Shown in pieces: positions 1 through 64,000 of a stretch of DNA of 64,000 bases. This DNA comes from Nitrospirota bacterium. GTDB taxonomy: Bacteria; JACPQY01. Where the stretch lies: NCBI GenBank assembly GCA_016190245.1, contig JACPQY010000031.1, forward strand, positions 1 to 64,000, written 5' to 3'. Numbering within the stretch: the stretch's first letter is position 1; the number at the start of each line of letters is the position of its first letter. The position numbers and the translations under genes were made by a program. Below the pieces are notes generated by a model. The model did not search any database. It saw nothing but the letters and a program-made list of their open reading frames with translations, and had not been told where the DNA came from.

Positions 1-945
1 AACCGGTCGGAGCCGTCAACCCCGAAAGACCCGACGCAGGAGGCGGAGGGTTCACCGCGCCGGATGCGCGGTGCGTCCAGGATGGGACAGGAGGTCATCC
101 GATCTCCCCAAAACCCATGTACTCAAACTGCAGAGGAACCTGATTTTTTGAGGGGCTCAGGGGTCCTGCAAATCCAAAACTATGGGGTAAGCAGCCTTGG
201 TATCGTTCATTACCTGCAAATGTACCGATCCTACGCGCGGAAGCATCGACCGGCGGTCGTGGTAGTAGCGGTCTTGGATTCCAACGACATTCGCAATTCA
301 TCCCCGGAATTGGAACCCCAAATGGAACTCAGACCCCGGTATGAACTTGGACCGGAGGGGAGCATTGTGGGCGTACTGCCCTTCTCGCCCCCCTCCCGTC
401 CCTCGCAAGACTTGGCCCGAGGATGGTGGGACCGCCTGCGCCTCAAGTTCGAATATGCAAGGCTGAATCATCTCTACCGGAAGGCCAAGGTCGGCATGCA
501 ATTGTGGGAAGGGTTCGCCACGTTTCCGACCGATGCGTACATCTTTGAAGAGCCGTGGCGCCCGGAGTATTTGCGGGCCTGGAGCGACGCGAAATGGGGA
601 CTTGCCCTGTTGATTGAGGAGGTCCGGAAGGATGCCGCTCGCCCGATCATCGTCCTCATACCGTCGAAATGGACGGTTTCGGACTGGCACTGGAGCCGAC
701 TGGAAGCTGCGTACCCCGGCAGCGGAAGACTCGTCCGCACAAAAGCTCGATATCTACTGCGCGAGTTTTGCAGAAAATCGGGGGTCGAATATCTTGATTT
801 GATGGATCCATTCTGGAAGGCAATGGCCGAGGGGCGGAGCCTCTACTGGGTCAAGGACAGCCATCTTACCGCTGCGGGGCACCGGGTTGTCGCAGAGGAG
901 CTCTGCCGCATAATCACACCGGACCCGCACCGCTGTCCAAGTTGA
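1..945 (+). CDS. SGNH/GDSL hydrolase-like protein, 5' end unclear
   Basis: The frame is open from the left edge of the window; the first ATG is at 64, but nothing near it looks like a conserved start. From about base 160 the protein has the look of the SGNH hydrolases found in exopolysaccharide clusters: a GxSSLG-like turn, a hydrophobic strand ending in DSND (the usual ND block), and near the C-terminus DSHLTAAGH, which fits the catalytic Asp-x-x-His block. The N-terminal GDS nucleophile block expected about 40 residues before the first conserved stretch is absent from all three forward frames here, so the gene may be truncated or rearranged at its 5' end. It converges on the next gene, another SGNH protein, with 48 bp between the stops. 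A role in acyl transfer or removal on surface glycan is inferred from family and context. Confidence 0.55.
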   Translation, partial: NRSEPSTPKDPTQEAEGSPRRMRGASRMGQEVIRSPQNPCTQTAEEPDFLRGSGVLQIQNYGVSSLGIVHYLQMYRSYARKHRPAVVVVAVLDSNDIRNSSPELEPQMELRPRYELGPEGSIVGVLPFSPPSRPSQDLARGWWDRLRLKFEYARLNHLYRKAKVGMQLWEGFATFPTDAYIFEEPWRPEYLRAWSDAKWGLALLIEEVRKDAARPIIVLIPSKWTVSDWHWSRLEAAYPGSGRLVRTKARYLLREFCRKSGVEYLDLMDPFWKAMAEGRSLYWVKDSHLTAAGHRVVAEELCRIITPDPHRCPS

Positions 946-993
946 GGGGATGGAAAAATTACCTCGACCCACGAGGATATGGCCAGCGACCGG

Positions 994-1226
994 TCAATTT
1001 CGCCGATAGTCGAACTCAAGGTAGTGTCTGAGAATACCGGCTACAATCGAGTGCCCTTGGGCTGAAAACTGGCTATCCGGCGGGTCATAGAAGATTCCTC
1101 GAAAATCATTCCCGACGGCGGCTTCCAACCGATTGGCCAGAACGAGCGTCCGCATTCCGGCCGTTTCCAGTCTGGAGGCCAGCTCTACATCGACGTGGTC
1201 GATGTCGTTCGGAGACCGCAGACCCC
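994..1226 (-). pseudogene. Out-of-frame C-terminal tail of the SGNH hydrolase at 1185-2210
   Basis: Reading the minus strand in the frame next to that of the upstream gene gives about 76 continuous residues that begin GLRSPNDIDHV and contain FSAQGHSIVAG, the C-terminal D/S-x-x-H catalytic block of SGNH hydrolases, ending at a TGA at 994-996. The preceding gene runs out of frame after a C4 homopolymer at 1223-1226; adding one base there would join the two pieces into one protein of about 405 residues. This is either a real frameshift mutation or a homopolymer error in the assembly. Confidence 0.65.
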
Positions 1227-2210
1227 GCTGTGTCTCAACTCATCGGGCACGTGACGCCATCGAGATGCGTTGGCATGGGGAATCAGGAGAACCATCAGAT
1301 CGGCTTCATGAGAGGCGCACAATTCTCCGATTCCCTGGATGAGCCGAAATTCGGCTTCCCAGCACATCCGAACGGTATTCGACATGGACGACGGGCGATA
1401 GGTGGCCCATTCCCATGCGCCCCACAAGGTTCGGCCATCGGCCGCATCGGCTTGCGAAAGGGGCGCGTGTCCCACCGGTTGATTTTGATTCATGAGTGTG
1501 TGGAGGGCCCTTGACAGGAGATGATAGGTGAAGTAATAGCGATAAGCATACCTTGGCAGCGGTCCAGAGTAATTGACGGCCATGGCCCGGCGTTCGGCCC
1601 AAGTGTCGACGAGTTGACCGCCTTTGATGGAGTGAAACGGGAGCTTGATACCGAGGCCCTTGTTTTCCTCTCCGTGCCTCACATAATGGAAGCACGTTCC
1701 ATCCACGTCGTCACCCGTGTAGACGGCCAGAATGACCAGGTCCGGTGAGAGCGGTAGTCCGTCGTTTCGGAGCATTTCGTACTCCTGGGACGTACTGGCC
1801 CCGGAAACACCCAAAGCGATTATCTCCGTGGATCGGGCGCGCCGAGAGTGATATTTCCCCTCGAGCACTTCGTGGAATGACCTTTCCTGCGGTATGGACG
1901 GGGATTCCACAAAAGTGTCACCGACGATCAGAATTCTGAAAACATCATCGGACTTGGTGGGGGCATACTCCCGGTCACGGTAGCCAAGGGAATTCGTGAC
2001 CACTTCAACGCCTGACGTGCCATCCGGCAGGGGTGACATGACGGAGAGGGAGGGCTTGAGCTTGTAGCCGACCGCCGCGTCGGGGAAGTAGTAGGCCGGG
2101 GGGACGGGGTAGGGCCAGAGCGACGGGCGGAATTGGCGCAGCCCGATCTCCATGACGATCAAGACGAGACCTCCTCCCACCATAACCTGGATCACCCGCC
2201 TTCGGAGCAT
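1185..2210 (-). CDS. SGNH hydrolase-like protein, frameshifted near C-terminus
   Basis: The 341-residue product starts with a membrane-anchor helix (about residues 7-22) followed by the segment typical of exopolysaccharide-linked SGNH hydrolases: NSLGYRDREY at about 73-82, ILIVGDTFVES at about 93-103, GVSGASTSQEYE at about 134-144 and VYTGDD at about 163-168. The usual nucleophile Ser of GDS is Thr here (GDT, residue 99). The last 12 or so residues are nonsense: the true C-terminus continues in the neighbouring frame to 994. With the missing nucleophile and the frameshift, it may be decaying. Orientation and position place it at the 3' end of the minus-strand glycan run. Confidence 0.6.
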   Translation of the reverse strand: MLRRRVIQVMVGGGLVLIVMEIGLRQFRPSLWPYPVPPAYYFPDAAVGYKLKPSLSVMSPLPDGTSGVEVVTNSLGYRDREYAPTKSDDVFRILIVGDTFVESPSIPQERSFHEVLEGKYHSRRARSTEIIALGVSGASTSQEYEMLRNDGLPLSPDLVILAVYTGDDVDGTCFHYVRHGEENKGLGIKLPFHSIKGGQLVDTWAERRAMAVNYSGPLPRYAYRYYFTYHLLSRALHTLMNQNQPVGHAPLSQADAADGRTLWGAWEWATYRPSSMSNTVRMCWEAEFRLIQGIGELCASHEADLMVLLIPHANASRWRHVPDELRHSGVCGLRTTSTTSM

Positions 2211-2260
2211 CCGGTCCCGTCCGACGGTCAGTCAGGAGTTTCGGAAGTATTTCGGTCTGA

Positions 2261-2525
2261 TCAAATCAAGGGATGGGGCCCTACGGTGTTCCGAATGTAC
2301 AGCTTGATAATCTCAACCTTCACTCGCGGTGCTCCATTCTCCGGCGGCAGCGATCTGCAATCCTGCGGACCAGCCAGTTGGAGCGGGAGTGTTGACCGAC
2401 CTGGCATACTTGCAATCATGATCGACGCACCCCAGGTCCAAGACTCGCTTCCCCCTTGACTTCCGAACGATAAGTTCGATCTTGGATTCCTTCCGAACCG
2501 GCGCCAACCGCTCTCTCCATCTCAT
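2261..2525 (-). pseudogene. Remnant of a class I SAM-dependent methyltransferase
   Basis: From an ATG at 2525 about 45 codons encode an N-terminal methyltransferase signature: an amphipathic lead-in, then KRVLDLGCVDHD, the glycine-rich SAM-binding loop of the subfamily found in glycan clusters. After this the similarity fades and a stop appears at 2313. A neighbouring frame then reads EIIKLYIRNTVGP to a TGA at 2261-2263. Most of the catalytic domain is missing, so I read this as a deletion remnant. The 270 bp upstream (2526-2797) hold nothing I recognise. Confidence 0.45.
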
Positions 2526-2797
2526 CGGGGCGGATTCCGTTTCATGGGGGTTGAGAATCGTCCTGGCTTCGAAACCATACGGGTCACGGGAACGGGGGCT
2601 TGGCGGAGGCGACACAGAAGGCGCAGGCAGGCGCCGCGAGAGGCATCCCTTCCCATCCGGCGTCCACCGTTTGCAGGAAAACGGTCGTACCATCCGTCGG
2701 CGTCTGTACGCCTGGGGGTCCCGCTGAAGCCCAGGGAGTCATTCTTGGGGGAGCCTTCAGCCTCGGCGAATTCCTCAGGGCCAATGGTCTTGTCGAA

Positions 2798-4477
2798 CTA
2801 CCCCTCAGGTGCGCAGAAGTCGCTCGCCTCGCCTTGAAGCATCCAATCCATCAGGCGTCTCATCGTAGGATCGGTTTTCAGATCGTTGGGCGACGAGATG
2901 TCGAAGATGATGTTGGAATCCAAGGGATGCCCTTTGTGCAGCGCCATGTCCGGGTGGATGACCCTGTGCACGAGGGGAAGGTTGACCTGCCTACGAAGGA
3001 AAAGACCGTAGGCGTGCTTCTTCGCGAGTTCGACTTGTTCGGGAGCGAGGCGGGGAATCTCATGTATGCGGGCAAGCTTGGCGAGGTAGTCCTCGCGGCT
3101 GCCGAAATCGATGGTGAATCCGCGGCCGGAGTACCGGCCGGTTCCGGCGGTGAGGACGGGTATTCCGAAACAGGCCATTTCGATCCCGATCGTGCCGCGA
3201 ACGGTCAGGCAGTAGTCTGTCATGTCGAACAGCGAGAAAGTGTTGATATCCGTATCCGAAAAAAGGAGCTTGACGTGGGGAGGGAGAGTCCCCACGTGCT
3301 TCTCAATCGCCACAAGCTCGCTCGGAATCCGCTTCACTCCGTCCGATTGGAGCTTCATCAGATTTGCGGGATGGAGCTTGACGATCCAGTTCACGGAGCG
3401 ATTCGCACACGCGGCCTTGAGGGCTTCGACCAGCCACTCCTCATAGCCATCGAACAGATCCGTCCCGTGAAAGAACGAGGCATCCCACGTGATATGGGAG
3501 AAGATCACGGCCGTCTTCTTGCCGGGATCCAGATGGAGTTGCTCGCGCACTTTTTCTCTGCTCTTCACGAGTTTCCCTTTCTGCAGTTGGCGGCTGTCTG
3601 CCGCAGATCGGGGCTCGTACCTCGCGCGGATGTCCTCCATCAGTCGGGCCTCGCGCCCATTCGTCCACGGCATCGAACGCGCCTGGGACCATGTATCGTC
3701 CGAAAGCGAGAACGGCTGGAGGTGACGGGTCTCGGTTGTGTAGCGCTTGAAGTTCCAGTGATTGTCCTTCTGCGCGTTTTCCCAATAAGTCGTATTGATT
3801 CCCCGATTCAGCGCGACCTCGTAGATCTCCCCCTGCCCCGGGTAACCGGTCTCGTTCACCAGAACGAGATCGGGCCTGAACCGATCCATGAGTGCCTCGG
3901 CCGCGGCCACATTCCGGATGACCTGTCTCAAAAGGCGGCGGAGCAGTTCCCTCACCTGGGGATCCTTGAGATCAACCGTGCCGTTGAGGAGCGAGCGCGT
4001 GACACCCGAGAGGGCATGACGGCCCACGTTGACCCCCCGATAGGAGTAGTTCTTGATGGTCTGGAAACCGAAGTCCTGTTGAAAGAACTCCTCTGTCTTC
4101 CGATGGGCCTCTGCCGACGGCGTGGCCCGAACGAAATCGTCGAAGAAAGCGACCTGCTCGATCCCGAAGAGACGGAAATAGCGCATGATCCTGCTGAACG
4201 GTCTCTCCGTCACGACAACCGGGGTCAGACCGTGCAATTGGAGCGCTTTGCCCAGGAAGCCGGCCATCTTGACCGCGGCCACATAGTCGCCGATACACAG
4301 GATCAGTGCATTGCGGCTGGGTCCGACACGGGCCTGACCATTGCGGAATGATCGGCCCAGTTGACCCCTGAACGTCTGGTAGTCCTTCGCCACGGCGAGG
4401 GCATGCGCGATCCGCCGAGGATGGCGGACCATCTTCAACCACCGCCACGGAAGGCTCTCCCGAAACGGTCTGCTCAT
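2798..4477 (-). CDS. Capsular polysaccharide biosynthesis-like protein (GT-B-like)
   Basis: This 559-residue soluble protein resembles the surface-carbohydrate and capsule-synthesis proteins that share a GT-B-like fold. Visible landmarks are ALILCIGDY near residue 57, a central stretch NWIVKLHPANL (sugar-nucleotide transferase-like KxHP motif) and, towards the C-terminus, TVRGTIGIEMACFGIPVLTAGTGRYSG, which matches the donor-binding region of that family, where a Gly/Glu pair contacts the nucleotide. There is no signal peptide, so a cytoplasmic role in polymer or lipid-linked glycan assembly is likely. Its ATG overlaps the stop of the upstream exostosin-like gene by 4 bp (ATGA), so the two are probably translated together. 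The exact substrate cannot be told. Confidence 0.7.
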   Translation of the reverse strand: MSRPFRESLPWRWLKMVRHPRRIAHALAVAKDYQTFRGQLGRSFRNGQARVGPSRNALILCIGDYVAAVKMAGFLGKALQLHGLTPVVVTERPFSRIMRYFRLFGIEQVAFFDDFVRATPSAEAHRKTEEFFQQDFGFQTIKNYSYRGVNVGRHALSGVTRSLLNGTVDLKDPQVRELLRRLLRQVIRNVAAAEALMDRFRPDLVLVNETGYPGQGEIYEVALNRGINTTYWENAQKDNHWNFKRYTTETRHLQPFSLSDDTWSQARSMPWTNGREARLMEDIRARYEPRSAADSRQLQKGKLVKSREKVREQLHLDPGKKTAVIFSHITWDASFFHGTDLFDGYEEWLVEALKAACANRSVNWIVKLHPANLMKLQSDGVKRIPSELVAIEKHVGTLPPHVKLLFSDTDINTFSLFDMTDYCLTVRGTIGIEMACFGIPVLTAGTGRYSGRGFTIDFGSREDYLAKLARIHEIPRLAPEQVELAKKHAYGLFLRRQVNLPLVHRVIHPDMALHKGHPLDSNIIFDISSPNDLKTDPTMRRLMDWMLQGEASDFCAPEG

Positions 4478-5739
4478 GACGGAAAACAGCCCGGGAGCGC
4501 GAGGACGTGGTAGAGCCTTTCCGTATCCCGGACGGGATCCAGTTTCGCTCCGTTCATGTCATACAGATCGTATCCTGCTTCCAGGAGTTCTTTGCGACCC
4601 TCCCACCCTTCCCGGTCATGGAACTCGACGATGACGACCGGTCGGGCCTCCCGCAGGAGGCGGCGCATGCCGGCCAGCACAAGCGCTTCGGCCCCTTCGA
4701 CATCCAGCTTCACCAGATTGACGGTGGAACCGGACGGAAAGTATGTGTCCAGCGAGGTCGCAGCGACCTCCACCTCGCGCGGGGTGGGGCGACCATCGTG
4801 GTCACGGCCCCTGATGTTCCATTCGTCCCTGCCCACATGAAAATCATAGGGGAGGACCGTGTCCGTGTCTACCATGACCGGTATTCTCCCGCAGGAGAGC
4901 GCTTCCGAGAAACGATAGGAACCCCCCCCCGCGTAGCAACCCTGCGTGCACAGGACATAGTCGCTCTCCACCAGATTCCGCGCGAATTCGGCCCTGGTCT
5001 TTTCTCTCCGGGCGCGGTCGACGGTGCCGTCCGGGCGCAATGCCCCCGCCAGGAAGGAGTCCCTCAGCACGAACTGCGTGGCCACGGCCGCGCTCCGGGA
5101 GAGGTTCCTCAAAGCCCGAGCCCTCACCACATGGCCGGAGATGCCCGCCAACCGGCGTTGAAGACGTCTCCTGACCCATGGAATCCCGCCGCCGGTGCGG
5201 ACCACAATCCGAACCAACTCGCGCACCGTCGGGCGTACTCGGCCAGGAAAGCCTGCAAACCCGACAACCGGCTTCGGCCTCTTGGATCGGAGGGGGAGGT
5301 TCCCTCCGCAGTACAGTCGGGCAAAGTCGTGGCTGAACTCCGGCATCATGAACTCATTGGGGTCGCGTGTGGAGCGATGGAGCGTGCTGCGAAACACGAC
5401 GGTGTTCTCGAGCGGGATTCTTTGGTTCGAGTCCGCCCAGAAAAAGACGACCACAGGTCTTCCCGCGTCCGCCGCTTGCGCCGCGAACCTCTTCGCAGAC
5501 TCTCGCATGGCCGGGTTCCCAATCGTGTGGATCCAGTCAGCCGGATACACGGCCGCGACGGACTCCTTCAAGGCGACCATGTCGAGCGACCCTTTTCCAG
5601 ACTGGGCGTACCTGTCGAAGCGACCACTGTCCGGGTCGCCGGGATCCTCCGGGTTCTTGCCCCAAAAGGGGTACAACATGTGCGCATGGGGCATCCCCGG
5701 CGGCAGGAACGATCGATCCGAATAAATCTTGAGTTTCAA
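4474..5739 (-). CDS. Exostosin (GT47)-like glycosyltransferase fused to an FkbM-like C-terminus
   Basis: The first 290 or so residues look like a bacterial exostosin-family glycosyltransferase: KIYSDRSFLPPG at the N-terminus, HDFARLYCGG in the middle, and the donor-site region GGGSYRFSEALSCGRIPVMVDTD. Where the family normally continues (after PYDFHV, about residue 302) the sequence switches to the end of an FkbM-type methyltransferase: DEWNIRG, then LVKLDVEGAEALVLAG and VIVEFHDREG. The FkbM part lacks the N-terminal SAM-binding loop and the exostosin part lacks its last section. The gene reads as an in-frame chimera of two glycan genes. It may still transfer a sugar, but the FkbM half alone should not bind SAM. 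It overlaps the next gene by 4 bp. Confidence 0.65.
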   Translation of the reverse strand: MKLKIYSDRSFLPPGMPHAHMLYPFWGKNPEDPGDPDSGRFDRYAQSGKGSLDMVALKESVAAVYPADWIHTIGNPAMRESAKRFAAQAADAGRPVVVFFWADSNQRIPLENTVVFRSTLHRSTRDPNEFMMPEFSHDFARLYCGGNLPLRSKRPKPVVGFAGFPGRVRPTVRELVRIVVRTGGGIPWVRRRLQRRLAGISGHVVRARALRNLSRSAAVATQFVLRDSFLAGALRPDGTVDRARREKTRAEFARNLVESDYVLCTQGCYAGGGSYRFSEALSCGRIPVMVDTDTVLPYDFHVGRDEWNIRGRDHDGRPTPREVEVAATSLDTYFPSGSTVNLVKLDVEGAEALVLAGMRRLLREARPVVIVEFHDREGWEGRKELLEAGYDLYDMNGAKLDPVRDTERLYHVLALPGCFPS

Positions 5740-5778
5740 GCCACTCCCAATCTCCCAGCGCCCCGACGAATCAGGCTC

Positions 5779-6126
5779 TTACAGGACGAGGTAGTTACGC
5801 AGCGATTGTTCCAACTCGGATTGTTTGGCAGGTGTAAGTTTGCCGATGGGCGGTCCGATCATCTTGGACTTGTCCACCGTCGTCACTTGGTGCGCCAGTG
5901 CTGCGCAGGACTTGGGAAGACCGCACTCGCCGGCTTGGAATAGGACGACCGTGGGAGACGGCACCTGCCAGCGAGGGGACGTCGTCAGCGGGACGACTGT
6001 AGCGCTGGCCCATCGAGGGTTTGAGGTGAAGGCGTCGTGCGAGACGAGGATGCAAGGCCTGCGGCCCTTCTCCTCCGAGCCGGACCTCGGGGCCAGATCG
6101 AGGAAGTAGATTTCTCCTCTTACCAC
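5779..6126 (-). CDS. mazF: MazF/PemK-family endoribonuclease toxin
   Basis: The 115-residue protein has the canonical MazF/PemK order: a start of the form RGEIYFLDL, then GRRPCILVSHDAF, a strand-rich middle with ATVVPLTTS, and a C-terminal half with CAALAHQVTTVDKSKM followed by IGKL. These are the positions that hold the catalytic Arg and Thr in characterised MazF proteins, which cut mRNA at short sequence motifs. The upstream antitoxin gene ends inside its start (7 bp overlap), so the pair is a two-gene operon. It lies between an exostosin-like gene and a 5' fragment of a second exostosin-like gene, as if inserted there. Confidence 0.85.
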   Translation of the reverse strand: MVRGEIYFLDLAPRSGSEEKGRRPCILVSHDAFTSNPRWASATVVPLTTSPRWQVPSPTVVLFQAGECGLPKSCAALAHQVTTVDKSKMIGPPIGKLTPAKQSELEQSLRNYLVL

Positions 6127-6422
6127 TCGGTCTCTTCGAGAAGTTTCCGCGCGGCGTGCGCCGTGGTTTGTCCGACAAGTTTCCGGCTCTGCGGGGCCAT
6201 CCTCTCCACGTACTCCCGCATCTCTTCGGCAATTCTTTCCGCCTCGGCCCTACGCAGGTATTCCTCAACAGCCTTTCTCATGATCTGGGCCGTTCTTGCG
6301 CCCTGGCGCCTGGCTTCCCTCTCAAGGGCGCGGTGAACGGGCATTGGAATGATTACGTGGAGGTCCTTTCGAGCATCCATTTTCATATCCATGATACTAT
6401 CCATGGGCACGGATGTTGTCAA
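6120..6422 (-). CDS. Antitoxin partner of the MazF-family toxin
   Basis: Small basic then acidic protein of up to 100 residues; the true start is probably one of the internal ATGs (residue 13 or 15), giving MDARKDLHVIIPMPVHRALER, a ribbon-helix-helix-like DNA-binding start (short strand, then helix). The C-terminal half is a long charged helix rich in Glu and Arg, as expected of a flexible toxin-neutralising tail. It overlaps the toxin start by 7 bp. I infer antitoxin function from position, size and the RHH-like N-terminus; there is no more specific match I can name. Confidence 0.7.
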   Translation of the reverse strand: MTTSVPMDSIMDMKMDARKDLHVIIPMPVHRALEREARRQGARTAQIMRKAVEEYLRRAEAERIAEEMREYVERMAPQSRKLVGQTTAHAARKLLEETEW

Positions 6423-6449
6423 CGGTGGCCTTCAACACCGTCGGGCGAC

Positions 6450-6546
6450 CAACCTCCGGGGTCTTGCCCCAAAAGGGGTAAAGCATCTGGACGTGCGGGC
6501 ACCCTCGCGGGAGATACGACTGGTCAGAGTAGATCTTGAGCTTCAC
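6450..6546 (-). pseudogene. 5' fragment of a second exostosin-like gene
   Basis: From a GTG at 6546 the minus strand encodes VKLKIYSDQSYLPRGCPHV and then MLYPFWGKTPE, closely matching the first 32 residues of the intact exostosin-like gene at 5739 (MKLKIYSDRSFLPPGMPHA, MLYPFWGKNPE). After the Pro-Glu the similarity stops and the antitoxin promoter region follows. The remaining 90% of the gene is gone. The remnant shows that two related exostosin genes once stood in tandem and that the MazF-type module now occupies the junction. Confidence 0.75.
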
Positions 6547-6582
6547 GACCGCGATCCGCCGGCTGCCCGGACGACGCCGCGC

Positions 6583-7002
6583 CTACTCGAGCAGCCCGAA
6601 ATGGCGAAGCACACTTGTGCAGAACTCCCTGAGCTGTCCGCGCTGCTGGTAGTACGAATAAGCGTCTTCGTGGCTGAGCACGCCGTACCGATGAACCAGG
6701 ACATTCCGGAATCCCGCCACCCTCTGCATGAACTCGGAAAGATCTCTCGTTATCACGCCATGTCTCTCCAACGGAGCGAAAAGGTCTCGATAGCGTTCGC
6801 CCATGTCCCAACCTTGGTCGGACACGACATGGGCAGCCAAGTCGATACAATCTTGCGCCACCTTCTCGAGGCCGAAGAGAATGATGGCCTGTGTCCCGAA
6901 ATCCTCCTTGAACGTGCTCAGTCCCACCTGCCCAAGCTGATCGATGTGTGACAAGAGCTCCCGCACGGATTGACACTTGCGGATGAGAACCTCTTTATCG
7001 AC
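6583..7002 (-). CDS. hepT: HepT-family toxin (HEPN RNase, DUF86)
   Basis: Starting at the ATG at 7002 (MVDKEVLIRK) the product is an all-helical protein of 139 residues with the HEPN signature RNVLVHRYG near residue 103-111, which is the R-x4-H-x-Y motif of HepT. In the characterised system, HepT is an RNase toxin that MntA silences by adding AMP to the motif Tyr. The gene overlaps the end of the nucleotidyltransferase gene upstream by 8 bp, the normal MntA-HepT order. An earlier in-frame start at 7044 would lie deep in mntA and is less likely. Confidence 0.85.
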   Translation of the reverse strand, partial: VDKEVLIRKCQSVRELLSHIDQLGQVGLSTFKEDFGTQAIILFGLEKVAQDCIDLAAHVVSDQGWDMGERYRDLFAPLERHGVITRDLSEFMQRVAGFRNVLVHRYGVLSHEDAYSYYQQRGQLREFCTSVLRHFGLLE

Positions 7003-7429
7003 CATCGGGCATGCGGGCCCATTCCCGAAGTCCGCGCGTAACATGCCTGCTCCAGAACGGCAGGTAGTCCATGGCCTCGATCACCGCCTCTGCACGGAAG
7101 CGCCGGTGGGCAAGCGCATCACCCTCCACGACGAGCCTCCCCTTGCGGAACACCTGCATCCTGAGGAGGTGGGGCGCGCGGTTGAGAACGACCACTTGAG
7201 CGTCTCGCTGGAAGAGACGGGACAAGACCCCCATTTCCTTCACTATGAAGTCGTCGATCTCCAGCCCTTCCAAGCCCTCCAGAAGGAACGCGACATCCAC
7301 GTCGCTCCTCTTCGTTGCCCGGCCGCGCGCCCAAGACCCGTACAGATAGACTGCGGTCACCCGCGGATCAGGACCGTACCGTTCCGAGAGGCGCCCCAGT
7401 ATTCCTTCAATCGTGAGGCTGTCCGACAT
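6995..7429 (-). CDS. mntA: MntA-family minimal nucleotidyltransferase antitoxin
   Basis: The likely start is the ATG at 7429 (MSDSLTIEGILGRL), giving 144 residues. The polymerase-beta-type active site is present: YGSWARGRATKRSDVDVAF, i.e. GS-x10-D-x-D, with a further Asp expected in the QVVVLN strand downstream. In known MntA-HepT pairs this enzyme AMPylates HepT and so acts as the antitoxin. The next gene is hepT, overlapping by 8 bp. The pair sits between methyltransferase and MazF-module genes, all on the minus strand, so it could ride on the glycan operon transcript. Confidence 0.85.
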   Translation of the reverse strand: MSDSLTIEGILGRLSERYGPDPRVTAVYLYGSWARGRATKRSDVDVAFLLEGLEGLEIDDFIVKEMGVLSRLFQRDAQVVVLNRAPHLLRMQVFRKGRLVVEGDALAHRRFRAEAVIEAMDYLPFWSRHVTRGLREWARMPDGR

Positions 7430-7522
7430 CGCATCTATTGTAGGCCGACCGGCTGCATCTTCCAACCGACTGTCTCGTGGGCACCGTCGGGCAACCACCT
7501 GCGAGGATTGACGTCATGAGTG

Positions 7523-8365
7523 TCACTTCCGCCTCGCCCCGCGCCGCTTCAACACGTACAGGGCTGTGGCGCCCTCCAGACGGTGCGGCCGTTCGGAGAA
7601 ATAGGCCACGACGTGGTCCAGCCACTCCACGAACGGCTCCACCCGCGAGTTGTCCAGCTTCGCGTCGCGCAGGGCGTTCGTCAGCCGCTTCCGAAGGTCC
7701 GCCAGCATGAGAGGCCCGCTCCCCCGAGAGTGGTCAAAGGTCCGCACCCGCACGAGCCGGAGCGAGGTGCCTGCCACCCATCGCTCGATATCGAAGGGCG
7801 AGATGAAATGCAGGTCGGAGAGCGACATGGGGACACGCAGCAGCATGTTGAGGGCCATCCAGATGAAGCCGCGGATGTTGAGGAAACAGGGGCAGGTTAG
7901 AATCAGGCTCCCCCCGGGCGAGAGCCGACGCGCCAGCGCCGCGATCGTTCCGCGGGGGTCGTCCGTGTGCTCGAGCGTTCCGCACGACACGATGACGTCG
8001 GCCCTACCTTTCCAGTTGGCGAGATCCATGCACCGGAAGCTCAGATTGGGGGCCTGGTGTGAGAGTTGCGCCTGCCTAATCGCGGACTCGGCGTAGTCAA
8101 TCCCCACGACGTCCCTCGCGCCTGCGCGCGCGATGAGAAAGGCCAGCGTACCCGTACCGCACCCCACGTCCAGGACACGCTTCCCCCTCCACCGGGTGGA
8201 GGCCAGCACCACCTCGTTTGTCTCGCTGACGTTCTTTCCGCGTACGAACTTGCTGAAGAACTTCTCTTCGCCCTTTTCGTAGACGCCCTCGTATAGCTCC
8301 TTGAGCGCGCGATTTCCCTTGCCGGGGCTTCCCACGGAAACCTTCACGACCCACGCTCCGCCCAC
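7523..8365 (-). CDS. Class I SAM-dependent methyltransferase
   Basis: The 280-residue protein carries a complete Rossmann methyltransferase core: RVLDVGCGTGTLAFLIA (motif I, about residues 63-79), VVGIDYAESAI (motif II with acidic Asp), DVIVSCGTLEHTDDP (motif IV region) and GGSLILTCP (motif VI). The Asp-Val-Gly-Cys-Gly-Thr-Gly loop binds SAM; the target is unknown, with an O- or C-methylated sugar or lipid carrier likely from context. Translation could start at ATG 8365 or at GTG 8347; the latter overlaps the upstream stop as GTGA, the coupling pattern used repeatedly in this window. Confidence 0.75.
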   Translation of the reverse strand: MGGAWVVKVSVGSPGKGNRALKELYEGVYEKGEEKFFSKFVRGKNVSETNEVVLASTRWRGKRVLDVGCGTGTLAFLIARAGARDVVGIDYAESAIRQAQLSHQAPNLSFRCMDLANWKGRADVIVSCGTLEHTDDPRGTIAALARRLSPGGSLILTCPCFLNIRGFIWMALNMLLRVPMSLSDLHFISPFDIERWVAGTSLRLVRVRTFDHSRGSGPLMLADLRKRLTNALRDAKLDNSRVEPFVEWLDHVVAYFSERPHRLEGATALYVLKRRGARRK

Positions 8366-9336
8366 TGTCTGAATTCGCCGATCACGAACAGATCGGTCCT
8401 CTCCATCGCTTCCGCCGTGGCTCCTCCAAGGTGAGGCGTGACAAGGAGGTTGGGGTGCGATCGGGCATACTGGACGAGGGGGTGATTCGCCGAGATGCCC
8501 TTTCTTTCGCCGATCAGCACATCCAGCGCCGCGCCGGCGAGATGGCCCGATCGGAGCGATCTCAGAAGCGCCTGTTCGTCCACGATCTCACCCCGCGACG
8601 TGTTGATGAGAACGGATCCCTTCGGGAGCTGCCTGAACTCCGCCTCCCCCACCGCTCCGGCCGTTCTCGCGTTGAGCGGCAGATGAAGCGTGAGCACGTC
8701 GGACCGCGCGAGGAGGCTCCGCAGAGAGCGCGCGCGTCGGACGTAGCCGGGCACGGAACCGGGATGGGGGTCGTAGGCCGCGACGCGCATTCCAAATGCT
8801 CGACCGTAGCGAGCCATCATTCGGCCAAGTCTTCCAAAGCCGAGGATACCCAACCCCAGACCGGACAGCTCGCGCCCGAAGAAGGGGGACTGTCGCCACT
8901 CCGCCCGTTTCACGGACGAACAAGCTTGCGGGATCCTGCGCACCAGGGAAAGGAGCAGACCAAACGCATGCTCCGCGGTGCTTGTGACGTTGCGGAGCAG
9001 GGGAGGATGGTGGTGCAGACTGAACACCCTGACGCCGCGGTGTGCGGCCGCGTCCACGCCGATGTGGTCCACACCCGTGGTGGGTGACACGATGGCTCTC
9101 AACCGGGGCGAGGACAGGATCAGGCCGGGCGGCACGCTTCGCTGCCAACGAATCATGACCGCATCGAAGGCGGGGGCCGCAGCCTCGAACCGCCGCTGCT
9201 CCATGCTCTCGGCGAACAGGTGCCCGGTACGCCGGGCCATTTGCAGCCCTGCGCGGCTGAAGTTCTCGGGTTCGGGGCACAGAATCCGTAGCGTGCGCAA
9301 TGTCCCCTGTGTGGACCAGCAGGGCGATGAAGTCAA
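8344..9336 (-). CDS. D-isomer-specific 2-hydroxyacid dehydrogenase
   Basis: The protein has the standard two-domain layout of phosphoglycerate dehydrogenase-like enzymes. The NAD-binding loop LGILGFGRLGRMMARYG lies near residue 157, followed by AYDPHPG (acidic end of strand 2), LINTSRGEIVDEQAL with the substrate-binding Arg, and the C-terminal HLGGATAEA with the catalytic His. The first 20 or so residues are poor, and the real start may be a few codons inside (around LRILCPEPEN). It probably reduces or oxidises a 2-keto/2-hydroxy acid that feeds sugar or amino-acid decoration of the glycan. It is followed by a methyltransferase with overlapping ends. Confidence 0.8.
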   Translation of the reverse strand: MTSSPCWSTQGTLRTLRILCPEPENFSRAGLQMARRTGHLFAESMEQRRFEAAAPAFDAVMIRWQRSVPPGLILSSPRLRAIVSPTTGVDHIGVDAAAHRGVRVFSLHHHPPLLRNVTSTAEHAFGLLLSLVRRIPQACSSVKRAEWRQSPFFGRELSGLGLGILGFGRLGRMMARYGRAFGMRVAAYDPHPGSVPGYVRRARSLRSLLARSDVLTLHLPLNARTAGAVGEAEFRQLPKGSVLINTSRGEIVDEQALLRSLRSGHLAGAALDVLIGERKGISANHPLVQYARSHPNLLVTPHLGGATAEAMERTDLFVIGEFRQWAERGS

Positions 9337-9394
9337 GTTCCCCGTCGGTCGAGGGAGGCGAACCGGCGGAGCGGGACCATCCTGGCGAGTCGGC

Positions 9395-10951
9395 TCAGAG
9401 GATGCCCCTGGCGGCTTCGGCCAGGTCGTCCTCGATCTTGGCCTTGGGGCTGGACCAGAACGTTCGAACGTACTCTTCGCTCAACTTGGCGTGCAGATCC
9501 GGATCGAGTTCGGCCCGAAAGATCTCCGGCCATCGGCCCCTTGGAAATTTCACGTACATGGCAAACACCGTGCGGAGCCGCGAGATGTCCTCCACGCTCC
9601 ACTGAGGCATCCTGAGAAGGCTGTCGTCGGCATTGCTCACCGTGCAGACCACGTCGGGCGAAATGAGACCTTTCTCCTCCGCGTACCGTCGGAGCTCCGT
9701 TCCGTGGAAAGGAACGAAAACGGAACAGCTCAGGTTGTCGGTCTTGAAATGCCGGTTCATCTCGATCGTATCGAAAGCGAGGGCGCGGGTCTCGTCCGGA
9801 AAGCCGATCATGTTGTTGACACTGAAGGTGATATCCAGGCCGGCGGGGATCTGCATGATTCGGATGGCGTCCTCGTTCCGGTAGGGTCTTCGGACGATCT
9901 CGCGGCGGAAAGCCTCGTTCCCATGTTCCAGGCCGAAGGTCATCCGATCCAGACCAACGTCCTTCAGTCTTTTCAACCTGCGCTCGGTGATGGTCTCGAT
10001 TCTGGTCTGGCACCAGAAGGGCAGCTTGATATCGGAGTACATGTCGCAGAATTCATCGAATTCCCTGTCGCTCCAAGCCAGAAACGTGTCGGCCCAGAAG
10101 TAGATGTACTCGACCTTCCACTGCCTCACGTGGCTTTCGATCTCCTGCTTCACGAGGTCCATTCGCTTCTTTCTGAAGTACGAGATCCTTCCTCCGTAGA
10201 GAACATTCTGCGAGGGGGAATTGCAGAAAGCGCATGGATACGGGCATCCCCTGTGGGTCTCGACGGGAAGCAGGCGCCGGATCTTCCCTCCCATCGGCCG
10301 ATAAAAGCGCTTTTCTCCGAACAGTCCGATGTCCGTTACGGGAGGCAGCCGGTTGATGTCGACCGGCTTCGAGATGGGGTTCTTCCGGACCGTCCCGTCG
10401 CGCTGCTTGATCCAAAGATTGGTGACGTCGGAGTAGTCGCGGCCGGAGGCAAGCCGATCGGCCAAGTCAGCGATGGCGTTCTCGCCCTCCCCCACACACA
10501 CCATGTCCACTTCCTCAAAGCCGAGAGCCAGGTGCGGCGCAAAGGTGGGGAAGACACCGCCAAAAATCGTCGGAATCCCGCGGTGTCTAACGGCTCTGGC
10601 GAGAGCTATCCCGCGGCGAAACGTCGTTTCGGTGCAGGAGACGGCGATCAAGTCGGGACTGAATGAATCTACGGCGGACACAAGATCTTCAACGGCCGAT
10701 CGCGTCGACTTCCGGAAGTGGAGGTCGTCATCATCCGCGTCTCGGAAGGGCCTGAAATTGAGGCTCCTGGCCTTCTTCTCATCCACGTCATCAATGGCGA
10801 TTTCATCATCGAACTTGTAGAACGTCGTATCGAAGAGCGAGGTCCGATGCCCTGCGTCCTTTAGGATCTGAGAAAGGACGGCAATCGAGGGGGGAACCGT
10901 GCTCATGCCCCTCTCGTTGGGATAAAGAAAGAGTACCCGGGCGCTTCCCAC
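9395..10951 (-). CDS. B12-binding domain radical SAM protein
   Basis: Over 518 residues the order is an N-terminal cobalamin-binding-like Rossmann domain (LFLYPNERGMST, then SLFDTTF, IAVSCTETTF, IPTIFGGVFPTFAP, VCVGEGE) and a radical SAM core with the 4Fe-4S motif RGCPYPCAFCNSP (Cys-x3-Cys-x2-Cys). The SAM-binding strands follow (FWADTFLAW, WCQTRIETI, RMTFGLEHGN, FSVNNMIGFPDET). Such enzymes perform radical methylations or rearrangements; targets in glycan clusters are mostly unknown. A 57-bp gap separates it from the dehydrogenase downstream, and a palindromic element lies just upstream. Confidence 0.8.
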   Translation of the reverse strand: MGSARVLFLYPNERGMSTVPPSIAVLSQILKDAGHRTSLFDTTFYKFDDEIAIDDVDEKKARSLNFRPFRDADDDDLHFRKSTRSAVEDLVSAVDSFSPDLIAVSCTETTFRRGIALARAVRHRGIPTIFGGVFPTFAPHLALGFEEVDMVCVGEGENAIADLADRLASGRDYSDVTNLWIKQRDGTVRKNPISKPVDINRLPPVTDIGLFGEKRFYRPMGGKIRRLLPVETHRGCPYPCAFCNSPSQNVLYGGRISYFRKKRMDLVKQEIESHVRQWKVEYIYFWADTFLAWSDREFDEFCDMYSDIKLPFWCQTRIETITERRLKRLKDVGLDRMTFGLEHGNEAFRREIVRRPYRNEDAIRIMQIPAGLDITFSVNNMIGFPDETRALAFDTIEMNRHFKTDNLSCSVFVPFHGTELRRYAEEKGLISPDVVCTVSNADDSLLRMPQWSVEDISRLRTVFAMYVKFPRGRWPEIFRAELDPDLHAKLSEEYVRTFWSSPKAKIEDDLAEAARGIL

Positions 10952-10976
10952 GGCTTCTCTCTAGTCCCGCGTTGAG

Positions 10977-11087
10977 GAATTCTTGGAGCAGATTGTCACC
11001 GACGCGGGACCATCGGAACGATGTTTGCTTCCGCAAACATCGTTCCGAAAGTACCATGTTGGAGGCACCGATCTGTTCCAAGAATTA
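10977..11087. repeat. Long imperfect palindrome, MITE-like
   Basis: The non-coding stretch between neuA and the radical SAM gene folds back on itself. The centre is a perfect 14-bp stem at 11015-11028 and 11033-11046 (GGAACGATGTTTGC) with a TTCC loop. Outer arms also pair: AATTCTTGGAGCAGAT near 10978 and ATCTGTTCCAAGAATT near 11071, with two mismatches. A further pair, GTACCATGT (11050) and ACATGGTAC (11092), overlaps the right arm. The layout resembles a non-autonomous palindromic element or an operon-internal attenuator; no transposase is nearby. Confidence 0.65.
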
Positions 11088-11149
11088 GTCCACATGGTAC
11101 TAGTGATCCGGCGGCTCAGCCGGGAGGTGCAACAGCATGGACGTCAACG

Positions 11150-11875
11150 TCATGAGGCAGGCTCCGCGCGAGTGTGTCCTCGACGGGTGATGATGAAGTA
11201 CTCTGCGAGATAGAGGTCCTCGATGGAATCAATGTTGATGGCACGATCGGGGGACACGATCTGGGCGCGGCAGTCGGCGCCCACGAGGGTGTTTTGGTCC
11301 ATGACAACGGTCCGTTTGGAGACGTAGAGCGCTCCGCTGCGGATGTAGACGGGAGGCAGCTCCTGGCGGGGACGCATGTCCTCGATACCCTGGTCCACGA
11401 AGTTGACGAGACGGTTCTCGTCCACGATCTTCTTCATTCTGTATGGATGATAGCCCCCCACATCCACCACGCTGACGACGGAATCGGCGCCGGAGTCCAT
11501 CAGCAACTGAATCCCCGCGTCGATATCCGCCGCTGTGCGGAGCGGGGAGGTGGGTTGGAGCATGACGATGATCTCGTAGGGCGCTCCGGCCCGCCGCTCC
11601 ATTTCGCGGACGGCGTGTTGGACCACGGGCAGGGAGCGGGCCGCGTCCGTGGCCAGCTCGGTGGGGCGCAGGAAGGGCACGGGCACGCCCAGGTCCCGCG
11701 AGATCTTGGCGATCTCCTCGTCTTCGGTCGAGACGACAATATCCGCGAGGAGTCGAGATCCTTTCGCCGCCTCGATGGTGTAGGCCATCAGGGGTTTGCC
11801 GGCGAGCGGGACAAGGTTCTTCCGAGGGATGCCTTTCGATCCCCCACGGGCCGGAATGACGCCCAGGATACGCAT
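11150..11875 (-). CDS. neuA: CMP-nonulosonate (sialic acid-type) cytidylyltransferase
   Basis: NeuA-type enzymes couple a 9-carbon nonulosonic acid to CMP for glycan transfer. The 241-residue product has the nucleotide-binding start LGVIPARGGSKGIPRKN, the strand ADIVVSTEDEEIA, the catalytic-region LQPTSPLRTAADID and a C-terminal INIDSIEDLYLAE with the metal-binding acidic residues. Length and motif spacing fit the single-domain cytidylyltransferases. It starts 4 bp after the stop of neuB, so the two are one translational unit. The specific sugar (sialic, legionaminic or pseudaminic acid) cannot be told from the sequence alone. Confidence 0.85.
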   Translation of the reverse strand: MRILGVIPARGGSKGIPRKNLVPLAGKPLMAYTIEAAKGSRLLADIVVSTEDEEIAKISRDLGVPVPFLRPTELATDAARSLPVVQHAVREMERRAGAPYEIIVMLQPTSPLRTAADIDAGIQLLMDSGADSVVSVVDVGGYHPYRMKKIVDENRLVNFVDQGIEDMRPRQELPPVYIRSGALYVSKRTVVMDQNTLVGADCRAQIVSPDRAINIDSIEDLYLAEYFIITRRGHTRAEPAS

Positions 11876-11879
11876 GGGA

Positions 11880-12839
11880 TCAGGCCGGGGGGCCGGTCTC
11901 CCAATTGTACAGAACCTGCCCGGTGGGGAGCCGGGCGGCGAATCGCCCTCGGTAGTAGTCCCGGTTCAAGAGCTCGGCGTGGGTCAGCTCCCGCCGGGCC
12001 TGACCGATCATAGGGCGATAGTCCCCTACGTGCTCGCGGACCCAAGCTTCGCGATCGCCTTCGCCCCCGTGGGCGAGGCGGCAGAGGGACCGAAGCTGTT
12101 CCGGCGTGATCGAAACGGGGCCGTCCTTTGTGCCGTCCGGAGGCAGGAGGGTGAAATGGCGCTCGATGACATCCGCCCCGAGATGAAGCGCCACGACGGA
12201 AGCCTTGATGCCGTCCCGTTCGGCCAGGGTGTGATCACTGAACCCCACGGAGGAGGTGAGGCGGCGAAGAAACTCCATTCGCGCGAGGTGCAACTGGTCG
12301 AGCGGCGTCGGGTAGATCGTCACGCAATGCAGAAAGGTGAAATCCGCGCCCTGTAAAACCCGCGCGGCCTCCTCGATTTCGTCGTCCCTTGTTGCTCCGG
12401 TCGAGACGATGAGCCGTCTGAAGTGACGCGTCAAGTCCCGAAGCAGGGGGTAACTCGCGCAGTCGTAGCTGGCCACTTTCACAGCCGGCCAGGGGAATCG
12501 CGCCACCTCGTCCACACGTCCTCGCGCAAACACCGTCGTCAAAGGTCGGAGGCCCGCGCGGCCGCACTCCTCAACGTACCAGGCATACTCGCTGGTTGGG
12601 AATTCGAGCTTCTTGAGCCGATCGTATTCCGGCCGGTACGGTCGGCGGATCGCCTCCACCGTTCCGTTCCGCGTCAGCCCCTCTTCGAACTCCGGACGGA
12701 AGGTGAGATCGTCGGCGAACATCGTCTGGATCTTGCCGTAGTCCGCTCCGGCCTCCGCCGCCGCCCAGATCATGTCCTTGAGCAGGGCCTTGTCGCCGTT
12801 GTGATTCTGGCAGAACTCGGCGATGACTAGCGCGATGAT
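11880..12839 (-). CDS. neuB: N-acetylneuraminate (nonulosonate) synthase
   Basis: NeuB condenses phosphoenolpyruvate with an N-acetyl hexosamine. Conserved pieces are VIAEFCQNHNGDKALL at the N-terminus, GADYGKIQTM, PLTTVFARGRVDE, VKVASYD, LIVSTGATRDDEI, FLHCVTIYPTPLDQLHL and VGFSDHTLAERDGIKASVVALHLGADVIERHFTL, i.e. the TIM-barrel metal and substrate residues. No ATG, GTG or TTG exists in frame before the conserved N-terminus; the first internal ATG (12773) would delete it. Tandem ATC codons at 12839-12834, 3-6 bases after a GGGAGG Shine-Dalgarno-like sequence, are the best visible start. The start overlaps the upstream gene. No antifreeze-like SAF domain is present at the C-terminus. Confidence 0.8.
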   Translation of the reverse strand: MIALVIAEFCQNHNGDKALLKDMIWAAAEAGADYGKIQTMFADDLTFRPEFEEGLTRNGTVEAIRRPYRPEYDRLKKLEFPTSEYAWYVEECGRAGLRPLTTVFARGRVDEVARFPWPAVKVASYDCASYPLLRDLTRHFRRLIVSTGATRDDEIEEAARVLQGADFTFLHCVTIYPTPLDQLHLARMEFLRRLTSSVGFSDHTLAERDGIKASVVALHLGADVIERHFTLLPPDGTKDGPVSITPEQLRSLCRLAHGGEGDREAWVREHVGDYRPMIGQARRELTHAELLNRDYYRGRFAARLPTGQVLYNWETGPPA

Positions 12840-13891
12840 GAACCTCCCAGAATAGACAGCAGGTGGCGCGCCGCGGCATCCTCCCCATGACGCTCCAGAC
12901 CGTCGAAACCCTTCGCCAAGTCCGAGTAGGGGCCGGCATTCGTCAAGGGCGATCGCTCCGCCTCCTCAAGGTCGCCCAACGAAACGCCCAGGCCCAACTC
13001 GATGAGGCGACCGCCGTTGTGGGCGACTTCAGGACAGGCATCCGGAAGGACCGCCATGGGTACGCGGGCGAGCACGCAATCCGAGATGGTGCCCAGTCCC
13101 GGCCGGACGATGGCGAAATCCGCCTCCTCGAGCGATCCCCGTTCGAAATCGAACGGCTGGACGCCGGGCATATCCCTTTCCAGCCCCCGCGCCCATTCGG
13201 GAGACGCCAGGAAACGTGTCCCATTCCCCAGGCAGCTTCGAAGCGCCCTCACAATCTGGGGGCGCACCCCTTCGGCCGCCGTCGCCTTCCCCACTGCGAG
13301 CAGAACCCGCCGAGGGGGACCCCGGCGCGCCTGGATGCGCTCATCGCAGAAGCCGATGAAGCCCACTGGAACCGCTTGTGCCCACTCCCCTGTGGCCGGC
13401 ATGGCGAAATACCGGTTCACGATCATCTCCGGCCGGCGCTCCAGGAGAAGGTGCTCGGCCGACTCACGGTATCTCGCGAGCACGGGGCTCTCCGGAAAAG
13501 CCCGATGGAGTACGTCCGGCCAGAGAAACGAGCCCGACAGAACAACTCGCTCGCAGTACAGGAGGGGTTCGTGCAAGTTGTCGGACACCACGAGGTCAAA
13601 TCGGTCGAGCCCCAGGCCGGCGAGTTCGCGGTGCCAAGTGAGGACCCAGTCGCCATAGAACGACGCGTCGGCTGCCCATCTGACCGGCAGTCGAACGAAC
13701 TCCACTCTCGCTCCGTCCCAAGACAACAAGGCACGATATTCCGCCCAGGCGGCCAGCGCCTCCGTCTGCCACCGTTCGCAGAAGAGGTGCACGCGTCCAG
13801 CCGGCTCCAGGGACCGGACCCGGCCGAGTACGCGGATGAGCCGCTTGACGTGTCCGAGGCCGTTGCCGCAGGCGACGGCGGCAATCTTCAT
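12827..13891 (-). CDS. GT-B fold glycosyltransferase, MurG/PseG-like
   Basis: The 354-residue product begins IAAVACGNGLGHVKRL, the glycine-rich N-terminal loop of the GT28/PseG-like superfamily, and has the C-terminal nucleotide-site block ADFAIVRPGLGTISDCVLARVPMAVLPDACPEVAHNGGRLIELGLG. With neuB and neuA directly downstream it could be a UDP-sugar hydrolase that makes the NeuB substrate (as PseG does) or a transferase acting after activation; sequence alone does not decide. It starts with an ATGA overlap on the dehydrogenase gene upstream, and its own end overlaps neuB. Confidence 0.65.
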   Translation of the reverse strand: MKIAAVACGNGLGHVKRLIRVLGRVRSLEPAGRVHLFCERWQTEALAAWAEYRALLSWDGARVEFVRLPVRWAADASFYGDWVLTWHRELAGLGLDRFDLVVSDNLHEPLLYCERVVLSGSFLWPDVLHRAFPESPVLARYRESAEHLLLERRPEMIVNRYFAMPATGEWAQAVPVGFIGFCDERIQARRGPPRRVLLAVGKATAAEGVRPQIVRALRSCLGNGTRFLASPEWARGLERDMPGVQPFDFERGSLEEADFAIVRPGLGTISDCVLARVPMAVLPDACPEVAHNGGRLIELGLGVSLGDLEEAERSPLTNAGPYSDLAKGFDGLERHGEDAAARHLLSILGGSSSR

Positions 13892-15666
13892 CCAGGCCTT
13901 GCCCCTGCGCGGCGGCTCCAGGGCGTGATGTAGCCCAACCCCATGTATCGCACGCCGGGGATCCGCTCGACCTCTTCGGGATCGAAGAAGCTCCAGCCAT
14001 CGAAGATCACGGCCGGCCGCCTCATGCTCCGTGCAAGTCCGTAGATGTCGATCGTGGAGAAGCTGCGATGGTTGTTCATGAAGACCACGGCATCACTCGC
14101 CGAGAACCCTGCGGGGATCCTCCGGTACCGCGCACCCGTGCTCTCGACGACCTCTTTCGGGATCAGGGCGTCGTACCCGTAGACCGCCCGGACCCGCGGG
14201 CGCAGCGCCCGGATGAAATCGAGGGTCGGCGAGCCCCGCATGTCCGTCGTTTCCGGCTCCCCCTTGAAGGCAAAGCCGAGGACGAATACCTTGCACGTGG
14301 AGGGATTCTTCCCACACTCCCGAAGAGCCTTCAGGAGCCTCCGCGCCGCCAGAACAGGTGTTCCTTCGTTGATTTTCCGCCCGAGGCGGGGAAGGCTCGC
14401 CAGACCGTTTCGCCGCGCGCCGTTCGCCAGAAGGTAGGGGTCCTTCGTGAGACACGTCCCGCCCACGCCCGGGCTCGGCAGCGGGATGGGATTGCGCGGG
14501 TAGCCGATGTTCGCAGCCCGGATGATCCTCGCTGCGTTCAAGTTGTGGGTTTCGCAGAGGGCGGAAACTTCATTCGCGAAGGCGAACGAAAGGTCCCTGA
14601 AGGTGTTGTTGATAAGTTTGACGAATTCCGCTTCTTCGAGTGAGTTCATCCGGACGATGTTGGGGCTGAGTTTCGAGAAAACCCTCGAGGCGGTCTCCAC
14701 GCTCCAGTCGTTGATCCCCCCGATGACCTGCGGGAGCGTGTGGAGCTCCTCCAAGACCCGCCCCATCATGACGCGCTCCGGGGCGTGAGCGACGCCGATA
14801 TCCTTGCCCACCCGCAGACCCGTGGCCCGCTCCACTTCCTTCTTCACCAAGGTCCGGCACGTGCCGACGGGCACGGTAGACCGCACGATCAGGAGGTCTC
14901 CGGTCTTCAGAAGATTCGCTGTACTCGCGAGCGCGGAGCGCAGGTGGGACAGGTCCGCGCGACCCTTTCTGGCCGGCGTGTTGACGCAGACGAGGAAGAT
15001 GCGGCAGGAGGCCAGCTCCCCGGCGGAGCGCGCGATGCGGAACGTCTTTCTGCCCAGTTGTGCGCGGAGGAGCGCGGCCACGCCCTGCTCGTGGAAGTGC
15101 GGACGCCCGAGGGCGAGTGACCTCCGGACGCCGGGATCCCGTTCCCAGCCGACAACGTTGAGCCCGGACTCGGCCAGCGCGACGGCCACGCAGAGGCCCA
15201 CATGGCCGAGCCCGATCACGCCGATCTTTTCCCAATACGACGAGTGCGTCAGAATCAAACGGTCAACATCCAGGAGGGCGAGGACGCGCCGACGCCCATC
15301 AACGAGGACGGCATGTCTGATGGTGCGCTGGCGGCCGCTCGCCCGGATCTGGCGCTGGATCTCGGCCAGCGCTCCGCTGGGGGGAAGGCTCGCAGGAATC
15401 GCGACGGGTCTGCGCGTCATGACAGTCGTTACCGGCGACCTCATCGTCCGCCCTCGAAGGAGAGCGTCGCGAACGTCGCCGTCCGTGATCACACCCTCGA
15501 GCCTCCGCTGCTCATCCACCACCAGGCACAGGCCGGGCGGGAGACCATGGTGGCGGGCACCCTCCATCACGGCCATCGCTTGGGAGAGGCCGGCTCGGCG
15601 CGAGAGCACAAGCCTATCGACGGATCTCGCGAACAGGATGTCGGGCGGGTACTCAGGAATGGACAT
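13888..15666 (-). CDS. CBS-domain pair fused to UDP/GDP-sugar 6-dehydrogenase
   Basis: Residues 15-140 form two CBS repeats (LEGVITDGDVRDALL, then VLALLDVDRLIL), the adenosine-ligand sensor module. From residue 148 a complete nucleotide-sugar dehydrogenase follows: IGVIGLGHVGL (NAD loop), FLVCVNTP, IVRSTVPVGT, HAPERVMMG, EFVKLINNTFRDLSFAFANE (catalytic Lys/Asn region), GVGGTCLTKDPYLL with the thiol-ester Cys, and VLGFAFKGEPETTDMRGSP. The enzyme type (WecC/WbpA/VipA-like) oxidises C6 of an NDP-sugar to a uronate. At 592 residues it is about 150 longer than usual because of the CBS module, which suggests regulation by adenine nucleotides. Confidence 0.85.
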   Translation of the reverse strand: MSIPEYPPDILFARSVDRLVLSRRAGLSQAMAVMEGARHHGLPPGLCLVVDEQRRLEGVITDGDVRDALLRGRTMRSPVTTVMTRRPVAIPASLPPSGALAEIQRQIRASGRQRTIRHAVLVDGRRRVLALLDVDRLILTHSSYWEKIGVIGLGHVGLCVAVALAESGLNVVGWERDPGVRRSLALGRPHFHEQGVAALLRAQLGRKTFRIARSAGELASCRIFLVCVNTPARKGRADLSHLRSALASTANLLKTGDLLIVRSTVPVGTCRTLVKKEVERATGLRVGKDIGVAHAPERVMMGRVLEELHTLPQVIGGINDWSVETASRVFSKLSPNIVRMNSLEEAEFVKLINNTFRDLSFAFANEVSALCETHNLNAARIIRAANIGYPRNPIPLPSPGVGGTCLTKDPYLLANGARRNGLASLPRLGRKINEGTPVLAARRLLKALRECGKNPSTCKVFVLGFAFKGEPETTDMRGSPTLDFIRALRPRVRAVYGYDALIPKEVVESTGARYRRIPAGFSASDAVVFMNNHRSFSTIDIYGLARSMRRPAVIFDGWSFFDPEEVERIPGVRYMGLGYITPWSRRAGARPG

Positions 15667-16969
15667 GGCGGGAAGGAGACGGCGTGATCTCGCTCCAAGG
15701 GTAGTCGAAGCGGAAGAAGCCCGTTCCCCACCTCATGTGGAAGGGGTTGTCACCGGGCTCGACATGGGGCTCAATCTGGACCTGGATCGCAGGGTTGACC
15801 ACATCCTCCTTCTGGCCTCCGACGAAAAGATACAGGGCCACCGTGTAGACTCCTGCCTTCAGATGGTTTGGATGAAGATCCGTGGAGATGGCGTACTCTC
15901 CCATCGAAAGCGGCCGGTTCCGTTGCCCCGATGGCGAGACGAAGAGAGAACTTCCGCCATCGACGGTCCGGATGTTGCATGCCAGCTCGACGCTGCTCAG
16001 GGCGTGCAGGCACCTGAAGCCGACTTCCACCCGGATAGGCTCGCCCTCGAGGAAGACGGCGGTCGGCCGGCCCTCCTTGTTCAGCGTTTTCACCCAAGTG
16101 AGGGAGGCCGCATCGCGACGTCCTGCCGTGTGAGGAGCGCTGTCCAACGCGCACCAGCCCGGGTTGGCCTGGGAGTCCGTCAACTTCGCGAGATACGCCC
16201 TGACCACCGACTCGGTGTTCCCCATGTCCGCCACCTGCCCGCCGTCCAGCCACATGCAGGTTCGAGTTAGATTCATGATGGCGGCCATGTTATGGCTGAC
16301 GAACAGAACCGTCCGGCCCTCCGTGGCCACATCGTTCATCTTCCCCAGGCACTTCTTCTGAAAGGCCGCGTCCCCCACGGCGAGCACCTCGTCCACCAGT
16401 AGGATATCCGGCTCCAGGTGGGCCGCGACCGCGAAGGCCAGGCGGACGTACATGCCGCTCGAGTAGCGTTTCACGGGTGTATCGATGAACTTCTCGACCT
16501 CGGCAAACGCGGCGATCGCCTCCAACTTGGCACCGATCTCCCGGCGCCGCATTCCGAGGATCGCGCCGCTCATGTAAATGTTCTCCCGGCCCGACAGCTC
16601 CGGGTGGAAGCCGGTGCCCACCTCCAGCAAGGAGCCGACGCGCCCCCGAATCTCGACCCTCCCCTCCGTCGGCATGGTGATCCCCGAGAGGATTCGAAGC
16701 AGGGTGGTCTTGCCTGCCCCGTTTCGGCCGATGATGCCGACAGCCTCACCACACCGAATGTCGAACGAGACGTCCCTCAGCGCCCAGATTCTCGGCGGAC
16801 CCGTCAGGTGTCCGTTTCCTCCAGGATGAGGGCGTCGCCAGCGCCCGGCCGCACGAAAGGGGAAGGCGACGAGATCCGCCAAGCTGTCGCGCAACGCCTT
16901 GTACCGCTCCCGCGGCGCGATGACGTATTGCTTGCCCAGGTTGTGAGCATGAATCACGGTTTCGGCCAT
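15653..16969 (-). CDS. ABC-type polysaccharide export ATP-binding protein (Wzt type)
   Basis: The likely start is the ATG at 16969 (MAETVIHAHNLGKQY), preceded by GGGAAGG. The ATPase half has Walker A GRNGAGKTTLLRI, a family-typical linker ISGAILGM-like stretch, signature YSSGMYVRLAFA, Walker B DILLVDEVLAVGD and switch His in FVSHN. Residues from about 290 form the Wzt-type C-terminal beta-sandwich that binds the non-reducing end of the exported glycan in characterised O-antigen systems. No permease (Wzm) gene precedes it; the neighbour is divergent. It overlaps the dehydrogenase gene downstream by 14 bp. Confidence 0.85.
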   Translation of the reverse strand: MAETVIHAHNLGKQYVIAPRERYKALRDSLADLVAFPFRAAGRWRRPHPGGNGHLTGPPRIWALRDVSFDIRCGEAVGIIGRNGAGKTTLLRILSGITMPTEGRVEIRGRVGSLLEVGTGFHPELSGRENIYMSGAILGMRRREIGAKLEAIAAFAEVEKFIDTPVKRYSSGMYVRLAFAVAAHLEPDILLVDEVLAVGDAAFQKKCLGKMNDVATEGRTVLFVSHNMAAIMNLTRTCMWLDGGQVADMGNTESVVRAYLAKLTDSQANPGWCALDSAPHTAGRRDAASLTWVKTLNKEGRPTAVFLEGEPIRVEVGFRCLHALSSVELACNIRTVDGGSSLFVSPSGQRNRPLSMGEYAISTDLHPNHLKAGVYTVALYLFVGGQKEDVVNPAIQVQIEPHVEPGDNPFHMRWGTGFFRFDYPWSEITPSPSRHVHS

Positions 16970-17091
16970 GCCGGCACCTTCCCTCCGCCGCGGCAAAGGG
17001 TAGCGTATCCGGAACCGTGCCGCAAGCTCGACCCGCGGGGATCGAAGGAAGGAGGCCCCGCCACGTGATACGATGGCCTGCGCCGGAATCC

Positions 17092-18015
17092 ATGAAGTTT
17101 ACCTTTGTCATCCCCTGTTACAACGAGGGCGAAGACGTGCGGCTCGCCCTCGAAAGCTCCCTCCTGCAAAACCACCCGGAGAAGGAAGTCATCGTCGTGG
17201 ACGACTCCACGGACGGCACCCGGGCGATCGTGGACTCGTACCGCGAGCGGGGCGTGCGCGTGATCCGGCCGGACGAAAGGCGGGGCTGCTGCGAGGCCCG
17301 CAACATCGGCCTCAAGGCCGCCACGGGTGACGTGGTCGTCTTGTTGAACGCGGACGTTCATCCCCCCCCGAATCTCCTCGCGCATCTGGAACATCACTAT
17401 GCCCAGGGGGCCGACTGGGTTATCCTGCGGTCCCTCGTCTCCAACCAAGACACCCTGGTCGGCCGATTCATCCAAGCTCAGGCGGAGCGCATGTATGCCG
17501 CACAGGGCGATCTCCTGTACTGGTCCGAGGCTTTTTCCTGCCGTCGAGAGGCCGCTCTGGCAGTCGGCGGGATCCCGGACTCCTTTCCCTTGCCGTTCTG
17601 CCGGGATTGGTTTTTCGGGCGCATTCTCGAGGAGCGGGGCTACCGCAAGGTCGTGGATCTCTCCTTCAACGTACCCCACAAGGCCCCGGCAACGCTGAAG
17701 GAGTTTTTCACGCAGAAGACGCGGGACGGGCGTTTCAGCATCCTCTTTTTCCACTTCCTTCGCCGCCGCTCCATGCCGGCCCTGCTGACGCGCAGCTTGG
17801 CGAAGCAAGCGATGATCCTCGCCTTGGGCTTGGCCCTCGTTCCATGGGGCCTGCGGGTCGCTCGCCTGCTGCTCGTGTCGCCCAAACGGTGGGCCGATGG
17901 AATCGGCTTCGCAGGATGCGAAGGCGTGTACCGGCTGGGGTACGCGGTGGGAGAATGGCGAGGGATCGCCAGCCTCCTACACCTCACCCTGGCGCGGCGC
18001 CATGCCTCCCCCTGA
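17092..18015 (+). CDS. Family 2 glycosyltransferase
   Basis: The ATG at 17092 gives MKFTFVIPCYNEGEDVRLAL, the start of a GT-A fold. Further family 2 marks are EVIVVDDSTDGT (first acidic pair), CCEARNIGLKAATGDVVVLLNADVHP (the DxD-like NAD, metal site) and, after about residue 160, FCRDWFFGRILEERGY. The C-terminal third has one or two hydrophobic stretches (ILALGLALVPWGL), suggesting membrane association. The gene is divergent from the Wzt ATPase gene with about 120 bp between them, so this gap probably carries both promoters. Confidence 0.8.
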   Translation: MKFTFVIPCYNEGEDVRLALESSLLQNHPEKEVIVVDDSTDGTRAIVDSYRERGVRVIRPDERRGCCEARNIGLKAATGDVVVLLNADVHPPPNLLAHLEHHYAQGADWVILRSLVSNQDTLVGRFIQAQAERMYAAQGDLLYWSEAFSCRREAALAVGGIPDSFPLPFCRDWFFGRILEERGYRKVVDLSFNVPHKAPATLKEFFTQKTRDGRFSILFFHFLRRRSMPALLTRSLAKQAMILALGLALVPWGLRVARLLLVSPKRWADGIGFAGCEGVYRLGYAVGEWRGIASLLHLTLARRHASP

Positions 18016-18072
18016 TCGCTCCCACTACATTCGCACCTTTTTCGCGGGCTGAATTCGCTCTACCCCACTCCA

Positions 18073-18137
18073 CCTCCCCTTGCAACGGGGAGGAGAGGAA
18101 TTCCCCTCCTCGGTAGGGAGGGTTGAGGGGAGGTCGA
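18073..18137. repeat. GC-rich hairpins in the GT2/GT4 intergenic region
   Basis: A perfect 7-bp stem, CCTCCCC at 18073-18079 with GGGGAGG at 18087-18093, is followed by a second C-rich/G-rich stretch. It lies between convergent genes (18015 and 18271) and could stop transcripts from either side, but there is no clear T-run. The rest of the 255-bp gap shows nothing I recognise. Confidence 0.4.
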
Positions 18138-18270
18138 CACACACGAGCTTGGTGCAACCACGACAGACGTCAGGCGAATCCATCCGAACCAGCCCCACGA
18201 TGCAGCGTTGTCAAACTACCGAGCCCGGCCTGGACTCTTGATCGATCCCGGCACAGGGGGAGTGACGTGC

Positions 18271-19476
18271 CTAATGGGGCGGGAGCCGGGTCGAGAAACC
18301 AATCCGCCCGAGCACGGCCGCCAGGGCGGATCCCAGCGTTGCCAACCCGAACTCCGTGGCCCTCTCGCGGGCACGCCGCCCCATCCGGCCCCGAAGCGGT
18401 GGCGACGCCAGCAAGGTTTCAATCCTGTCCGCGAGGATGTCCGGTCGACGGATGGGCACCACGAAGCCTTCGCGGCCCGAACGAACAACGTCCTCCGCGC
18501 CGCTGTTCGGCGTGGCGACAACAGGCAACCCGAAGGCCATCGCCTCCAGCAACGTGCTGCTGAAACCTTCCTCGATGGACGGGAACAGGTAGACGTCGGC
18601 CTCCCGGTAGAGCCGCCCCATCTCCCCGGGTGGCACGATCCCGACGTGCTCGTAGCAACCGGAGTACTTCCGCAGAAGAGGCCGGAATTCGGGCTCGACC
18701 GGGCCCGCGAGAACCATCCTGACCTGCCCGCTCCTGATCGATCGGACCGCCTCGATGCCGTCATGCACCCCCTTCCGCACGCCGATCGAACCTGCGAAGA
18801 GAACGGTCAACCTCCGGTGCTTGCGGTTCAACCGGCCGATGGCAGGTGGGACCACGATCCGCGGGGGAAAGCAGATCAGCTTGTCCCGCGGCAGACCCCG
18901 CTCCAGGTAGGTGCTCATGGAGAACCGTGAGTTCGCATACACATGGTCCGACTCGGCGTACTCATTCAGTTCCCTGTCAACCGCCCAAGGCGCGACCGAC
19001 GCTCCGGGTAGTCCCACGCGATCACGCTCCTCTTCAAGGATCTGTTTCTGGTGCAGGATGTGGGTAGAGCCGCGGTAGAGAACCGTCTTCATGCCGCGTT
19101 CGTGCGCCGAGCGAATCGTATGGAGAGCAGCCCCGGAACGGGCCACGAGAAGATTCCCTTCGCCGAGTTGGCCGGCCGCCCACCGATCGAAAAGACCCGA
19201 GGCGCAACGCTCCGCGAATAGGACGCGATGGCCGGAGATCCTCTGAGGCGCACGGCCAATCAGGCCGGGCAAGAGAAAACAACGGATCCGATCCTCGGGG
19301 AGTTCCTCGCCATCCTGCCGCAGAGATGGCAACCAGCCGTATTTCAGCCGATGGTAGTCCGTGACAAGCATCTCGAGCCACCCTCGATCCGCAAGCGCTT
19401 GAGCCCACTGAAACAGCTTGAACTTCCCGAGGGTGCTGACCACGACCGAGGGAGTCCCGAGTTTCACAGGCCGCAT
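18271..19476 (-). CDS. Family 4 glycosyltransferase
   Basis: The start is probably the ATG at 19476 (MRPVKLGTPSVVVSTLG), as the 12 codons before it are Arg-rich and unlike the family. The C-terminal GT-B domain is clear: LTVLFAGSIGVRKGVHDGIEAV, VRMVLAGPVEP, HVGIVPPGEMGRLYREADVYLFPSIEEGFSSTLLEAMAFGLPVVATPNSGAEDVV, with the Glu-x7-Glu donor motif (EEGFSSTLLE). The N-terminal domain is about 200 residues, normal for GT4. It is a lone minus-strand gene between the GT2 gene and the VapBC-type module. Substrate is not deducible. Confidence 0.8.
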   Translation of the reverse strand: MRPVKLGTPSVVVSTLGKFKLFQWAQALADRGWLEMLVTDYHRLKYGWLPSLRQDGEELPEDRIRCFLLPGLIGRAPQRISGHRVLFAERCASGLFDRWAAGQLGEGNLLVARSGAALHTIRSAHERGMKTVLYRGSTHILHQKQILEEERDRVGLPGASVAPWAVDRELNEYAESDHVYANSRFSMSTYLERGLPRDKLICFPPRIVVPPAIGRLNRKHRRLTVLFAGSIGVRKGVHDGIEAVRSIRSGQVRMVLAGPVEPEFRPLLRKYSGCYEHVGIVPPGEMGRLYREADVYLFPSIEEGFSSTLLEAMAFGLPVVATPNSGAEDVVRSGREGFVVPIRRPDILADRIETLLASPPLRGRMGRRARERATEFGLATLGSALAAVLGRIGFSTRLPPH

Positions 19477-19622
19477 TCTATCCCGGCCCTCGCGTGCGTG
19501 TCGAAGACCCACCCCCCGAGGGGACCCGCCGTGTCAACGCAGTCGGGCCTTCCCGCGGGGATGAAGCAGGCCCGCGATGTCTCCCGGGAGGTACTGGGGA
19601 GGTGACATCGGGGCTTTACTTA

Positions 19623-19648
19623 GTTCACTTGTTAGTTTACAAGTGAAC
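19623..19648. promoter_or_regulatory. Perfect inverted repeat, likely autoregulatory operator of the VapBC-type operon
   Basis: GTTCACTTG and CAAGTGAAC form 9-bp perfect arms around an 8-bp AT-rich spacer, ending one base before the antitoxin ATG at 19650. TA operators typically overlap the promoter; here the arms reach the start codon, leaving no room for a normal ribosome binding site, so the mRNA may be leaderless. Confidence 0.65.
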
Positions 19649-19649
19649 T

Positions 19650-19895
19650 ATGATCCGCTTGAACATCCACGAGGCCAAGACACACCTCTCGCGCTACCTC
19701 AAACGGCTCGCCAGGGGTGAAACGATCGTGCTGTGCAAGCGCAACATCCCCATTGCCGAAATCAAGCCTCTCCCGAAGCCGCTCAAGAAAAAGCGTCCCA
19801 TGGGGTCGGCCAGAGGGAAAATAGAACTGCTCCCTTCATTCTTTGATGAACTTCCGCAAGAAGAACTTGCCTTGTGGTACGGTGAGGGTTCGTGA
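19650..19895 (+). CDS. Phd/YefM-type antitoxin of a VapBC-like module
   Basis: The 81-residue protein starts MIRLNIHEAKTHLSRYLKRLARGETIVLCKRNIPIAEIKPL, the short antitoxin fold (strand, two helices, strand with xPxAxI) that dimerises and binds the operator. The C-terminal part is proline/lysine-rich then acidic (ELPQEELALWYG), matching a toxin-neutralising tail that covers the PIN active site. The stop overlaps the toxin GTG by 3 bases within GTGA. An inverted repeat directly precedes it. Confidence 0.8.
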   Translation: MIRLNIHEAKTHLSRYLKRLARGETIVLCKRNIPIAEIKPLPKPLKKKRPMGSARGKIELLPSFFDELPQEELALWYGEGS

Positions 19896-20278
19896 GACTT
19901 CTGCTCGACACCTGTTCGTTCGTCTGGCTGATCACAGCCGCGCCGGATCTGTCGCCTGCCGCACGAGACGCCTGCGAAGACCCCGCGAACGACATCTTCC
20001 TGAGTTCTGCTTCAGTCTGGGAGATCGTCACGAAACATGGATCGGGCAAGATACGACTGGCGGATGCTCCGGACAAGATCATCAGCACCGAACGAAAACG
20101 ACTCGGAATCGTGTCGCTGGCCTTGGACGATGAATCCGCCCTGCAAGCCGAGCGCCTCCCCCTCCTCCACAAGGATCCTTTCGACCGCATGCTGATCTGC
20201 CAGGCGATCGTTCACGGCCTGACGATCCTGACGCCCGACGGCCGGATCCGCCAATACCCCGTCCGCACCCTCTGGTAG
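19892..20278 (+). CDS. PIN-domain ribonuclease toxin (VapC-like)
   Basis: Begins with GTG at 19892 overlapping the antitoxin stop. The 128-residue protein has the PIN acidic residues: LLLDTCSFVW (first Asp), SASVWEIVTKHGSG (Glu), DPFDRMLICQAIVHGLTILTPDGRI (paired Asp residues near the C-terminus). PIN toxins cut tRNA or rRNA in a metal-dependent manner; the target here is unknown. The family is the one annotated as type II toxin VapC, COG3744-like in layout. Confidence 0.85.
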   Translation: MRLLLDTCSFVWLITAAPDLSPAARDACEDPANDIFLSSASVWEIVTKHGSGKIRLADAPDKIISTERKRLGIVSLALDDESALQAERLPLLHKDPFDRMLICQAIVHGLTILTPDGRIRQYPVRTLW

Positions 20279-20394
20279 AACCCAGGCAGAAAGCTCTCTT
20301 TCGGATCGCAGAACCAAGTCGGGTTCCCGGATGTGGACGAGAGGTACCCTTTCGTGTACACTATGACCAAATGGGGGGAACACGCAACACGAAC

Positions 20395-20658
20395 ATGGTC
20401 AGCGTCAAGCAGTTGCGACCCTCCCTGCCGCGGATCCTCGCGCGTATTGACAGGAGATTCGAGCGCTTCATCGTCACCCGCCGCGGGCAACCCGTCGCGG
20501 TGATGCTGAGCGTGGACGACTACGAGGCGCTGCTGGAAACGCTCGACATCCTGGCGGACCCCAAGGCCCGGGTGGGAATCCGCCGAGGAGAGGCCGACAT
20601 CCGCCGAGGCAAGACCCACCCATGGAAAGAGATCAAGGCATCGATTGGCCGCGTATAG
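20395..20658 (+). CDS. Phd/YefM-family antitoxin
   Basis: Best start is the ATG at 20395 (MVSVKQLRPSLPRILARI). The pattern FERFIVTRRGQPVAVMLSVDDYEALLETLDIL is characteristic of Phd/YefM antitoxins: a beta hairpin followed by the long helix that leads into the disordered toxin-binding tail (RRGEADIRRGK). It overlaps the toxin gene by 14 bp. A second in-frame ATG at 20371 would add eight residues of low similarity. Confidence 0.8.
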   Translation: MVSVKQLRPSLPRILARIDRRFERFIVTRRGQPVAVMLSVDDYEALLETLDILADPKARVGIRRGEADIRRGKTHPWKEIKASIGRV

Positions 20659-20911
20659 GGTCGAGCTGTCCGGGCAGGCGGAGCGTGTCGTCCGTCGGAT
20701 GGCCCGGCGAGAACCATTGCTCTACCGGCGCGTGGCAGGGGCGCTGGACGACTTGGCACACGATCCGCACGCGGGCAAACCCCTGAAAGGACGACTCGCG
20801 GGCCGGTACTCCCATCGGGTTGGACCCTATCGAATCATCTACGTCCTCCGACGAGCGAAGTTGCTCGTTCTGGTCATCGACATCGGCCATCGGCGTGAGA
20901 TCTACCGATGA
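20645..20911 (+). CDS. RelE/ParE-family toxin
   Basis: From a TTG at 20645 the 88-residue product shows the RelE/ParE fold sequence: YRVELSGQAERVVRRM, then LLYRRVAGALDDLAHDPHAGKPLKGRLAGRYSHRVGPYRIIYVLRRAKLLVLVIDIGHRREIY. The basic residues in GRYSHRVGPYRIIY and the terminal HRREIY are those that act in mRNA cleavage by RelE relatives. It overlaps the antitoxin gene by 14 bp, as is usual for this pair. Confidence 0.85.
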   Translation: MAAYRVELSGQAERVVRRMARREPLLYRRVAGALDDLAHDPHAGKPLKGRLAGRYSHRVGPYRIIYVLRRAKLLVLVIDIGHRREIYR

Positions 20912-20942
20912 GAGAATCCACCCTGGAAAGTTGACGGCCGGC

Positions 20943-21218
20943 ATGTCCGGATCCTCTGCGAAAACTCGAGATGCCTCCGGGGCATCTGCGGCTCACGCCG
21001 AGTGCGAGCCCTCCGCGGCCGAGCGGGAGGAGTGGATCCGGGATTTCGAGGCGGCCGGGCAGTGGTCACTTGACCGGCGGCTCGACAACGCGTTCATCCG
21101 AACCTACAAGCCGGTTTTGGATGACGTTTTCTTCCGCGCGTTCACCTCGGTGGAGGCCTACAGGCGCTGGTGCGAGACGGCCGTGCCCTCCTGGCTCGGA
21201 TATGGCCGAAGCGTTTGA
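20943..21218 (+). CDS. Small hypothetical protein preceding a nucleotidyltransferase fragment
   Basis: The product is 91 residues from the ATG at 20943. After a Ser/Ala-rich start the sequence is charged and helical, ending FFRAFTSVEAYRRWCETAVPSWLGYGRSV. From memory, small proteins ending in a similar RRWCExxxPxWLGYGR pattern stand just before nucleotidyltransferase genes, which would make this the partner of the next frame; I hold that loosely. It overlaps the downstream frame by 17 bp and lies directly behind the RelE-type pair. Confidence 0.45.
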   Translation: MSGSSAKTRDASGASAAHAECEPSAAEREEWIRDFEAAGQWSLDRRLDNAFIRTYKPVLDDVFFRAFTSVEAYRRWCETAVPSWLGYGRSV

Positions 21219-21396
21219 CTCCAGGCGAGTTCGACATCTCGCCGACGCCTTCCGGAAACACGGCGTTCGCTACCTCATCATTGACGACGTCATCCGCAGC
21301 AAGGAAGCCGCGGGCCGGGTGCACGACCGGGAGGTCCTGCCCCGGCTCAAGGCCTTCCGCGACTGGTGGCTCCAGCGCCAAAAGGAAGGCTCGTGA
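21202..21396 (+). pseudogene. Internally deleted nucleotidyltransferase-like gene
   Basis: The 64-residue frame starts VRHLADAFRKHGVRYLI, which matches the first helix and strand of small nucleotidyltransferases (family usually continues with GG and the GS-x-D-x-D site). It then jumps directly to DDVIRSKEAAGRVHDREVLPRLKAF, the family's C-terminal helix. About 80-90 residues with the whole active site are missing, so it cannot be catalytic. The ATG at 21202 overlaps the upstream gene. Confidence 0.5.
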
Positions 21397-21464
21397 GGCC
21401 GATCGGCACGCCCGCCCCACGATCGACCTCCCGACTTCCCGGCTTCCCGACCTCTCGCTGAATC

Positions 21465-23423
21465 ATGTGCGGCATTGCAGGCGTCTGGAACTTCCGGAAG
21501 AAGCCGGTGGACCGCACCCGGTTGCGTCGCATGACCGATTCGCTCTCTCATCGCGGACCGGATGCGGAAGGCTTTCACTTCGACGATCGGCTCGGCATCG
21601 GCCTCGGACACCGCCGACTCTCGATCATTGACCTCACCGAGCAGGCCAATCAACCCATGTGCGATGCAGCGGGGGAACTGTGGATCGTCTTCAACGGAGA
21701 GATCTACAACTACGTCGAACTCCGCGAGGAGCTCGGGGCAAAGGGCCAGGTGTTCCGGACGCAGTCGGACACAGAGGTCATCCTTGCGGCATACCGGGAG
21801 CATGGGATGGATTTCCTGGGCAGGCTGCGCGGCATGTTCGCCATGGCCTTGTTCGACACGCGCCGTCCGAGATTGATCCTCGCCCGCGATCGGATCGGGA
21901 AGAAGCCCTTGTACTTCGCGCGAAGCGGAGATGCGTTTCTTTTCGCCTCCGAACCCAAGGCGATCCTGGCGAGCGGCCTAATCGGGCGCTCCCCCGATTT
22001 CGAGGGCCTGGCCCAGTACCTCACGCTCGGTTTTGCCGCGCCCCCGCGCACGGGGTTCCGGGAAATTCGGAAGCTTCCACCCGCCGGCGTGATGACGATC
22101 GAAGCGAACGGCGAGAGCGGTGTCCACACCTATTGGAGCCTCAACTTCCACGAAAAGGAGCCCCACACGACGGACGAGTGGGAAGAGATCGTCCGCCATG
22201 AGATCCGGGAGGCGGTCCGACTGCGGCTTCGCAGCGACGTGCCGTTGGGGGTGTTCCTCAGCGGCGGCATCGATTCCAGCGCCGTGGCCGCCCTCGCAGC
22301 CGACCAGACGAACCGGTTGCGAACGTTCACCGTGGGATTTCGGGAGACGGAATGGGACGAGAGGCGGTACGCGCGGATCGTGGCCGAGCGCCTGGGCACC
22401 GATCATCACGAACTCGTTGTGGAGCCCAAACCCCTCGAGATCCTACCCGCCGTTCTGAACCACTACGAGGATCCCATCGCAGATGCCTCTGTGATCCCCA
22501 CGCTCTACGTGGCGAAGATCGCCCGCCCCGAGGTGACGGTGGTCTTGAACGGCGATGGGGGCGACGAGATCTTCGGCGGCTACCGCGGCTATCAGGTTTT
22601 TCATGCGGCCCAGTGGCTGAGGCGGGTACCGGGATCGGCCCTGCTCGGGCACCTAGCCCCCCTCGTCCCGGATGCTCCCCGCGGGAGTTTGCCGTCCCGG
22701 GTGAAACGGGTCCTTGAGCTGGCCGGCGACGCCCATCGGATGACGCTGGAGCGATACTCCGCCGGCACCATGCAGCCGGAGGACGCCGCCGCCTTGCTCG
22801 GTCCCGCCTGGCCCGACTCCACCCTGCAGCCCGCATGGGAGATCCTCGAAGCCGCCGCCGATGCCTCGCGCCCGCTGAGGGGCGTGGATCGCCTCCTGCA
22901 TCAGAATCTCACCGTCGGTCTGCCCGGGGGGCTCATGGTCAAGATGGATCGGGCATCCATGGCCCATTCCCTCGAGGCCCGTTCGCCACTTCTGGACCAC
23001 GTGCTGGTCGAGCGCCTGGCCAGGATGCCCCACAACCTCAAGCTTCACGGCCTCACCACCAAGTACGTTCTCAAGCGGGCCCTCCGGGGTCTTGTGCCGG
23101 ACGTGATCCTTCGCCGGAGCAAGATGGGCTTCGGGGTCCCTCTCGGCGCGTGGTTTCGCGGCGAGTTGAGGCCACTCCTCGAACGGCGGCTGGGTGAGGG
23201 GCGCCTGATCGCAGGGGGGGTCTTGGCCCGTGCCCCGGTGTGCGGACTCATTCGCGAACACGTGGAGGGTCGTGCCGATCATTGGCCCAAACTGTGGACG
23301 CTTCTGTTCCTGGAACTCTGGTGGCGGACATGGGTGGAGCAGGAACGGATCGAGACCCTGATGGACCAAGCCCCTGCACCGCATCGGGGAATCGAGGCCA
23401 CCAACCCCTCTGGAAATCCATGA
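21465..23423 (+). CDS. asnB: Asparagine synthetase (glutamine-hydrolysing)
   Basis: The protein begins MCGIAGVWNF, exposing the N-terminal Cys nucleophile of the glutaminase domain after Met removal. Glutaminase marks are LSHRGPDAEGF, GHRRLSIIDL and FNGEIYNYVELR. The synthetase half has the PP-loop FLSGGIDSSAVAAL and, later, VVLNGDGGDEIFGGYRGY. The full length of 652 residues is normal. In glycan clusters AsnB-like enzymes often amidate sugar acids or peptides rather than make asparagine. Its stop overlaps the next start (ATGA at 23420), so it is coupled to the FkbM gene. Confidence 0.85.
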   Translation: MCGIAGVWNFRKKPVDRTRLRRMTDSLSHRGPDAEGFHFDDRLGIGLGHRRLSIIDLTEQANQPMCDAAGELWIVFNGEIYNYVELREELGAKGQVFRTQSDTEVILAAYREHGMDFLGRLRGMFAMALFDTRRPRLILARDRIGKKPLYFARSGDAFLFASEPKAILASGLIGRSPDFEGLAQYLTLGFAAPPRTGFREIRKLPPAGVMTIEANGESGVHTYWSLNFHEKEPHTTDEWEEIVRHEIREAVRLRLRSDVPLGVFLSGGIDSSAVAALAADQTNRLRTFTVGFRETEWDERRYARIVAERLGTDHHELVVEPKPLEILPAVLNHYEDPIADASVIPTLYVAKIARPEVTVVLNGDGGDEIFGGYRGYQVFHAAQWLRRVPGSALLGHLAPLVPDAPRGSLPSRVKRVLELAGDAHRMTLERYSAGTMQPEDAAALLGPAWPDSTLQPAWEILEAAADASRPLRGVDRLLHQNLTVGLPGGLMVKMDRASMAHSLEARSPLLDHVLVERLARMPHNLKLHGLTTKYVLKRALRGLVPDVILRRSKMGFGVPLGAWFRGELRPLLERRLGEGRLIAGGVLARAPVCGLIREHVEGRADHWPKLWTLLFLELWWRTWVEQERIETLMDQAPAPHRGIEATNPSGNP

Positions 23424-24187
23424 CCTCCCGAATGCGCACGCGCCTGGCGATGGCCCTGCGTAGTTTCCTTCCGAACCGGGCCGTCCAAGTCCGCCACCGG
23501 GAAGGGGTCCGGATGTGGATCAACCTTCGGCGGCAACTGGGGCTGGCGGTGCGCGGTGCCCAACGGTACGAGCCGGCCAACGTCGCCCGGCTCCGATCTC
23601 TCGTCGCCCGAGACGCGGTCGTGTACGACGTGGGTGCCCAAGTGGGCTTCTATGCCATGCTCTTCTCGGTCTGGGTGGGTCCGGCCGGGACTGTCTGCGC
23701 CTTCGAGCCGGACCCCGAGAATCTCGACCTCCTGCGCAGGAATGCGAGGTCCGCGCCGGGGGGACCGATCATGACAGTGGATGCGGCGGTAGCAGACACC
23801 TCCGCCGAGACGGATTTCCTCGTCGACTCGGTCACCGGCGCAACCGGCACACTCCGCGTCGGCGGAGTCGAGAATTCGCTGGCCCATCTCTGGGCACGGC
23901 GCCCGCCGGATCGCATCCGGGTCCGCACGATCAGCCTGGACGACTTTGTCTATGCCCGGAGAAATCCTCCGCCGACGCTCGTGAAAATCGACGTGGAAGG
24001 GTGTGACGATCTCGTGGTGGCGGGCATGTCCCGCCTGCTGGACGACATCCGACCCCGCCTCTTCATCGAAGGCCCGCGCCGGCAGGGATCGACCGTGCAA
24101 ACTCTGCAATCGCGGCGATACCGAATCGAGGCGTGCGAGGTGAGCCGGGATGGCTCACCCTATGTCCTGATCGCACACCCCGAGTAG
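23420..24187 (+). CDS. FkbM-family methyltransferase
   Basis: Translated from ATG 23420, overlapping the asnB stop. The protein has the FkbM order: AVVYDVGAQVGFYAMLFSVWVG (SAM loop), VCAFEPDPENLDLL (acidic ribose contact), TISLDDFV, then LVKIDVEGCDDLVVAGMSRLL and RPRLFIEG. FkbM enzymes are O-methyltransferases, mostly acting on sugars or hydroxylated lipids in secretion clusters. About 255 residues, complete. Coupling to asnB suggests the two modify the same glycan precursor. Confidence 0.8.
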   Translation: MTSRMRTRLAMALRSFLPNRAVQVRHREGVRMWINLRRQLGLAVRGAQRYEPANVARLRSLVARDAVVYDVGAQVGFYAMLFSVWVGPAGTVCAFEPDPENLDLLRRNARSAPGGPIMTVDAAVADTSAETDFLVDSVTGATGTLRVGGVENSLAHLWARRPPDRIRVRTISLDDFVYARRNPPPTLVKIDVEGCDDLVVAGMSRLLDDIRPRLFIEGPRRQGSTVQTLQSRRYRIEACEVSRDGSPYVLIAHPE

Positions 24188-24228
24188 GGGCCGTGCATGC
24201 CACAGGGGAAAGGCCGCTACTGGAGAGA

Positions 24229-24411
24229 GGATGGGGGAGAGGTCACGTGGTCTCCGACCACTTGACCGCCGAACCCGCTCGACGGTTCATGGTGGAGCTG
24301 GTCTCCGGCGGCTCGGACCACTGGCCGCGCCTGTGGACCCTCCTGAACCTCGAGCTGTGGTGGCGTTGCTGGGTGGACCAGGAGCCGATCAATGAGGTCG
24401 TGAACTCCTGA
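24229..24411 (+). pseudogene. C-terminal fragment of a second asparagine synthetase
   Basis: Some 60 codons encode SDHLTAEPARRFMVELVSG, then DHWPRLWTLLNLELWWRCWVDQE, which closely parallels the end of the intact asnB (DHWPKLWTLLFLELWWRTWVEQE). The 590 residues before it are missing. With an FkbM gene on each side, the remnant suggests a former tandem asnB-fkbM duplication. The 190 bp that follow hold a short dispersed repeat (ACGATTC units near 24430-24459) and the tRNA promoter. Confidence 0.75.
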
Positions 24412-24536
24412 CCTTGGCCCAGGGTCTTTACGATTCACCACCTACGATTCGCGATTCACTCCGCCCGGTCGGGCGGCGCGCTCGGCGCGGGCGTGTCCCG
24501 CACCCATCCCCACCGGCTGCCTCCCTTCGGGAGCGC

Positions 24537-24566
24537 GTGACAGGCGAAGCCGCCTTCGGCTACAAT
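24537..24566 (+). promoter_or_regulatory. Promoter of the tRNA-Leu gene
   Basis: GTGACA at 24537-24542 and TACAAT at 24561-24566 are separated by 18 bp and lie about 36 bp before the mature 5' end of the tRNA, a typical sigma-70-type layout. Confidence 0.5.
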
Positions 24567-24602
24567 CCCCCCCATTGCACAATCCATCCAAGGATGGGTG
24601 CG

Positions 24603-24683
24603 GGGCGCGTGGCGGAATGGCAGACGCGTACGGCTCAGGACCGTATGGGGCGACCCGTGGAGGTTCAAATCCTCTCGCGCCCA
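24603..24683 (+). tRNA. tRNA-Leu (anticodon CAG)
   Basis: The 81-nt class II tRNA has acceptor arms GGGCGCG (24603) and CGCGCCC (24676-24682) with discriminator A, an anticodon stem TACGG/CCGTA around the loop CTCAGGA (anticodon CAG), a long variable arm with GGGGCGACCCG and a T arm GGAGG-TTCAAAT-CCTCT. The CCA end is not encoded. Confidence 0.9.
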
Positions 24684-24730
24684 GGTCCGAGCATGAGGAA
24701 TCCGCTGCTCGCGGCCCAGTAGGCTGAATC

Positions 24731-25606
24731 ATGAGCATCCTGGACCGGCTCCTCCCGTTTGTGCCCGAAGGCCTGATTCGTCGGGTGTATTCCATGGGAC
24801 CCTTGGCCCGCATCGCCCGTCGGCTGCTTACCCCCGCCCCCTCGGCCGACCCATACCGCTGGGTGACTGTCTCCCACGGGCCTCTCGCCGGCCTCCGGCT
24901 GCGCCTGGATCTCCGGCGCGAGAAGACGTACTGGCTGGGCACCTACGAGCCGGGCGTCGAGGCAGCGCTCACGAATCGGCTCCGTCCCGGCGATACGGCG
25001 TTCGACGTCGGAGCATATGTCGGCTACCTCGCGCTCCTCATGGCCCACTTGGTCGGGCCCGAAGGCCGCGTGGTCGCCTTCGAGGCACATCCGGACGCCC
25101 TCAGCCGTTTGAACGAGCACATCCACGCCAACAAGACACGCCACGTCCGAAGCGTCGGTCTCGCCCTCTCAGACCGCCAGGGCACGGCTTGGATGTCCTC
25201 GCCCCCGGGAATGGACCCGCGCGAGAACTCGATCCGGCGTGCCGATCAGCCCGCCGGCAAGGTCCGGAGCTCCGCCGGGGCGGTAAGGGTCAGAACCGAC
25301 ACCCTCGATCACTGGCTTGCTCGGAATCCCGCGTCTCCTCCCCGGCTCCTCAAAATCGATATTGAAGGCGTCGGCGGACAGGCCCTGGCGGGATCGAGGC
25401 ACACCCTCAGGCGGCACCGGCCTGACCTCATTGTGGAGATCCACAGTGCCACGGATGGTGCTTTGGTATGGTCAATCCTGAGTCCACTTCGATATCGGAT
25501 GACGAACTTGGAGAACGGCCGTCCGACCCGTGCAGCCCCCTACAACGGACACCTCCTCGCCATCCATCCCGACTACACCCGGCGGGGTGATGGGCGCACG
25601 GCGTGA
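24731..25606 (+). CDS. FkbM-family methyltransferase
   Basis: Second FkbM-type enzyme of the window, 291 residues: DTAFDVGAYVGYLALLMAHLVGPEG (SAM loop), VVAFEAHPDAL, a shorter middle, TLDHWLARN, LLKIDIEGVGGQALAGSRHTL and DLIVEIHSATDG. The sequence is clearly diverged from the first FkbM gene, so it is not a recent copy. It follows the tRNA by 47 bp and ends 100 bp before the response regulator; it is the last recognisable glycan gene on this side. Confidence 0.8.
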   Translation: MSILDRLLPFVPEGLIRRVYSMGPLARIARRLLTPAPSADPYRWVTVSHGPLAGLRLRLDLRREKTYWLGTYEPGVEAALTNRLRPGDTAFDVGAYVGYLALLMAHLVGPEGRVVAFEAHPDALSRLNEHIHANKTRHVRSVGLALSDRQGTAWMSSPPGMDPRENSIRRADQPAGKVRSSAGAVRVRTDTLDHWLARNPASPPRLLKIDIEGVGGQALAGSRHTLRRHRPDLIVEIHSATDGALVWSILSPLRYRMTNLENGRPTRAAPYNGHLLAIHPDYTRRGDGRTA

Positions 25607-25709
25607 GTTCTCACCCCCTGCGACGCCATGCCTCCCCGAGCACGCCACCCGGTCTGAACCTGAACGTGGCGGCACGCTTCCGAAAAAAGGTGAGCCGCGG
25701 TAATATGTA

Positions 25710-26315
25710 ATGGTGCCCCTTCCGACCCAGACGGCTTACTGCCCCAGTTGCGGCGGAAACGTCCCCGTGATGACCATTCTCTGGCGGGGCACTGAAACTC
25801 CTCGTTGCGGCAACTGCGGCCTCGTGCTCGCCACCCAGCACGATGAATCCCAGGATGCCGGGCACCAGATGACCTGCGTCGTCTTTGCCGAAGATTCGCC
25901 CGGTGTCCGCCGCGTAATCGCCACCGTCCTCGAAGGCACGAAGATCACCCTCCAGGCCATCCCGTGCGAGAACGGGATGGAATTCATCGCGAAGATGACC
26001 GAGCTACTCAAAGAGAAGAAACACGTCGATCTGGCCATTCTGGACGTCCAGATGCCGATCCTGAGCGGCATTCAGGCCGCGCTTGCGATGCGGGAAATCG
26101 AAAAGAAATTCGTCAGCGCAAAACCCACGCCCATTCTCTTCTTCACCTCCAAGATGATCGACCCGAAGTTCAAGTCCATCCTGGACCAGTGCCGGCCCTC
26201 GGCCTACCTGAACAAGGGAACGGAGGCCTCTCCCCGCGAACTGGGTCGCCGAATCTATTCCGTCGTCCGGCGACTCGTCTCGGATATGTCTCTGCAAGAA
26301 GAGCTGAACCGCTAG
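25710..26315 (+). CDS. Response regulator with N-terminal zinc ribbon
   Basis: Residues 11-36 carry two Cys-x2-Cys knuckles (CPSC and CGNC), a zinc-ribbon arrangement. After a linker, residues 55-175 are a receiver domain with the acidic pair in FAEDSPGVRR, the phosphorylatable Asp in LAILDVQMPILSG (Asp112), the Thr in FFTSK (residue 146) and the Lys in YLNKG (169). All key residues are present. There is no DNA-binding output domain, so the signal may act through protein contacts. A TAATAT sequence stands 4 bp before the start codon. No histidine kinase is in the window. Confidence 0.75.
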   Translation: MVPLPTQTAYCPSCGGNVPVMTILWRGTETPRCGNCGLVLATQHDESQDAGHQMTCVVFAEDSPGVRRVIATVLEGTKITLQAIPCENGMEFIAKMTELLKEKKHVDLAILDVQMPILSGIQAALAMREIEKKFVSAKPTPILFFTSKMIDPKFKSILDQCRPSAYLNKGTEASPRELGRRIYSVVRRLVSDMSLQEELNR

Positions 26316-26323
26316 AGCCGGCT

Positions 26324-26548
26324 TCAACCGGCGACGTGGACGCGCCGGTCCCGCTTGTGGTCCTTGATCTCCTGGTCCATCTCGGCCACAACGTCCACAA
26401 GCATGCGGACATCGGACCTCAGAGCCCTCATGTGAGCCCTGAGTGATGCAAGCTGGCTCCTCATCGACGCAAACTGGCGGTCCATCGCATCGAAGCGACC
26501 AAGCATCTGCGCGCGGAGCCGACTCAGAGTCAGTCGCCCATTCCTCAC
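26324..26548 (-). CDS. Small coiled-coil protein
   Basis: The 74-residue product is almost wholly a heptad-patterned helix (MLGRFDAMDRQFASMRSQL, then ASLRAHMRALRSDVRMLVD and VVAEMDQEIKDHKRD). Regular Leu/Met/Val at a and d positions argue for an actual protein rather than a chance frame. It is convergent with the response regulator gene (8 bp between ends). No function can be assigned. Confidence 0.4.
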   Translation of the reverse strand: MRNGRLTLSRLRAQMLGRFDAMDRQFASMRSQLASLRAHMRALRSDVRMLVDVVAEMDQEIKDHKRDRRVHVAG

Positions 26549-26647
26549 GCGCGCACGCTAGCGCGCCTCCCCCGAGCATGTCAAGTCCCACCGGCGCGCG
26601 AGCCTTCGGTTTCCCATCGCGGCAGGCGTGCGCTACCATCATGCGCC

Positions 26648-28756
26648 ATGGCCCGATTCTGCATCACCACGCCCATCTACTACGTCAACGACGTGCCCCA
26701 CATCGGGCACGCCTATACCACCATCGCCGCGGACATCCTCGCCCGATACCATCGCATGCTCGGCGACGATGTCTTCTTCCTCACGGGAACGGACGAGCAC
26801 GGCAAGAAAGTCGAGCAGGCCGCCGCCGCCCAGGGGCGGACACCTCGGGACCTTGCGGACAGCGTCCACGGCCGCTTCCGCGATCTCTGGCGGACGCTCA
26901 ACATCTCGAACGACGACTTCATCCGAACCACCGAGGATCGCCATCGCCGAACCGTCCACGACTTCTGGTCCCGCGCCAAGGCCGCGAAGGACATCTTCCT
27001 CGGCGATTACGAGGGCTGGTACTGCACCCCCTGCGAGACGTTCTGGACGGAGAAGGAGCTGATTCCCGAAAGTAGGCCGGCATCGGAGTTGGAAAATGCC
27101 GGCACGCTCATGGAGGGTCCGGTGGATCCCACCGGAGAGATCTCCTTGCCCGAGCGACAAGAGACGATCTGGCGCTGCCCCACCTGCCGCCGCCCCACCG
27201 AAAAACTCCGCCAGCCGAGCTACTTCTTCAACCTTTCCGGCCGTTGGAAGTACCTCGTCGAGCACTTCGAGCAGCATCCCGACGCGATCCAACCATCATC
27301 GCGTCGCAACGAGATCTTGGCCTTTCTGCGCGGCGAAGATCTCCGAGACCTGAGCATCAGCCGCACCGACTTCCAGTGGGGCATCCCCGTCCCGGACGAC
27401 TCCCGGCACGTCATCTACGTCTGGTTCGACGCCCTCGTGAACTACCTCACGGCCACACACTACTCGCCCGGTCGAGAGGACTTCTGGCCCGCCTCCATCC
27501 ATCTCGTCGGGAAAGACATCCTCCGCTTCCACACCGTCTACTGGTTCGCCTTCCTGAAATCCGCCGGCTTCCCCCCCCCCGAACGCGTCTTCGCGCACGG
27601 GTGGTGGACGGTGGATGGGCAGAAGATGAGCAAGTCCCTCGGTAACGTGGTGGACCCTTTCGAGGTGGCGCAGAAGTACGGCACCGATCCCTTCCGCTAT
27701 TTCCTTTTCCGCGAGGTGCCCTTCGGCCAGGACGGCAACTACTCGAACCGGCTCCTCGAAGCGCGGATCAACGGTGACCTCGCGAACGACCTCGGCAACC
27801 TCCTCAGCCGGGTGGTGCAAGTGGCCTCCAAGCATTTCCTGGATAGCCGCATCCCCGCCTCCACGACGCACGATCCATCCACGCTCGGCCAGGACGGCAC
27901 GCTCCTCCTCGTTCGGCGGGAGCAGGTCAAGAAGGCGTACCTCGACGCGCTGGGCCGAATCGAGCTCCAGGCCGCCCTCGAGGCCGTCTGGGATCTGGTC
28001 CGCGAGGCCAACGGCTACGTGGACCGTTCCCGGCCGTGGGAGCATCGGGGGACGCCGCGCGGGACCGCGTCCCTCCTCGAACTTCTCGAATCGCTCCGCT
28101 TCGCGGGCGTGCTTCTCCAGCCGTTCATGCCCGGCATCTCAAACCGAATCCTTCACCAAATCCTTGGGCGGGAGATTTTCGGTTCCTCGAGCCGGCCATC
28201 GGAACCGGAAACCGCCGACCTCGACCGACCCTACCCCTTCACGAAAGGGTGTAGCATTGTGAAAGGGGCGCACTTGGTGGAGAGGCTGGACCTGGCATCG
28301 GCAGTCGGGAGTCGAGAGTCGGGAGGCGTCCCAGCGGCGAAGATGGAGCAGGGTGGAACGCTGCCCAAACAAGCTGGAGTTCCCACAAAGGAGGCGAAGG
28401 TGACCGAGACGACATCAAACACGATTACGACAAGCACGATCACGATCGACGAATTCAGGAAGATGGACCTCCGCTCGGCCACGATCCTGGAGGCAGAAGA
28501 GGTCCCGGGCTCGAAAAGGCTCGTGAAGCTGAAGGTGGATCTCGGAGGCGAGTCGAGGCAGGTCGTGGCGGGAATTCGCCACGTCTACACGCCGGCGGAG
28601 CTCCCGGGAAAGAAGGTCGTCCTAGTGGCCAACCTCGCGCCGGCCAAGATCATGGGCGTCGAGTCGCAGGGGATGGTGCTCGCCGCCACGGACGGGGACA
28701 CGCTTTCGCTCCTCTCGTTCGACCGGGATGTGGGTCCGGGCCGGAAAGTGAAATAG
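26648..28756 (+). CDS. metG: Methionyl-tRNA synthetase with C-terminal tRNA-binding domain
   Basis: The HIGH motif is at residues 18-21 (VPHIGHAYTT), the zinc-knuckle Cys pairs are in WYCTPCETF and WRCPTCRRPTE, and KMSKSLGNVVDP carries the KMSKS loop. The anticodon-binding helical domain follows to about residue 555. After a low-complexity linker of about 60 residues, the last 110 residues (DEFRKMDLRSATILEAEEVPGSKRLVKLKVDLGGE) form the EMAPII/Trbp111-like tRNA-binding domain. At 702 residues this is the dimeric bacterial form. It is followed 3 bp later by the TatD fusion gene. Confidence 0.95.
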   Translation: MARFCITTPIYYVNDVPHIGHAYTTIAADILARYHRMLGDDVFFLTGTDEHGKKVEQAAAAQGRTPRDLADSVHGRFRDLWRTLNISNDDFIRTTEDRHRRTVHDFWSRAKAAKDIFLGDYEGWYCTPCETFWTEKELIPESRPASELENAGTLMEGPVDPTGEISLPERQETIWRCPTCRRPTEKLRQPSYFFNLSGRWKYLVEHFEQHPDAIQPSSRRNEILAFLRGEDLRDLSISRTDFQWGIPVPDDSRHVIYVWFDALVNYLTATHYSPGREDFWPASIHLVGKDILRFHTVYWFAFLKSAGFPPPERVFAHGWWTVDGQKMSKSLGNVVDPFEVAQKYGTDPFRYFLFREVPFGQDGNYSNRLLEARINGDLANDLGNLLSRVVQVASKHFLDSRIPASTTHDPSTLGQDGTLLLVRREQVKKAYLDALGRIELQAALEAVWDLVREANGYVDRSRPWEHRGTPRGTASLLELLESLRFAGVLLQPFMPGISNRILHQILGREIFGSSSRPSEPETADLDRPYPFTKGCSIVKGAHLVERLDLASAVGSRESGGVPAAKMEQGGTLPKQAGVPTKEAKVTETTSNTITTSTITIDEFRKMDLRSATILEAEEVPGSKRLVKLKVDLGGESRQVVAGIRHVYTPAELPGKKVVLVANLAPAKIMGVESQGMVLAATDGDTLSLLSFDRDVGPGRKVK

Positions 28757-28759
28757 CCG

Positions 28760-30286
28760 ATGAGTGATGGGTTCTCCTCACCCGCCCTTCGGACACCCTC
28801 CCCGCCTGTCCAGTCCGCCACGGCGGACGGACGGGCAGGTCCCGCGAGCGGGAGAGTGGAGGGTGAGGGCCTGGCGGACTCGCACTGCCACCTCGCCATG
28901 CTGGCCCTCGGGGAACGAGCGGCGGCCCTCGAACGCGCCCACGCCGCGGGTGTCGGGCTGTTGATCCTCCCCGGCACGACACTGGCCGACAGCGTCGAGG
29001 GCATCGCACTCGCCCGAGCCGGTGATGGCCTGTTCGCGACCGTTGGGATCCATCCGCACGAGGCGAAGGACGCATCGGACAACTTCGAGACCCAACTCGA
29101 TCAACTCGCCGGAGAACCGAAGGTGCGAGCGATCGGGGAAATCGGCCTCGACTATCACTACGATCACTCTCCCCGGCCGGTTCAGCACGATGTTTTCACG
29201 CGCCAGATCGCCGTGGCCCGCCGTCTCAAGCTGCCCATCGTCGTCCACATCCGAGAAGCCTTCCCGGAAGCCGCCGAAATCCTACGGGACGCCTCCGCCC
29301 AGGATGCCGGGGGAGTGATCCACAGTTTCACGGGCTCCTACGAGGATGCCCGGTCGTTTCTGGACCTTGGGTTCGACATTTCCTTCTCCGGAATCCTCAC
29401 CTTCCCGAAGGCCGGAGAGTTGCGAGAGGTGGCGCGCAAGATCCCCATCGAGCGAATCCTCGTGGAATCCGACAGTCCCTATCTTGCGCCCGTCCCGCAC
29501 CGCGGAAAACCCAACGAACCCGCGTTCGTGAGGCACACGGCGGAGGTCCTCGCGGGTCTCAAGGGCCTCTCCGCCGAAGACGTGGCCCGCATCACCACCG
29601 TCAACACCCGCCGGGCGTTCCGCCTCGGGAACGGCACCGCGGTCGATCTCGCCCCAGGGGACCGCCAGTGGGCCCGCCGGATCGGCCTCGAGCCGCGCCT
29701 CGCCTACCGGATCCGTGATTCCCTCTACCTGAATATCACCAATAAGTGCACCATCGCATGCACCTTCTGCCCGAAGTTCGAGGACTACATGGTGAAGGGT
29801 CATTTCCTGCGCCTCCCACGCGAACCGCAGGCTTCCGAGATCCTCGAGGCCGTGGCGGATCTCGAGGGGACGCGCGAGGTCGTCTTCTGCGGATACGGCG
29901 AGCCCACGCTGAGGCTGGACGTCCTTCGCGATGTGGCCCGGCACCTCAAGGGGCGCGGCACCCGCGTGCGGCTCAACACGGACGGTCTCGGCTGCCTCGT
30001 CCACGGCCGCAATATCCTGCCCGAGCTTCAAGGCCTGATCGACTGCGTTTCCGTGAGCCTCAACGCATCGAGCGGGGACGAGTACGCGCGCCTGTGCCCC
30101 TCCCACCACGGGGCCGCCGCCTACGAGGCGGTCAAAGCATTCATCGACGAGGCGAAAAACTGGATCCCCGAAGTGCAAGCCACCGCGGTGACGGTGCCCG
30201 GTGTCGATGTCGAGGCGTGTCGCCGCATCGCCGAAGAGGAATTGGGGGTGCGTTTCAGGGCGCGGGAATTCAACGAGGTAGGTTGA
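28760..30286 (+). CDS. TatD-family deoxyribonuclease fused to a radical SAM domain
   Basis: Residues 38-285 are a TatD metal-dependent hydrolase: LADSHCHLAML (metal HxH), IGEIGLDYHYDHS, IVVHIREA, VIHSFTG and VESDSPYLAPVPHRGKPNEP supply the metal ligands. From about residue 300 a second domain begins, YLNITNKCTIACTFCPKF (Cys-x3-Cys-x2-Cys), VVFCGYGEPTLRLD and VRLNTDGLG, the radical SAM core. Fused TatD/radical SAM proteins are known in several bacterial groups; the chemistry of the second domain is not established. The first 35 residues are low-complexity and coded partly by a palindrome; a GTG at 28856 is an alternative start. Confidence 0.85.
   Translation: MSDGFSSPALRTPSPPVQSATADGRAGPASGRVEGEGLADSHCHLAMLALGERAAALERAHAAGVGLLILPGTTLADSVEGIALARAGDGLFATVGIHPHEAKDASDNFETQLDQLAGEPKVRAIGEIGLDYHYDHSPRPVQHDVFTRQIAVARRLKLPIVVHIREAFPEAAEILRDASAQDAGGVIHSFTGSYEDARSFLDLGFDISFSGILTFPKAGELREVARKIPIERILVESDSPYLAPVPHRGKPNEPAFVRHTAEVLAGLKGLSAEDVARITTVNTRRAFRLGNGTAVDLAPGDRQWARRIGLEPRLAYRIRDSLYLNITNKCTIACTFCPKFEDYMVKGHFLRLPREPQASEILEAVADLEGTREVVFCGYGEPTLRLDVLRDVARHLKGRGTRVRLNTDGLGCLVHGRNILPELQGLIDCVSVSLNASSGDEYARLCPSHHGAAAYEAVKAFIDEAKNWIPEVQATAVTVPGVDVEACRRIAEEELGVRFRAREFNEVG
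28805..28839. repeat. Palindrome inserted in the 5' part of the TatD-radical SAM gene
   Basis: Core GTCCGCC-AC-GGCGGAC (28813-28828) with outer CCTG/CAGG arms. The same GTCCGCC/GGCGGAC unit precedes hppA at 53793. Here it adds low-complexity residues to the protein or lies before a downstream start. Confidence 0.5.
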
Positions 30287-30294
30287 GCGTTCAG

Positions 30295-30322
30295 TTGACC
30301 CGTGGGGATTTCGCACTATACT
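30295..30322 (+). promoter_or_regulatory. Promoter of prs
   Basis: TTGACC at 30295-30300 and TATACT at 30317-30322 with a 16-bp spacer form a good sigma-70-type promoter. The start codon at 30345 leaves a 5' leader of about 15 bases. Confidence 0.6.
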
Positions 30323-30344
30323 CCATCCGATCGGCGAGCCTGAT

Positions 30345-31298
30345 ATGACGAAACCGATGGACCGCCTGGTCCTGTTCGCGGGCAGTTCCACACCCGCTCT
30401 CGCGGAGCGGATCGCGCGTTATCTCGGCGTTCCCCTCGGCGACTCCCACGTCACACGGTTCCCTGACGGCGAGATCCAGGTTGAAATCCGTGAGAGCGTG
30501 CGGGGGACGGATGCGTACATCGTTCAATCCACGTGTCCCCCCGTCAACGAGAACCTGCTCGAACTCATGGTCATGGCCGATGCCCTCAAGCGGGCCAGCG
30601 CCGGCCGGATCACCGCCGTGATGCCGTACTTCGGATACGCCCGCCAGGACCGTATCGTGGCCCCACGCGCGCCGATCTCCGCGCGGCTCGTGGCGAACCT
30701 GCTCACGGCCGCGGGCATCCAGCACGTGCTCTCGCTCGACCTCCATTCGGGGCAGATCCAAGGCTTCTTCGACATCCCCTGCGACAATCTCTTTGCCACG
30801 CCCGTCATCCTGGACCACATCCGCCGCACCTTCGAGACCCGCGACCTCGTCATCATCTCGCCGGACGCGGGCGGCGTGCAGCGGGCGCGCGTCTACGCCA
30901 AGCAACTGGAAGCGCCGCTGGCCATCGTGGATAAGCGTCGCGAGCGGCCCGGTGAATCCCAGGTCATGCACGTCGTGGGCGATGTGTCGGGCCGCATCGC
31001 GCTGCTCCTCGACGACATGATCGATACCGCCGGCACGCTCACCCAGGCCGCCCAGGCCATGGTGAACAACGGCGCCAAGGCCGTGTTCGCCTGCGCCACC
31101 CACCCGGTCCTTTCCTACCCCGCCCTGGAGCGCATCGAGGCCTCAGCCCTCCACGAAGTGATCGTGACGGATACGATCCCGCTGCGGGACTCGGCGACCG
31201 TCTCCAAGAAGGTCAAGGTGCTGAGCGTGGCCCCCCTGATCGGCGCGGCCGTCAAGCGCATGCACCTCAACGAATCCCTCAGCGACCTGTACAACTGA
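30345..31298 (+). CDS. prs: Ribose-phosphate pyrophosphokinase (PRPP synthetase)
   Basis: Makes PRPP from ribose 5-phosphate and ATP for nucleotide, His and Trp synthesis. Landmarks: LVLFAGSSTPALAERIA at the start, RFPDGEIQVEI, FGYARQDR (ATP site), LDLHSGQIQGFFDIPCDNL (metal His), and DDMIDTAGTLTQAA (the PRPP loop). Full length, 317 residues. It has its own promoter and is followed by rplY after a 182-bp gap, the widely conserved prs-rplY order; the usual pth gene is not found after rplY. Confidence 0.95.
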   Translation: MTKPMDRLVLFAGSSTPALAERIARYLGVPLGDSHVTRFPDGEIQVEIRESVRGTDAYIVQSTCPPVNENLLELMVMADALKRASAGRITAVMPYFGYARQDRIVAPRAPISARLVANLLTAAGIQHVLSLDLHSGQIQGFFDIPCDNLFATPVILDHIRRTFETRDLVIISPDAGGVQRARVYAKQLEAPLAIVDKRRERPGESQVMHVVGDVSGRIALLLDDMIDTAGTLTQAAQAMVNNGAKAVFACATHPVLSYPALERIEASALHEVIVTDTIPLRDSATVSKKVKVLSVAPLIGAAVKRMHLNESLSDLYN

Positions 31299-31329
31299 CC
31301 CGATTCGTGCTATGTGCTCCCCGTCGTGA

Positions 31330-31455
31330 TTCCCTACGGCGTTCTGAGATCGCTTCGCACTCTCGACTCGCGTCGAGATTGGCTCGCGATGACGGGCCGA
31401 TTCTGTCATGGCGAGGGAAGTCCCCGCCGGTCGGCGGGGACTCCGCGGCAATCTC
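31330..31455. repeat. Dispersed palindromic repeat before rplY
   Basis: The leader of rplY contains GAGATCGCTTCGC, CGCGATGACGG, GTCATGGCGAGG and GCGGCAATCTCG, inverted and repeated pieces of a common dispersed bacterial element, and a perfect 10-bp hairpin GTCCCCGCCG-GT-CGGCGGGGAC (31420-31441). A similar but diverged copy lies at 55708-55815. Confidence 0.55.
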
Positions 31456-31480
31456 GCTACGGGCAAATCGAGGTCTTGTG

Positions 31481-32284
31481 ATGGCAGCGTTTTCACTGGC
31501 TGTGAAGTCACGCGAGGGAGACGGGAAGCGCGGGGCGCGCCGGGTCCGCCGGGAAGGGTTCGTGCCGGCGGTCCTCTACGGCCCGGAAACGGCCCCCATC
31601 ACTCTCTCGGTGCCGGCCCACGAGCTCTCCCTCCTCCTCAAGAAGGGGGCTTCCTATCACACGCCCATCGAACTCAAGATCGAGGGCAACGGCGCCTCGA
31701 CCAAGCGTGTGCTGATCCGCGAGGCCAGGTATCACCCCGTGTGGGGCGATCTCCTGCACATTGATTTCTATCTCATTCCGACGAAGCGGCCCCTCCAGGT
31801 GAGCATTCCGCTGAAGCTGCTGGGTGTCCCCGCAGGGGTGGCCGACGGCGGCGTCATGCAATGTCCCACGCGCCGGTTGCTAGTGTTGTGTTCCGCCGAT
31901 CGGATTCCGGAGGTGATCGAGGTGGACGTCTCGGGGGTCGGTAAAGGCCACTCGCTGCATGCGTCGGACGTGAAACTGCCCGAGGGTGTCCGCTGCGTAG
32001 AGCGCACGGACGTCACCATCGTGACCGTCCTCATGCCGAAGGAAGAGGAGAAGAAGCCGGAGGAAGTGGCAGCAGCGGCACCCGCAGAAGGGGCGCCGGC
32101 CGAGGGCGCGGCCGCGGCGCCGGCGGAGGGCGAAGCCAAGGCGGGCGCAGAGGCGAAGCCTGCAGCCACCGGAAAGGCTGCGGGGAAAGCCGCCGGGAAA
32201 GGCCCGGAAAAGGCGCCGGCCAAGGGGGCCGAGAAACCCGCCGAGAAGGCCGCCGCCAAGCCCGCCGGGAAGGGAAAAGGCTGA
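31481..32284 (+). CDS. rplY: 50S ribosomal protein L25/general stress protein Ctc
   Basis: The ATG at 31481 gives MAAFSLAVKSREGDGKRGARRVR, the L25 N-terminal barrel that binds 5S rRNA, with VPAVLYGPE and LLHIDFYLIPTKRPLQV as family marks. The TL5/Ctc C-terminal domain follows to about residue 185. The last 80 residues are a low-complexity Ala/Lys/Pro/Glu tail (PAEGA and AGKAA repeats), longer than in most relatives and probably disordered and basic at its end. It follows prs, as in many bacteria. Confidence 0.9.
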   Translation: MAAFSLAVKSREGDGKRGARRVRREGFVPAVLYGPETAPITLSVPAHELSLLLKKGASYHTPIELKIEGNGASTKRVLIREARYHPVWGDLLHIDFYLIPTKRPLQVSIPLKLLGVPAGVADGGVMQCPTRRLLVLCSADRIPEVIEVDVSGVGKGHSLHASDVKLPEGVRCVERTDVTIVTVLMPKEEEKKPEEVAAAAPAEGAPAEGAAAAPAEGEAKAGAEAKPAATGKAAGKAAGKGPEKAPAKGAEKPAEKAAAKPAGKGKG

Positions 32285-32292
32285 GCTCCTTC

Positions 32293-32319
32293 GTCGAGGG
32301 GAGCTTCACCCCTCTCGAC
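32293..32319. terminator. Hairpin between convergent rplY and the next gene
   Basis: GTCGAGGGG (32293-32301) pairs with CCCCTCTCGAC (32309-32319) with a 2-nt bulge, 8 bp after the rplY stop. A T-run is lacking on both sides, so this is only a possible bidirectional terminator. Confidence 0.35.
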
Positions 32320-32346
32320 AAAACACAGTTCTCGGACAGAGGGGAG

Positions 32347-33042
32347 TCAGGCCTTGATGAGGCCCAGGACCCACACCCCGTAGCTCACGACGATCCCTCC
32401 GAGCCACGCCAACGCGCGTCGGCCAATCCAGCGCCCATCTTCACCCAGCGCGTGCCAGAAGAATCCGACGAGACACCCGATCCAACCCCAGAATCCGATC
32501 TCGATAACGATGCTCCAGAAAACACCCGGCGTGTAGTCGCGTTTGAGAAGCTCGTAGTGTTCGCGCTCGCGCTCCTCGAAACTCTTCCGGCTCTCGTCCT
32601 CGCCAAAGGGCGGCTCGGAGGCCATGAGGGCCGCGATCTTCCGGTCGCACCGGTCCAACCACTCGGCATGGGGCGTGTACGTGCTGCGGATGGCATAGAT
32701 GGAAGACCTTAGCCGCTCGTAGACCTGACGGGCGGTTCTCGGTTCGCCGGCACCCTCCAGCATTTCGCCGATCTCCCAGAGACGCCCGAGCGACACGCCC
32801 ACATGGCGCGCCCCGGGCACATACCAGCGGGCCGCCCGCTCGTAACGCGCGACCGCCTCTTCCCAGGCCACCAGCCAGGCTTCCCTTGCATCGGCGCCTT
32901 CTCCGCGAGCGACGGCCTGGGCCGCTTCGTCCGCCGTCTTCGCCTTCCGAAACTCCACCCGCCCCTCGATGTAGACCTTCGCAGCCAGGGCCCCGATTGT
33001 GAAAAGAACCAACCCGGCGCCGATGGCCAGCTTCCGCTTCAT
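32347..33042 (-). CDS. Hypothetical membrane protein with helical linker
   Basis: I do not recognise this 231-residue protein. It has an N-terminal transmembrane helix (LAIGAGLVLFTIGALAAKVYI), an alpha-helical soluble middle of about 135 residues with TPR-like traits (EAWLVAWEEAVARYERAARW, then LEGAGEPRTARQVYERL), and two C-terminal hydrophobic segments (FWSIVIEIGFWGWIGCLVGFF, then ALAWLGGIVVSYGVWVLGL). Both ends are thus in the membrane with the middle on one side. It is convergent with rplY and preceded by a small membrane-protein gene on the same strand. Confidence 0.6.
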   Translation of the reverse strand: MKRKLAIGAGLVLFTIGALAAKVYIEGRVEFRKAKTADEAAQAVARGEGADAREAWLVAWEEAVARYERAARWYVPGARHVGVSLGRLWEIGEMLEGAGEPRTARQVYERLRSSIYAIRSTYTPHAEWLDRCDRKIAALMASEPPFGEDESRKSFEEREREHYELLKRDYTPGVFWSIVIEIGFWGWIGCLVGFFWHALGEDGRWIGRRALAWLGGIVVSYGVWVLGLIKA

Positions 33043-33130
33043 TCTCCTGTCCCCCTGCGTGTGGATCCCCGCGAGGAATCTCCGGGGATCCCCCTGCCTG
33101 CCGCTCGGGTGGCGACCGAGAGGCCCCGGC

Positions 33131-33274
33131 CTATCTTCGCAGCCAGACGCGAATCAAACCCACGCTCACAACCGCAAGCGCACCCGCCAGAAAATACACG
33201 AGGAGCGAAGGGACCTCCGCCCCCGTCAAGTGCGCGGTCAGGGCATGGGTCAGAACAGACAACATCGTGCTCAT
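33131..33274 (-). CDS. Small single-pass membrane protein (47 residues)
   Basis: An ATG at 33274, preceded by GAGAGG at good spacing, opens a 47-codon frame: MSTMLSVLTHALTAHLTGAE, then a hydrophobic helix VPSLLVYFLAGALAVVSVGL and a basic end IRVWLRR, stop TAG at 33131. The positive-inside tail and clear Shine-Dalgarno support translation. It lies 88 bp before the 231-residue membrane protein gene on the same strand and could be co-transcribed. No family is recognised. Confidence 0.45.
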   Translation of the reverse strand: MSTMLSVLTHALTAHLTGAEVPSLLVYFLAGALAVVSVGLIRVWLRR

Positions 33275-33377
33275 GGCCAACCTCTCTTTTCCTTGACCCT
33301 ACTTACATCACACTCGAAGGGCGCGCGCAAGGACCTTGATTGACTTCGAGTGGCTTTTCCCCTTAAATGACCAGCGT

Positions 33378-34667
33378 ATGGCGTCCCATTCCACCGTGAC
33401 GTCCGGCCTCAAATGCCGGGAGTGCGGCAAGGCGTATCCGGAGGCCCCCGTCCACGTCTGCGAGTTTTGTTTCGGCCCTCTCGAGGTCAGTTACGACTAC
33501 GCCGCGGCTGCCAAGACCCTATCGCGGCGGAGCATCGAGCGCCGCCCCCATTCCATGTGGAGATACCATGAACTGCTCCCGCTCCAGGGCGAGCCTCGCG
33601 TCGGCACCACCACCGGTTTCACACCGCTCGTCCGCGCCAAGAACCTCGGCGACGCGCTGGGCCTGAACCAGGTCTACGTCAAGAACGACGCCGTTTGCTC
33701 ACCAACCCTCTCATTCAAAGACCGGGTGGTCTCCGTGGCCCACTCCAAGGCGATCGAGTTCGGTTTCAAGGTCGTCGCCTGCGCGTCCACCGGCAATCTG
33801 GCCAACTCCGTGGCGGCCAACGCGTCTGCCGCCCGCCTCGAGTGCTACGTCTTCATCCCCGCGGATCTCGAACGAGGCAAGGTGCTGGGCACGAGCGTGT
33901 ATGGGGCCCACGTGGTGGGCATCCTGGGCGCCTACGACGAAGTCAACCGGCTGTGCAGCGAGATTGCAGGAAAATACGGATGGGCCTTCGTGAACATCAA
34001 CATCCGGCCCTACTACTCCGAGGGCTCGAAGTCCTTTGGGTTCGAGATTGCCGAGCAACTCGACTGGCGGCTGCCGGACCACGTGGTCGTCCCGATGGCC
34101 GGCGGCTCACTCATCACGAAAATCGGAAAGGCCTTCAAGGAGTTCACCCAACTCGGCCTCGTGAGAAAACATCCCGTGCGCATCCACGGTTCCCAGGCGG
34201 CCGGATGCTCGCCCATCGTCACCGCTATCAAGGATGGAACGACCGTGTTCAAACCGGTCAAGAAGCCGGAGACGATCGCGAAGTCCCTCGCCATCGGAAA
34301 CCCGGCCGATGGGTTCTACGCGATGAAGACCATCCGGGAGTCCCATGCGTGGGCCGAGAACCCCACGGATGACGAGATCGTGTGGGGCATGAAGATTCTC
34401 GCCCAAACCGAGGGCATTTTCGGCGAGACGGCCGCCGGTGTCACCGTGGCGGGTGCGCACAGGCTTGCAAAGGCGGGGAAGATCGGGAAGGACGAGGTGG
34501 TGGTGATCTCCGTCACCGGCAACGGGCTCAAGACGCAAGAAGCGATCGCGGAGGCCGTGGACAAGCCGGTCGTGATCCCACCCAGTCTGAGAGAATTCGA
34601 CGAGGCCCTCAAGCAAGGCTTGACGCCACCGGATCAGGCCCCAAAGGCCGCGGCGGCGGGAAGGTAG
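33378..34667 (+). CDS. thrC: Threonine synthase
   Basis: The ATG at 33378 is the family-like start; a zinc-ribbon-like N-terminus follows (LKCRECGKAYP, HVCEFCFGPLEVSYDY). The PLP Lys is in PTLSFKDRVV, the phosphate-binding region in CASTGNLANSVAANASAA, and the C-terminal EGIFGETAAGVTVAGA and VVISVTGNGLKT complete the fold. The reaction is O-phosphohomoserine to threonine. It runs into a ubiquitin-like/NIL gene after 17 bp, the arrangement seen in sulfur-carrier loci. Confidence 0.9.
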   Translation: MASHSTVTSGLKCRECGKAYPEAPVHVCEFCFGPLEVSYDYAAAAKTLSRRSIERRPHSMWRYHELLPLQGEPRVGTTTGFTPLVRAKNLGDALGLNQVYVKNDAVCSPTLSFKDRVVSVAHSKAIEFGFKVVACASTGNLANSVAANASAARLECYVFIPADLERGKVLGTSVYGAHVVGILGAYDEVNRLCSEIAGKYGWAFVNINIRPYYSEGSKSFGFEIAEQLDWRLPDHVVVPMAGGSLITKIGKAFKEFTQLGLVRKHPVRIHGSQAAGCSPIVTAIKDGTTVFKPVKKPETIAKSLAIGNPADGFYAMKTIRESHAWAENPTDDEIVWGMKILAQTEGIFGETAAGVTVAGAHRLAKAGKIGKDEVVVISVTGNGLKTQEAIAEAVDKPVVIPPSLREFDEALKQGLTPPDQAPKAAAAGR

Positions 34668-34684
34668 CAGCGGAGAATTTCGCG

Positions 34685-35197
34685 ATGCCCACGGTACGTA
34701 TCCCCACCCCGCTGCGGAAGCTCACGGGCGGCCTCGAGGAGGTCCAGGCGACCGGAGCGAACCTGGGCGAAGTGCTCCAGGCGCTGGAGAAGACCTATCC
34801 GGGTTTCAAAGAAAGGATTTTCGACGAGGCCGGCGAGATCCGGCGGTTCATCAACGTCTTCGTGAATGACGAGGACGTGCGCTTCCTCCAAAATCTCAAG
34901 ACGCCGGTGAAAGACGGTGACGAGATCTCCATCCTCCCCGCGATTGCGGGTGGAGGGCCGGACAAGAAACGCGTCTATCTCACCTACCCGCCCCAGCTCG
35001 TTCGGGAACCGATCATCTACAACGTGGGGCGTAGATTTCATGTCGTGACCAATCTCGGGTCGGCCACGGTCTCGAACGGCATCGGCGTGGTCGCTCTGGA
35101 GTTGGAGGGGGAAAACGGCGAGATCGGGAAGGCCGTCGAGTACCTCCAGGGCCTCGGGATCAAGGTGGATCCGATCGAGCAGAACGTGGTGGAGTGA
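34685..35197 (+). CDS. Ubiquitin-like sulfur carrier fused to a NIL domain
   Basis: Residues 1-92 are a MoaD/ThiS/CysO-type beta-grasp domain (VRIPTPLRKLTGG, RRFINVFVNDEDVRFL, DGDEISILPAIAGG) that ends in Gly-Gly, followed directly by PDKK. Residues 95-170 are a NIL domain (VYLTYPPQLVREPIIYNVGRR, NGIGVVALELEGE), a ferredoxin-like fold otherwise found at the end of the MetN methionine transporter ATPase. The free C-terminal Gly-Gly needed for thiocarboxylate is internal here, so a processing step or a non-carrier role is implied. It lies between thrC and sat, pointing to sulfur amino-acid metabolism. Confidence 0.8.
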   Translation: MPTVRIPTPLRKLTGGLEEVQATGANLGEVLQALEKTYPGFKERIFDEAGEIRRFINVFVNDEDVRFLQNLKTPVKDGDEISILPAIAGGGPDKKRVYLTYPPQLVREPIIYNVGRRFHVVTNLGSATVSNGIGVVALELEGENGEIGKAVEYLQGLGIKVDPIEQNVVE

Positions 35198-35279
35198 GGG
35201 GACGGGATTTCATCAGGTGACGACCGGATCTCAACCCCCCTCGCTCGCATAGAAATCACCCTTCGCACCAGATTCTCCC

Positions 35280-36515
35280 GTGAAGAACAAGGCGTCCAAG
35301 TCTGACCCCCGCAAGACACGTAAGGCGTCCCGAGGCGGGCCGAAGCCGCCGGGCACCCCTCACGGCGGTCTCCTCGTCCAGCGCCTCGTCACCGGCCGGG
35401 AAGCTGAGAGCGTACGAAGACACAGCGGGCGGCTTCCCAGCCTTCTCCTGAACCCGCGCCAGGCGTCTGACCTCGAGCTCATCTCGTGCGGCGGCTTCAG
35501 CCCGCTCACGGGTTTCATGGGCGAGGCGGACTACCGATCGGTCCTCAAACAGATGAAGATCGAGAGCGGTCTGTTGTGGAGCCTGCCCATCCTCCTCGAT
35601 GTTCCGAAGGCGTTTTTCGAGAAGACCAAGCCGAACACCGCCATCGCCCTCGCCGTGCCCCAGGGGGCGCGGACGATCGGAGTGATGGCCGTCCGCGAGA
35701 AGTTTGTCCGGAACCGCGAGGCGGAGGCGGCCGCGGTATTTTCCACGACCGATCCCGCCCACCCGGGCGTGAAGGCCCTCCTCGATTCGAGCGAGTACGT
35801 TCTGGCCGGCCCCGTCACCCTCTTCGAGCCGGTCCCACACGACGACTTCCAGCCCCAACGCCTCGCCCCCGCGCAGACGCGCGAAATCTTCCGCGAGAAG
35901 GGATGGAATACGATCGTCGCCTTCCAGACGCGCAACCCCATCCACCGTGCCCACGAATATCTCCAGAAGTGCGCCCTCGAGGTGGTGGACGGCCTCCTCC
36001 TGCACCCGATTGTCGGCGAAACCAAGTCCGACGATGTGCCCGCGGAGGTCCGAATGCGGTGTTACGAGGTTTTGCTCGAGAAGTACTATCCGGCCCAGCG
36101 GGTCCTCCTCGCCGTCAACCCGGCCTACATGAGATACGGCGGTCCGCGCGAGGCGGTCTTCCACGCCCTCGTGCGCAAGAACTTCGGCTGCACTCATTTC
36201 ATTGTCGGCCGCGACCACGCGGGCGTGGGGAAATTCTACGGGCCGTTCGATGCCCAACACCTGCTGCGCTCCCTCCCGCCCGAGGATCTCGGAATCCAGC
36301 CGCTGTATTTCGATGCCACGTTCTACTGTCGGATCTGCGGGAACTGCGCGTCCGAGAAGACGTGCCCGCACGACGAGAGCGCGCGCCTCAACCTGAGCGG
36401 CACGCGCGTTCGCCAGATGCTCGCCGCGGGAGAGAATTTGCCCGTGGAGTTCAGCCGCCCGGAAGTCGCCGAGATCCTCCGCGAGGCCTACCGAGCCGCC
36501 GACGCCGGGGCCTGA
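35280..36515 (+). CDS. sat: ATP sulfurylase
   Basis: Starts with GTG at 35280. The N-terminal PUA-like domain (GGFSPLTGFMGEADYRSVL) is followed by the catalytic motifs FQTRNPIHRAHEYLQK (substrate and ATP contacts) and FIVGRDHAGVGKFYGPFDAQ, and near the end FYCRICGNCASEKTCPHDE, a Cys/His cluster typical of one bacterial/archaeal branch. The enzyme makes adenosine 5'-phosphosulfate from sulfate, or runs in reverse in sulfur oxidisers. No APS reductase or kinase is seen nearby. Its last codons are copied 900 bp downstream. Confidence 0.95.
   Translation: MKNKASKSDPRKTRKASRGGPKPPGTPHGGLLVQRLVTGREAESVRRHSGRLPSLLLNPRQASDLELISCGGFSPLTGFMGEADYRSVLKQMKIESGLLWSLPILLDVPKAFFEKTKPNTAIALAVPQGARTIGVMAVREKFVRNREAEAAAVFSTTDPAHPGVKALLDSSEYVLAGPVTLFEPVPHDDFQPQRLAPAQTREIFREKGWNTIVAFQTRNPIHRAHEYLQKCALEVVDGLLLHPIVGETKSDDVPAEVRMRCYEVLLEKYYPAQRVLLAVNPAYMRYGGPREAVFHALVRKNFGCTHFIVGRDHAGVGKFYGPFDAQHLLRSLPPEDLGIQPLYFDATFYCRICGNCASEKTCPHDESARLNLSGTRVRQMLAAGENLPVEFSRPEVAEILREAYRAADAGA
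36476..36506 (+). repeat. Direct repeat, left copy (3' end of sat)
   Basis: CCTCCGCGAGGCCTACCGAG followed by CCGCCGACGCC, inside the last codons of sat. A second copy with one mismatch lies at 37377-37407, the two flanking the DUF433/DUF5615 module. Confidence 0.8.
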
Positions 36516-36633
36516 TCGGGCCAGGCGCCCAAGCCCGGGAGAAACACCAAAGCAAGAGCAGAGCCTTGATTCGCAGGGCCACGTCGAAGTCGAGGTAACC
36601 GACTGAAAGGATTGCTTCCATGACCCCCGCTCC

Positions 36634-36711
36634 GTCATTCCCGCGCAGGCGGGAATCCAGTCTTGAATCCCGTGATTTTTCCCTGGGTTCCCGCTTTCGC
36701 GGGAACGACGA
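36634..36711. repeat. Dispersed palindromic repeat (CGTCATTCCCGCG type)
   Basis: CGTCATTCCCGCG at the left and CGCGGGAACGACG at the right pair as inverted arms of about 80 bp, with inner hairpins CCCGCGCAGGCGGG and CCCGCTTTCGCGGG. This is a common dispersed element in bacterial genomes and lies between sat and the DUF433 gene, inside the repeat-flanked segment. Confidence 0.7.
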
Positions 36712-36748
36712 GATGTGTGATGTCGCATGACTTTGCCGTGACCGTGCC

Positions 36749-36997
36749 TTGATTCGGCCCCCCATCGGCCGTAAGCTGCCACCTGTGGGCACGCACGTAG
36801 TCACACGGAACCCCGAGATCATGGGGGGAACGCCTGTGTTCTCCGGGACACGCGTGCCGGTGCAAACCCTCCTGGACTACCTGGAAGCGGGAGACACGAT
36901 GGACAACTTTCTCGCCGGCTTCCCGACCGTATCACGTGAGCAGGTGATCGCCTTCCTTGAGGAGGCCAAGAACCGGATGGTGGCGGACGCTGCGTGA
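36749..36997 (+). CDS. DUF433 antitoxin-like protein
   Basis: The protein has the DUF433 core: VTRNPEIMGGTPVFSGTRVPVQTLLDYLEAG, then MDNFLAGFPTVSREQVIAFLEEA. This is a small helix-turn-helix-like family paired with DUF5615 proteins as TA modules. An in-frame GTG near the VGTHVV residues is an alternative start. It overlaps the partner gene as GTGA. Both lie inside a segment bounded by 31-bp direct repeats. Confidence 0.8.
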   Translation: MIRPPIGRKLPPVGTHVVTRNPEIMGGTPVFSGTRVPVQTLLDYLEAGDTMDNFLAGFPTVSREQVIAFLEEAKNRMVADAA

Positions 36998-37314
36998 AGG
37001 TTCTCCTCGATGAGTGCGTCGATCGACGACTCGCAGGGGAACTGGCAGCACACGAGATCCGCACGGTTCCACAAATGGGCTGGGCGGGCCTGCGCAACGG
37101 TGAACTGCTTGCTCTCGCGCAGGAGAAATTCGACGTGTTCTTGACCTTGGACAGAAACTTGTCATTCCAACAGCCGCTGGCCCGATTCAATGTCGCCGTC
37201 ATCGTGGTGCAAGCACCCACGAACCGACTTCAGGACCTCCTGCCCTTGGTCCCGCGGATTCTGAAGGCACTCTCCACCGCGAGGCGGGGCGAAGTCACCT
37301 GGGTGGGCGCCTGA
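36994..37314 (+). CDS. DUF5615 PIN-like toxin
   Basis: GTG start at 36994 overlapping the DUF433 stop. The 106 residues show the Mut7-C/DUF5615 PIN-like pattern: VLLDECVDRRLAGEL (first Asp/Glu), AHEIRTVPQMGWAG, ALAQEKFDVFLTLDRNLSFQQ (second Asp) and a C-terminal helix LLPLVPRILKAL. The family is thought to be the nuclease half of DUF433/DUF5615 pairs. A second, diverged pair is at 60391-60965. Confidence 0.8.
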   Translation: MKVLLDECVDRRLAGELAAHEIRTVPQMGWAGLRNGELLALAQEKFDVFLTLDRNLSFQQPLARFNVAVIVVQAPTNRLQDLLPLVPRILKALSTARRGEVTWVGA

Positions 37315-37376
37315 GGCAGCAAGCAGCGATACAGACCTCCACCCGTTCGTCAGGCACAGCGGGGGAGGTCTTGAAC

Positions 37377-37407
37377 CCTCCGCGAGGCCTACCGAGCCGC
37401 CGATGCC
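37377..37407 (+). repeat. Direct repeat, right copy of the sat 3' end
   Basis: Identical to 36476-36506 except for one C to T change; similarity continues loosely to the stop (GCCTGA). It also encodes the last residues of the minus-strand solute-binding-like protein. The two copies bound about 870 bp with a TA pair and a palindromic repeat. Confidence 0.8.
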
Positions 37408-38996
37408 GCGGTCCGCGCCTGAGCGCGGGACCGGCCGGAGGATCGAGCCGGCCTTTTGAGTTTCGGCAGCGCCACGCGGTCCGTCTCGATGGCCCGGCGC
37501 GTGGCTCGCAGCATGTCCTTCAACCTCCCCTCGGGCTCGATGAACTGCCGGGCCGCGGCTGACCAGATCTTTGCCCCCTCCTCCGTGACGCCCACGTAGC
37601 TCACGCGCGCAAGTCGGAAGACCACGCTCTGCCCCTCGTAGATCGGAGGTGGCGGCACATCCCGAACGGCGGACAGAGTGAAGGACCAGCGCGTGAAGAA
37701 TGCCTGGCTCTCGGGGGTTGTCAAGAAACGCAGGAGACCGACGGCCGTCTCGACTTCCGCGCGTGAGTGACCCGCGCGGGCCACGCTGAAAAAGAGTGAC
37801 GGACGGACGACCAAGGGGTACGGCCCGGAGGCGAAGGGGGAAGTCTCTCGGGTGATCTCAGGGAGGTGCATGGCCCCCTCGCGAAACGGGAAGAGGCGGC
37901 GCCCGTTCACGACGGTCGCGTAGAGCTCCATGTCCGCCCGGACCCTGCGGAAATCACCGACGCGGAAGAGGGATTGGGGCCGGCGACTGAAGTAGAAGGG
38001 CTTGACGTGCAGGCTGTCGTACCGGTTCGCATACCAGAGGAAGTAGCGGCTCAATCGCTTCAGGATTCGAAGGGATTCCACGTAAGGCTCGATGCGCTCG
38101 TGAAACTTCCCTCTCTCGATGGCCTCGAGCCAGTCCGCCCCGCTCAGATTCCCATCTCCGTCAGCATCGAGCGCCTCGAACAGCCCCTGCATCACCTGCT
38201 CCTGGATGCCCCGCGCGAAATAGCTCAGGCCCTCCGTGGGGGGGGCGTTGAAGAGCGCGATCGGCCACGTGAAGTCCGCTCGGGCGCAGCGGTCCAACGC
38301 GTCCTCGAACTCGGCCCACGTGCGGATAGGCAGCCGAACGCCGAGACCTTCGAGAACGTCCATGTTGTAGTTGATGGCCGGGGCGGAGTAGTCGATCACG
38401 AGGGCGTACGCGCGTCCGATGTGCGACGTCCGATGTCCAGCGCCGGACGGCCGACGTCGGACGCCCGGGGCCGGCAGGCCCATCGAGCGGAGGGCCTCCG
38501 GACGGAAACTCGTGTGCCAAGGTTTGCCCGTGAAGGGGCTCTCCAGCTCGAGATGCGGGCCAAGGTCCTCGAAACGATCCTGAAGTCCGGGAAAAGTCGA
38601 AGGGATGTTCTCATAGACGAGGGCCGGACGGCCTCGGCGAAACTCGCCGTCGCACTGCTCCACCCACCGGAACACATCGCCCATGCGCGCGGCGAATCGG
38701 AAGCGGCGCGTGTGGAGGCGATTGAATTCGTGGAGGAGGTCCGCCAGCCCCCCCCGCCGGAAGGTCATGGTCCGCCGGTCGAAGTAGCCCGGAAGCTGGC
38801 TGTTGTAGATGTAGCCGCTCAGGTCGGCCAGCCAGACGCGACGGCGACGGCCCCGGAACGGCTTCAGGGGCGGGTAGAGTCGGCGGAGATCCGTGTCGGG
38901 GGCGGACGTTCGGCCCAGCCCCGAGCGCAGAGAGATCAGCTCAGTTGGCCCGTTCCCGGCGGCGTGGATGATCGGGCTCGCAGACTCCCCTCTCAG
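37389..38996 (-). CDS. Extracellular solute-binding-like protein with an EF-hand loop, start unclear
   Basis: The protein resembles sugar-type ABC solute-binding proteins: GLADLLHEFNRLHTRRFRF near the start, INYNMDVLEGLGVRLPIRTWAEFEDAL (the typical hinge phrase 'NxDxLxxxGxxxPxTW'), and RAEVETAVGLLRFLTTPESQAFF near the end. In the middle DADGDGNLSGADW is a Ca-binding EF-hand loop. No ATG, GTG or TTG lies between the upstream stop (38993) and an ATG at 38768; a CTG at 38996 that overlaps that stop (CTGA) is possible. No signal peptide is visible, so the gene may be 5'-truncated. No transporter genes are near. Confidence 0.55.
   Translation of the reverse strand: MRGESASPIIHAAGNGPTELISLRSGLGRTSAPDTDLRRLYPPLKPFRGRRRRVWLADLSGYIYNSQLPGYFDRRTMTFRRGGLADLLHEFNRLHTRRFRFAARMGDVFRWVEQCDGEFRRGRPALVYENIPSTFPGLQDRFEDLGPHLELESPFTGKPWHTSFRPEALRSMGLPAPGVRRRPSGAGHRTSHIGRAYALVIDYSAPAINYNMDVLEGLGVRLPIRTWAEFEDALDRCARADFTWPIALFNAPPTEGLSYFARGIQEQVMQGLFEALDADGDGNLSGADWLEAIERGKFHERIEPYVESLRILKRLSRYFLWYANRYDSLHVKPFYFSRRPQSLFRVGDFRRVRADMELYATVVNGRRLFPFREGAMHLPEITRETSPFASGPYPLVVRPSLFFSVARAGHSRAEVETAVGLLRFLTTPESQAFFTRWSFTLSAVRDVPPPPIYEGQSVVFRLARVSYVGVTEEGAKIWSAAARQFIEPEGRLKDMLRATRRAIETDRVALPKLKRPARSSGRSRAQARTAASAAR
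38417..38463. repeat. Short palindromic insertion inside the solute-binding-like gene
   Basis: Several GACGTC/GGACG half-sites and the palindromes CGGACGGCC and GACGTCGGACG make up a GC-rich patch that codes for an Arg-rich loop (VRRRPSG, then AGHRTSHIGR) unlike the family. It looks like an in-frame insertion of a dispersed element. Confidence 0.35.
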
Positions 38997-39994
38997 GCCG
39001 CCGCGCGGGCCTCGGGGGCGACGGATGCTTCCTGAGCCTCGGCCTGCAGTTCGCTCAGGCGCTTGCGCTCGAACCACCGACCGATGATCCCCTCACCCGT
39101 CAGATTCACACAGGTGACGCCGTACTTCTTCAGGAGCCAGGCCCAGGTCTCGACCTTCTTGCAGACCACCAGCATGTCATTGCTCGTCACCGTCAGGTTG
39201 CCGTTTACATCCGAGAGCACCATGTAGGTAGTCTTCGGAAGAACGCGCGCACGCTGGTTGGGATAGAAGAGCCCGCCGGTGAGGGCCATGTCGGCGCCAA
39301 CAAGCACGATCTCCCGGCAACCCAGGTAATCACCCAAGTGCAGCACCATGCTCCCCGTGTTGAAGGCGTATTCCAGCTCGGGAAGGCTCAGATCGAGACC
39401 CGTGTAGGACGCCTCGTGGCCGAGCCCTGAGGGCCGGAAATAGAACCGATGGTCCTCATCGAACATCTCATTCATGGTCGGATCGGCCCACTGGGCCACG
39501 AGAAGACGGGTGTCTTTCGGCGGGACCTGCGCGCACGGTTGAGGGACGGGCAGGGACAGCGCCTGCCGTTTCCAGTCGTCGATGTAGTCGCGGCACACGA
39601 CGCCGTCCGCCACCAGCATGAAATCGAGCGGATAGGGGCACCATGCTGCGCCGCGGTTCACACCCACGACGACGTCGTCCGGACGCGGGGGGTGTTCCGC
39701 AAGGTTCTTGAACACGGAAGGCCCGCTCAGGATGACGTACATCGAGCGACCCGCGCACGAGCCCTTCAACTCACGTAGGGTGTGTTTCACGGTGCGATTG
39801 TGCCGGACATTGTCCCGCCGCTTGTCGAGGTAGGTCGACTTCCAGGCTGCGGGGGGATGGATCTGGTGGGACACCTCCGAGTAACGCCAGTCCCGGCAGA
39901 CGAAATTCACATTGCCGATGCTCATGGCGTTGTAGAGGCGATCTCCCTTGATCTCGCCCATGAACTCGGGTTCCTTGGGGATGCGGATGTTCAT
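38993..39994 (-). CDS. DUF115-like protein (MptE/Maf-type fold)
   Basis: The 333-residue protein resembles the DUF115 / 6-hydroxymethylpterin pyrophosphokinase-like family that includes the flagellin glycosylation factor Maf: MYVILSGPSVFKNL, VVVGVNRGAAWCPYPLDFMLVADG, and GSMVLHLGDYLGCREIVLVGADMAL. In flagellated bacteria such proteins transfer nonulosonic acids to flagellin; with neuA/neuB and hook genes in the same window this is an attractive but unproven role. It lies downstream of flgE on the same strand, 195 bp away. Confidence 0.65.
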   Translation of the reverse strand: MNIRIPKEPEFMGEIKGDRLYNAMSIGNVNFVCRDWRYSEVSHQIHPPAAWKSTYLDKRRDNVRHNRTVKHTLRELKGSCAGRSMYVILSGPSVFKNLAEHPPRPDDVVVGVNRGAAWCPYPLDFMLVADGVVCRDYIDDWKRQALSLPVPQPCAQVPPKDTRLLVAQWADPTMNEMFDEDHRFYFRPSGLGHEASYTGLDLSLPELEYAFNTGSMVLHLGDYLGCREIVLVGADMALTGGLFYPNQRARVLPKTTYMVLSDVNGNLTVTSNDMLVVCKKVETWAWLLKKYGVTCVNLTGEGIIGRWFERKRLSELQAEAQEASVAPEARAAA

Positions 39995-40019
39995 CGCGAA
40001 GGCCCTCCCGGCCTTCGCC

Positions 40020-40045
40020 GTGAATCGTGAATCGTGAATCGTGAA
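40020..40045. repeat. Short tandem repeat (GTGAATC units)
   Basis: Three and a half copies of the 7-bp unit GTGAATC stand between the DUF115-like gene and flgE. A related patch (ACGATTC units) is at 24430-24459. Confidence 0.7.
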
Positions 40046-40115
40046 GAGTGGCCGGCCAGCCCGGCCGCGCTGGATACCCTTGTTCTCCCCCGACTGCTCA
40101 TGCTTCCTCCATTCG

Positions 40116-40147
40116 CCGGGGCGGCGTTTCAGCGCCGCCCCGGTTTT
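40116..40147 (+). terminator. Strong hairpin with T-run downstream of flgE
   Basis: CCGGGGCGGCG (40116-40126), loop TTTCAG, CGCCGCCCCGG (40133-40143), then TTTT: an intrinsic terminator on the plus strand. No plus-strand gene precedes it closely; for the flgE transcript (minus) it would act as a T-less hairpin. Confidence 0.6.
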
Positions 40148-40188
40148 CCTGTCGCTCCTACTGACCTGCTAGGGTGTTACCTCCCCTG

Positions 40189-43100
40189 TTATCTTACGAG
40201 TGAGAGCACGTCTCCGAGCAGCGTGTCGCTGGTCGTGATGACGCGCGAGTTGGCCTGGAAGGCCCGTTGATTTCTCAGGAGCTGCACGAACTCCGTCGCA
40301 AGGTCCACGTTGCTGAGCTCCAGGGCGCGGGACTGGATCGAGCCGGCGATCCCGGTGTTCGGGTCGTTGATGATCGCGGGGCCCGACTCGAAGGTCTCGG
40401 CCCAGAGGTTGTTGCCCAACGTCCCCAAACCGTGCGGGTTGCGGAAGTTGGCGATCGCCACGCGGGCCAAGGCGAAGGTCTGGCCGTTCGTGTAGAGCCC
40501 GTTCACGGTTCCCGACCGGTCCACCGCGACCCGCAAGAGGGTTCCCGGCGCATACCCGTCCTGGCTCATCGAGTTGACAATGCTCTCCGCATTGAACTGC
40601 GTCGTCCCGTCCAGCCCCGTTCCTGCCTCCTGCGTGGGGGTGCCGAAGTTGAACTTGACACTCTGGTCAGGGTTGGACCCGCTCGCGAAGTCGAAATCCG
40701 TGTAGTCGGAGAACAGACCGTCCAGGAAACCGTACTTCGACATGCCCACTCCGGTGGACTCCGGGTTCTCGGGCGTGACGGAGCTGAAGAGCTTGCCGTC
40801 GCCGTCGAACTTGATGACCCCAGCCGCCTCGATTTCGAGACCGATTCCGACGGCAAACTCACTGGCCAGCGAGTTGGAAGCCGTCCCTGAGGTACTACCG
40901 GCCGCCAGGAGCTTGGTGGACTTGCTCAGGCCGTCGTCGTTGTTCGAGTCTGTCCGGTCGAACCCGAACAGATCGCCAAACCCCACGTCCGTACGGACGC
41001 CCGATGAGGTCGTCTGAACACCGTCAAAGTCGAGTGCGACCGGTTGAGTTGTGCTGTTGTTGGTGAGGGTGAACTTGCCCGTGGTCGAGCTGTAGCTCAC
41101 CGTCACGTTGAGCTGGCTGCTGGCCTCGCTGAGCTTGTCCTCCAGATGCTTGGCCAGCTCAGCACCCGTGTAGCTGCCGGCGGTAAGGTTCATGGATTGG
41201 TAGGTGTCCCCGCTCGCGAAGGACTCGCCGGCGTCCGAGCTCTCGACGGCGAACACGAGGGTATTGTTGTTGTCCGTCACCGTGAACCGTTCCGCGTCAC
41301 CCTGAGAAAGCCCGGCGAACCATTCCCACCGGCGCACCTGGACCTGTTTGCCGGTGGTGCTGTCGGTGGTCGTCTCCATCGCATCCTTCCGGAAATGAAG
41401 CTCGAGGGTGCGCCCGTTGCCGAGGGAATCGTAGACGACGACCGAAGTGGAGAAGTTCGCCGTGTTGGAGGCGTTCCTCGGGTCGAATCGTCCCGCCACC
41501 TCGTCGCTCACGCGAGCCGAGCCCGGATCGTAGTCATCGTTGATGCCGTTGATCGTCAGCCCCGCGGCCAGAGAGACGGGACGGGGCCCCGCGTTGTCAT
41601 CGGTCACAAAACCGATGAGCCTCGCGAACTCGTAGACGCGGCCGGGCGAGATCACGCCGCTCGTCTGGCTGCGGGATACGGCTCCCGGGGCCAGGGAGAG
41701 ATCCGTGGAGCTGCGCGTGAAACCGAAGAGGGCCGGCACCATCTCATCGGTCTTCAGGACCGACCCGGCACCGCTCGTGGTGTTGATGTTCCAGTCGAGC
41801 ACGATGCTGGCTGCGCTGGAGCCTGAATTCCTGAACACGAACTCGCGCGCGCCCTCGTCATAGACGACCTGGATCTGGTTCGCCCCCGTCAGGCCGGAGC
41901 CTCGGATCGCGCTCTGGGCCGCGGCCGCAAGCTCCGTGGGCGTGTAGGTTCCCGTCGCGATCTCGACCCTTTTGGACGTCGAACCGCTGCGGATCACGAG
42001 GCCGCTGTTGAGCGATTGCTCGATCGTCGTGCGATACGTCTGGTACTCCACACTGTTGTAAGGAGCCACATCGCTGTTGACGGTGGTCCCCACGTTGAGG
42101 CTGTCGTTTCCCGTCATTCCGAAAACGCCCTCGGCCGACGTTCGAGCCGCGGCCCAGCCGAGGCGGACGAACGTCGTGCCCGCGCCGAAGCTGTCCAGTT
42201 TCATGCTGTAGCGGCCCGAGATGCTGTCGAAACCGACTGTCCACGCGCCCCCAACCTGGGTTTCAAGCCGGCTCTCGAGGTGGGAGGCCAGGGTCTGAGA
42301 GGTGTAGCTGTTCGTCGCGCCGCCGGGGTTGAGGGAGAGAATCCCGCTTGACGTAACCGCGCCCGTGGTCGTGCTCCCCACGGCGAAACTCAGATAGTTG
42401 TTGATGCCGGGCGTAACGGAGAAGGTGTAGCCGCTGGCATCCGTGGAATTGAGGACGATCTGGAAACGCCCCGCCTCATCGTCGAACGTCACGGCGTAGT
42501 CCTGGACGATTCCGGTCGAGGCTGCCGCCGACTCGAGCGCGGACTCGATCTGCGAGGCGAGCTGGGCCCCGGTGTAGGCGCCGGGTGTGATCGTCGCGGT
42601 GACGGTCTTGTAGACATCCGAGGGATAGCCGACGTTGAGCTGGATAACGTCGTTCTCGCCCTGCACCACGTTGAACCCCGCCACGGTCGAGGTCGAGTCG
42701 AGGTTCACGCCGACTGCCACCTCCGTGGTGGACTTCGGCTGGAGCTCGAAGCGGGTGATCTGAACGTCTTTGGACACACCCATGGACTTGTTTGTCGTGG
42801 CATCCACGTTGAAGCCCTGGAGGCGGTAGCTGTTGGTGTCGATCAGGTATCCGTCTTTGTCGAACCTGAACTGGCCGGCCCGAGTGTAGAAAGTCCCGTT
42901 GCCCGAGGTGGTCTTCTTCACCATAAAGAATCCATTGCCGGAAATGGCCAGGTCGGTGTCCGTCTGCGTGTTCTCGAAGCTCCCCTGGCTGAACTCGTTG
43001 ACCACGCGGGCGATGTTGACGCCGCGGCCAGTGCCGAAGATGTTGTCGAACCGGAAGTCGGCCATGAGGTCTTCGAACAGGACCTGGGACCGCTTGAACC

Positions 43101-43203
43101 CCGACGTGTTGATGTTGGCGATGTTGTTCGAGACAACCGAGAGGCCCCTGCTGTAGGTCGAGAGCGCGGTGGTGCCGATGAAAAACGCTGGAATCCCGAT
43201 CAT
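40189..43203 (-). CDS. flgE: Flagellar hook protein FlgE, extended
   Basis: The N-terminus (FFIGTTALSTYSRGLSVVSNNIANINTSGFKRSQVLFEDL) and C-terminus (ALELSNVDLATEFVQLLRNQRAFQANSRVITTSDTLLGDVLSLVR) are the paired D0 helices of FlgE, and DTDLAISGNGFFMV marks the hook core. At 1,004 residues it is more than twice the usual 400. The extra length comes largely from about four related modules near residues 185-285, 290-365, 400-500 and 645-760, each with YTxxxLAxxxE and a beta-rich tail. The ATG is preceded by AGGAGGTGA, a near-perfect ribosome binding site (43211-43219). Subunits form the rod-to-filament universal joint. Confidence 0.95.
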   Translation of the reverse strand: MIGIPAFFIGTTALSTYSRGLSVVSNNIANINTSGFKRSQVLFEDLMADFRFDNIFGTGRGVNIARVVNEFSQGSFENTQTDTDLAISGNGFFMVKKTTSGNGTFYTRAGQFRFDKDGYLIDTNSYRLQGFNVDATTNKSMGVSKDVQITRFELQPKSTTEVAVGVNLDSTSTVAGFNVVQGENDVIQLNVGYPSDVYKTVTATITPGAYTGAQLASQIESALESAAASTGIVQDYAVTFDDEAGRFQIVLNSTDASGYTFSVTPGINNYLSFAVGSTTTGAVTSSGILSLNPGGATNSYTSQTLASHLESRLETQVGGAWTVGFDSISGRYSMKLDSFGAGTTFVRLGWAAARTSAEGVFGMTGNDSLNVGTTVNSDVAPYNSVEYQTYRTTIEQSLNSGLVIRSGSTSKRVEIATGTYTPTELAAAAQSAIRGSGLTGANQIQVVYDEGAREFVFRNSGSSAASIVLDWNINTTSGAGSVLKTDEMVPALFGFTRSSTDLSLAPGAVSRSQTSGVISPGRVYEFARLIGFVTDDNAGPRPVSLAAGLTINGINDDYDPGSARVSDEVAGRFDPRNASNTANFSTSVVVYDSLGNGRTLELHFRKDAMETTTDSTTGKQVQVRRWEWFAGLSQGDAERFTVTDNNNTLVFAVESSDAGESFASGDTYQSMNLTAGSYTGAELAKHLEDKLSEASSQLNVTVSYSSTTGKFTLTNNSTTQPVALDFDGVQTTSSGVRTDVGFGDLFGFDRTDSNNDDGLSKSTKLLAAGSTSGTASNSLASEFAVGIGLEIEAAGVIKFDGDGKLFSSVTPENPESTGVGMSKYGFLDGLFSDYTDFDFASGSNPDQSVKFNFGTPTQEAGTGLDGTTQFNAESIVNSMSQDGYAPGTLLRVAVDRSGTVNGLYTNGQTFALARVAIANFRNPHGLGTLGNNLWAETFESGPAIINDPNTGIAGSIQSRALELSNVDLATEFVQLLRNQRAFQANSRVITTSDTLLGDVLSLVR

Positions 43204-43284
43204 TTGCCTGTCACCTCCTAGTAACCCCTAGATCTACCCCGCTCCATTGCTCCCACTTGTTATTCGGAAATTTCGAGCAAAGCC

Positions 43285-43974
43285 TTAACTTGGCTCACGA
43301 ATCTCAACAACGTCCTCCAGATACAGATCCTTCCCGCCGGCGCTGAGAATGATGGTCCCGTCCTCCAGCCTTACGGATGTGACGGTGCCTTCCATGTACT
43401 GCTGGACCGGGGCCGGGGTCCCATCCAGCAGGTTCGCCTCGAATCGGATGGTGTAGGTGCCGTCCTCCACGGGCTGTCCCTCCGAATCCGTCCCGTCCCA
43501 GATGATGTCGTGGGTGCCGGTGGTCATGTCCTCGGGGTCCGAGATCGTCATCTCGCGGACGGTCTCGCCCGTGTCCGAGGTGATGAAGAGTTTGAGCTCA
43601 TGGACGTCCTGCGTCAGATCGTAGGTGATCGTCTCCGGCACGCCCTCTGCCACCTCGATCGTGTCGCCCGTGGCCTTCACGGTCTTGCCGAGCAGGCTGG
43701 CCGCCTGGAGGGTGTTCATCGAGGTGAAGAGATCGCTGACCGACGAGAAACTATCGTTGAGGGTGATGAGCTGTTCGAGCTGGCTGAACTGCGCGAGTTG
43801 GCCTGTCATCTCGGTGTCGGTCATCGGCTGAAGGGGATCCTGGTTTTGGAGCTGCGCGAGGAGGAGTGTAAGGAACTGGGTGCGCTGCTCCTCGTTCTGC
43901 GCCTGCTCATCCTTGACGGGTACGACGGGATCGGGTTCGAATTGCGGGATCCCATCCGGAAGTTCGATCGACAT
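43285..43974 (-). CDS. flgD: Flagellar hook assembly scaffold FlgD
   Basis: FlgD caps the growing hook. The N-terminal FLTLLLAQLQNQDPLQPMTDTEMTGQLAQFSQLEQL is the family signature; the C-terminal FLG/Tudor-like region includes DIIWDGTDSEGQPVEDGTYTIRFEA, the FlgD Ig-like (FlgD_ig) domain, followed by the SVRLEDGTIILSAGG section. Start ATG at 43974 is preceded by GGAGGG. It lies 27 bp after the fliK stop and 81 bp before flgE, in the common order fliK-flgD-flgE. Confidence 0.95.
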   Translation of the reverse strand: MSIELPDGIPQFEPDPVVPVKDEQAQNEEQRTQFLTLLLAQLQNQDPLQPMTDTEMTGQLAQFSQLEQLITLNDSFSSVSDLFTSMNTLQAASLLGKTVKATGDTIEVAEGVPETITYDLTQDVHELKLFITSDTGETVREMTISDPEDMTTGTHDIIWDGTDSEGQPVEDGTYTIRFEANLLDGTPAPVQQYMEGTVTSVRLEDGTIILSAGGKDLYLEDVVEIREPS

Positions 43975-44001
43975 GTTTTCCCTCCTATCAGCCCTTTCGC
44001 A

Positions 44002-45690
44002 TCACGCGAACAAGTCCAGTTTCTGGTCCGAGGATGCGGTCACGCCCGTATCCGCGCCCTCGGTTGCTGCCCCATCCGATTCTCCATTCCACCCGCCGGC
44101 CGCCTCGCCACGGCCCTCGCTCAGCCGCCGCCCTTCGCCATGGCCGCCCGCGGCGTCCTGGGCGAATGCCGAGGTCTGGTTCCAATCCCTCTGATCCACC
44201 GAGACCTCCAAGCCTTCGAGCTTGAGCCCCTGCGCCTGGAAGGCGTCCCGGAGGGCCGGGAGATTGCTGTCGAGGAGATTCTTGACCGACTGGTTCTCGG
44301 TATGAATGTTGACGCTCACCTGACCCTCACGGGAGCTGATTTCGATGCGCACCCGTCCCAGGAATTCCGGCTTGAGTTGAATCTCGAGCTTCGATTCGTG
44401 CCGGCCATTCTGCAGGCGCGCCTTGTCAACGATCTGATGGATCAGGTCCCGGCCCAGCTCGCCGCGCGACTGGGGAACAGGCGCCTCCGCGTCGGCCGCG
44501 GCTGTGGCGTCACCGCGCGAGAGCAACACCGATTGGTGGAAGGCCGTCCACGGCTGACCCTGGGTCCCCGCGTCCTGACCGGCCGACCCCTGCGCGGAGC
44601 CGAGAAGCGCCGCCGGTTCCGGTGCGAGCCCGCTGGCCTGCAGGAGGCGAAGATCGGCCGCCGATTTCATGGCCGAATCCCTGTTGCCCTCGGCGAGGAA
44701 CGTTGAGCCGCCCTCGCGATAGGCCTCGTTGCTCATCACGCTGAGTTCGGCTTTGAGATTCTCAGGGGACGCGGCTGCCGCCTGGGGCTGGGTTGCACCC
44801 GGGTCGGCAACATGACGGAGATTCTGAAGGTTGGCTTGCAGCCCCTTCTGCGTACTCGCCTCGGCGTCCGGCTTGGGTCCACCCTGCCGCGCCATGTTCA
44901 AGGCCAGCCGGCGAAGCCGTTCCAGTTCCGCCGGCGTTGTATCGTCTTCCTGGCCCGCTGCCTCCGCCGCGTCGTCCTCAATCAGAGTGGCCAGGGCCGC
45001 ATCGTCCGAGTCGGAAACGAGATCTTCCGTAGACGTCAGCGCGGAGCTACTGGCTCCACCCGCTGGAGGCTCCTCGCCCGCTCCGGCCGCTCCCGCCCGC
45101 GGGGCCTGAAGCTGGGTCTCGCCGTAGGAGGCTTGGCGAACGAGCGCCTGCTGTTCCATCAACGCCGCCTGCTTCTGTTTGAGGAGGGCGGCCAACTCGT
45201 CTTGGGAGATCGCAGCGCCCGCCTGGGTCAGAACAAAACCCCCATCCGTCGCCTGGAGATCGAGGCCGAGGAAGGTCGCAAGCGCCTGGACATCGTCGAG
45301 TCGAGGCGAGTCTTCCGCGACCATGAGCCCCTGGTCCGTCACCTCGATGCCGAGCTGATCCAAAAGCGATTGGAGATCCTCATCCGTGAGTCCCTGCCCG
45401 ACACTTTGGCCAAGCAGTTGATCGAGAAGGGCCAGGAGGGTGTTTCCTCCCTCCGAAGCGGCAGAATTTTCCCCTCCTTGGGGCGAACCGCCGACGGCGG
45501 TCAGCTCTTCCGGATTGAGCTGAAGAGCATTGAATATTTTTCCGAGAACTTGGTCGAACGACCCGAAACCAGAAGAAGATTGAGATGGGGAAGCAGCCTG
45601 TGTGGCGCCACTCGACTCAAGTTTTACGAGGAGCATGTCGAGAGCGGAAATACCTGGCATCGTGCTCAGAGAGCGCAAAGCACGTGCCAC
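44002..45690 (-). CDS. fliK: Flagellar hook-length control protein FliK
   Basis: The N-terminal 400 residues are Ala/Gln/Ser-rich and poorly conserved, as in FliK rulers. The C-terminal substrate-switch domain is clear: LEIQLKPEFLGRVRIEISSREGQVSVNIHTENQSVKNLLDSNLPALRDAFQAQGLKLEGLEVSVD. FliK measures the hook and switches FlhB specificity. A GTG at 45690 is the far start; ATGs at 45660 or 45636 are possible. First of the three hook genes on this strand, 18 bp downstream of the DUF3179 lipoprotein gene, with which it may share a transcript. Confidence 0.9.
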   Translation of the reverse strand: MARALRSLSTMPGISALDMLLVKLESSGATQAASPSQSSSGFGSFDQVLGKIFNALQLNPEELTAVGGSPQGGENSAASEGGNTLLALLDQLLGQSVGQGLTDEDLQSLLDQLGIEVTDQGLMVAEDSPRLDDVQALATFLGLDLQATDGGFVLTQAGAAISQDELAALLKQKQAALMEQQALVRQASYGETQLQAPRAGAAGAGEEPPAGGASSSALTSTEDLVSDSDDAALATLIEDDAAEAAGQEDDTTPAELERLRRLALNMARQGGPKPDAEASTQKGLQANLQNLRHVADPGATQPQAAAASPENLKAELSVMSNEAYREGGSTFLAEGNRDSAMKSAADLRLLQASGLAPEPAALLGSAQGSAGQDAGTQGQPWTAFHQSVLLSRGDATAAADAEAPVPQSRGELGRDLIHQIVDKARLQNGRHESKLEIQLKPEFLGRVRIEISSREGQVSVNIHTENQSVKNLLDSNLPALRDAFQAQGLKLEGLEVSVDQRDWNQTSAFAQDAAGGHGEGRRLSEGRGEAAGGWNGESDGAATEGADTGVTASSDQKLDLFA

Positions 45691-45708
45691 CCCGCGCCGC
45701 GCCTGTGA

Positions 45709-47424
45709 CTACGGCTGCGTCGGGGCCTTCACTTCGAACGTCGTGCCGGCCCCGTTGACCTCCGCCCTGTACACTCTTACCCATCCGGAGTCCGGCATCC
45801 AGAAGATCACGATAGGAATCCGGTCTTCACCCACCTCGTCGTTGATGACGACCATTTCGGCGGAGCGCCGGACGCTGAAGGGATGGCCGTCCACATCCTT
45901 CGTCACCACCTCCGGCGGCGGGCTCGCGGTCTGCCCTTCTTCCGCGGGCGGGGGGGGCTCTGCGAGGAGGAGTTTCCTCTGCGCCCTCACGTCTCGCGGG
46001 AGATAACCCTTCTGGCCGCGAGGGTGAACAATCCCGAGAACGGGTTCCTTGTTCCTCACGTACCCTTCCGCGTCCTCCTTGTCCGCGAAGTGCTCGGGCC
46101 TGGGGTTGCCGATCCGAAAGGTGTCGCGATCGGTCTGGCGGTAGTCCTGGACGCCGTCGGCCGCCCGGTAGGGGTACCGCGTGTAGGCGCGGCGAAACCC
46201 CGTCTGAGCGGAAAGTACACGGGCCTGGGTCTCCCGATCGCCCGTGCGAAACCACTCCTTCCACTTGCCCCACGTGGTGCGAACGGCAGGCACCCCACAA
46301 CCGGAGACGAGACCGGGCTCGGGCGTACGCCGCGGCCCCCGCAGCGCCTGGAATCGAAGGGGGCTCCACCAGTTCTCCTCGAGGCGGTCGTAGAGGATGT
46401 GCGTCGAGTTGAGGAGGTAGCCGGACACGCCGAACGACAGGGCGGCCTCCGCGGAGAGAGCTGAATCGAGCAGCGTGTGGGCATCGGCGAGCGTGCTGTA
46501 GGTCACCGCGAAGCGGCGCCGGAGGCCGTCCTGACCGATGTAGAAGTCGTTGACCACCTCGTGCCACCAGAGGATCTTGAGCGGATAGGCGCGGGGCTCT
46601 CCGTTGACCACCGCACCGATCACCTCGTCCGCATCCCGCAGATACCAGCCCTTTACCCGAAGCATGTCGGATTCGATCGAAGCCCTCTGGTCCGTGCTGA
46701 GAGTGGCCTCGTCCTTCAGAGGGGCAAGATCGACGGCATCGCAGCAGGGCTCGGCGTCGCAGCACTTGGCCGGGGACTTGGGATCCTCCGCCTTCAGGCA
46801 GAGGCGGGACTCCTCGCGCGGGCGGCATTCCACCCAGAGCGAGTCGCGTTCGTCCTGAGCCACAAGCGAGGGGAGGCAGTCCCGTTCCTCGAAACAGCCG
46901 AGGAAGATCGGGTTGAGCGGACCGGATGCGGGATCATCGGGGTCCGCGGGAACGCGCCCGTCGCCCTCGCCGCCGTGGTCCTTGCCGACGAGGAGCGTCA
47001 GGCCCGTGCCGTAATCGTCTTCCGCCCAAGTGTCGAAGTAGTCGGCGCTTCGACGCCGCTTCTCTTCGTCGCTCGATCGAGACCACAAGTCGGCCGTGGG
47101 CCAGACGGTGTTCCACGCGAACCAGTGGGAGGTGATGGACTGTTCGTAGGGCCTGAGCCGGGCGCCTTGATCGGCCGGCGGTCCCTCAGCGGCCCTCCCC
47201 CAGAAATCCCAGACGGTCCCGGTCGCCTTGTCCAGGGCGGAAAAAGCCACGGCCGGGAGCGGAACGCCCTGACCGACCGAGGCGGCGTCCTCCGCGCAGG
47301 ACCCGAACGGGCCGTCGTGGTACGCGCTCGGCCGCGCGGCCCCGCCCCCGCCGCACGCGGAAAGACCCAGAATGGCGAGACAACAGAAAGAAACGGCGGG
47401 CACGCGCGACGGACCGGGAAACAC
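45709..47424 (-). CDS. DUF3179 lipoprotein with Cys-rich insert
   Basis: The signal peptide ends in the lipobox LGLSAC (Cys24), so the protein is likely a lipid-anchored envelope protein. The DUF3179 domain follows from about residue 265 (GAVVNGEPRAYPLKILWWHEVVNDFYI, FAVTYSTLADAH, FGVSGYLLNSTHILYDR, ENWWSPLRFQALRG). A segment at residues 177-228 holds eight Cys, including CCDAEPCCD, which could bind metal or form disulfides and is unusual. DUF3179 proteins have no fixed function. The 5' end is 45 bp from the divergent panE gene. Confidence 0.8.
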   Translation of the reverse strand: MFPGPSRVPAVSFCCLAILGLSACGGGGAARPSAYHDGPFGSCAEDAASVGQGVPLPAVAFSALDKATGTVWDFWGRAAEGPPADQGARLRPYEQSITSHWFAWNTVWPTADLWSRSSDEEKRRRSADYFDTWAEDDYGTGLTLLVGKDHGGEGDGRVPADPDDPASGPLNPIFLGCFEERDCLPSLVAQDERDSLWVECRPREESRLCLKAEDPKSPAKCCDAEPCCDAVDLAPLKDEATLSTDQRASIESDMLRVKGWYLRDADEVIGAVVNGEPRAYPLKILWWHEVVNDFYIGQDGLRRRFAVTYSTLADAHTLLDSALSAEAALSFGVSGYLLNSTHILYDRLEENWWSPLRFQALRGPRRTPEPGLVSGCGVPAVRTTWGKWKEWFRTGDRETQARVLSAQTGFRRAYTRYPYRAADGVQDYRQTDRDTFRIGNPRPEHFADKEDAEGYVRNKEPVLGIVHPRGQKGYLPRDVRAQRKLLLAEPPPPAEEGQTASPPPEVVTKDVDGHPFSVRRSAEMVVINDEVGEDRIPIVIFWMPDSGWVRVYRAEVNGAGTTFEVKAPTQP

Positions 47425-47469
47425 GGGGCTGGATTATACAGGAAGAATCCCGTAACGTGCCTCTCTCGG

Positions 47470-48429
47470 ATGCGGATCGTGATTTTCGGCGCCGGAGCGA
47501 TCGGCTCCGCGATCGGCGCTCACCTCGCGCCGGAGAACGAGGTCACGCTCGTGGGCCGGCCGGCCCACATGGCGGCCATCCGGCGCGACGGCCTCCGGTT
47601 GGAAGGCATCCTCGGCCGGCGGCGAGTGAGACGGCTGGCGGCCGCGGATTCCCTGCCTCACGGAACGCCGTTTGACGCCGCCTTGGTGACGACAAAATCT
47701 TTCGATACAGGCGCGGCAGCCGACCTACTGCGCTCTCTGTCCCCGACTCCGCGCCTCGTGTGCAGCTTCCAGAACGGCCTTGGAAACGCCGACGTGCTTC
47801 GGAAGACGTTCCCGAGAACGCCTGTCGGGCTTGCGCGCGTGATCTTCGGCGCAAAGATCGTCCGGCCCGGGCGTGTTCGCATCACCGTGTTCGGCGCACC
47901 TGTCGAGATCGGTCCCGATCCCCGGCAGTCCCGCCCCCTCTCGGCGCGAGGCCGGCCACTGCTGATCGCCTTGGCCCGATCGCTGGCGCGCGCAGGCCTG
48001 CCCACCGTGTACAACCCGGCCGCGTGGAGGGTTCTGTGGATGAAAGTGCTGTACAACGGCGCCCTCAATCCGCTCAGCGCCCTCTTCGGCCGGACCTACG
48101 GCGAGGTCTGCGAGCACCCGGTCACCCGCGCGATCTGCCTGGACACCCTGCGCGAAGGCTTCGCCGTGGCCGAGGCGGAGGGGGCACGGCTTCCGTTCCG
48201 GTCGGCCGACTCCTTCGTCCGCTACTTCCTGAGCCGGATGCTGCCCCCCACTGCAGCCCACCGGGCGTCCATGTACGAAGACTTGGTTTCGGGAAGGCGG
48301 ACGGAGATCGACGCCTTGTGCGGCGAGATCGTGCGTCGTGCCCGCCGCCACGGCCTCCCCACACCGCAGAACCGCCTCCTCTGGTCGGCGATCAAACAGC
48401 GCGAGGGAGAAGGCCGGAACCGCAGGTGA
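47470..48429 (+). CDS. panE: 2-dehydropantoate 2-reductase
   Basis: The enzyme reduces ketopantoate in pantothenate (CoA) synthesis with NADPH. The ATG at 47470 gives MRIVIFGAGAIGSAIGAHLA, the nucleotide loop. Further marks are ALVTTKSFDT, VCSFQNGLGNADVL (with the catalytic-site Asn), AWRVLWMKVLYNGALNPLSALFG (catalytic Lys and Asn) and TEIDALCGEIVRRARRHGLPTPQN. 319 residues, complete. An upstream extension of the frame is antisense to the DUF3179 gene and not used. Confidence 0.85.
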   Translation: MRIVIFGAGAIGSAIGAHLAPENEVTLVGRPAHMAAIRRDGLRLEGILGRRRVRRLAAADSLPHGTPFDAALVTTKSFDTGAAADLLRSLSPTPRLVCSFQNGLGNADVLRKTFPRTPVGLARVIFGAKIVRPGRVRITVFGAPVEIGPDPRQSRPLSARGRPLLIALARSLARAGLPTVYNPAAWRVLWMKVLYNGALNPLSALFGRTYGEVCEHPVTRAICLDTLREGFAVAEAEGARLPFRSADSFVRYFLSRMLPPTAAHRASMYEDLVSGRRTEIDALCGEIVRRARRHGLPTPQNRLLWSAIKQREGEGRNRR

Positions 48430-48445
48430 GGGGCGGCGGGGCAGG

Positions 48446-49147
48446 CTACGGCCTGTGCTGGCGAGGAAGCAGATCCGCCAACTCACGCAGGTTTCGAAAT
48501 ACGAAGTCGGGAGCGGGGCGCACGCGACCCACGGGGCCCCGCTGGATGAGCGCGGTTCTGAGGCCGAGACGGTGGGCCACACCGAGATCGTACTTCACCC
48601 CGAAGGCGCAGTGCAGCACCTCCTCCGGGCGCGCCGCGGCCACCTCCAGCAGCCGGAGAAAGGGCCTGTCGGAGGGCTTGTAGGCCCTCACGTCCTGCGC
48701 CGCCACAACGGCGTTGAAGAAAACGCCGATGGACCCGAGCGTACGTTCGAGCAGATCCCTGTCCATGTTCGAGACCACGGCCAACAGATAGCGCTCCCGG
48801 AGCTTTTCCAGCGAGGGTCGGACGTCTTCGAACGGCCGCCAGTCGCGCAACCCCTTCACCAGCGCAAGCGATTCGCGCGGGGTCACCGCCATTCCTTTCT
48901 CGCGCAGGAGGCGGCGGAAGCTTTCCTTCAACACCTCGCGATAGGACCGGTACGGATCGAGGAGGTCGTACTGGATCTTCTCCCAGCGCCGGAAGAGCCG
49001 GCCGGCGTCAGCCCGGAGGCGCCTCTTCCGCATCGCCCCGGCCAGCGCTTCCCGAATCCCGCTCTCCCAGTCGATCAGCGTCCCGTAGCAATCGAAACTG
49101 ATCCAGCGGAGGGCGGGGAAAATGGGTCGGTTGGCAGCCGGGATCAT
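48446..49147 (-). CDS. HAD-family hydrolase (haloacid dehalogenase type)
   Basis: Residues 14-25 FDCYGTLIDWES hold the nucleophile Asp motif; AVVSNMDRDLLERTL is motif II (Ser/Thr) and AYKPSDRPFLRLLEVA motif III (Lys). The C-terminal acidic block is VKYDLGVAHRLGLRTALI, with the expected Asp. The cap insertion is alpha-helical, as in dehalogenase/phosphoglycolate-phosphatase types. It follows the degenerate pyrophosphatase gene by 93 bp on the same strand, and its end lies 17 bp from the convergent panE end. Confidence 0.8.
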   Translation of the reverse strand: MIPAANRPIFPALRWISFDCYGTLIDWESGIREALAGAMRKRRLRADAGRLFRRWEKIQYDLLDPYRSYREVLKESFRRLLREKGMAVTPRESLALVKGLRDWRPFEDVRPSLEKLRERYLLAVVSNMDRDLLERTLGSIGVFFNAVVAAQDVRAYKPSDRPFLRLLEVAAARPEEVLHCAFGVKYDLGVAHRLGLRTALIQRGPVGRVRPAPDFVFRNLRELADLLPRQHRP

Positions 49148-49239
49148 GGTCCGGGGTCAGGCTTGATTTTGCATTCTGTGCGGTTCCCGGCAAGCGGGGT
49201 CGAAGTGTATGGGTGTGGTGGTTTCCAAGTACGCGATCC

Positions 49240-51234
49240 TCACCGCAACAACACGGCGCACCCCAAGCTCAGGATCGCCATGAGCTTGACGAGGACACCC
49301 ACCGAGGGAGCCGCGACCTCTCTCACAAAGGCTCCGGTCTCCTCACAGCCGACCAGATGGCTGAGAAGGAACCCAAGGATCAGAGCGGAGGCGATGGAAC
49401 CCATCAGCAAGGCGTTCAACATCTCTGAGTTGGCCAGTCCGAACGCGATCGGTGCTGCAACCGCAAGAAAAGCAGGGAATCTGACCCCTCTCAGCGCAGA
49501 ACTGGCCAACGAGTCGGCTCGTCCGTCATCAGCCCCGTTGGCTGGAACCTCCCCTTCGCGCGCGCCTTGGGGAGGCTGAACGGCGACCCTCCCCGGTGTC
49601 CCCTGTGCCAGCAAGCCTGCCCTCCTGAACAGGGAAGAAACTACCAGGATGGGCAGCAGCCCCCCAGCAACCAATGCCGCGAGGCTGCCTGGGCGGGAGG
49701 GATCGATCACCGTCACGGAGACGCTGCTACAGTACGCAAGGACCACCGAGACGGCCGACAGGACGGCTCCTGCCAAGGCGTTCCCACCGGCGTCCTCGCG
49801 CGTTCCACCAGCCGCGGCCACGGCCCGCCTCTTTCCCTCCTGGGGGAGGTCATCCCCGGCCCCGAGCGGCGCGGCGGTCTGGGCGAGCGTTCGAATCGCT
49901 GCCGCAGCGCTCTCGGCAAACCTCAACCCGCTCATGGAAAGAAATCCAATCGCGAGGACAGCGACACCGTACGGCCCCGCCAAACCATGCGCAAGGGCCA
50001 CGGCCGCGCAGACCACCGCCGCGGACCAGAACGTCGGTCGCACCGAGGCCGCTATGGGCCCGAACCGGGGCAGCTCCCACGGTCCCGCAGATCCGCCGTT
50101 CGCCACTCGAGGATATTGTGAGACCCGCGATGCATGCCTCGATGCGATCGTGCTGATCAGCCCCGCTGCCGCGAGGCCCAGGAGCATCGAGGCGAACACC
50201 CGGCCTGGTCCGAATTCGCCCCCTGGGCTCTCGTATTGAGCCGGCATCACCCACCGCGTGAGGGTGAATCCGAAAGCAACCATCAGAACCACCGACACTC
50301 CCCGCCCCGTCCCTGCCGCGGTGCGGGTCGCTTCAACCCGTCCGATCCCCGTGAGGAGGTGCCCCACCACGGAGGCCACAATGCCGGCGCCCGCCAGGAC
50401 GAGCGGCAGGAACACGAGCTCCGGCACGAAGCTCGTCCTCTCCGGGAGCTTCAGCCCGGCCGTGCCGATGAGCATGCAGGCCAAGACGGCGACGGCCTCT
50501 GACTGGAACAGGTCGGCCCCCGCGGCCAGCGTGTTCATGACCCCGCGCGCGACTCGTTCCGAAAGGTCAGCGGCACCCATGGTCAGGGCATCCCGCGCCG
50601 CCACTTCCTCCCCGTGCGGCCATTGGGCTCGCGCGGAAAGGCCGTGCGCCCAAAGTCCGCCGCCCAGACAGACCAAGAACGCCGCGCAGGAGGACCCCAG
50701 ACCGAACCCCACGAGAACCTCAGCGATCCTGCCCAATTCGGGCTGCCCGCCCACCCTGAAAACCATCACGCACAAGCCGAACAAGACACTCAGACCGAGC
50801 AAGGCCATCCCCCCCCAGGTCATGCCGGCAACTCCGCCTCCGATCCACGCCGTTCTCGCGGCCAGGGAAACGTCGCCCCCGGAGGCAGCGCCCCGCCCCA
50901 GCGCACCCACCGCCGCCCTCGCTCCCAACCGTTCCGCCAGAGCCGAGCCGGCGACTCCCACCGCAAAAGCGAAGGCCATGAGGGGATGGCCGACACCCCC
51001 CCCCCGGCTGGAGAGAACGGCCCCCAACAGCACACCCCCCCCCACAAGCCCGACCAGCGCCAGAATCAGTTGCGCACGGCGGAGCCAGACCGACACGGCC
51101 GCGCGACCCGCTGCGGAATGCCCCCCAACCGACGCGCGATCGCGTCCGGGCAGCTCCAAGACAAGCAGCAGGACAAGGGCGTAGCCGAGGGCGAAGACCC
51201 CCGAGGCCGCCGTGAGCCAAGCATACCCCACCAT
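49240..51234 (-). CDS. Degenerate membrane pyrophosphatase (HppA-like) without catalytic residues
   Basis: A 664-residue protein with about 16 hydrophobic segments that can be aligned by eye end to end with membrane-bound pyrophosphatases. The fold positions match, but the ligands do not: the family block [23 protein letters not shown] is LSERVARGVMNTLAAGADLFQSE here, the K/D-rich GADLVGKVE segment is gone, the GPxxDNAGG block is AAIRTLAQT, and the ANAGGAWDNAKK and GDTVGDPFKDT blocks near the C-terminus are missing. GNTTxA is replaced by GGTREDA. It should not bind or hydrolyse pyrophosphate, yet the frame is intact. It directly follows hppA (101 bp), suggesting a partner or regulator role. 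Confidence 0.75.
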   Translation of the reverse strand: MVGYAWLTAASGVFALGYALVLLLVLELPGRDRASVGGHSAAGRAAVSVWLRRAQLILALVGLVGGGVLLGAVLSSRGGGVGHPLMAFAFAVGVAGSALAERLGARAAVGALGRGAASGGDVSLAARTAWIGGGVAGMTWGGMALLGLSVLFGLCVMVFRVGGQPELGRIAEVLVGFGLGSSCAAFLVCLGGGLWAHGLSARAQWPHGEEVAARDALTMGAADLSERVARGVMNTLAAGADLFQSEAVAVLACMLIGTAGLKLPERTSFVPELVFLPLVLAGAGIVASVVGHLLTGIGRVEATRTAAGTGRGVSVVLMVAFGFTLTRWVMPAQYESPGGEFGPGRVFASMLLGLAAAGLISTIASRHASRVSQYPRVANGGSAGPWELPRFGPIAASVRPTFWSAAVVCAAVALAHGLAGPYGVAVLAIGFLSMSGLRFAESAAAAIRTLAQTAAPLGAGDDLPQEGKRRAVAAAGGTREDAGGNALAGAVLSAVSVVLAYCSSVSVTVIDPSRPGSLAALVAGGLLPILVVSSLFRRAGLLAQGTPGRVAVQPPQGAREGEVPANGADDGRADSLASSALRGVRFPAFLAVAAPIAFGLANSEMLNALLMGSIASALILGFLLSHLVGCEETGAFVREVAAPSVGVLVKLMAILSLGCAVLLR

Positions 51235-51335
51235 CCGTTCTCGAACCGTCCTACAATCCGGCGAGCCTTGTCAACCGCCGGGACCTGAGAACCGGCCGCT
51301 GAAAGCTGGGCGCCCGCAGAGAGTCGAGGGCAGCC

Positions 51336-53777
51336 TCAGCCGCGCGTCCCTCTGTCCTCGGGAATCCGCATCCCGTAGAAGGACCGGTACACGAAGAAAA
51401 GAGCCACGAGGAAGAAACCGACCGCAATCGCCGTCTTGAGCCCGCCGGAGGGCATGGTGACGGCGATCTCGACGGCGAGAAGACCGAAGAGCGTCGTGAA
51501 CTTAATCACGGGGTTCAGCGCCACGGACGACGTGTCCTTGAACGGATCGCCCACCGTATCGCCCACCACCGTGGCCTCGTGCAACGGCGTGTTCTTCTGC
51601 CTCAAATCCACTTCCACAACTTTCTTCGCGTTGTCCCACGCCCCGCCGGCGTTCGCCATGAAGATCGCCTGGAACAGGCCGAAGAAAGCGAGCGCCACGA
51701 GGTAGCCAATGAAGAAATAGGGGTTGAAGAACGCGAGCGCGAGAGCGAGGCAGAAAATCACAATGAAGATGTTGATCATCCCCTTCTGCGCATAGATCGT
51801 GCAGATCTCGACGACCCGCTTGCTGTCCTTGATCGAGGCCGTGCTCGCGCCCTCCAGCTTGATGTTCTCCTTGATGTACACCACCGCGCGGTAGGCCCCC
51901 GTGACGACGGCCTGCATGGACGCACCCGTGAACCAGTAGACAACCGCACCGCCCATGATCAAGCCGAGGATAACCTCCCCTTGGACCAGACTGAGCCTCG
52001 CCACGACGTCGCCGAACAGGTGCTCCAGCAGCAGGATGATGCCGAAGACCATCGTGGTTGCGCCCACAACGGCCGTCCCGATCAAGACCGGCTTCGCGGT
52101 CGCCTTGAACGTGTTGCCGGCGCCGTCCCCTTCCTCGAGATACTCCTTGGACCTCTCGAAGTTAACTTCGACCCCGAACTCCTTCTTCACCTCCTGGGCC
52201 ACGTTGGGCAGCTTCTCGATCAGCGAGAGCTCGTAGACCGACTGGGCGTTATCCGTGACCGGGCCGAAGCTGTCCACGGCGATCGTCACGGGCCCCATCC
52301 CGAGGAACCCGAACGCCACGAGGCCGAACGCAAAGATCGGCGCGGCGAAGCCGTATTCGGCCGGCATGAGCTCGACGAGGGCGGGATGCTGTGAGGCCGT
52401 GTAGGCGATGAACATGAGCAGGAGGATCACGAGCCCCTCCCAGAAGGCCGAGAAATTCCCGGCCACGAAGCCCGAGAGGATGTTGAGAGAGGCGCCGCCC
52501 TGGCGCGCGGACGTGACGACCTCACGCACGTGTCGCGAGTTGGTGCTCGTGAAGATCTTCGTGAACTCGGGGATCAGGGCACCCGCCGCGGTGCCGCAAC
52601 TGATGATGACCGCCAGCACCCACCACAGGGGTCCGAAGCCGGAAATGAGAAGGTAGCTCGCCACGAACGTGACGCCGATGGAAATCGCCGACGTGAGCCA
52701 GACAAGTCTCGTGAGCGGCGTCTCGAAGTTGATCTTCGTCTTCCCCCGCGCCCACTGCCGGGTCGCTGCGGAGTTGATGAAGTAGGAAACGAGCGACGTC
52801 AGGATCATGAGGATCCTCATCACGAAGATCCAAATGATGAGCGCGCCGCACATCTCGGGCTTGGCAGCGAGGGCCAGCGCCAGGAAGGCGATCAGCGCCA
52901 CGCCCGTCACACCGTAGGTCTCGAAACCGTCGGCCGTCGGCCCCACGCTGTCGCCCGCGTTGTCCCCCGTGCAATCCGCGATCACGCCGGGGTTCTTGGG
53001 ATCGTCCTCCGGCAGGTGAAAGACGATCTTCATGAGGTCGGAGCCGATGTCGGCGATCTTCGTGAAGATCCCGCCGCAGATCCTGAGCACGCTTGCGCCC
53101 AGCGACTCACCGATTGCGAATCCGATGAAGCACGGCCCCGCCAGGTCTTGCGGCAGGAATGTCAGGATGCAGATCATGAAGAACAGCTCCACGCTGACCA
53201 AGAGCAGCCCCACACTCATCCCGGAACGAAGGGGAATGGCGAGGATATCGAGAGGGTTCTTATAGAGGGAGGCAAACGCCGTTCGCGAATTGGCCACGGT
53301 GTTGATCCGGATACCGAACCACGCCACGCCGTAGGAACCGAGGATGCCCAGAATCGAACAGGCGAGGATCACGAGAACGTTGTGAAGCGACGCGCCCTGA
53401 AGGCCGGCAAAGTAGTACGTCATGCAAACCGCGATCAAGGCCCAGAGGCCGGCGAGGAACTTCCCCTGCTGTGTGAGATAGGTCTTGCAGGTCTCCCAGA
53501 TTGTGTTCGAGACCTCCTGCATGGCCGGGTGGACCGGGAGGGCCTTCGTCTGAGAGTACTGGATGATCCCGAATACCGCGCCGATCACGCAGATCGCAAG
53601 CCCCGCGTACATCAGGCCGAGGCCGGAGACGTACCAACCGAACATCTCGAACGTCACCGTGTCCAGCCTCGGGAGGTGAATATCCGCCTCTCCTGCGAGC
53701 ACCGGTGAGGCGAAAACCGCGGGGACTAGCCCGCCCGCGATCAGTGATCCGATCCTGCGTAGGCTTGCTTTGAGCAT
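51336..53777 (-). CDS. hppA: H+-translocating membrane pyrophosphatase
   Basis: Uses pyrophosphate hydrolysis to pump protons. The likely start is the ATG at 53777 (MLKASLRRIGSLIAGGLVPAVFA), an N-terminal signal-like helix. Catalytic blocks are complete: TKIADIGSDLMKI, DDPKNPGVIADCTGDNAGDSVGPTADGFETYGV, GPVTDNAQSVYELS, MANAGGAWDNAKK and GDTVGDPFKDTSSVALN. The GNTFKA motif has Lys where K+-dependent enzymes have Ala, which in the family goes with K+ independence. It is about 813 residues. Two tandem hairpins lie in its leader. Confidence 0.95.
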   Translation of the reverse strand: MLKASLRRIGSLIAGGLVPAVFASPVLAGEADIHLPRLDTVTFEMFGWYVSGLGLMYAGLAICVIGAVFGIIQYSQTKALPVHPAMQEVSNTIWETCKTYLTQQGKFLAGLWALIAVCMTYYFAGLQGASLHNVLVILACSILGILGSYGVAWFGIRINTVANSRTAFASLYKNPLDILAIPLRSGMSVGLLLVSVELFFMICILTFLPQDLAGPCFIGFAIGESLGASVLRICGGIFTKIADIGSDLMKIVFHLPEDDPKNPGVIADCTGDNAGDSVGPTADGFETYGVTGVALIAFLALALAAKPEMCGALIIWIFVMRILMILTSLVSYFINSAATRQWARGKTKINFETPLTRLVWLTSAISIGVTFVASYLLISGFGPLWWVLAVIISCGTAAGALIPEFTKIFTSTNSRHVREVVTSARQGGASLNILSGFVAGNFSAFWEGLVILLLMFIAYTASQHPALVELMPAEYGFAAPIFAFGLVAFGFLGMGPVTIAVDSFGPVTDNAQSVYELSLIEKLPNVAQEVKKEFGVEVNFERSKEYLEEGDGAGNTFKATAKPVLIGTAVVGATTMVFGIILLLEHLFGDVVARLSLVQGEVILGLIMGGAVVYWFTGASMQAVVTGAYRAVVYIKENIKLEGASTASIKDSKRVVEICTIYAQKGMINIFIVIFCLALALAFFNPYFFIGYLVALAFFGLFQAIFMANAGGAWDNAKKVVEVDLRQKNTPLHEATVVGDTVGDPFKDTSSVALNPVIKFTTLFGLLAVEIAVTMPSGGLKTAIAVGFFLVALFFVYRSFYGMRIPEDRGTRG

Positions 53778-53792
53778 ATTCCTGACCCCCTT

Positions 53793-53829
53793 GTCCGCCT
53801 CTGGCGGACTTGCCCGCCGTGTGGCGGGC
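53793..53829. repeat. Twin hairpins in the hppA leader
   Basis: GTCCGCC-TCT-GGCGGAC (53793-53809) and GCCCGCC-GTGT-GGCGGGC (53812-53829) stand 16 bp before the hppA start. Both are perfect 7-bp stems. They belong to the same dispersed family as 28805-28839 but could act on translation because of their position. Confidence 0.6.
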
Positions 53830-53895
53830 TTGTGTGGCCCCTTCATAGTCTCCGCCCTTTTTCTTGTCAACCTCGAAAACGTCGCGGCGGACTCG

Positions 53896-54010
53896 CTACC
53901 AGGACATCCTTTCGACACCCGACACGTGGTCGAAGTGATCGTCCCGGCTGAGGATCGGGAGCCGATGCCGGCGTGCCGGGGCGAACGGTTGCACGGGGGC
54001 AGCCCGCCGG
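53896..54010 (-). pseudogene. C-terminal remnant of a PIN-domain toxin gene
   Basis: About 38 codons read QPFAPARRHRLPILSRDDHFDHVSG then VERMSW and a TAG at 53896. The RRHRLPILSRDDHFDHVxG phrase, with an Asp pair before a final Trp, is the C-terminal end of VapC-type PIN proteins. No N-terminal part or antitoxin is left. It lies between hppA and tldD on the minus strand. Confidence 0.5.
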
Positions 54011-54015
54011 GATCG

Positions 54016-55599
54016 TCAGAGGATCCGCGCCCGGGACCGCAGCGTGGGGCCGCCGTTTCCCAGGCGTTTGGTCTGCATGGGTTGGCCCTTGCCGCAGTTG
54101 GGGATCGGGAAGACTCGGAAGTCGGACCCCACGGCGTCCACGTTCATGAAGAACTCGCGGCTGTCGGCCGTGAGACCGCCGTCGCGATAGAGTTGCCCCA
54201 GCTTTCCGTCGCGGATCTCGTACACCTTGCGCGCGGAAATCCGGAAGTTTTCCCTCGACTCGGAAATGCTCGGGATCTTGTGACCCACCAAGTAGAACCC
54301 CCGCTCGACCTCCGAAAGCATCGCGGCCGGATCGTCGGTCCCCGCCGCGAAGACCGTCGTGGACATCCGGATCAGAGGCACCATCGTGGCTGCCGTGGCC
54401 TTGTAGTGACCGTTCGGAGGCGACGCGATGCCCGCCGCCCCGAGCATGGCGGAGGTCTGACGGCTGTTCATGAAGCCGCTGAAGATCCCGCGATCGATGT
54501 GCACAACCCGGGCCGCAGGCACACCTTCGTCATCGTAGGCATAGTGCCCATAGCCGGGCAGCGACGGATCGGAGTAGGCCGAGAGCTTTTCCGAGGCGAT
54601 GCGGTCGCCCAGGTGATGCGCCTTCGGCGAGCCGAAAAGCCAGGTGCGCCCCGCGTAGGCCGTCTCCATCTTGAGCGCGCGGTCGAGCTCCACGGGGTGT
54701 CCCACGATCTCGTGAACGAGGAGGGTGTTGTAGTGCGGGTCCGTCAGGACAACGACCGGCTTTTCGGACGCGGGGACCTTGGGGGCACGGCACAACTCCA
54801 CCGCGTCCCGCGCGAGGCCACGGACGAAGGCCAGGAAATCTGGGAGCTTCTCGATGCCGTTGTCCACGCCCTCCCCTATCACTTCCCATCCCAGATTGGA
54901 GCCGAGCGTGTCGTAGATTTCCTGCGTCACCTCCTTCTCTTCGGCGACCACGTAGGCGTTCCCTTCGGTGAGGGCCCAAGCCTGGTCGATACACGCCCCG
55001 GCCGCCGAGAGGAACAACTGACGGCGGAGCGCCGTGGCCGCGGCGGCATGAGTGTACCGCACCGCCGGATCCGTTCCTTGAGCCTCGCGAGAAGCGGCCA
55101 CCGCCAACTCCGTCACCTCAGCAAGGCGCACCTCGCGAGGGTCACGGCGGTAGGTCGCAGGGATGTTCGCCTCCGAGACCGGCGCAGGCGCGAGCTCGGT
55201 GGACGACAGTGACAGCCCCGCCGCACCGAACGACGCGCGCGCCTCGGCCTTCCGCCCCGCATTCTCTCTCGCCCGCCGCCACGCGCGGCCCAGCGCCCGC
55301 CGGACCACGCCGCACGCGTCGGTCCAGTCCGCCGGCCCCAGTCTAACTCCGTAGTACCCCGCCGCCACGGTCCCGCGGAAGGAGCCCGCGCCTCTCGCCA
55401 ACACCCTCACGCCCAGGTTGGACTCCGAGTCCTTCTCCGCCATCCGCGCCTCTCCGCACTCGGCCGAGGCCCACTGCGACTCCTCGACTTCGATCCGAAC
55501 GTCGGCATGCACCGTGCCGGTGTGGCGTCGCGCAAACTCTGCGACTGCGGCGCGCAGATCGCTCTTCACGCGATCGATGTCTTCTATTCGTATCGGCAT
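54016..55599 (-). CDS. tldD: TldD/PmbA-family metalloprotease, TldD type
   Basis: From ATG 55599 the protein has the TldD layout: an N-terminal domain, then VLTDPHYNTLLVHEIVGHPVELDRAL with the HExxxH zinc motif, GTWLFGSP-like stretch, GHYAYDDEGVPAARVVHIDRGIFSGFMNSRQTSAMLG and the C-terminal beta domain (YEIRDGKLGQLYRDGGLTADSREFFMNVDAVG). TldD works with TldE/PmbA to cleave unfolded peptides and mature RiPPs. No TldE/PmbA gene is in view here. About 527 residues, near the family norm. Confidence 0.85.
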   Translation of the reverse strand: MPIRIEDIDRVKSDLRAAVAEFARRHTGTVHADVRIEVEESQWASAECGEARMAEKDSESNLGVRVLARGAGSFRGTVAAGYYGVRLGPADWTDACGVVRRALGRAWRRARENAGRKAEARASFGAAGLSLSSTELAPAPVSEANIPATYRRDPREVRLAEVTELAVAASREAQGTDPAVRYTHAAAATALRRQLFLSAAGACIDQAWALTEGNAYVVAEEKEVTQEIYDTLGSNLGWEVIGEGVDNGIEKLPDFLAFVRGLARDAVELCRAPKVPASEKPVVVLTDPHYNTLLVHEIVGHPVELDRALKMETAYAGRTWLFGSPKAHHLGDRIASEKLSAYSDPSLPGYGHYAYDDEGVPAARVVHIDRGIFSGFMNSRQTSAMLGAAGIASPPNGHYKATAATMVPLIRMSTTVFAAGTDDPAAMLSEVERGFYLVGHKIPSISESRENFRISARKVYEIRDGKLGQLYRDGGLTADSREFFMNVDAVGSDFRVFPIPNCGKGQPMQTKRLGNGGPTLRSRARIL

Positions 55600-55707
55600 G
55601 AGGACGCCTCGTCTATTCAGGTTGAGAGAAGCAACGGAATCACTCCGGTGCGAGATGGCTTCGTCGCCGAGCCTCCTCGCCATGACGAGGAAGGCCATGC
55701 TACATGC

Positions 55708-55815
55708 CGTGCCATCCGTGGCACGGCGACACCTCATGGCCCCATACCGTCCTCGGCAAGGGGATGTCATTGCGATCCGCCGACTGGCGGAGAAGCCATC
55801 TCATGGCTCCGGGGT
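55708..55815. repeat. Dispersed palindromic repeat between polB and tldD
   Basis: Contains the perfect stem CGTGCCA-TCCG-TGGCACG (55708-55725) and GATGTCATTGCGATCCGCC with GGCGGAGAAGCC, pieces similar to the repeat before rplY. This accounts for most of the 240-bp gap between polB and tldD. Confidence 0.5.
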
Positions 55816-55840
55816 CCTTCTTGTTAACAATGGACACCGC

Positions 55841-58093
55841 CTATTCCTCTACCGCAACGGGCTCTCCGTCCGGTGTGCGGATGAACGGCTCAAACTTCTC
55901 GTAGAGCTCTCCCAGCTTGCCCAGGTAGTACTCGGTGTTTTCGTCCGGGCGGCGAGGGTCCCATGTGCTCGCGAGCTTGCACGCCTGATGGACCTTGACG
56001 TTCCGGCCCGACCCCGTCACGTAGTAGGAGATCTGATCCCCGGCCTGGTAGTGCCGCCCCGCGCTGAGGGCCAGCTCGTACGCGGCCGCAATGTTGCGCT
56101 TCTTGGCCCGCACCTTCTCCTGGTAGTTCTGGGGGGCCTCCTGGAGCGTCTCCGTCTTCATGAACAGCCGTACCGGCACCCGGTGTTCCTTGAAACGGGT
56201 CCTGAAATCCTCCGTGAGTTGGGCCACCGCGTCCCGCCGGCCGTGAAGGAGCAGGAGAAACATCTCCTCCATCCACTGGCGCTGGAAGAGTTCGATCCCG
56301 CGCGAACGGAGGCCCGAGCCTTTCACCAAGAGCTCTTTCTTCTCGTTGAGGAGGGCGTAGTTCTTGATCTTGTAGCTCAGCATCGCCGGGTACCGACCGT
56401 CGAGTTCGAGACGAATCCCCTCCGGCAGGGCCGCCTCGATGCCGCGAAGAAGCGCCTCCTGCTCCGCGACCGGCATCTTTTCAGGCGGCACGAAGTAGAT
56501 CCCATCCGTGTCCACCTCGATCAACCGGCAGCCCGCCTCCTGGAGCCGGGCCATGATGCCCGTGATGGTCTCGCGGCCCCGTTCCGTGACGCGGTTCGCC
56601 TGCTCGAAATCGTTGAAGTGGGCCATCTCGAACCCGAGGTAGCCGTAGAACGAATTGATGAGAATCTTGAACGTAGCTTGAAGGGCGTGGGCGTGCCGGC
56701 GGTCGGCCGGATCGCGGGCCTCCTGTTCCCGGCGCTTGGCCTGGACGCGGAACTCGCGCAGGTCGCCAAGGAGGCGGGGGAAGACGCCCAACTGGTCCCT
56801 CCGCGGCGAGCACTCGAACACGAGCATGAGCGAGGGGTACAGGGACGTGATGTCGCAATGCAACACGCCGCGCGCCACTCCATGGAACAGGATGTCCGTG
56901 TACCCGCCCTGGATGGGCTTTGCCGGCTCCGGCAGCGGAACGGAGTACCGGGCCTGAAGGTAGGCCCTGAGAAAGAGCGTGTCGATCTTCGTCGCGTTGC
57001 CCCTCAGCATGGTGTTTTGGAAGCTGAGCGGAAAGATCTGCGCCTGCACGAAGTAGCCCGGGAGCAGAATGTCGCTGATCTTGCGCGTCTCCCGAACGTC
57101 GTCCAGGTTGTACCGGCGGAGCCGGTCGGGGTCTTCCTTGTAGGCCCTCCCGATATCCTCCGGGGCAAGGTACACGCGGTCCTCTGCCGCCACGCCGAAA
57201 TGCACCGCCACTTCCTTGAGGCCGAAGCTCTCCAGGTCGCGTGTGGCGATGTCGTAGTGCTGAACCAAGATGAACGTATCCACGATGTGCCGGCCATGCA
57301 CGTCGAAGCGCGTGTAGCTGATCGCGCGCTCCCCGATCTGCATGCGCGAGGGGTGGCTTTCGAGCGGCCGGCCGCCGCGCCCCCACATGAGCTGAACGCC
57401 GTACCGCTTCGCCCTCGCCTGGACGTACGCGAGATCGAACTTGAAGAGGTTGTGCCCCTCGATCACATCCGGATCCTGGGTGCGGATGCACTCGTTCAGT
57501 TCCTCGAGCATCTCGGCTTCGGGCTTGTCCCCGAAGATGACGTGCTCCCAGCCGCCGGTCGTGGAGAGGGCGATGGAGATGATCCGATCGCCTTCGCGCT
57601 GGGGATTCGGGAACTCGAAGCCCGCTTCGCAGTACGTCTCGATGTCGATCTGGAGGCGCAGCAGGTCCTCGAACTTGAGCTTCTTGAACTGCGTGCGCCC
57701 TGTGGCCATGAGGTACTGCTGTACGAGATCCGAGACGTAGAGATAGGGCGCGTCGAGGGCCGCCGGCGAACGGGCCGACTTGCGCTGCAGGTGCTTCTTG
57801 AGGTTCTCGAGACTGAGGGCGCTTTTGAGACGGACTCGCCAGCGCAGGGCGTGATCCCCCGCGAACTCGTCCACGGCCACATCCTCCCGGAATCCGCGAA
57901 GCAGGTCCCGGTCTGCGAGGAGGACGAAGGGCTCGAAGGCGACGACCTCCGTCTCCACCCGATCTCCTTCGCGGCGGAAGATCTCGACGCGCTCGCCGCC
58001 GGGCTCGATCTCGGCGGCTACGATGCCAGGGGTCGGGTCGGCCCCGAAGAGGACGGGGTTTTCATCCCACGATCCCACCTGTCTGCCGGCCAT
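55841..58093 (-). CDS. polB: Family B DNA polymerase
   Basis: All motifs of a proofreading family B polymerase are present. 3'-5' exonuclease: DIETY (150-154), EGHNLFKFDLAYV (212-224) and YNLDDV (328-333). Polymerase: motif A DITSLYPSLML (414-424), motif B KILINSFYGYLG (476-487) and motif C DTDGIYF (528-534). At 750 residues it is compact. Bacterial family B enzymes are usually Pol II repair/bypass polymerases; this one lies alone, without lexA or other SOS genes, upstream of a tldD-type gene and divergent from the pseudo-receiver gene. Confidence 0.9.
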   Translation of the reverse strand: MAGRQVGSWDENPVLFGADPTPGIVAAEIEPGGERVEIFRREGDRVETEVVAFEPFVLLADRDLLRGFREDVAVDEFAGDHALRWRVRLKSALSLENLKKHLQRKSARSPAALDAPYLYVSDLVQQYLMATGRTQFKKLKFEDLLRLQIDIETYCEAGFEFPNPQREGDRIISIALSTTGGWEHVIFGDKPEAEMLEELNECIRTQDPDVIEGHNLFKFDLAYVQARAKRYGVQLMWGRGGRPLESHPSRMQIGERAISYTRFDVHGRHIVDTFILVQHYDIATRDLESFGLKEVAVHFGVAAEDRVYLAPEDIGRAYKEDPDRLRRYNLDDVRETRKISDILLPGYFVQAQIFPLSFQNTMLRGNATKIDTLFLRAYLQARYSVPLPEPAKPIQGGYTDILFHGVARGVLHCDITSLYPSLMLVFECSPRRDQLGVFPRLLGDLREFRVQAKRREQEARDPADRRHAHALQATFKILINSFYGYLGFEMAHFNDFEQANRVTERGRETITGIMARLQEAGCRLIEVDTDGIYFVPPEKMPVAEQEALLRGIEAALPEGIRLELDGRYPAMLSYKIKNYALLNEKKELLVKGSGLRSRGIELFQRQWMEEMFLLLLHGRRDAVAQLTEDFRTRFKEHRVPVRLFMKTETLQEAPQNYQEKVRAKKRNIAAAYELALSAGRHYQAGDQISYYVTGSGRNVKVHQACKLASTWDPRRPDENTEYYLGKLGELYEKFEPFIRTPDGEPVAVEE

Positions 58094-58251
58094 CGGAATT
58101 CACGCTAGCCAAGATGCGGGGGCAAGTCAAAGTCCACCCCCGGCGGGAGAGGCACCCATGGGCGGCACTTCAGCTCGTGCGATGCGCCCGGGTTTGACCC
58201 CGGGCCGAAGCCTGTCATAATCGGGCCGCACGTGCCGGCGCATCCGCAATC

Positions 58252-60120
58252 ATGACCGAGCAAGCCAACACCCAGGGAGCCGTTCTTCTCGTCGAAGAAG
58301 GGGGCCCGATGTGGACCAACATGCGGCGCGCCCTCCAAAAGGACGGCTTTTCCCTGCGCAGCGCGACCACGCTGACCGACGCCCTCGACAATCTGCGAAA
58401 AGAGGATTTCGACATCGTCATCACCGGCCTCAGTTTCCGCGACCGCTCCGGGCTGGACGTCCTGCGGCAGATCAAAGAGGCCGCGCCCCTCTCCGAATTG
58501 ATCGTCCTCACCGATTCCCCCTCGCCGGATCCAAAGTGGGAGGCCCTGAAGCTGGGGGCCTACGACTACCTGACCACGCCGATCGAGGAATTCCAGATAC
58601 GCGATGTGGCGCGCAAGGCGCTCATGCACCGCAACCTGCGAGTCAATTTCCGGGAGCCCCCCCCCCCGAATGCGGCCGGCCCCTCGACGCCGGCGGAGAC
58701 CGACCGGCCATCCCCGAGGGGGAGTGCGGGGCGGCCGTCCCCGGCGCAGCCCGCACCGTTCAGTTTCGACCGGGAAGACAGGAAGCTCACCTTCTGGTGG
58801 AAAGAGAATGAGGACTTGACACCCGCCCCGACGGCAGGACGAGGTCCCAGCCTGTCCGAGCCCGCCCCCGAGCCTCCACCGGCGCCTCCCCGGCAACTCC
58901 AGCGCATGGATGAGAGCCCTGCGGAACCCGAACCCCCTCCCCCCCCCCGGCTCCGGGAGATCCGGCCGCCCGAAGTCCCCGTCTCGTCCCCGTCGGCCCC
59001 GCGGCAGGCGGAGACCGAGCCGACCCCACCCCCTCCTCCGGACATGGTCGAGCTCCAGCAGGAATTGGAAGACCGCCGCCATGAGACCGAGCGATTGCGC
59101 GAGCGCGTTCTGGAACTCGAACCGCTTCTCAATGAGCGGGACCATCTCAGGGCAGAGGTCGAATCCTTGCGGGCGGCAGCATTGCACTCGCAGCCAGTGG
59201 AGGGTATGTCTGCCCCGCCCCCCCCCGAGGCCGAAACGACCGAAGCGTATGCAGTGCCGCCCGTGCCGGCGCCTTCCCTCCGCCACCGCCTCTTCCCGCT
59301 CGTCGCAGGCATCTCTCTTCTCTCGATTCTTGGGGCCGCCTATTTCGGCGCGGTTGCCCACCAACGCGAGCGGGAAGCCGATGCCGCGGCCCGCCGTATC
59401 AAGGAATTGATGCAGACCACGGCAGCAGCTCCCACGCCGCCCGAATCGCCCCCGCCGGCGGCCGAGCCAACCTTGGAACCGGCCCCCGTGGAGCCTCCCG
59501 ATGTCCCCGCCACCACGCCCTCCCCCAGCGAGGCACCGGCCACGCCATGGGCCCAAAGACCTCAATCAAGCCCGCTCGGACTGCCCGAAGGACTCGTCAT
59601 CACCGTCAGGGCAAGCAACCTCCGGGAAGGGCCGGGCATCCACACTCCCCGCACCGCCCGCCTCCCCGCCGGAACCCTCTTGCAGAAACAATTGGAGGAG
59701 GATGAGTGGGCTCGCGTCCGATCGGAAGACGGCCGCGAGGGATACATGTGGACACCGAACCTCTCGGACAAGGCCGTGCTCGCCGCAGCCACGGGACCCG
59801 TCCCGCCCCAGGCGTTCGAACAGGGTGGTCACTACTACCCTTCGCTCAACGTGCTCATCCGCCCACTGCTCCATGTCACCCTCGAGGATTTCCGATTCCA
59901 GGCGGTGTTCATGCGCGGCTCGGAGCCTTGGGAATCGGTCGATCTGAGCCTCGGGGGACAGCCCGGCGCGGACGGGAGTTGGGCCCTCGATCTCCTGTGC
60001 CCCCGTGGCATCCCCAAGGAGCAGGCCGGACCGGATTTTCGCGTCGAGGTGCGCGCCTCTTCCGAGGGCGGCCGGCCCGAAACGCTCGCCTCGTTCCCCC
60101 TTTTCAGCGCGACTCCCTGA
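58252..60120 (+). CDS. Membrane protein with pseudo-receiver, coiled coil and SH3-like domain
   Basis: Residues 10-125 follow a receiver domain (VLLVEEGG, VITGLSFRDRSGLDVLRQI, LIVLTDS, GAYDYLTTP), but the phosphorylation Asp is Gly59 and the conserved Lys is Thr109, so phosphorylation is unlikely. Residues 130-260 are Pro/Glu-rich, 265-310 a coiled coil, 346-366 a transmembrane helix (FPLVAGISLLSILGAAYFGAV), then a second Pro-rich stretch. Residues 448-508 look like a bacterial SH3 domain (ASNLREGPGIHTPRTARLPAG, WARVRSEDGREGYMW), and about 110 C-terminal residues follow. The receiver-like part should be cytoplasmic and the SH3 part periplasmic. Role unknown. Confidence 0.7.
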   Translation: MTEQANTQGAVLLVEEGGPMWTNMRRALQKDGFSLRSATTLTDALDNLRKEDFDIVITGLSFRDRSGLDVLRQIKEAAPLSELIVLTDSPSPDPKWEALKLGAYDYLTTPIEEFQIRDVARKALMHRNLRVNFREPPPPNAAGPSTPAETDRPSPRGSAGRPSPAQPAPFSFDREDRKLTFWWKENEDLTPAPTAGRGPSLSEPAPEPPPAPPRQLQRMDESPAEPEPPPPPRLREIRPPEVPVSSPSAPRQAETEPTPPPPPDMVELQQELEDRRHETERLRERVLELEPLLNERDHLRAEVESLRAAALHSQPVEGMSAPPPPEAETTEAYAVPPVPAPSLRHRLFPLVAGISLLSILGAAYFGAVAHQREREADAAARRIKELMQTTAAAPTPPESPPPAAEPTLEPAPVEPPDVPATTPSPSEAPATPWAQRPQSSPLGLPEGLVITVRASNLREGPGIHTPRTARLPAGTLLQKQLEEDEWARVRSEDGREGYMWTPNLSDKAVLAAATGPVPPQAFEQGGHYYPSLNVLIRPLLHVTLEDFRFQAVFMRGSEPWESVDLSLGGQPGADGSWALDLLCPRGIPKEQAGPDFRVEVRASSEGGRPETLASFPLFSATP

Positions 60121-60390
60121 AGCGCTGACGCCACGGCGCACCCGCATCGGTCGGTGCCGCACGTCATTCGCGGGCGCGTGGAGGACCGGCACGGTTGGTC
60201 CCCTCACGCTCGCCGTGTGAACATCGCGCCACTGCGGATCGTCCGCTCCATCGGCTCGACGAGGGCCCGAACCTGGCATGCGCCACCACGAATCTCGTAC
60301 CGCCGTGAACCTGCATCCCTGACGAGATGACGAGAATGGCAGTTCTCAACAGCACCCTGCGGGGCGGCGCCAGGAGGGGACGGGACTTTT

Positions 60391-60723
60391 CTATGTCAGG
60401 ACGAGAAACGCCGCCACGGTGTCGTCGCCGAAGCGTCGGATGTCATCGAATCGACGTCTCAAGATTCGCTCAATGTTCTGCGTGGAACAGTTCCCTCGCT
60501 GAATCCAGATCACTTTGGGTGGGGCGCCGGTGAGAATGGACCTCGCGTAGAAGTCGGAGTCTTTGGACACGATCACGTAACGTTCTCTCCTGGCAAAATT
60601 CCAAACCTCTTCGTCCGTGGCCCGTTCCAGCCGAACATCCCTCACGTGTTTGGAATCCCGGAATGTGTCCCGTAGCTTCTCAACAAGTCCCGGTGACAGA
60701 TTCTGATCGAACAGGAGCTTCAG
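60391..60723 (-). CDS. DUF5615 PIN-like toxin
   Basis: The full family start LKLLFDQNLSPGLVEKLRD is reached only with a CTG at 60723 that overlaps the DUF433 stop as CTGA; the first ATG/GTG would drop the N-terminal Asp. The product is then 110 residues: first acidic site in LFDQNLS, EVWNFARRERYVIVSKDSDFYAR (second Asp pair) and GAPPKVIWIQRGNCSTQNIERIL. PIN-like nuclease half of a TA-type pair, with its partner directly upstream. Confidence 0.75.
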   Translation of the reverse strand: MKLLFDQNLSPGLVEKLRDTFRDSKHVRDVRLERATDEEVWNFARRERYVIVSKDSDFYARSILTGAPPKVIWIQRGNCSTQNIERILRRRFDDIRRFGDDTVAAFLVLT

Positions 60724-60965
60724 GCGGGTAGGCTTGTCAGCTTCCGTTCGCGGTCGGCGGCGAAAGCAAGCACGGCTCGGATGTCTTGCGCCGTCAGGTC
60801 CGGAAAGTCTTTGAGAATCTGATCTTCCGTCATGCCGGAGGCAAGGTAATCGAGGATGTCATAAACCGTGATCCGCAGGCCCCGTATGCAGGGCTTGCCC
60901 CCCCTCTTCTCAGGCTCGATGGTGATATATTTCCTGAAATCCACGGCTTCCGTTTTCCGTTTCAC
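60720..60965 (-). CDS. DUF433 antitoxin-like protein
   Basis: The 81 residues read FRKYITIEPEKRGGKPCIRGLRITVYDILDYLASGMTEDQILKDFPDLTAQDIRAVLAFAAD, the classical DUF433 core of beta hairpin and helix-turn-helix. It shares only the pattern, not close identity, with the copy at 36749. It overlaps its DUF5615 partner by 4 bp. The divergent hsdR gene starts 84 bp away. Confidence 0.8.
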   Translation of the reverse strand: MKRKTEAVDFRKYITIEPEKRGGKPCIRGLRITVYDILDYLASGMTEDQILKDFPDLTAQDIRAVLAFAADRERKLTSLPA

Positions 60966-61048
60966 GAGAATAGGATACGACCACCGGTGCGGGAAAGCAA
61001 TGATAACAGGGTGGCATTTAGCGGGACCGAAAAACTCCCACCTGAGGA

Positions 61049-63607
61049 ATGGGTAGTGGAGTCACATCAGTGAAAGAGGCCGCAGCCCGAATCAAGATCA
61101 ACCGGCTCCTTGAAGCCGCGGGCTGGCGATTCTTTCCGGAAGGCAGCGCACCGGCCAACATCCGTTTGGAGCCGAGTGTCACCGTCAACTCGACCGAACT
61201 GGATGCGCTCGGGAACGATTTCGAGAAAACCGGGAAGGGCTTCATCGACTTCCTCCTTCTCGACGCCAAGGGCTTCCCGCTCCTGGTTCTGGAAGCCAAA
61301 GCAGAGAGCAAGAGCCCGCTCGTCGGCAAGGAGCAGACACGCAAGTACGCCCGTTCCCAGAACTGTCGATTCGTCATCCTCTCAAATGGCAACCTCCACT
61401 ACTTCTGGGATTTAGAACGCGGCAACCCGTACATCATTACGTCATTCCCATCGCCTGACTCGGTCATCGGCTACCGCAAGGTAACGCCCAACCCGCAACG
61501 CCTGATCGATGAACTGGTCGGCGAGGACTACATCGTTCTGACGCAACGGCCGAATTACCAATCAGAGGCAGCCTGGGGCAATGAGGCGGAGCGCCCCGGC
61601 TACATCCAGGCGAACAAGCTGCGCTTTCTGCGTCCGTACCAACTCAAAGCGATCCACGCCCTGCAACGCGCGGTCCGAGAGGGGAAGGATCGCTTTCTGT
61701 TCGAGATGGCCACCGGCACCGGCAAGACCCTCACCGCGGGAGCCGTCATCAGGCTCTTCCTCCGATCTGGAAACGCCCACCGCGTGCTCTTTCTGGTGGA
61801 CCGCCTCGAACTGGAGGATCAGGCCGGCAAGAAGGCCGACTCCCCTCTGCTGCTGTTGGCCGCCGATTTCAAAACGGTGATCTACAAGGAGAACCGGGAC
61901 GACTGGCGCCGCGCGGAAATCGTCGTCACCACCGTCCAATCCCTTCTCTTCAACAACAAGTACCAGCGGCTGTTCTCCCCGACCGACTTCGACCTGGTCA
62001 TCTCGGACGAAGCACACCGGTCCATCGGCGGCAACGCCCGTGCGGTCTTCGATTATTTCATCGGCTACAAGCTGGGGCTCACCGCCACGCCGCGTGACTA
62101 CCTCAAGCGGTTCGATAAGAGCAATCCGTCCACCCGCGATCCGCGCGAAGCCGAACGCCGCCTACTGCTGGATACCTACCGCACCTTCGGTTGCAATAAC
62201 AGCCAGCCGACCTACCGATACTCGCTGCTGGATGGCGTAAAGGACGGTTATCTGATCAATCCCACGGTTGTGGATGCCCGCACCGAGGTCACCACTGAGC
62301 TGCTCTCTGAAGAGGGTTTCGTGGTCACATTCACCGATGACCAAGGCGATGATCAACAGGAAGCCTTCAAGCAGCGCGAGTTCGAAAAACGATTCTTCTC
62401 CGATGCCACGAACCAGCTCTTCTGCAAGACGTTCCTCGAAAATGCGCTGCGCGATCCCATTAGCGGCGAGATCGGCAAGTCGATCATCTTCGCCGTCAGC
62501 CAGAACCACGCTGCCAAGCTGGCGCAGATCCTCAATCAGATGGCCGACCGCATGTTTCCCGGCAAGTATCAGTCGGACTTCGCTGTCCAAGTCACTTCAC
62601 AGATTCCCGATGCCCAGCAGTTCACCATCAACTTCGCCAACAACAACCTGCTTGGCTCGGCCAACTTCCTGCCCGCTTACAAGACCAGTAAGGCGCGGGT
62701 GTGTGTGACCGTTGGCATGATGACCACCGGGTATGATTGCACGGATATCCTGAACCTCGGCCTCTTCCGTCCCATCTTCTCGCCGACGGATTTTATTCAG
62801 ATCAAAGGGCGTGGCACCCGCAAGCACAACTTCCTGGAGCAACTGTTCGACGACAATCTCAAGGACAGCGTCCGGAACCCCGACAAGACGGCATTCAAGC
62901 TCTTCGACTTCTTTGCGAACTGCGAATACTTCGAGGAGAAGTACAACTACGACGAGGTCATCGAGCTCCCCCCGCCCAAAGGAACTGGCGGCGGTGGAGG
63001 TGGAGGCCCCGTGGTTGTGGGCGGCACTTACGAGCACCTGGGCGCCGACATCCTTTCCGAAATCAGGGAAGAGCCCATTGGGCTTGAGGGTATGAAGATC
63101 GACCGCATGTTCTTCGAGAAATTCGAAGACACCGTGCGCAAGAACGACTTCATCGCCAAGGCCGTCGAGACCGGGCAGTGGGATCGCGTGATCGACTATG
63201 TAAACCGTGAAGTTTTCGACAAACCCGAGGAATACTACACCCTCGACAAACTGCGCAAAGCCGCCGTCGTAGACCGCCGTCTAACCCTGCGGGAGATCCT
63301 GGCAAAGATCTTCGGCCTGATTCCGCGCTTCAAGTCCAAGGACGAACTGCTCGAAGAGGAGTTCGCCAAATTCGTCGCCGATTACAAGCCGGACGAGGCC
63401 ACCGCCATCCCAGCCATCAAGACCTACTTCAAGGCCTACATCACCAGCGACCGGGTGCGCCACATCATCGAGAGCCGGCAATTCACGGAACTGGCTACCA
63501 ACCCCGTGTTTTCCACGCGCGATTTCAAGGCGGTGCCGAAGAAGTACCGCTCGCTCGTCCCGGAATACGTCAAGGACTACGTCTCGCTGAACCAGTTTGC
63601 AGCGTAG
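61049..63607 (+). CDS. hsdR: Type I restriction enzyme R subunit
   Basis: An N-terminal PD-(D/E)xK nuclease domain (FIDFLLLDAKGFPLLVLEAKAESKSP, with D and ExK) is followed by a superfamily 2 helicase: LRPYQLKAIHAL (Q-like), ATGTGKTLTAG (Walker A), DLVISDEAHRSIGG (DEAH), GLTATPRDYLK and TGYDCTDI, IKGRGTRKH (motif VI). The C-terminal helical domain has KYNYDEVIELPP and EDTVRKNDFIAKAVETG. It is 852 residues, at the short end for HsdR. ATG at 61049; GTG at 61070 is possible. The next gene is a four-helix-bundle protein, and hsdM/hsdS are expected beyond the window. Confidence 0.9.
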   Translation: MGSGVTSVKEAAARIKINRLLEAAGWRFFPEGSAPANIRLEPSVTVNSTELDALGNDFEKTGKGFIDFLLLDAKGFPLLVLEAKAESKSPLVGKEQTRKYARSQNCRFVILSNGNLHYFWDLERGNPYIITSFPSPDSVIGYRKVTPNPQRLIDELVGEDYIVLTQRPNYQSEAAWGNEAERPGYIQANKLRFLRPYQLKAIHALQRAVREGKDRFLFEMATGTGKTLTAGAVIRLFLRSGNAHRVLFLVDRLELEDQAGKKADSPLLLLAADFKTVIYKENRDDWRRAEIVVTTVQSLLFNNKYQRLFSPTDFDLVISDEAHRSIGGNARAVFDYFIGYKLGLTATPRDYLKRFDKSNPSTRDPREAERRLLLDTYRTFGCNNSQPTYRYSLLDGVKDGYLINPTVVDARTEVTTELLSEEGFVVTFTDDQGDDQQEAFKQREFEKRFFSDATNQLFCKTFLENALRDPISGEIGKSIIFAVSQNHAAKLAQILNQMADRMFPGKYQSDFAVQVTSQIPDAQQFTINFANNNLLGSANFLPAYKTSKARVCVTVGMMTTGYDCTDILNLGLFRPIFSPTDFIQIKGRGTRKHNFLEQLFDDNLKDSVRNPDKTAFKLFDFFANCEYFEEKYNYDEVIELPPPKGTGGGGGGGPVVVGGTYEHLGADILSEIREEPIGLEGMKIDRMFFEKFEDTVRKNDFIAKAVETGQWDRVIDYVNREVFDKPEEYYTLDKLRKAAVVDRRLTLREILAKIFGLIPRFKSKDELLEEEFAKFVADYKPDEATAIPAIKTYFKAYITSDRVRHIIESRQFTELATNPVFSTRDFKAVPKKYRSLVPEYVKDYVSLNQFAA

Positions 63608-63615
63608 AAGACGAG

Positions 63616-64000
63616 ATGGCGAAGATCAGACCCAGTGGAGGCTACCGCGACCTGCGCAGTTTTCAGATTGCGACCATTATCTACGACGCCACCTACTGGT
63701 TCTGCGAGCGCATCCTGGAACCGCGGTCTCGGATGAGCGACCAAATGGTGCAGGCGGCGCGCAGCGGACGGCAGAATATCGCCGAAGGCAGCCGCGCATC
63801 CGCCACCTCGTCCCAAACCGAACTCCGGCTGATGAACGTCGCCCGCTCCAGCCTGGAAGAACTCCTCCTGGACTACGAGGATTTTCTGCGGCACCGGCGG
63901 CTGCGAATATGGGCGCCGGATTCAGCGGAGGCTACGGCGGTGCGGAAGATTGGCCAACAGCATCCGACGGATCCGTCTGGTCTGACGGATGAGCAGCGCT
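63616..64000 (+). CDS. Four-helix-bundle protein (23S rRNA IVP-like), cut by window edge
   Basis: ATG at 63616, 8 bp after the hsdR stop. The sequence (YRDLRSFQIATIIYDATYWF, then RMSDQMVQAARSGRQNIAEGS and ELRLMNVARSSLEELLLDYED) matches the four-helix-bundle proteins named after 23S rRNA intervening-sequence proteins, with the hallmark QxxxAxxSxxxNIAEG. A variant of this family is often found between hsdR and hsdM of type I systems. The frame is still open at base 64,000. Confidence 0.8.
   Translation, partial: MAKIRPSGGYRDLRSFQIATIIYDATYWFCERILEPRSRMSDQMVQAARSGRQNIAEGSRASATSSQTELRLMNVARSSLEELLLDYEDFLRHRRLRIWAPDSAEATAVRKIGQQHPTDPSGLTDEQR

Follow-up and report, generated by a model that had tools for sequence, protein, structure and literature searches.

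The window analysed was the whole 64,000-nucleotide stretch of contig JACPQY010000031.1 from a Nitrospirota bacterium, the source genome of which is a draft of 86 contigs, 85% complete, with a contamination estimate of 0.8%. Its minus strand carries, in this order, polB (58093-55841), tldD (55770-54016), hppA (51336-53777), the gene under study (49240-51234) and a gene for a HAD hydrolase (48446-49147; PF00702). The hppA gene is complete, encodes all catalytic residues, and was assigned to the divergent K+-independent type of membrane pyrophosphatase (mPPase) from its GNTFKA motif, a match of 1322 bits to NF001950 and its position in trees. Its start at 53777 is the probable one and was inferred from the orthologue in G001, another genome of the phylum; the reading frame itself reaches an upstream GTG at 53918. 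The gene under study has an ATG start and encodes a degenerate mPPase-fold protein of 664 residues, referred to here as P0001. It is separated from hppA by 101 bp and is directly followed by the HAD gene, which agrees with the layout described in an earlier sequence-only reading of this DNA (101 bp behind a complete hppA, with a HAD hydrolase next).

A search around the P0001 locus for repeats left by an insertion event gave none that was convincing. Promoter and terminator scans of the locus gave nothing above chance. An exact TTGACA hexamer is located at 51269-51274 (minus strand), in the 101-bp gap before the P0001 gene, and another lies just upstream of 53777 on the same strand, before hppA; the promoter scan gave no full match, and separate promoters for hppA and the P0001 gene are only a possibility. 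Very long open frames are also present on the plus strand at 46477-48429 and 55418-58108, where they wholly or partly overlap minus-strand genes. These look like by-products of high G+C content and are a warning against calling genes here from open frames alone.

Profile comparison of P0001 with PF03030 (H_PPase) gave 128.9 bits against a cut-off of 29.7 (E 3.3e-37), with residues 46-624 aligned to profile positions 34-583 of 645, a coverage that places the protein in the superfamily. The NCBIfam mPPase models scored 47-162 bits, every one under its curated cut-off (the best being 162 bits against 546), and P0001 was not recognized at the equivalog level as any active mPPase type. VrPPase was matched at E 8e-11 using phmmer. 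The AlphaFold2 model of P0001 contained exactly 16 helices; it was built from an alignment of only four sequences and was of moderate confidence (pTM 0.70, mean pLDDT 61). When compared with the PDB, the model matched TmPPase at E 8e-19 with a TM score of 0.77, and all 36 best matches were mPPases. The homology of P0001 to mPPases over its full length is beyond doubt. The relationship proposed by eye in the sequence-only reading was thus borne out by both the profile and the structure comparisons, either of which could have failed to detect it. The open frame of 664 codons and the 16 predicted helices likewise bear out its description of an intact frame with intact membrane segments.

Residue retention was counted against the mPPases of 29 relatives plus the neighbouring HppA, using the 139 alignment columns in which at least 95% of the sequences carried one residue. 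P0001 retained 42 of these near-invariant residues. Losses fell on charged and polar positions, with 1 of 15 Asp, 1 of 8 Lys, none of 8 Asn, none of 4 Glu, 1 of 5 Arg and 1 of 8 Thr kept; retention was 19 of 37 for the invariant Gly and 3 of 4 for Ser. The corresponding figures for HppA were 15 of 15 Asp and 8 of 8 Lys. The Asp/Lys/Asn blocks that bind Mg-pyrophosphate had been described beforehand as substituted or lost, and this proved correct. Two of the substitutions were exact as given: in the alignments LSERVARGVMN (residues 224-234; 50533-50565, minus strand) replaces the Mg-PPi-binding [11 protein letters not shown], so that D6.35, D6.39 and D6.43 become E, R and N, and AAIRTLAQT (residues 445-453; 49876-49902, minus strand) replaces GPxxDNAGG. 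The GDTVGDPFKDT block, said to be missing, was found instead to be degraded to EETGAFVREV, with R at position K16.38 and E at position D16.39. It is the preceding cytoplasmic loop (loop 15-16) that is deleted, about 27-40 residues including DNAKK...H, after the codon for C630 (49345-49347, minus strand). The nucleophile-activating pair is accordingly changed at both members (D6.43 to N, D16.39 to E), and the set of Mg-PPi ligands is not present. Judged from these residues, P0001 cannot be an active pyrophosphatase by the established mechanism.

The sole invariant Asp kept, D241 (codon 50512-50514, minus strand), is the ion-gate residue D6.50, equivalent to D294 of VrPPase, and the sole invariant Lys kept, K650 (codon 49285-49287, minus strand), is K16.50 of the gate, equivalent to VrPPase K742. 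With the gate residues defined as in PMC5150537 and PMC10897367, four of seven were retained, namely S182 (S5.43), D241, S245 (S6.54) and K650; C189, Q244 and G646 replace R5.50, E6.53 and N16.46, and the gate is therefore incomplete. No position of the hydrolytic centre was kept, in contrast to these four of the gate. This difference was noticed post hoc and may reflect the stability of the fold alone.

In canonical mPPases, conservation is highest in the helices of the inner ring (5, 6, 11, 12, 15 and 16). The ratio of P0001-to-canonical identity was lowest in precisely these helices (0.29-0.40) and ranged from 0.43 to 0.78 in the outer helices, from which it follows that the catalytic constraint is gone. 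At the dimer interface, helices 10 and 13 were average (approximately 0.5) and helix 15 stood at 0.38; special constraint on the interface was thus not visible. The frame is unbroken across its 664 codons at approximately 30% identity to the nearest relatives. Under fully saturated neutral drift about 14 stops would be expected (P ~7e-7), an estimate that assumes saturation and the present base composition of the gene. G+C content at the three codon positions was 0.71, 0.57 and 0.77, and codon log-odds favoured the correct frame only. The RSCU correlation was 0.84, one of the two lowest values in a set of seven genes, the codon bias being weaker than in most neighbours. The intact frame and the coding bias of this single known sequence argue for maintenance of the gene.

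P0001 was 17% identical to HppA and 27-33% identical to K+-dependent mPPases. Two quick trees placed it within or beside the K+-dependent canonical group, with HppA in the divergent K+-independent group; its exact position is unsure because the branch was at the limit of the program (saturated). The two trees and the 17% identity led us to reject tandem duplication of the adjacent hppA as the origin of the gene. The term "paralogue", used for P0001 in the sequence-only reading, is thus not supported if it is taken to mean that the neighbouring gene was copied in tandem. In G001, the one other genome of the phylum compared, the order polB-tldD-hppA-HAD is the same, hppA and HAD lie a few bases apart, and the HAD gene directly following hppA (L034:8153-8848) encodes a protein 53% identical to that of the window. 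G001 has a single mPPase and no P0001 counterpart, so that the gene was either acquired in the source genome's line or lost in that of G001. A second mPPase beside hppA was present in none of the 80 loci carrying the closest HppA relatives, as far as the contigs extend. The conserved adjacency to hppA, the lack of which in relatives the sequence-only reading had itself named as counting against its proposal, was consequently absent from both G001 and these loci. Soluble pyrophosphatases of families I and II were not detected in the source genome (85% complete) or in G001; HppA alone therefore handles PPi, as far as is visible.

Scans of genome contigs and viral contigs and a plasmid search yielded no close relative of P0001. 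When sets of 98, 386 and 289 partly overlapping genomes were searched, the matches examined (149 bits or less) were all mPPases with intact catalytic motifs. The motifs were likewise intact in the copies examined from G038, G049, G064 and G088. In G061, a tandem pair of mPPases lies about 110 bp apart (L035:3766-5784 and 5895-8222), one K+-dependent (GNTTAA) and one K+-independent (GNTTKA); as a parallel to hppA-P0001 it was rejected because catalytic motifs are present in both copies. Three other unusual mPPases also have intact catalytic motifs. In two of approximately 1100 residues (L205:341-3655 in G005 and L206:248-3622 in G153), the pump domain is interrupted midway by a hydrophilic insertion of about 250 residues that probably forms an additional domain on the non-cytoplasmic side. 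The third, in G283 (L207:549-3230), has an acidic Ala/Glu-rich insertion of more than 100 residues ahead of its final two helices.

A second group of degenerate mPPases was found in a survey of 386 genomes for PF03030, in which 46 genomes with several or odd matches were re-examined. Two low-scoring full-length mPPase-like proteins were found in G261 and G124 and, with their relatives, were present in eight genomes (L136:6402-8420, L137:6254-8221, L199:5421-7397, L200:7047-9026, L201:7747-9732, L202:7014-9017, L203:112-2145 and L204:8354-10333). Each of these genomes has one degenerate mPPase and one of live type, the latter elsewhere in the genome. The degenerate proteins keep 3-11 of the 15 Asp and 6-7 of the 8 Lys, and D6.43 has given way to S or N in all eight. 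The surroundings can be read on the contigs of seven genomes; in each of these tpiA-fba lies directly downstream of the degenerate gene, and in six of them a gene named pfp (PPi-dependent phosphofructokinase) from its sequence, not by profile, then follows. Between G124 and G386, dN/dS of the degenerate gene was 0.088 at high dS, with 0.02-0.09 for neighbouring genes; on these substitution ratios the second lineage is clearly selected, under strong purifying selection, from which it follows that the mPPase fold can persist without the standard active site. Selected mPPase pseudoenzymes, partly degenerate and putatively inactive, are accordingly real at least in this lineage. The eight proteins form one clade (support 99) with P0001, 20% identical to them, outside it, and degenerate mPPases therefore arose at least twice in bacteria.

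Because the P0001 gene lies on the same strand and just behind the only pyrophosphatase gene detected, the simplest reading of P0001 is an accessory role, serving either the pump or the membrane potential. We give about even chances to the gene encoding a non-catalytic mPPase, or pseudoenzyme, with such a role. P0001 would be made together with HppA, the sole pyrophosphatase detected in the genome, would, as its relatives do, form a dimer in the membrane, and would bind no Mg-pyrophosphate, acting as an accessory and not as a pump. Most likely it would be co-expressed with HppA and, itself hydrolysing nothing, would be a partner or modulator of the ion transport that HppA drives, either by contact or through a separate gated ion path. 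Counting against the accessory reading are the single sequence, the weak codon bias and the saturated branch, which would also fit relaxed constraint, and the interface helices without special retention; moreover, the absence of the gene from G001 indicates that HppA can do without P0001. Contact in its most specific form, a P0001-HppA heterodimer in which the inactive subunit would control the active one via half-of-the-sites behaviour, is suggested by the adjoining genes on one strand and by the inter-subunit asymmetry and half-of-the-sites reactivity of mPPase dimers (PMC10897367; see also PMC6530997). We regard it as unlikely, given that P0001 derives from another mPPase subfamily, that helices 10, 13 and 15 are not preferentially retained, that the HppA of G001 exists alone and that no P0001-like gene adjoins hppA in the 80 related loci; the evidence gives it no advantage over a P0001 homodimer that acts independently and has a residual ion path.

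A separate membrane protein that does not touch HppA, such as a gated leak for ions along the old pump path, would account for the retention of S5.43, D6.50, S6.54 and K16.50 in a protein that has lost its hydrolytic centre; with R5.50, the gate Glu and N16.46 gone, and with a D6.50/K16.50 pair that may serve folding alone in a contrast observed after the fact, such a role seems unlikely. We attach a similarly low likelihood to a decaying, functionless gene that has yet to acquire a stop in a G+C-rich genome with long chance frames. Such decay would fit the single known copy, its absence from G001, the saturated branch, the low RSCU correlation (0.84) and the lost catalytic residues, but neutral decay this deep should leave stops and frameshifts, and P0001, although 70% diverged, is still homologous in frame over its full length and retains 16 hydrophobic helices and a coding bias. 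That an assembly or binning artefact put a foreign gene between hppA and HAD is highly improbable. The genome is indeed a draft of 86 contigs at 85% completeness and the gene is represented by one sequence, but it fits cleanly between genes that adjoin each other in G001, its ends are intact, its G+C matches, and the contamination estimate is 0.8%. Speculatively, and with more doubt than confidence, non-catalytic mPPases might constitute a regulatory or sensing class, evolved at least twice (beside hppA and in the pseudo-mPPase-tpiA-fba-pfp operon), that tunes PPi energy metabolism, either in partnership with a live pump or as a membrane sensor of PPi.

Kinases and proteases include well-known pseudoenzymes. 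In the open-access literature, subscription journals being mostly outside the scope of the search, no description of an mPPase pseudoenzyme was found, and the earlier statement that a system of this kind had not been described is in keeping with this. P0001 is a known fold in a new form, not a new kind of system. A natural mPPase in which the hydrolytic centre and the gate evolve apart offers a ready test of the linkage between catalysis, gating and dimer asymmetry. The operon family selected beside a PPi-dependent phosphofructokinase suggests that PPi-based glycolysis has a membrane component, a subject on which we know of no study.

With the K+-dependent mPPases (PF03030; TmPPase, VrPPase) P0001 shares full-length homology, the 16-helix fold and part of the ion gate, and it differs from them in that every Mg-PPi ligand is substituted or deleted and loop 15-16 is shortened. 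The divergent K+-independent HppA (NF001950 group) belongs to the same superfamily and is encoded by the adjacent gene, but it keeps all catalytic residues, and P0001, at 17% identity, is of another subfamily. The mPPase fold, the loss of catalytic residues and the replacement of D6.43 are common to P0001 and the degenerate mPPases of the tpiA-fba-pfp loci; the latter, however, retain far more residues and have a glycolytic context away from hppA, whereas P0001 sits between hppA and HAD and not upstream of tpiA-fba.

Follow-up and report, generated by a model that had tools for sequence, protein, structure and literature searches.

The locus and its gene

The window, by which we mean the whole 64,000-nucleotide stretch of DNA that was analysed, carries on its forward strand an ORF (58252-60120) that encodes a protein of 622 aa; the coordinates and frame given by a first, sequence-only reading proved correct. 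The gene can be taken as real, because the frame is also open in the ortholog from a second genus and the substitutions between the two receiver domains lie for the most part in the third position of codons (38/19/70). An antisense ORF at 58105-59565 was ruled out as a true gene, as the ortholog lacks it. From the N- to the C-terminus, the protein consists of a receiver, a Pro-rich linker, a weak coiled coil, one membrane span, a bacterial SH3 (SH3b) domain and a beta-sandwich. The layout proposed by the sequence-only reading (receiver, linker, coiled coil, span and SH3b) was thus recovered, with Pfam profiles matching both the receiver and the SH3 parts above their curated cut-offs. The C-terminal beta-sandwich, a conserved FWWKE peptide and the presence of Glu as second acid had not been described in that reading. 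The features are the following:

58252..60120, +, whole gene, membrane-anchored pseudo-receiver protein (ORF and ortholog)
58282..58632, +, residues 11-127, pseudo-receiver domain with E15, E16, G59, T87, Y106 and T109 (PF00072 and alignment)
58294..58314, +, residues 15-21, EEGGPMW motif in place of the acidic-pair loop (7/7 identical in the ortholog)
58513..58656, +, residues 88-135, beta4-alpha4 loop, alpha4-beta5-alpha5 output face and C-terminal helix extension
58657..59037, +, residues 136-262, Pro-rich linker, predicted cytoplasmic (31% Pro)
58783..58806, +, residues 178-185, conserved linker peptide KLTFWWKE (KFTFWWKE in the ortholog)
59038..59181, +, residues 263-310, probable short coiled coil (heptad score)
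59290..59361, +, residues 347-370, single membrane span (Kyte-Doolittle 2.03)
59362..59571, +, residues 371-440, Pro/Ala-rich linker, predicted periplasmic (24% Pro, 20% Ala, 21% identical to the ortholog)
59602..59766, +, residues 451-505, bacterial SH3 domain, SH3_3/SH3_4 (PF08239)
59812..60111, +, residues ~521-620 (about 100 aa), C-terminal beta-sandwich (AlphaFold2 without alignment)

Several other features of the window were recorded. A canonical proton pyrophosphatase (51336-53918, 602 bits) is directly followed downstream by a gene for a 664-aa protein (49240-51234, -) with a weak H_PPase match (129 bits). By eye, this protein misses the DDPKNPGVIADCTGDNAGD-type catalytic motif; BLASTP detects no resemblance between it and the canonical enzyme, the related genome does not encode it, and it is possibly a second pseudoenzyme. 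A DUF5615/DUF433 gene pair that looks toxin-antitoxin-type lies at 60391-60965 (-). The region 61049-63999 (+) encodes an HsdR-like helicase/restriction subunit and, after it, a 23S rRNA intervening-sequence (four-helix) protein.

A receiver without its catalytic residues

The receiver profile PF00072 spans the whole domain (residues 11-118, E=1.2e-15, 58 bits against a cut-off of 30.2), which places it in the receiver superfamily, while NCBIfam returned only generic receiver matches far below cut-off. To assign individual residues, we aligned the domain with the 30 best receivers found in this genome. The phospho-Asp expected at the end of beta3 is Gly59 in both orthologs and Asp in 30/30 controls, and the conserved beta5 Lys is Thr109 in both orthologs and Lys in 30/30 controls, so that both hallmarks of a canonical phospho-receiver are missing, as the sequence-only reading had stated. 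That reading had also noted a preserved acidic pair; Glu15 and Glu16 are indeed present, yet the second acid is Glu, which occurs in none of the 30 canonical receivers (all Asp). The Thr87 and Tyr106 switch pair is kept in the same alignment. No other Asp occupies the site, and a misalignment displacing the Asp was ruled out, since the alignment is gap-free near the site and the 30 controls align cleanly. A sequencing error or pseudogene was likewise rejected as the cause of the lost Asp and Lys. The ortholog carries the same substitutions, which indicates that the altered site dates from before the divergence of the two genera and has been passed on in both.

Pseudo-receivers have been defined as profile-recognised receivers that lack catalytic residues, the phospho-Asp first of all (PMC12632262, PMC4395418). 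Two further marks of this group have been described (PMC12632262), and both were found: T+1 is acidic (Asp88 here and Glu in the ortholog), and at D+4 the Pro has given way to Arg63. By this definition the protein is a pseudo-receiver, or aspartate-less receiver, and it is predicted from its residues to be non-phosphorylatable. Among solved structures it comes closest to NtrC-family receivers (Aquifex NtrC1, 3.1e-13), and none of the 30 receivers sampled from its genome exceeds 34% identity. Structure prediction without alignment gave a receiver model of low confidence (pLDDT 50.8), which was set aside.

Another divergent receiver (39.5 bits) is encoded at 25710-26315 (+). By eye it keeps the Asp and Lys, and it belongs to a protein of 201 aa whose N-terminal part has a zinc-ribbon-like CxxC...CxxC stretch.

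Linkers, membrane span and topology

Within the otherwise fast-changing Pro-rich linker, FWWKE (residues 181-185) is kept. As a motif common to other proteins it was discarded, given that the two genomes together hold one other such site, antisense to a transketolase ORF. The coiled coil announced by the sequence-only reading stood in part: a heptad signal is present, but it is weak (shuffle p 0.043 here and 0.019 in the ortholog). The single span was borne out, with one strong hydrophobic segment at 347-370, a next-best Kyte-Doolittle value of 0.8 and the corresponding span of the ortholog at 352-370.

The protein is predicted to have its N-terminus inside and its C-terminus outside. This orientation follows from the cytoplasmic nature of receivers together with the N-terminal position of this one, which has no signal peptide. 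Omp85 proteins are encoded in the genome, so the cell would be diderm and the SH3b end should be periplasmic. The earlier placement of the pseudo-receiver inside and the SH3b outside therefore agrees with our inferred orientation, “outside” being the periplasm.

The SH3b and C-terminal domains

The SH3b domain is recognised by SH3_3 (PF08239) at residues 456-504 (E=4.1e-7 in the whole protein and 1.5e-8 for the region alone; 30.5 bits against a cut-off of 27) and by SH3_4 (24.2 bits against 24.1), which also matches the ortholog (25.1 bits, 1.5e-5). At the level of profiles the SH3b call of the sequence-only reading holds; AlphaFold2 without alignment gave pLDDT <50 across residues 1-87 of the modelled fragment, which contain the SH3b. 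For the C-terminal domain, the same method produced a beta-sandwich of at least seven strands with pLDDT mostly 60-89. Its fold neighbours are Ig-like or generic beta-sandwiches (best Z 8.2), which are not diagnostic and name no function. No Pfam family was found for this domain, and a sample of 384 further genomes yielded no homolog.

Ortholog, conservation and distribution

The ortholog, from another genome of the phylum and a second genus, has 630 aa, is 42% identical, follows the same domain order and shares the Gly, the Thr and the EEGGPMW motif. Synteny is retained: in both genomes the gene stands in divergent orientation beside genes for a B-family polymerase, a TldD-like protein and a proton pyrophosphatase. 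These conserved neighbours give no functional hint, and among the adjacent genes there is no gene for a partner, kinase or regulator. The related genome has one more gene in between, immediately upstream of the ortholog and in its orientation (L013, 10576-11028, -), for a small membrane protein of 150 aa with several spans; it has no counterpart in the 158-bp intergenic gap of the window.

Conservation is highest in the receiver (56-83% identity versus 40-42% for the SH3b and C-terminal domains). Residues 88-135, which comprise the output face, are identical at 40/48 positions (83%) versus 44/78 (56%) for residues 10-87 (shuffle p 0.0015), a contrast drawn from a single pair, since only two sequences exist, from two genomes of a very sparsely sampled phylum. 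Elsewhere identity is 40% in the SH3b, 42% in the C-terminal domain and mostly 12-31% in the linkers. In this sequence pair, the conservation is suggestive, though not proof, that the output face and the FWWKE peptide bind something.

Two pattern scans over 84,980 GTDB species and one of viral contigs returned no relative other than plain receivers. A profile search of 386 genomes retrieved the two orthologs and, at a far lower score, the receiver of a sigma-54 regulator in which both Asp and Lys are intact. As judged from these searches, which detect close relatives only, the family looks restricted to this phylum, and REC-TM-SH3b proteins assembled independently from other origins may exist elsewhere. 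The sequence-only reading could name no family with this architecture, and this still holds. Pseudo-receivers account for ~6% of bacterial receivers (PMC12632262). As such they are common, and novelty is confined to the domain combination, which appears to be a new lineage-restricted combination of known parts and not a new kind of system.

Proposed function and alternative explanations

The function that we favour, with slightly better than even confidence, is that of a phosphorylation-independent inner-membrane adaptor, whose pseudo-receiver would hold a cytoplasmic partner while the SH3b and beta-sandwich would bind a periplasmic ligand. Lacking the phospho-Asp, the Lys and a normal second acid, the receiver would serve as a fixed binding module, with its alpha4-beta5-alpha5 face and helix extension, perhaps together with FWWKE in the flexible Pro-rich linker, holding the partner. 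The coiled coil probably dimerises the protein, the single span would cross the inner membrane, and the Pro/Ala-rich spacer would extend into the periplasm, where peptidoglycan or an envelope protein is the putative ligand of the two outer domains. The partner would be kept at, or released from, the site of this ligand. Support comes from the loss, in two genera, of catalytic residues that 30/30 receivers of the genome keep; from the acidic T+1 residue, the lost D+4 Pro and the 83% versus 56% identity that favours the output face; and from the kept FWWKE, the single span and SH3b of both orthologs and the presence of Omp85. The sequence-only reading had suggested that an inside signal could be coupled to the envelope by protein contact alone; the retained, highly conserved output face fits such contact, and the coupling itself stays putative. 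Only tentatively do we propose a transmembrane coupler, in which the permanently unphosphorylated receiver would sit on a canonical regulator or a polarity/division protein and relay envelope status by contact, as a lineage-specific device with FWWKE as second docking peptide.

The main rival, considered as such because NtrC-family receivers (Aquifex NtrC1) are nearest among solved structures, is a membrane trap: the pseudo-receiver would pair through alpha4-beta5-alpha5 with a canonical receiver, most likely NtrC-like, or block its kinase, and the periplasmic domains would set the extent of sequestration. Also in its favour are the best outside match, which is the receiver of a sigma-54 regulator, the face used in receiver dimers being the best-kept part and the retained Thr87/Tyr106 pair, and the BldM/WhiI heterodimers offer a precedent. 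However, no kinase or regulator gene is adjacent and identity to any of the 30 sampled receivers of the genome is at most 34%, and we regard this explanation as unlikely.

Two further explanations are less probable still. In one, the emptied pocket or the output face would bind a small molecule and alter the periplasmic end through the span. Pseudo-receivers are known to be regulated in three ways, one of them the direct binding of a ligand, with ShkA (c-di-GMP) and KaiA/CikA (quinones) as analogues, and the pocket loop carries the new invariant EEGGPMW; a long flexible linker, however, separates the receiver from the membrane, which makes conformational transmission across it unlikely and leaves a ligand sensor quite improbable. 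In the other, the SH3b and beta domains would work in the periplasm as parts of a structural envelope protein, with the receiver as a remnant of gene fusion, either passive or in decay. A dead receiver may be functionless, and the SH3b and C-terminal domain are conserved too (40-42%), but the stronger conservation of the receiver and its mostly third-position changes are the opposite of decay; this reading is already weakened, and we consider it very doubtful.

Comparison with known systems

The working mode of bacterial pseudo-receivers is given as largely unknown (PMC12632262). Most of those studied are soluble regulators. A membrane-anchored pseudo-receiver with a defined outer binding module, kept in two genera and best conserved in its output face, would be a clean case for asking whether a dead receiver can serve purely for docking and so join cytoplasm and envelope. 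Among aspartate-less receivers (ALRs), only three residues replace the Asp more often than Gly does (11%), while the second-acid position, acidic here, is so in only 29%; the effector classes named in the accessible parts of the two surveys (DNA-binding, ANTAR, GGDEF, HDOD, kinase/phosphatase and others) do not include SH3b (PMC4395418, PMC12632262). The archaeal MetOD3 response regulators are also membrane-anchored receiver proteins, although they come from methanogens and have another output domain (PMC5847659).

FrzS and AglZ of Myxococcus xanthus share with our protein an N-terminal receiver without phospho-Asp but with the switch Tyr and action, putative in our case, through the output face; their coiled coil has a probable, statistically weak counterpart here (PMC1974792). 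In FrzS, localisation needs the Tyr102 output face and not phosphorylation (PMC1974792). It differs in having Ala, instead of Gly, in place of the phospho-Asp and in that neither a span nor an SH3b has been described (PMC1974792). The Mgl polarity circuit to which FrzS belongs is probably absent here, as no Roadblock/MglB protein (PF03259) was found in either of the two genomes, which are 85% and 97% complete. For the layout, a Ser/Thr kinase of Synechocystis likewise has a cytoplasmic signalling domain, a membrane segment and then an SH3b, although that domain is a kinase and not a dead receiver, and Pro-rich linkers have not been described (PMC1262709). By analogy, a dead receiver acting by its output face has its best precedent in FrzS (PMC1974792), and the layout has its best in the Synechocystis kinase-TM-SH3b protein (PMC1262709).
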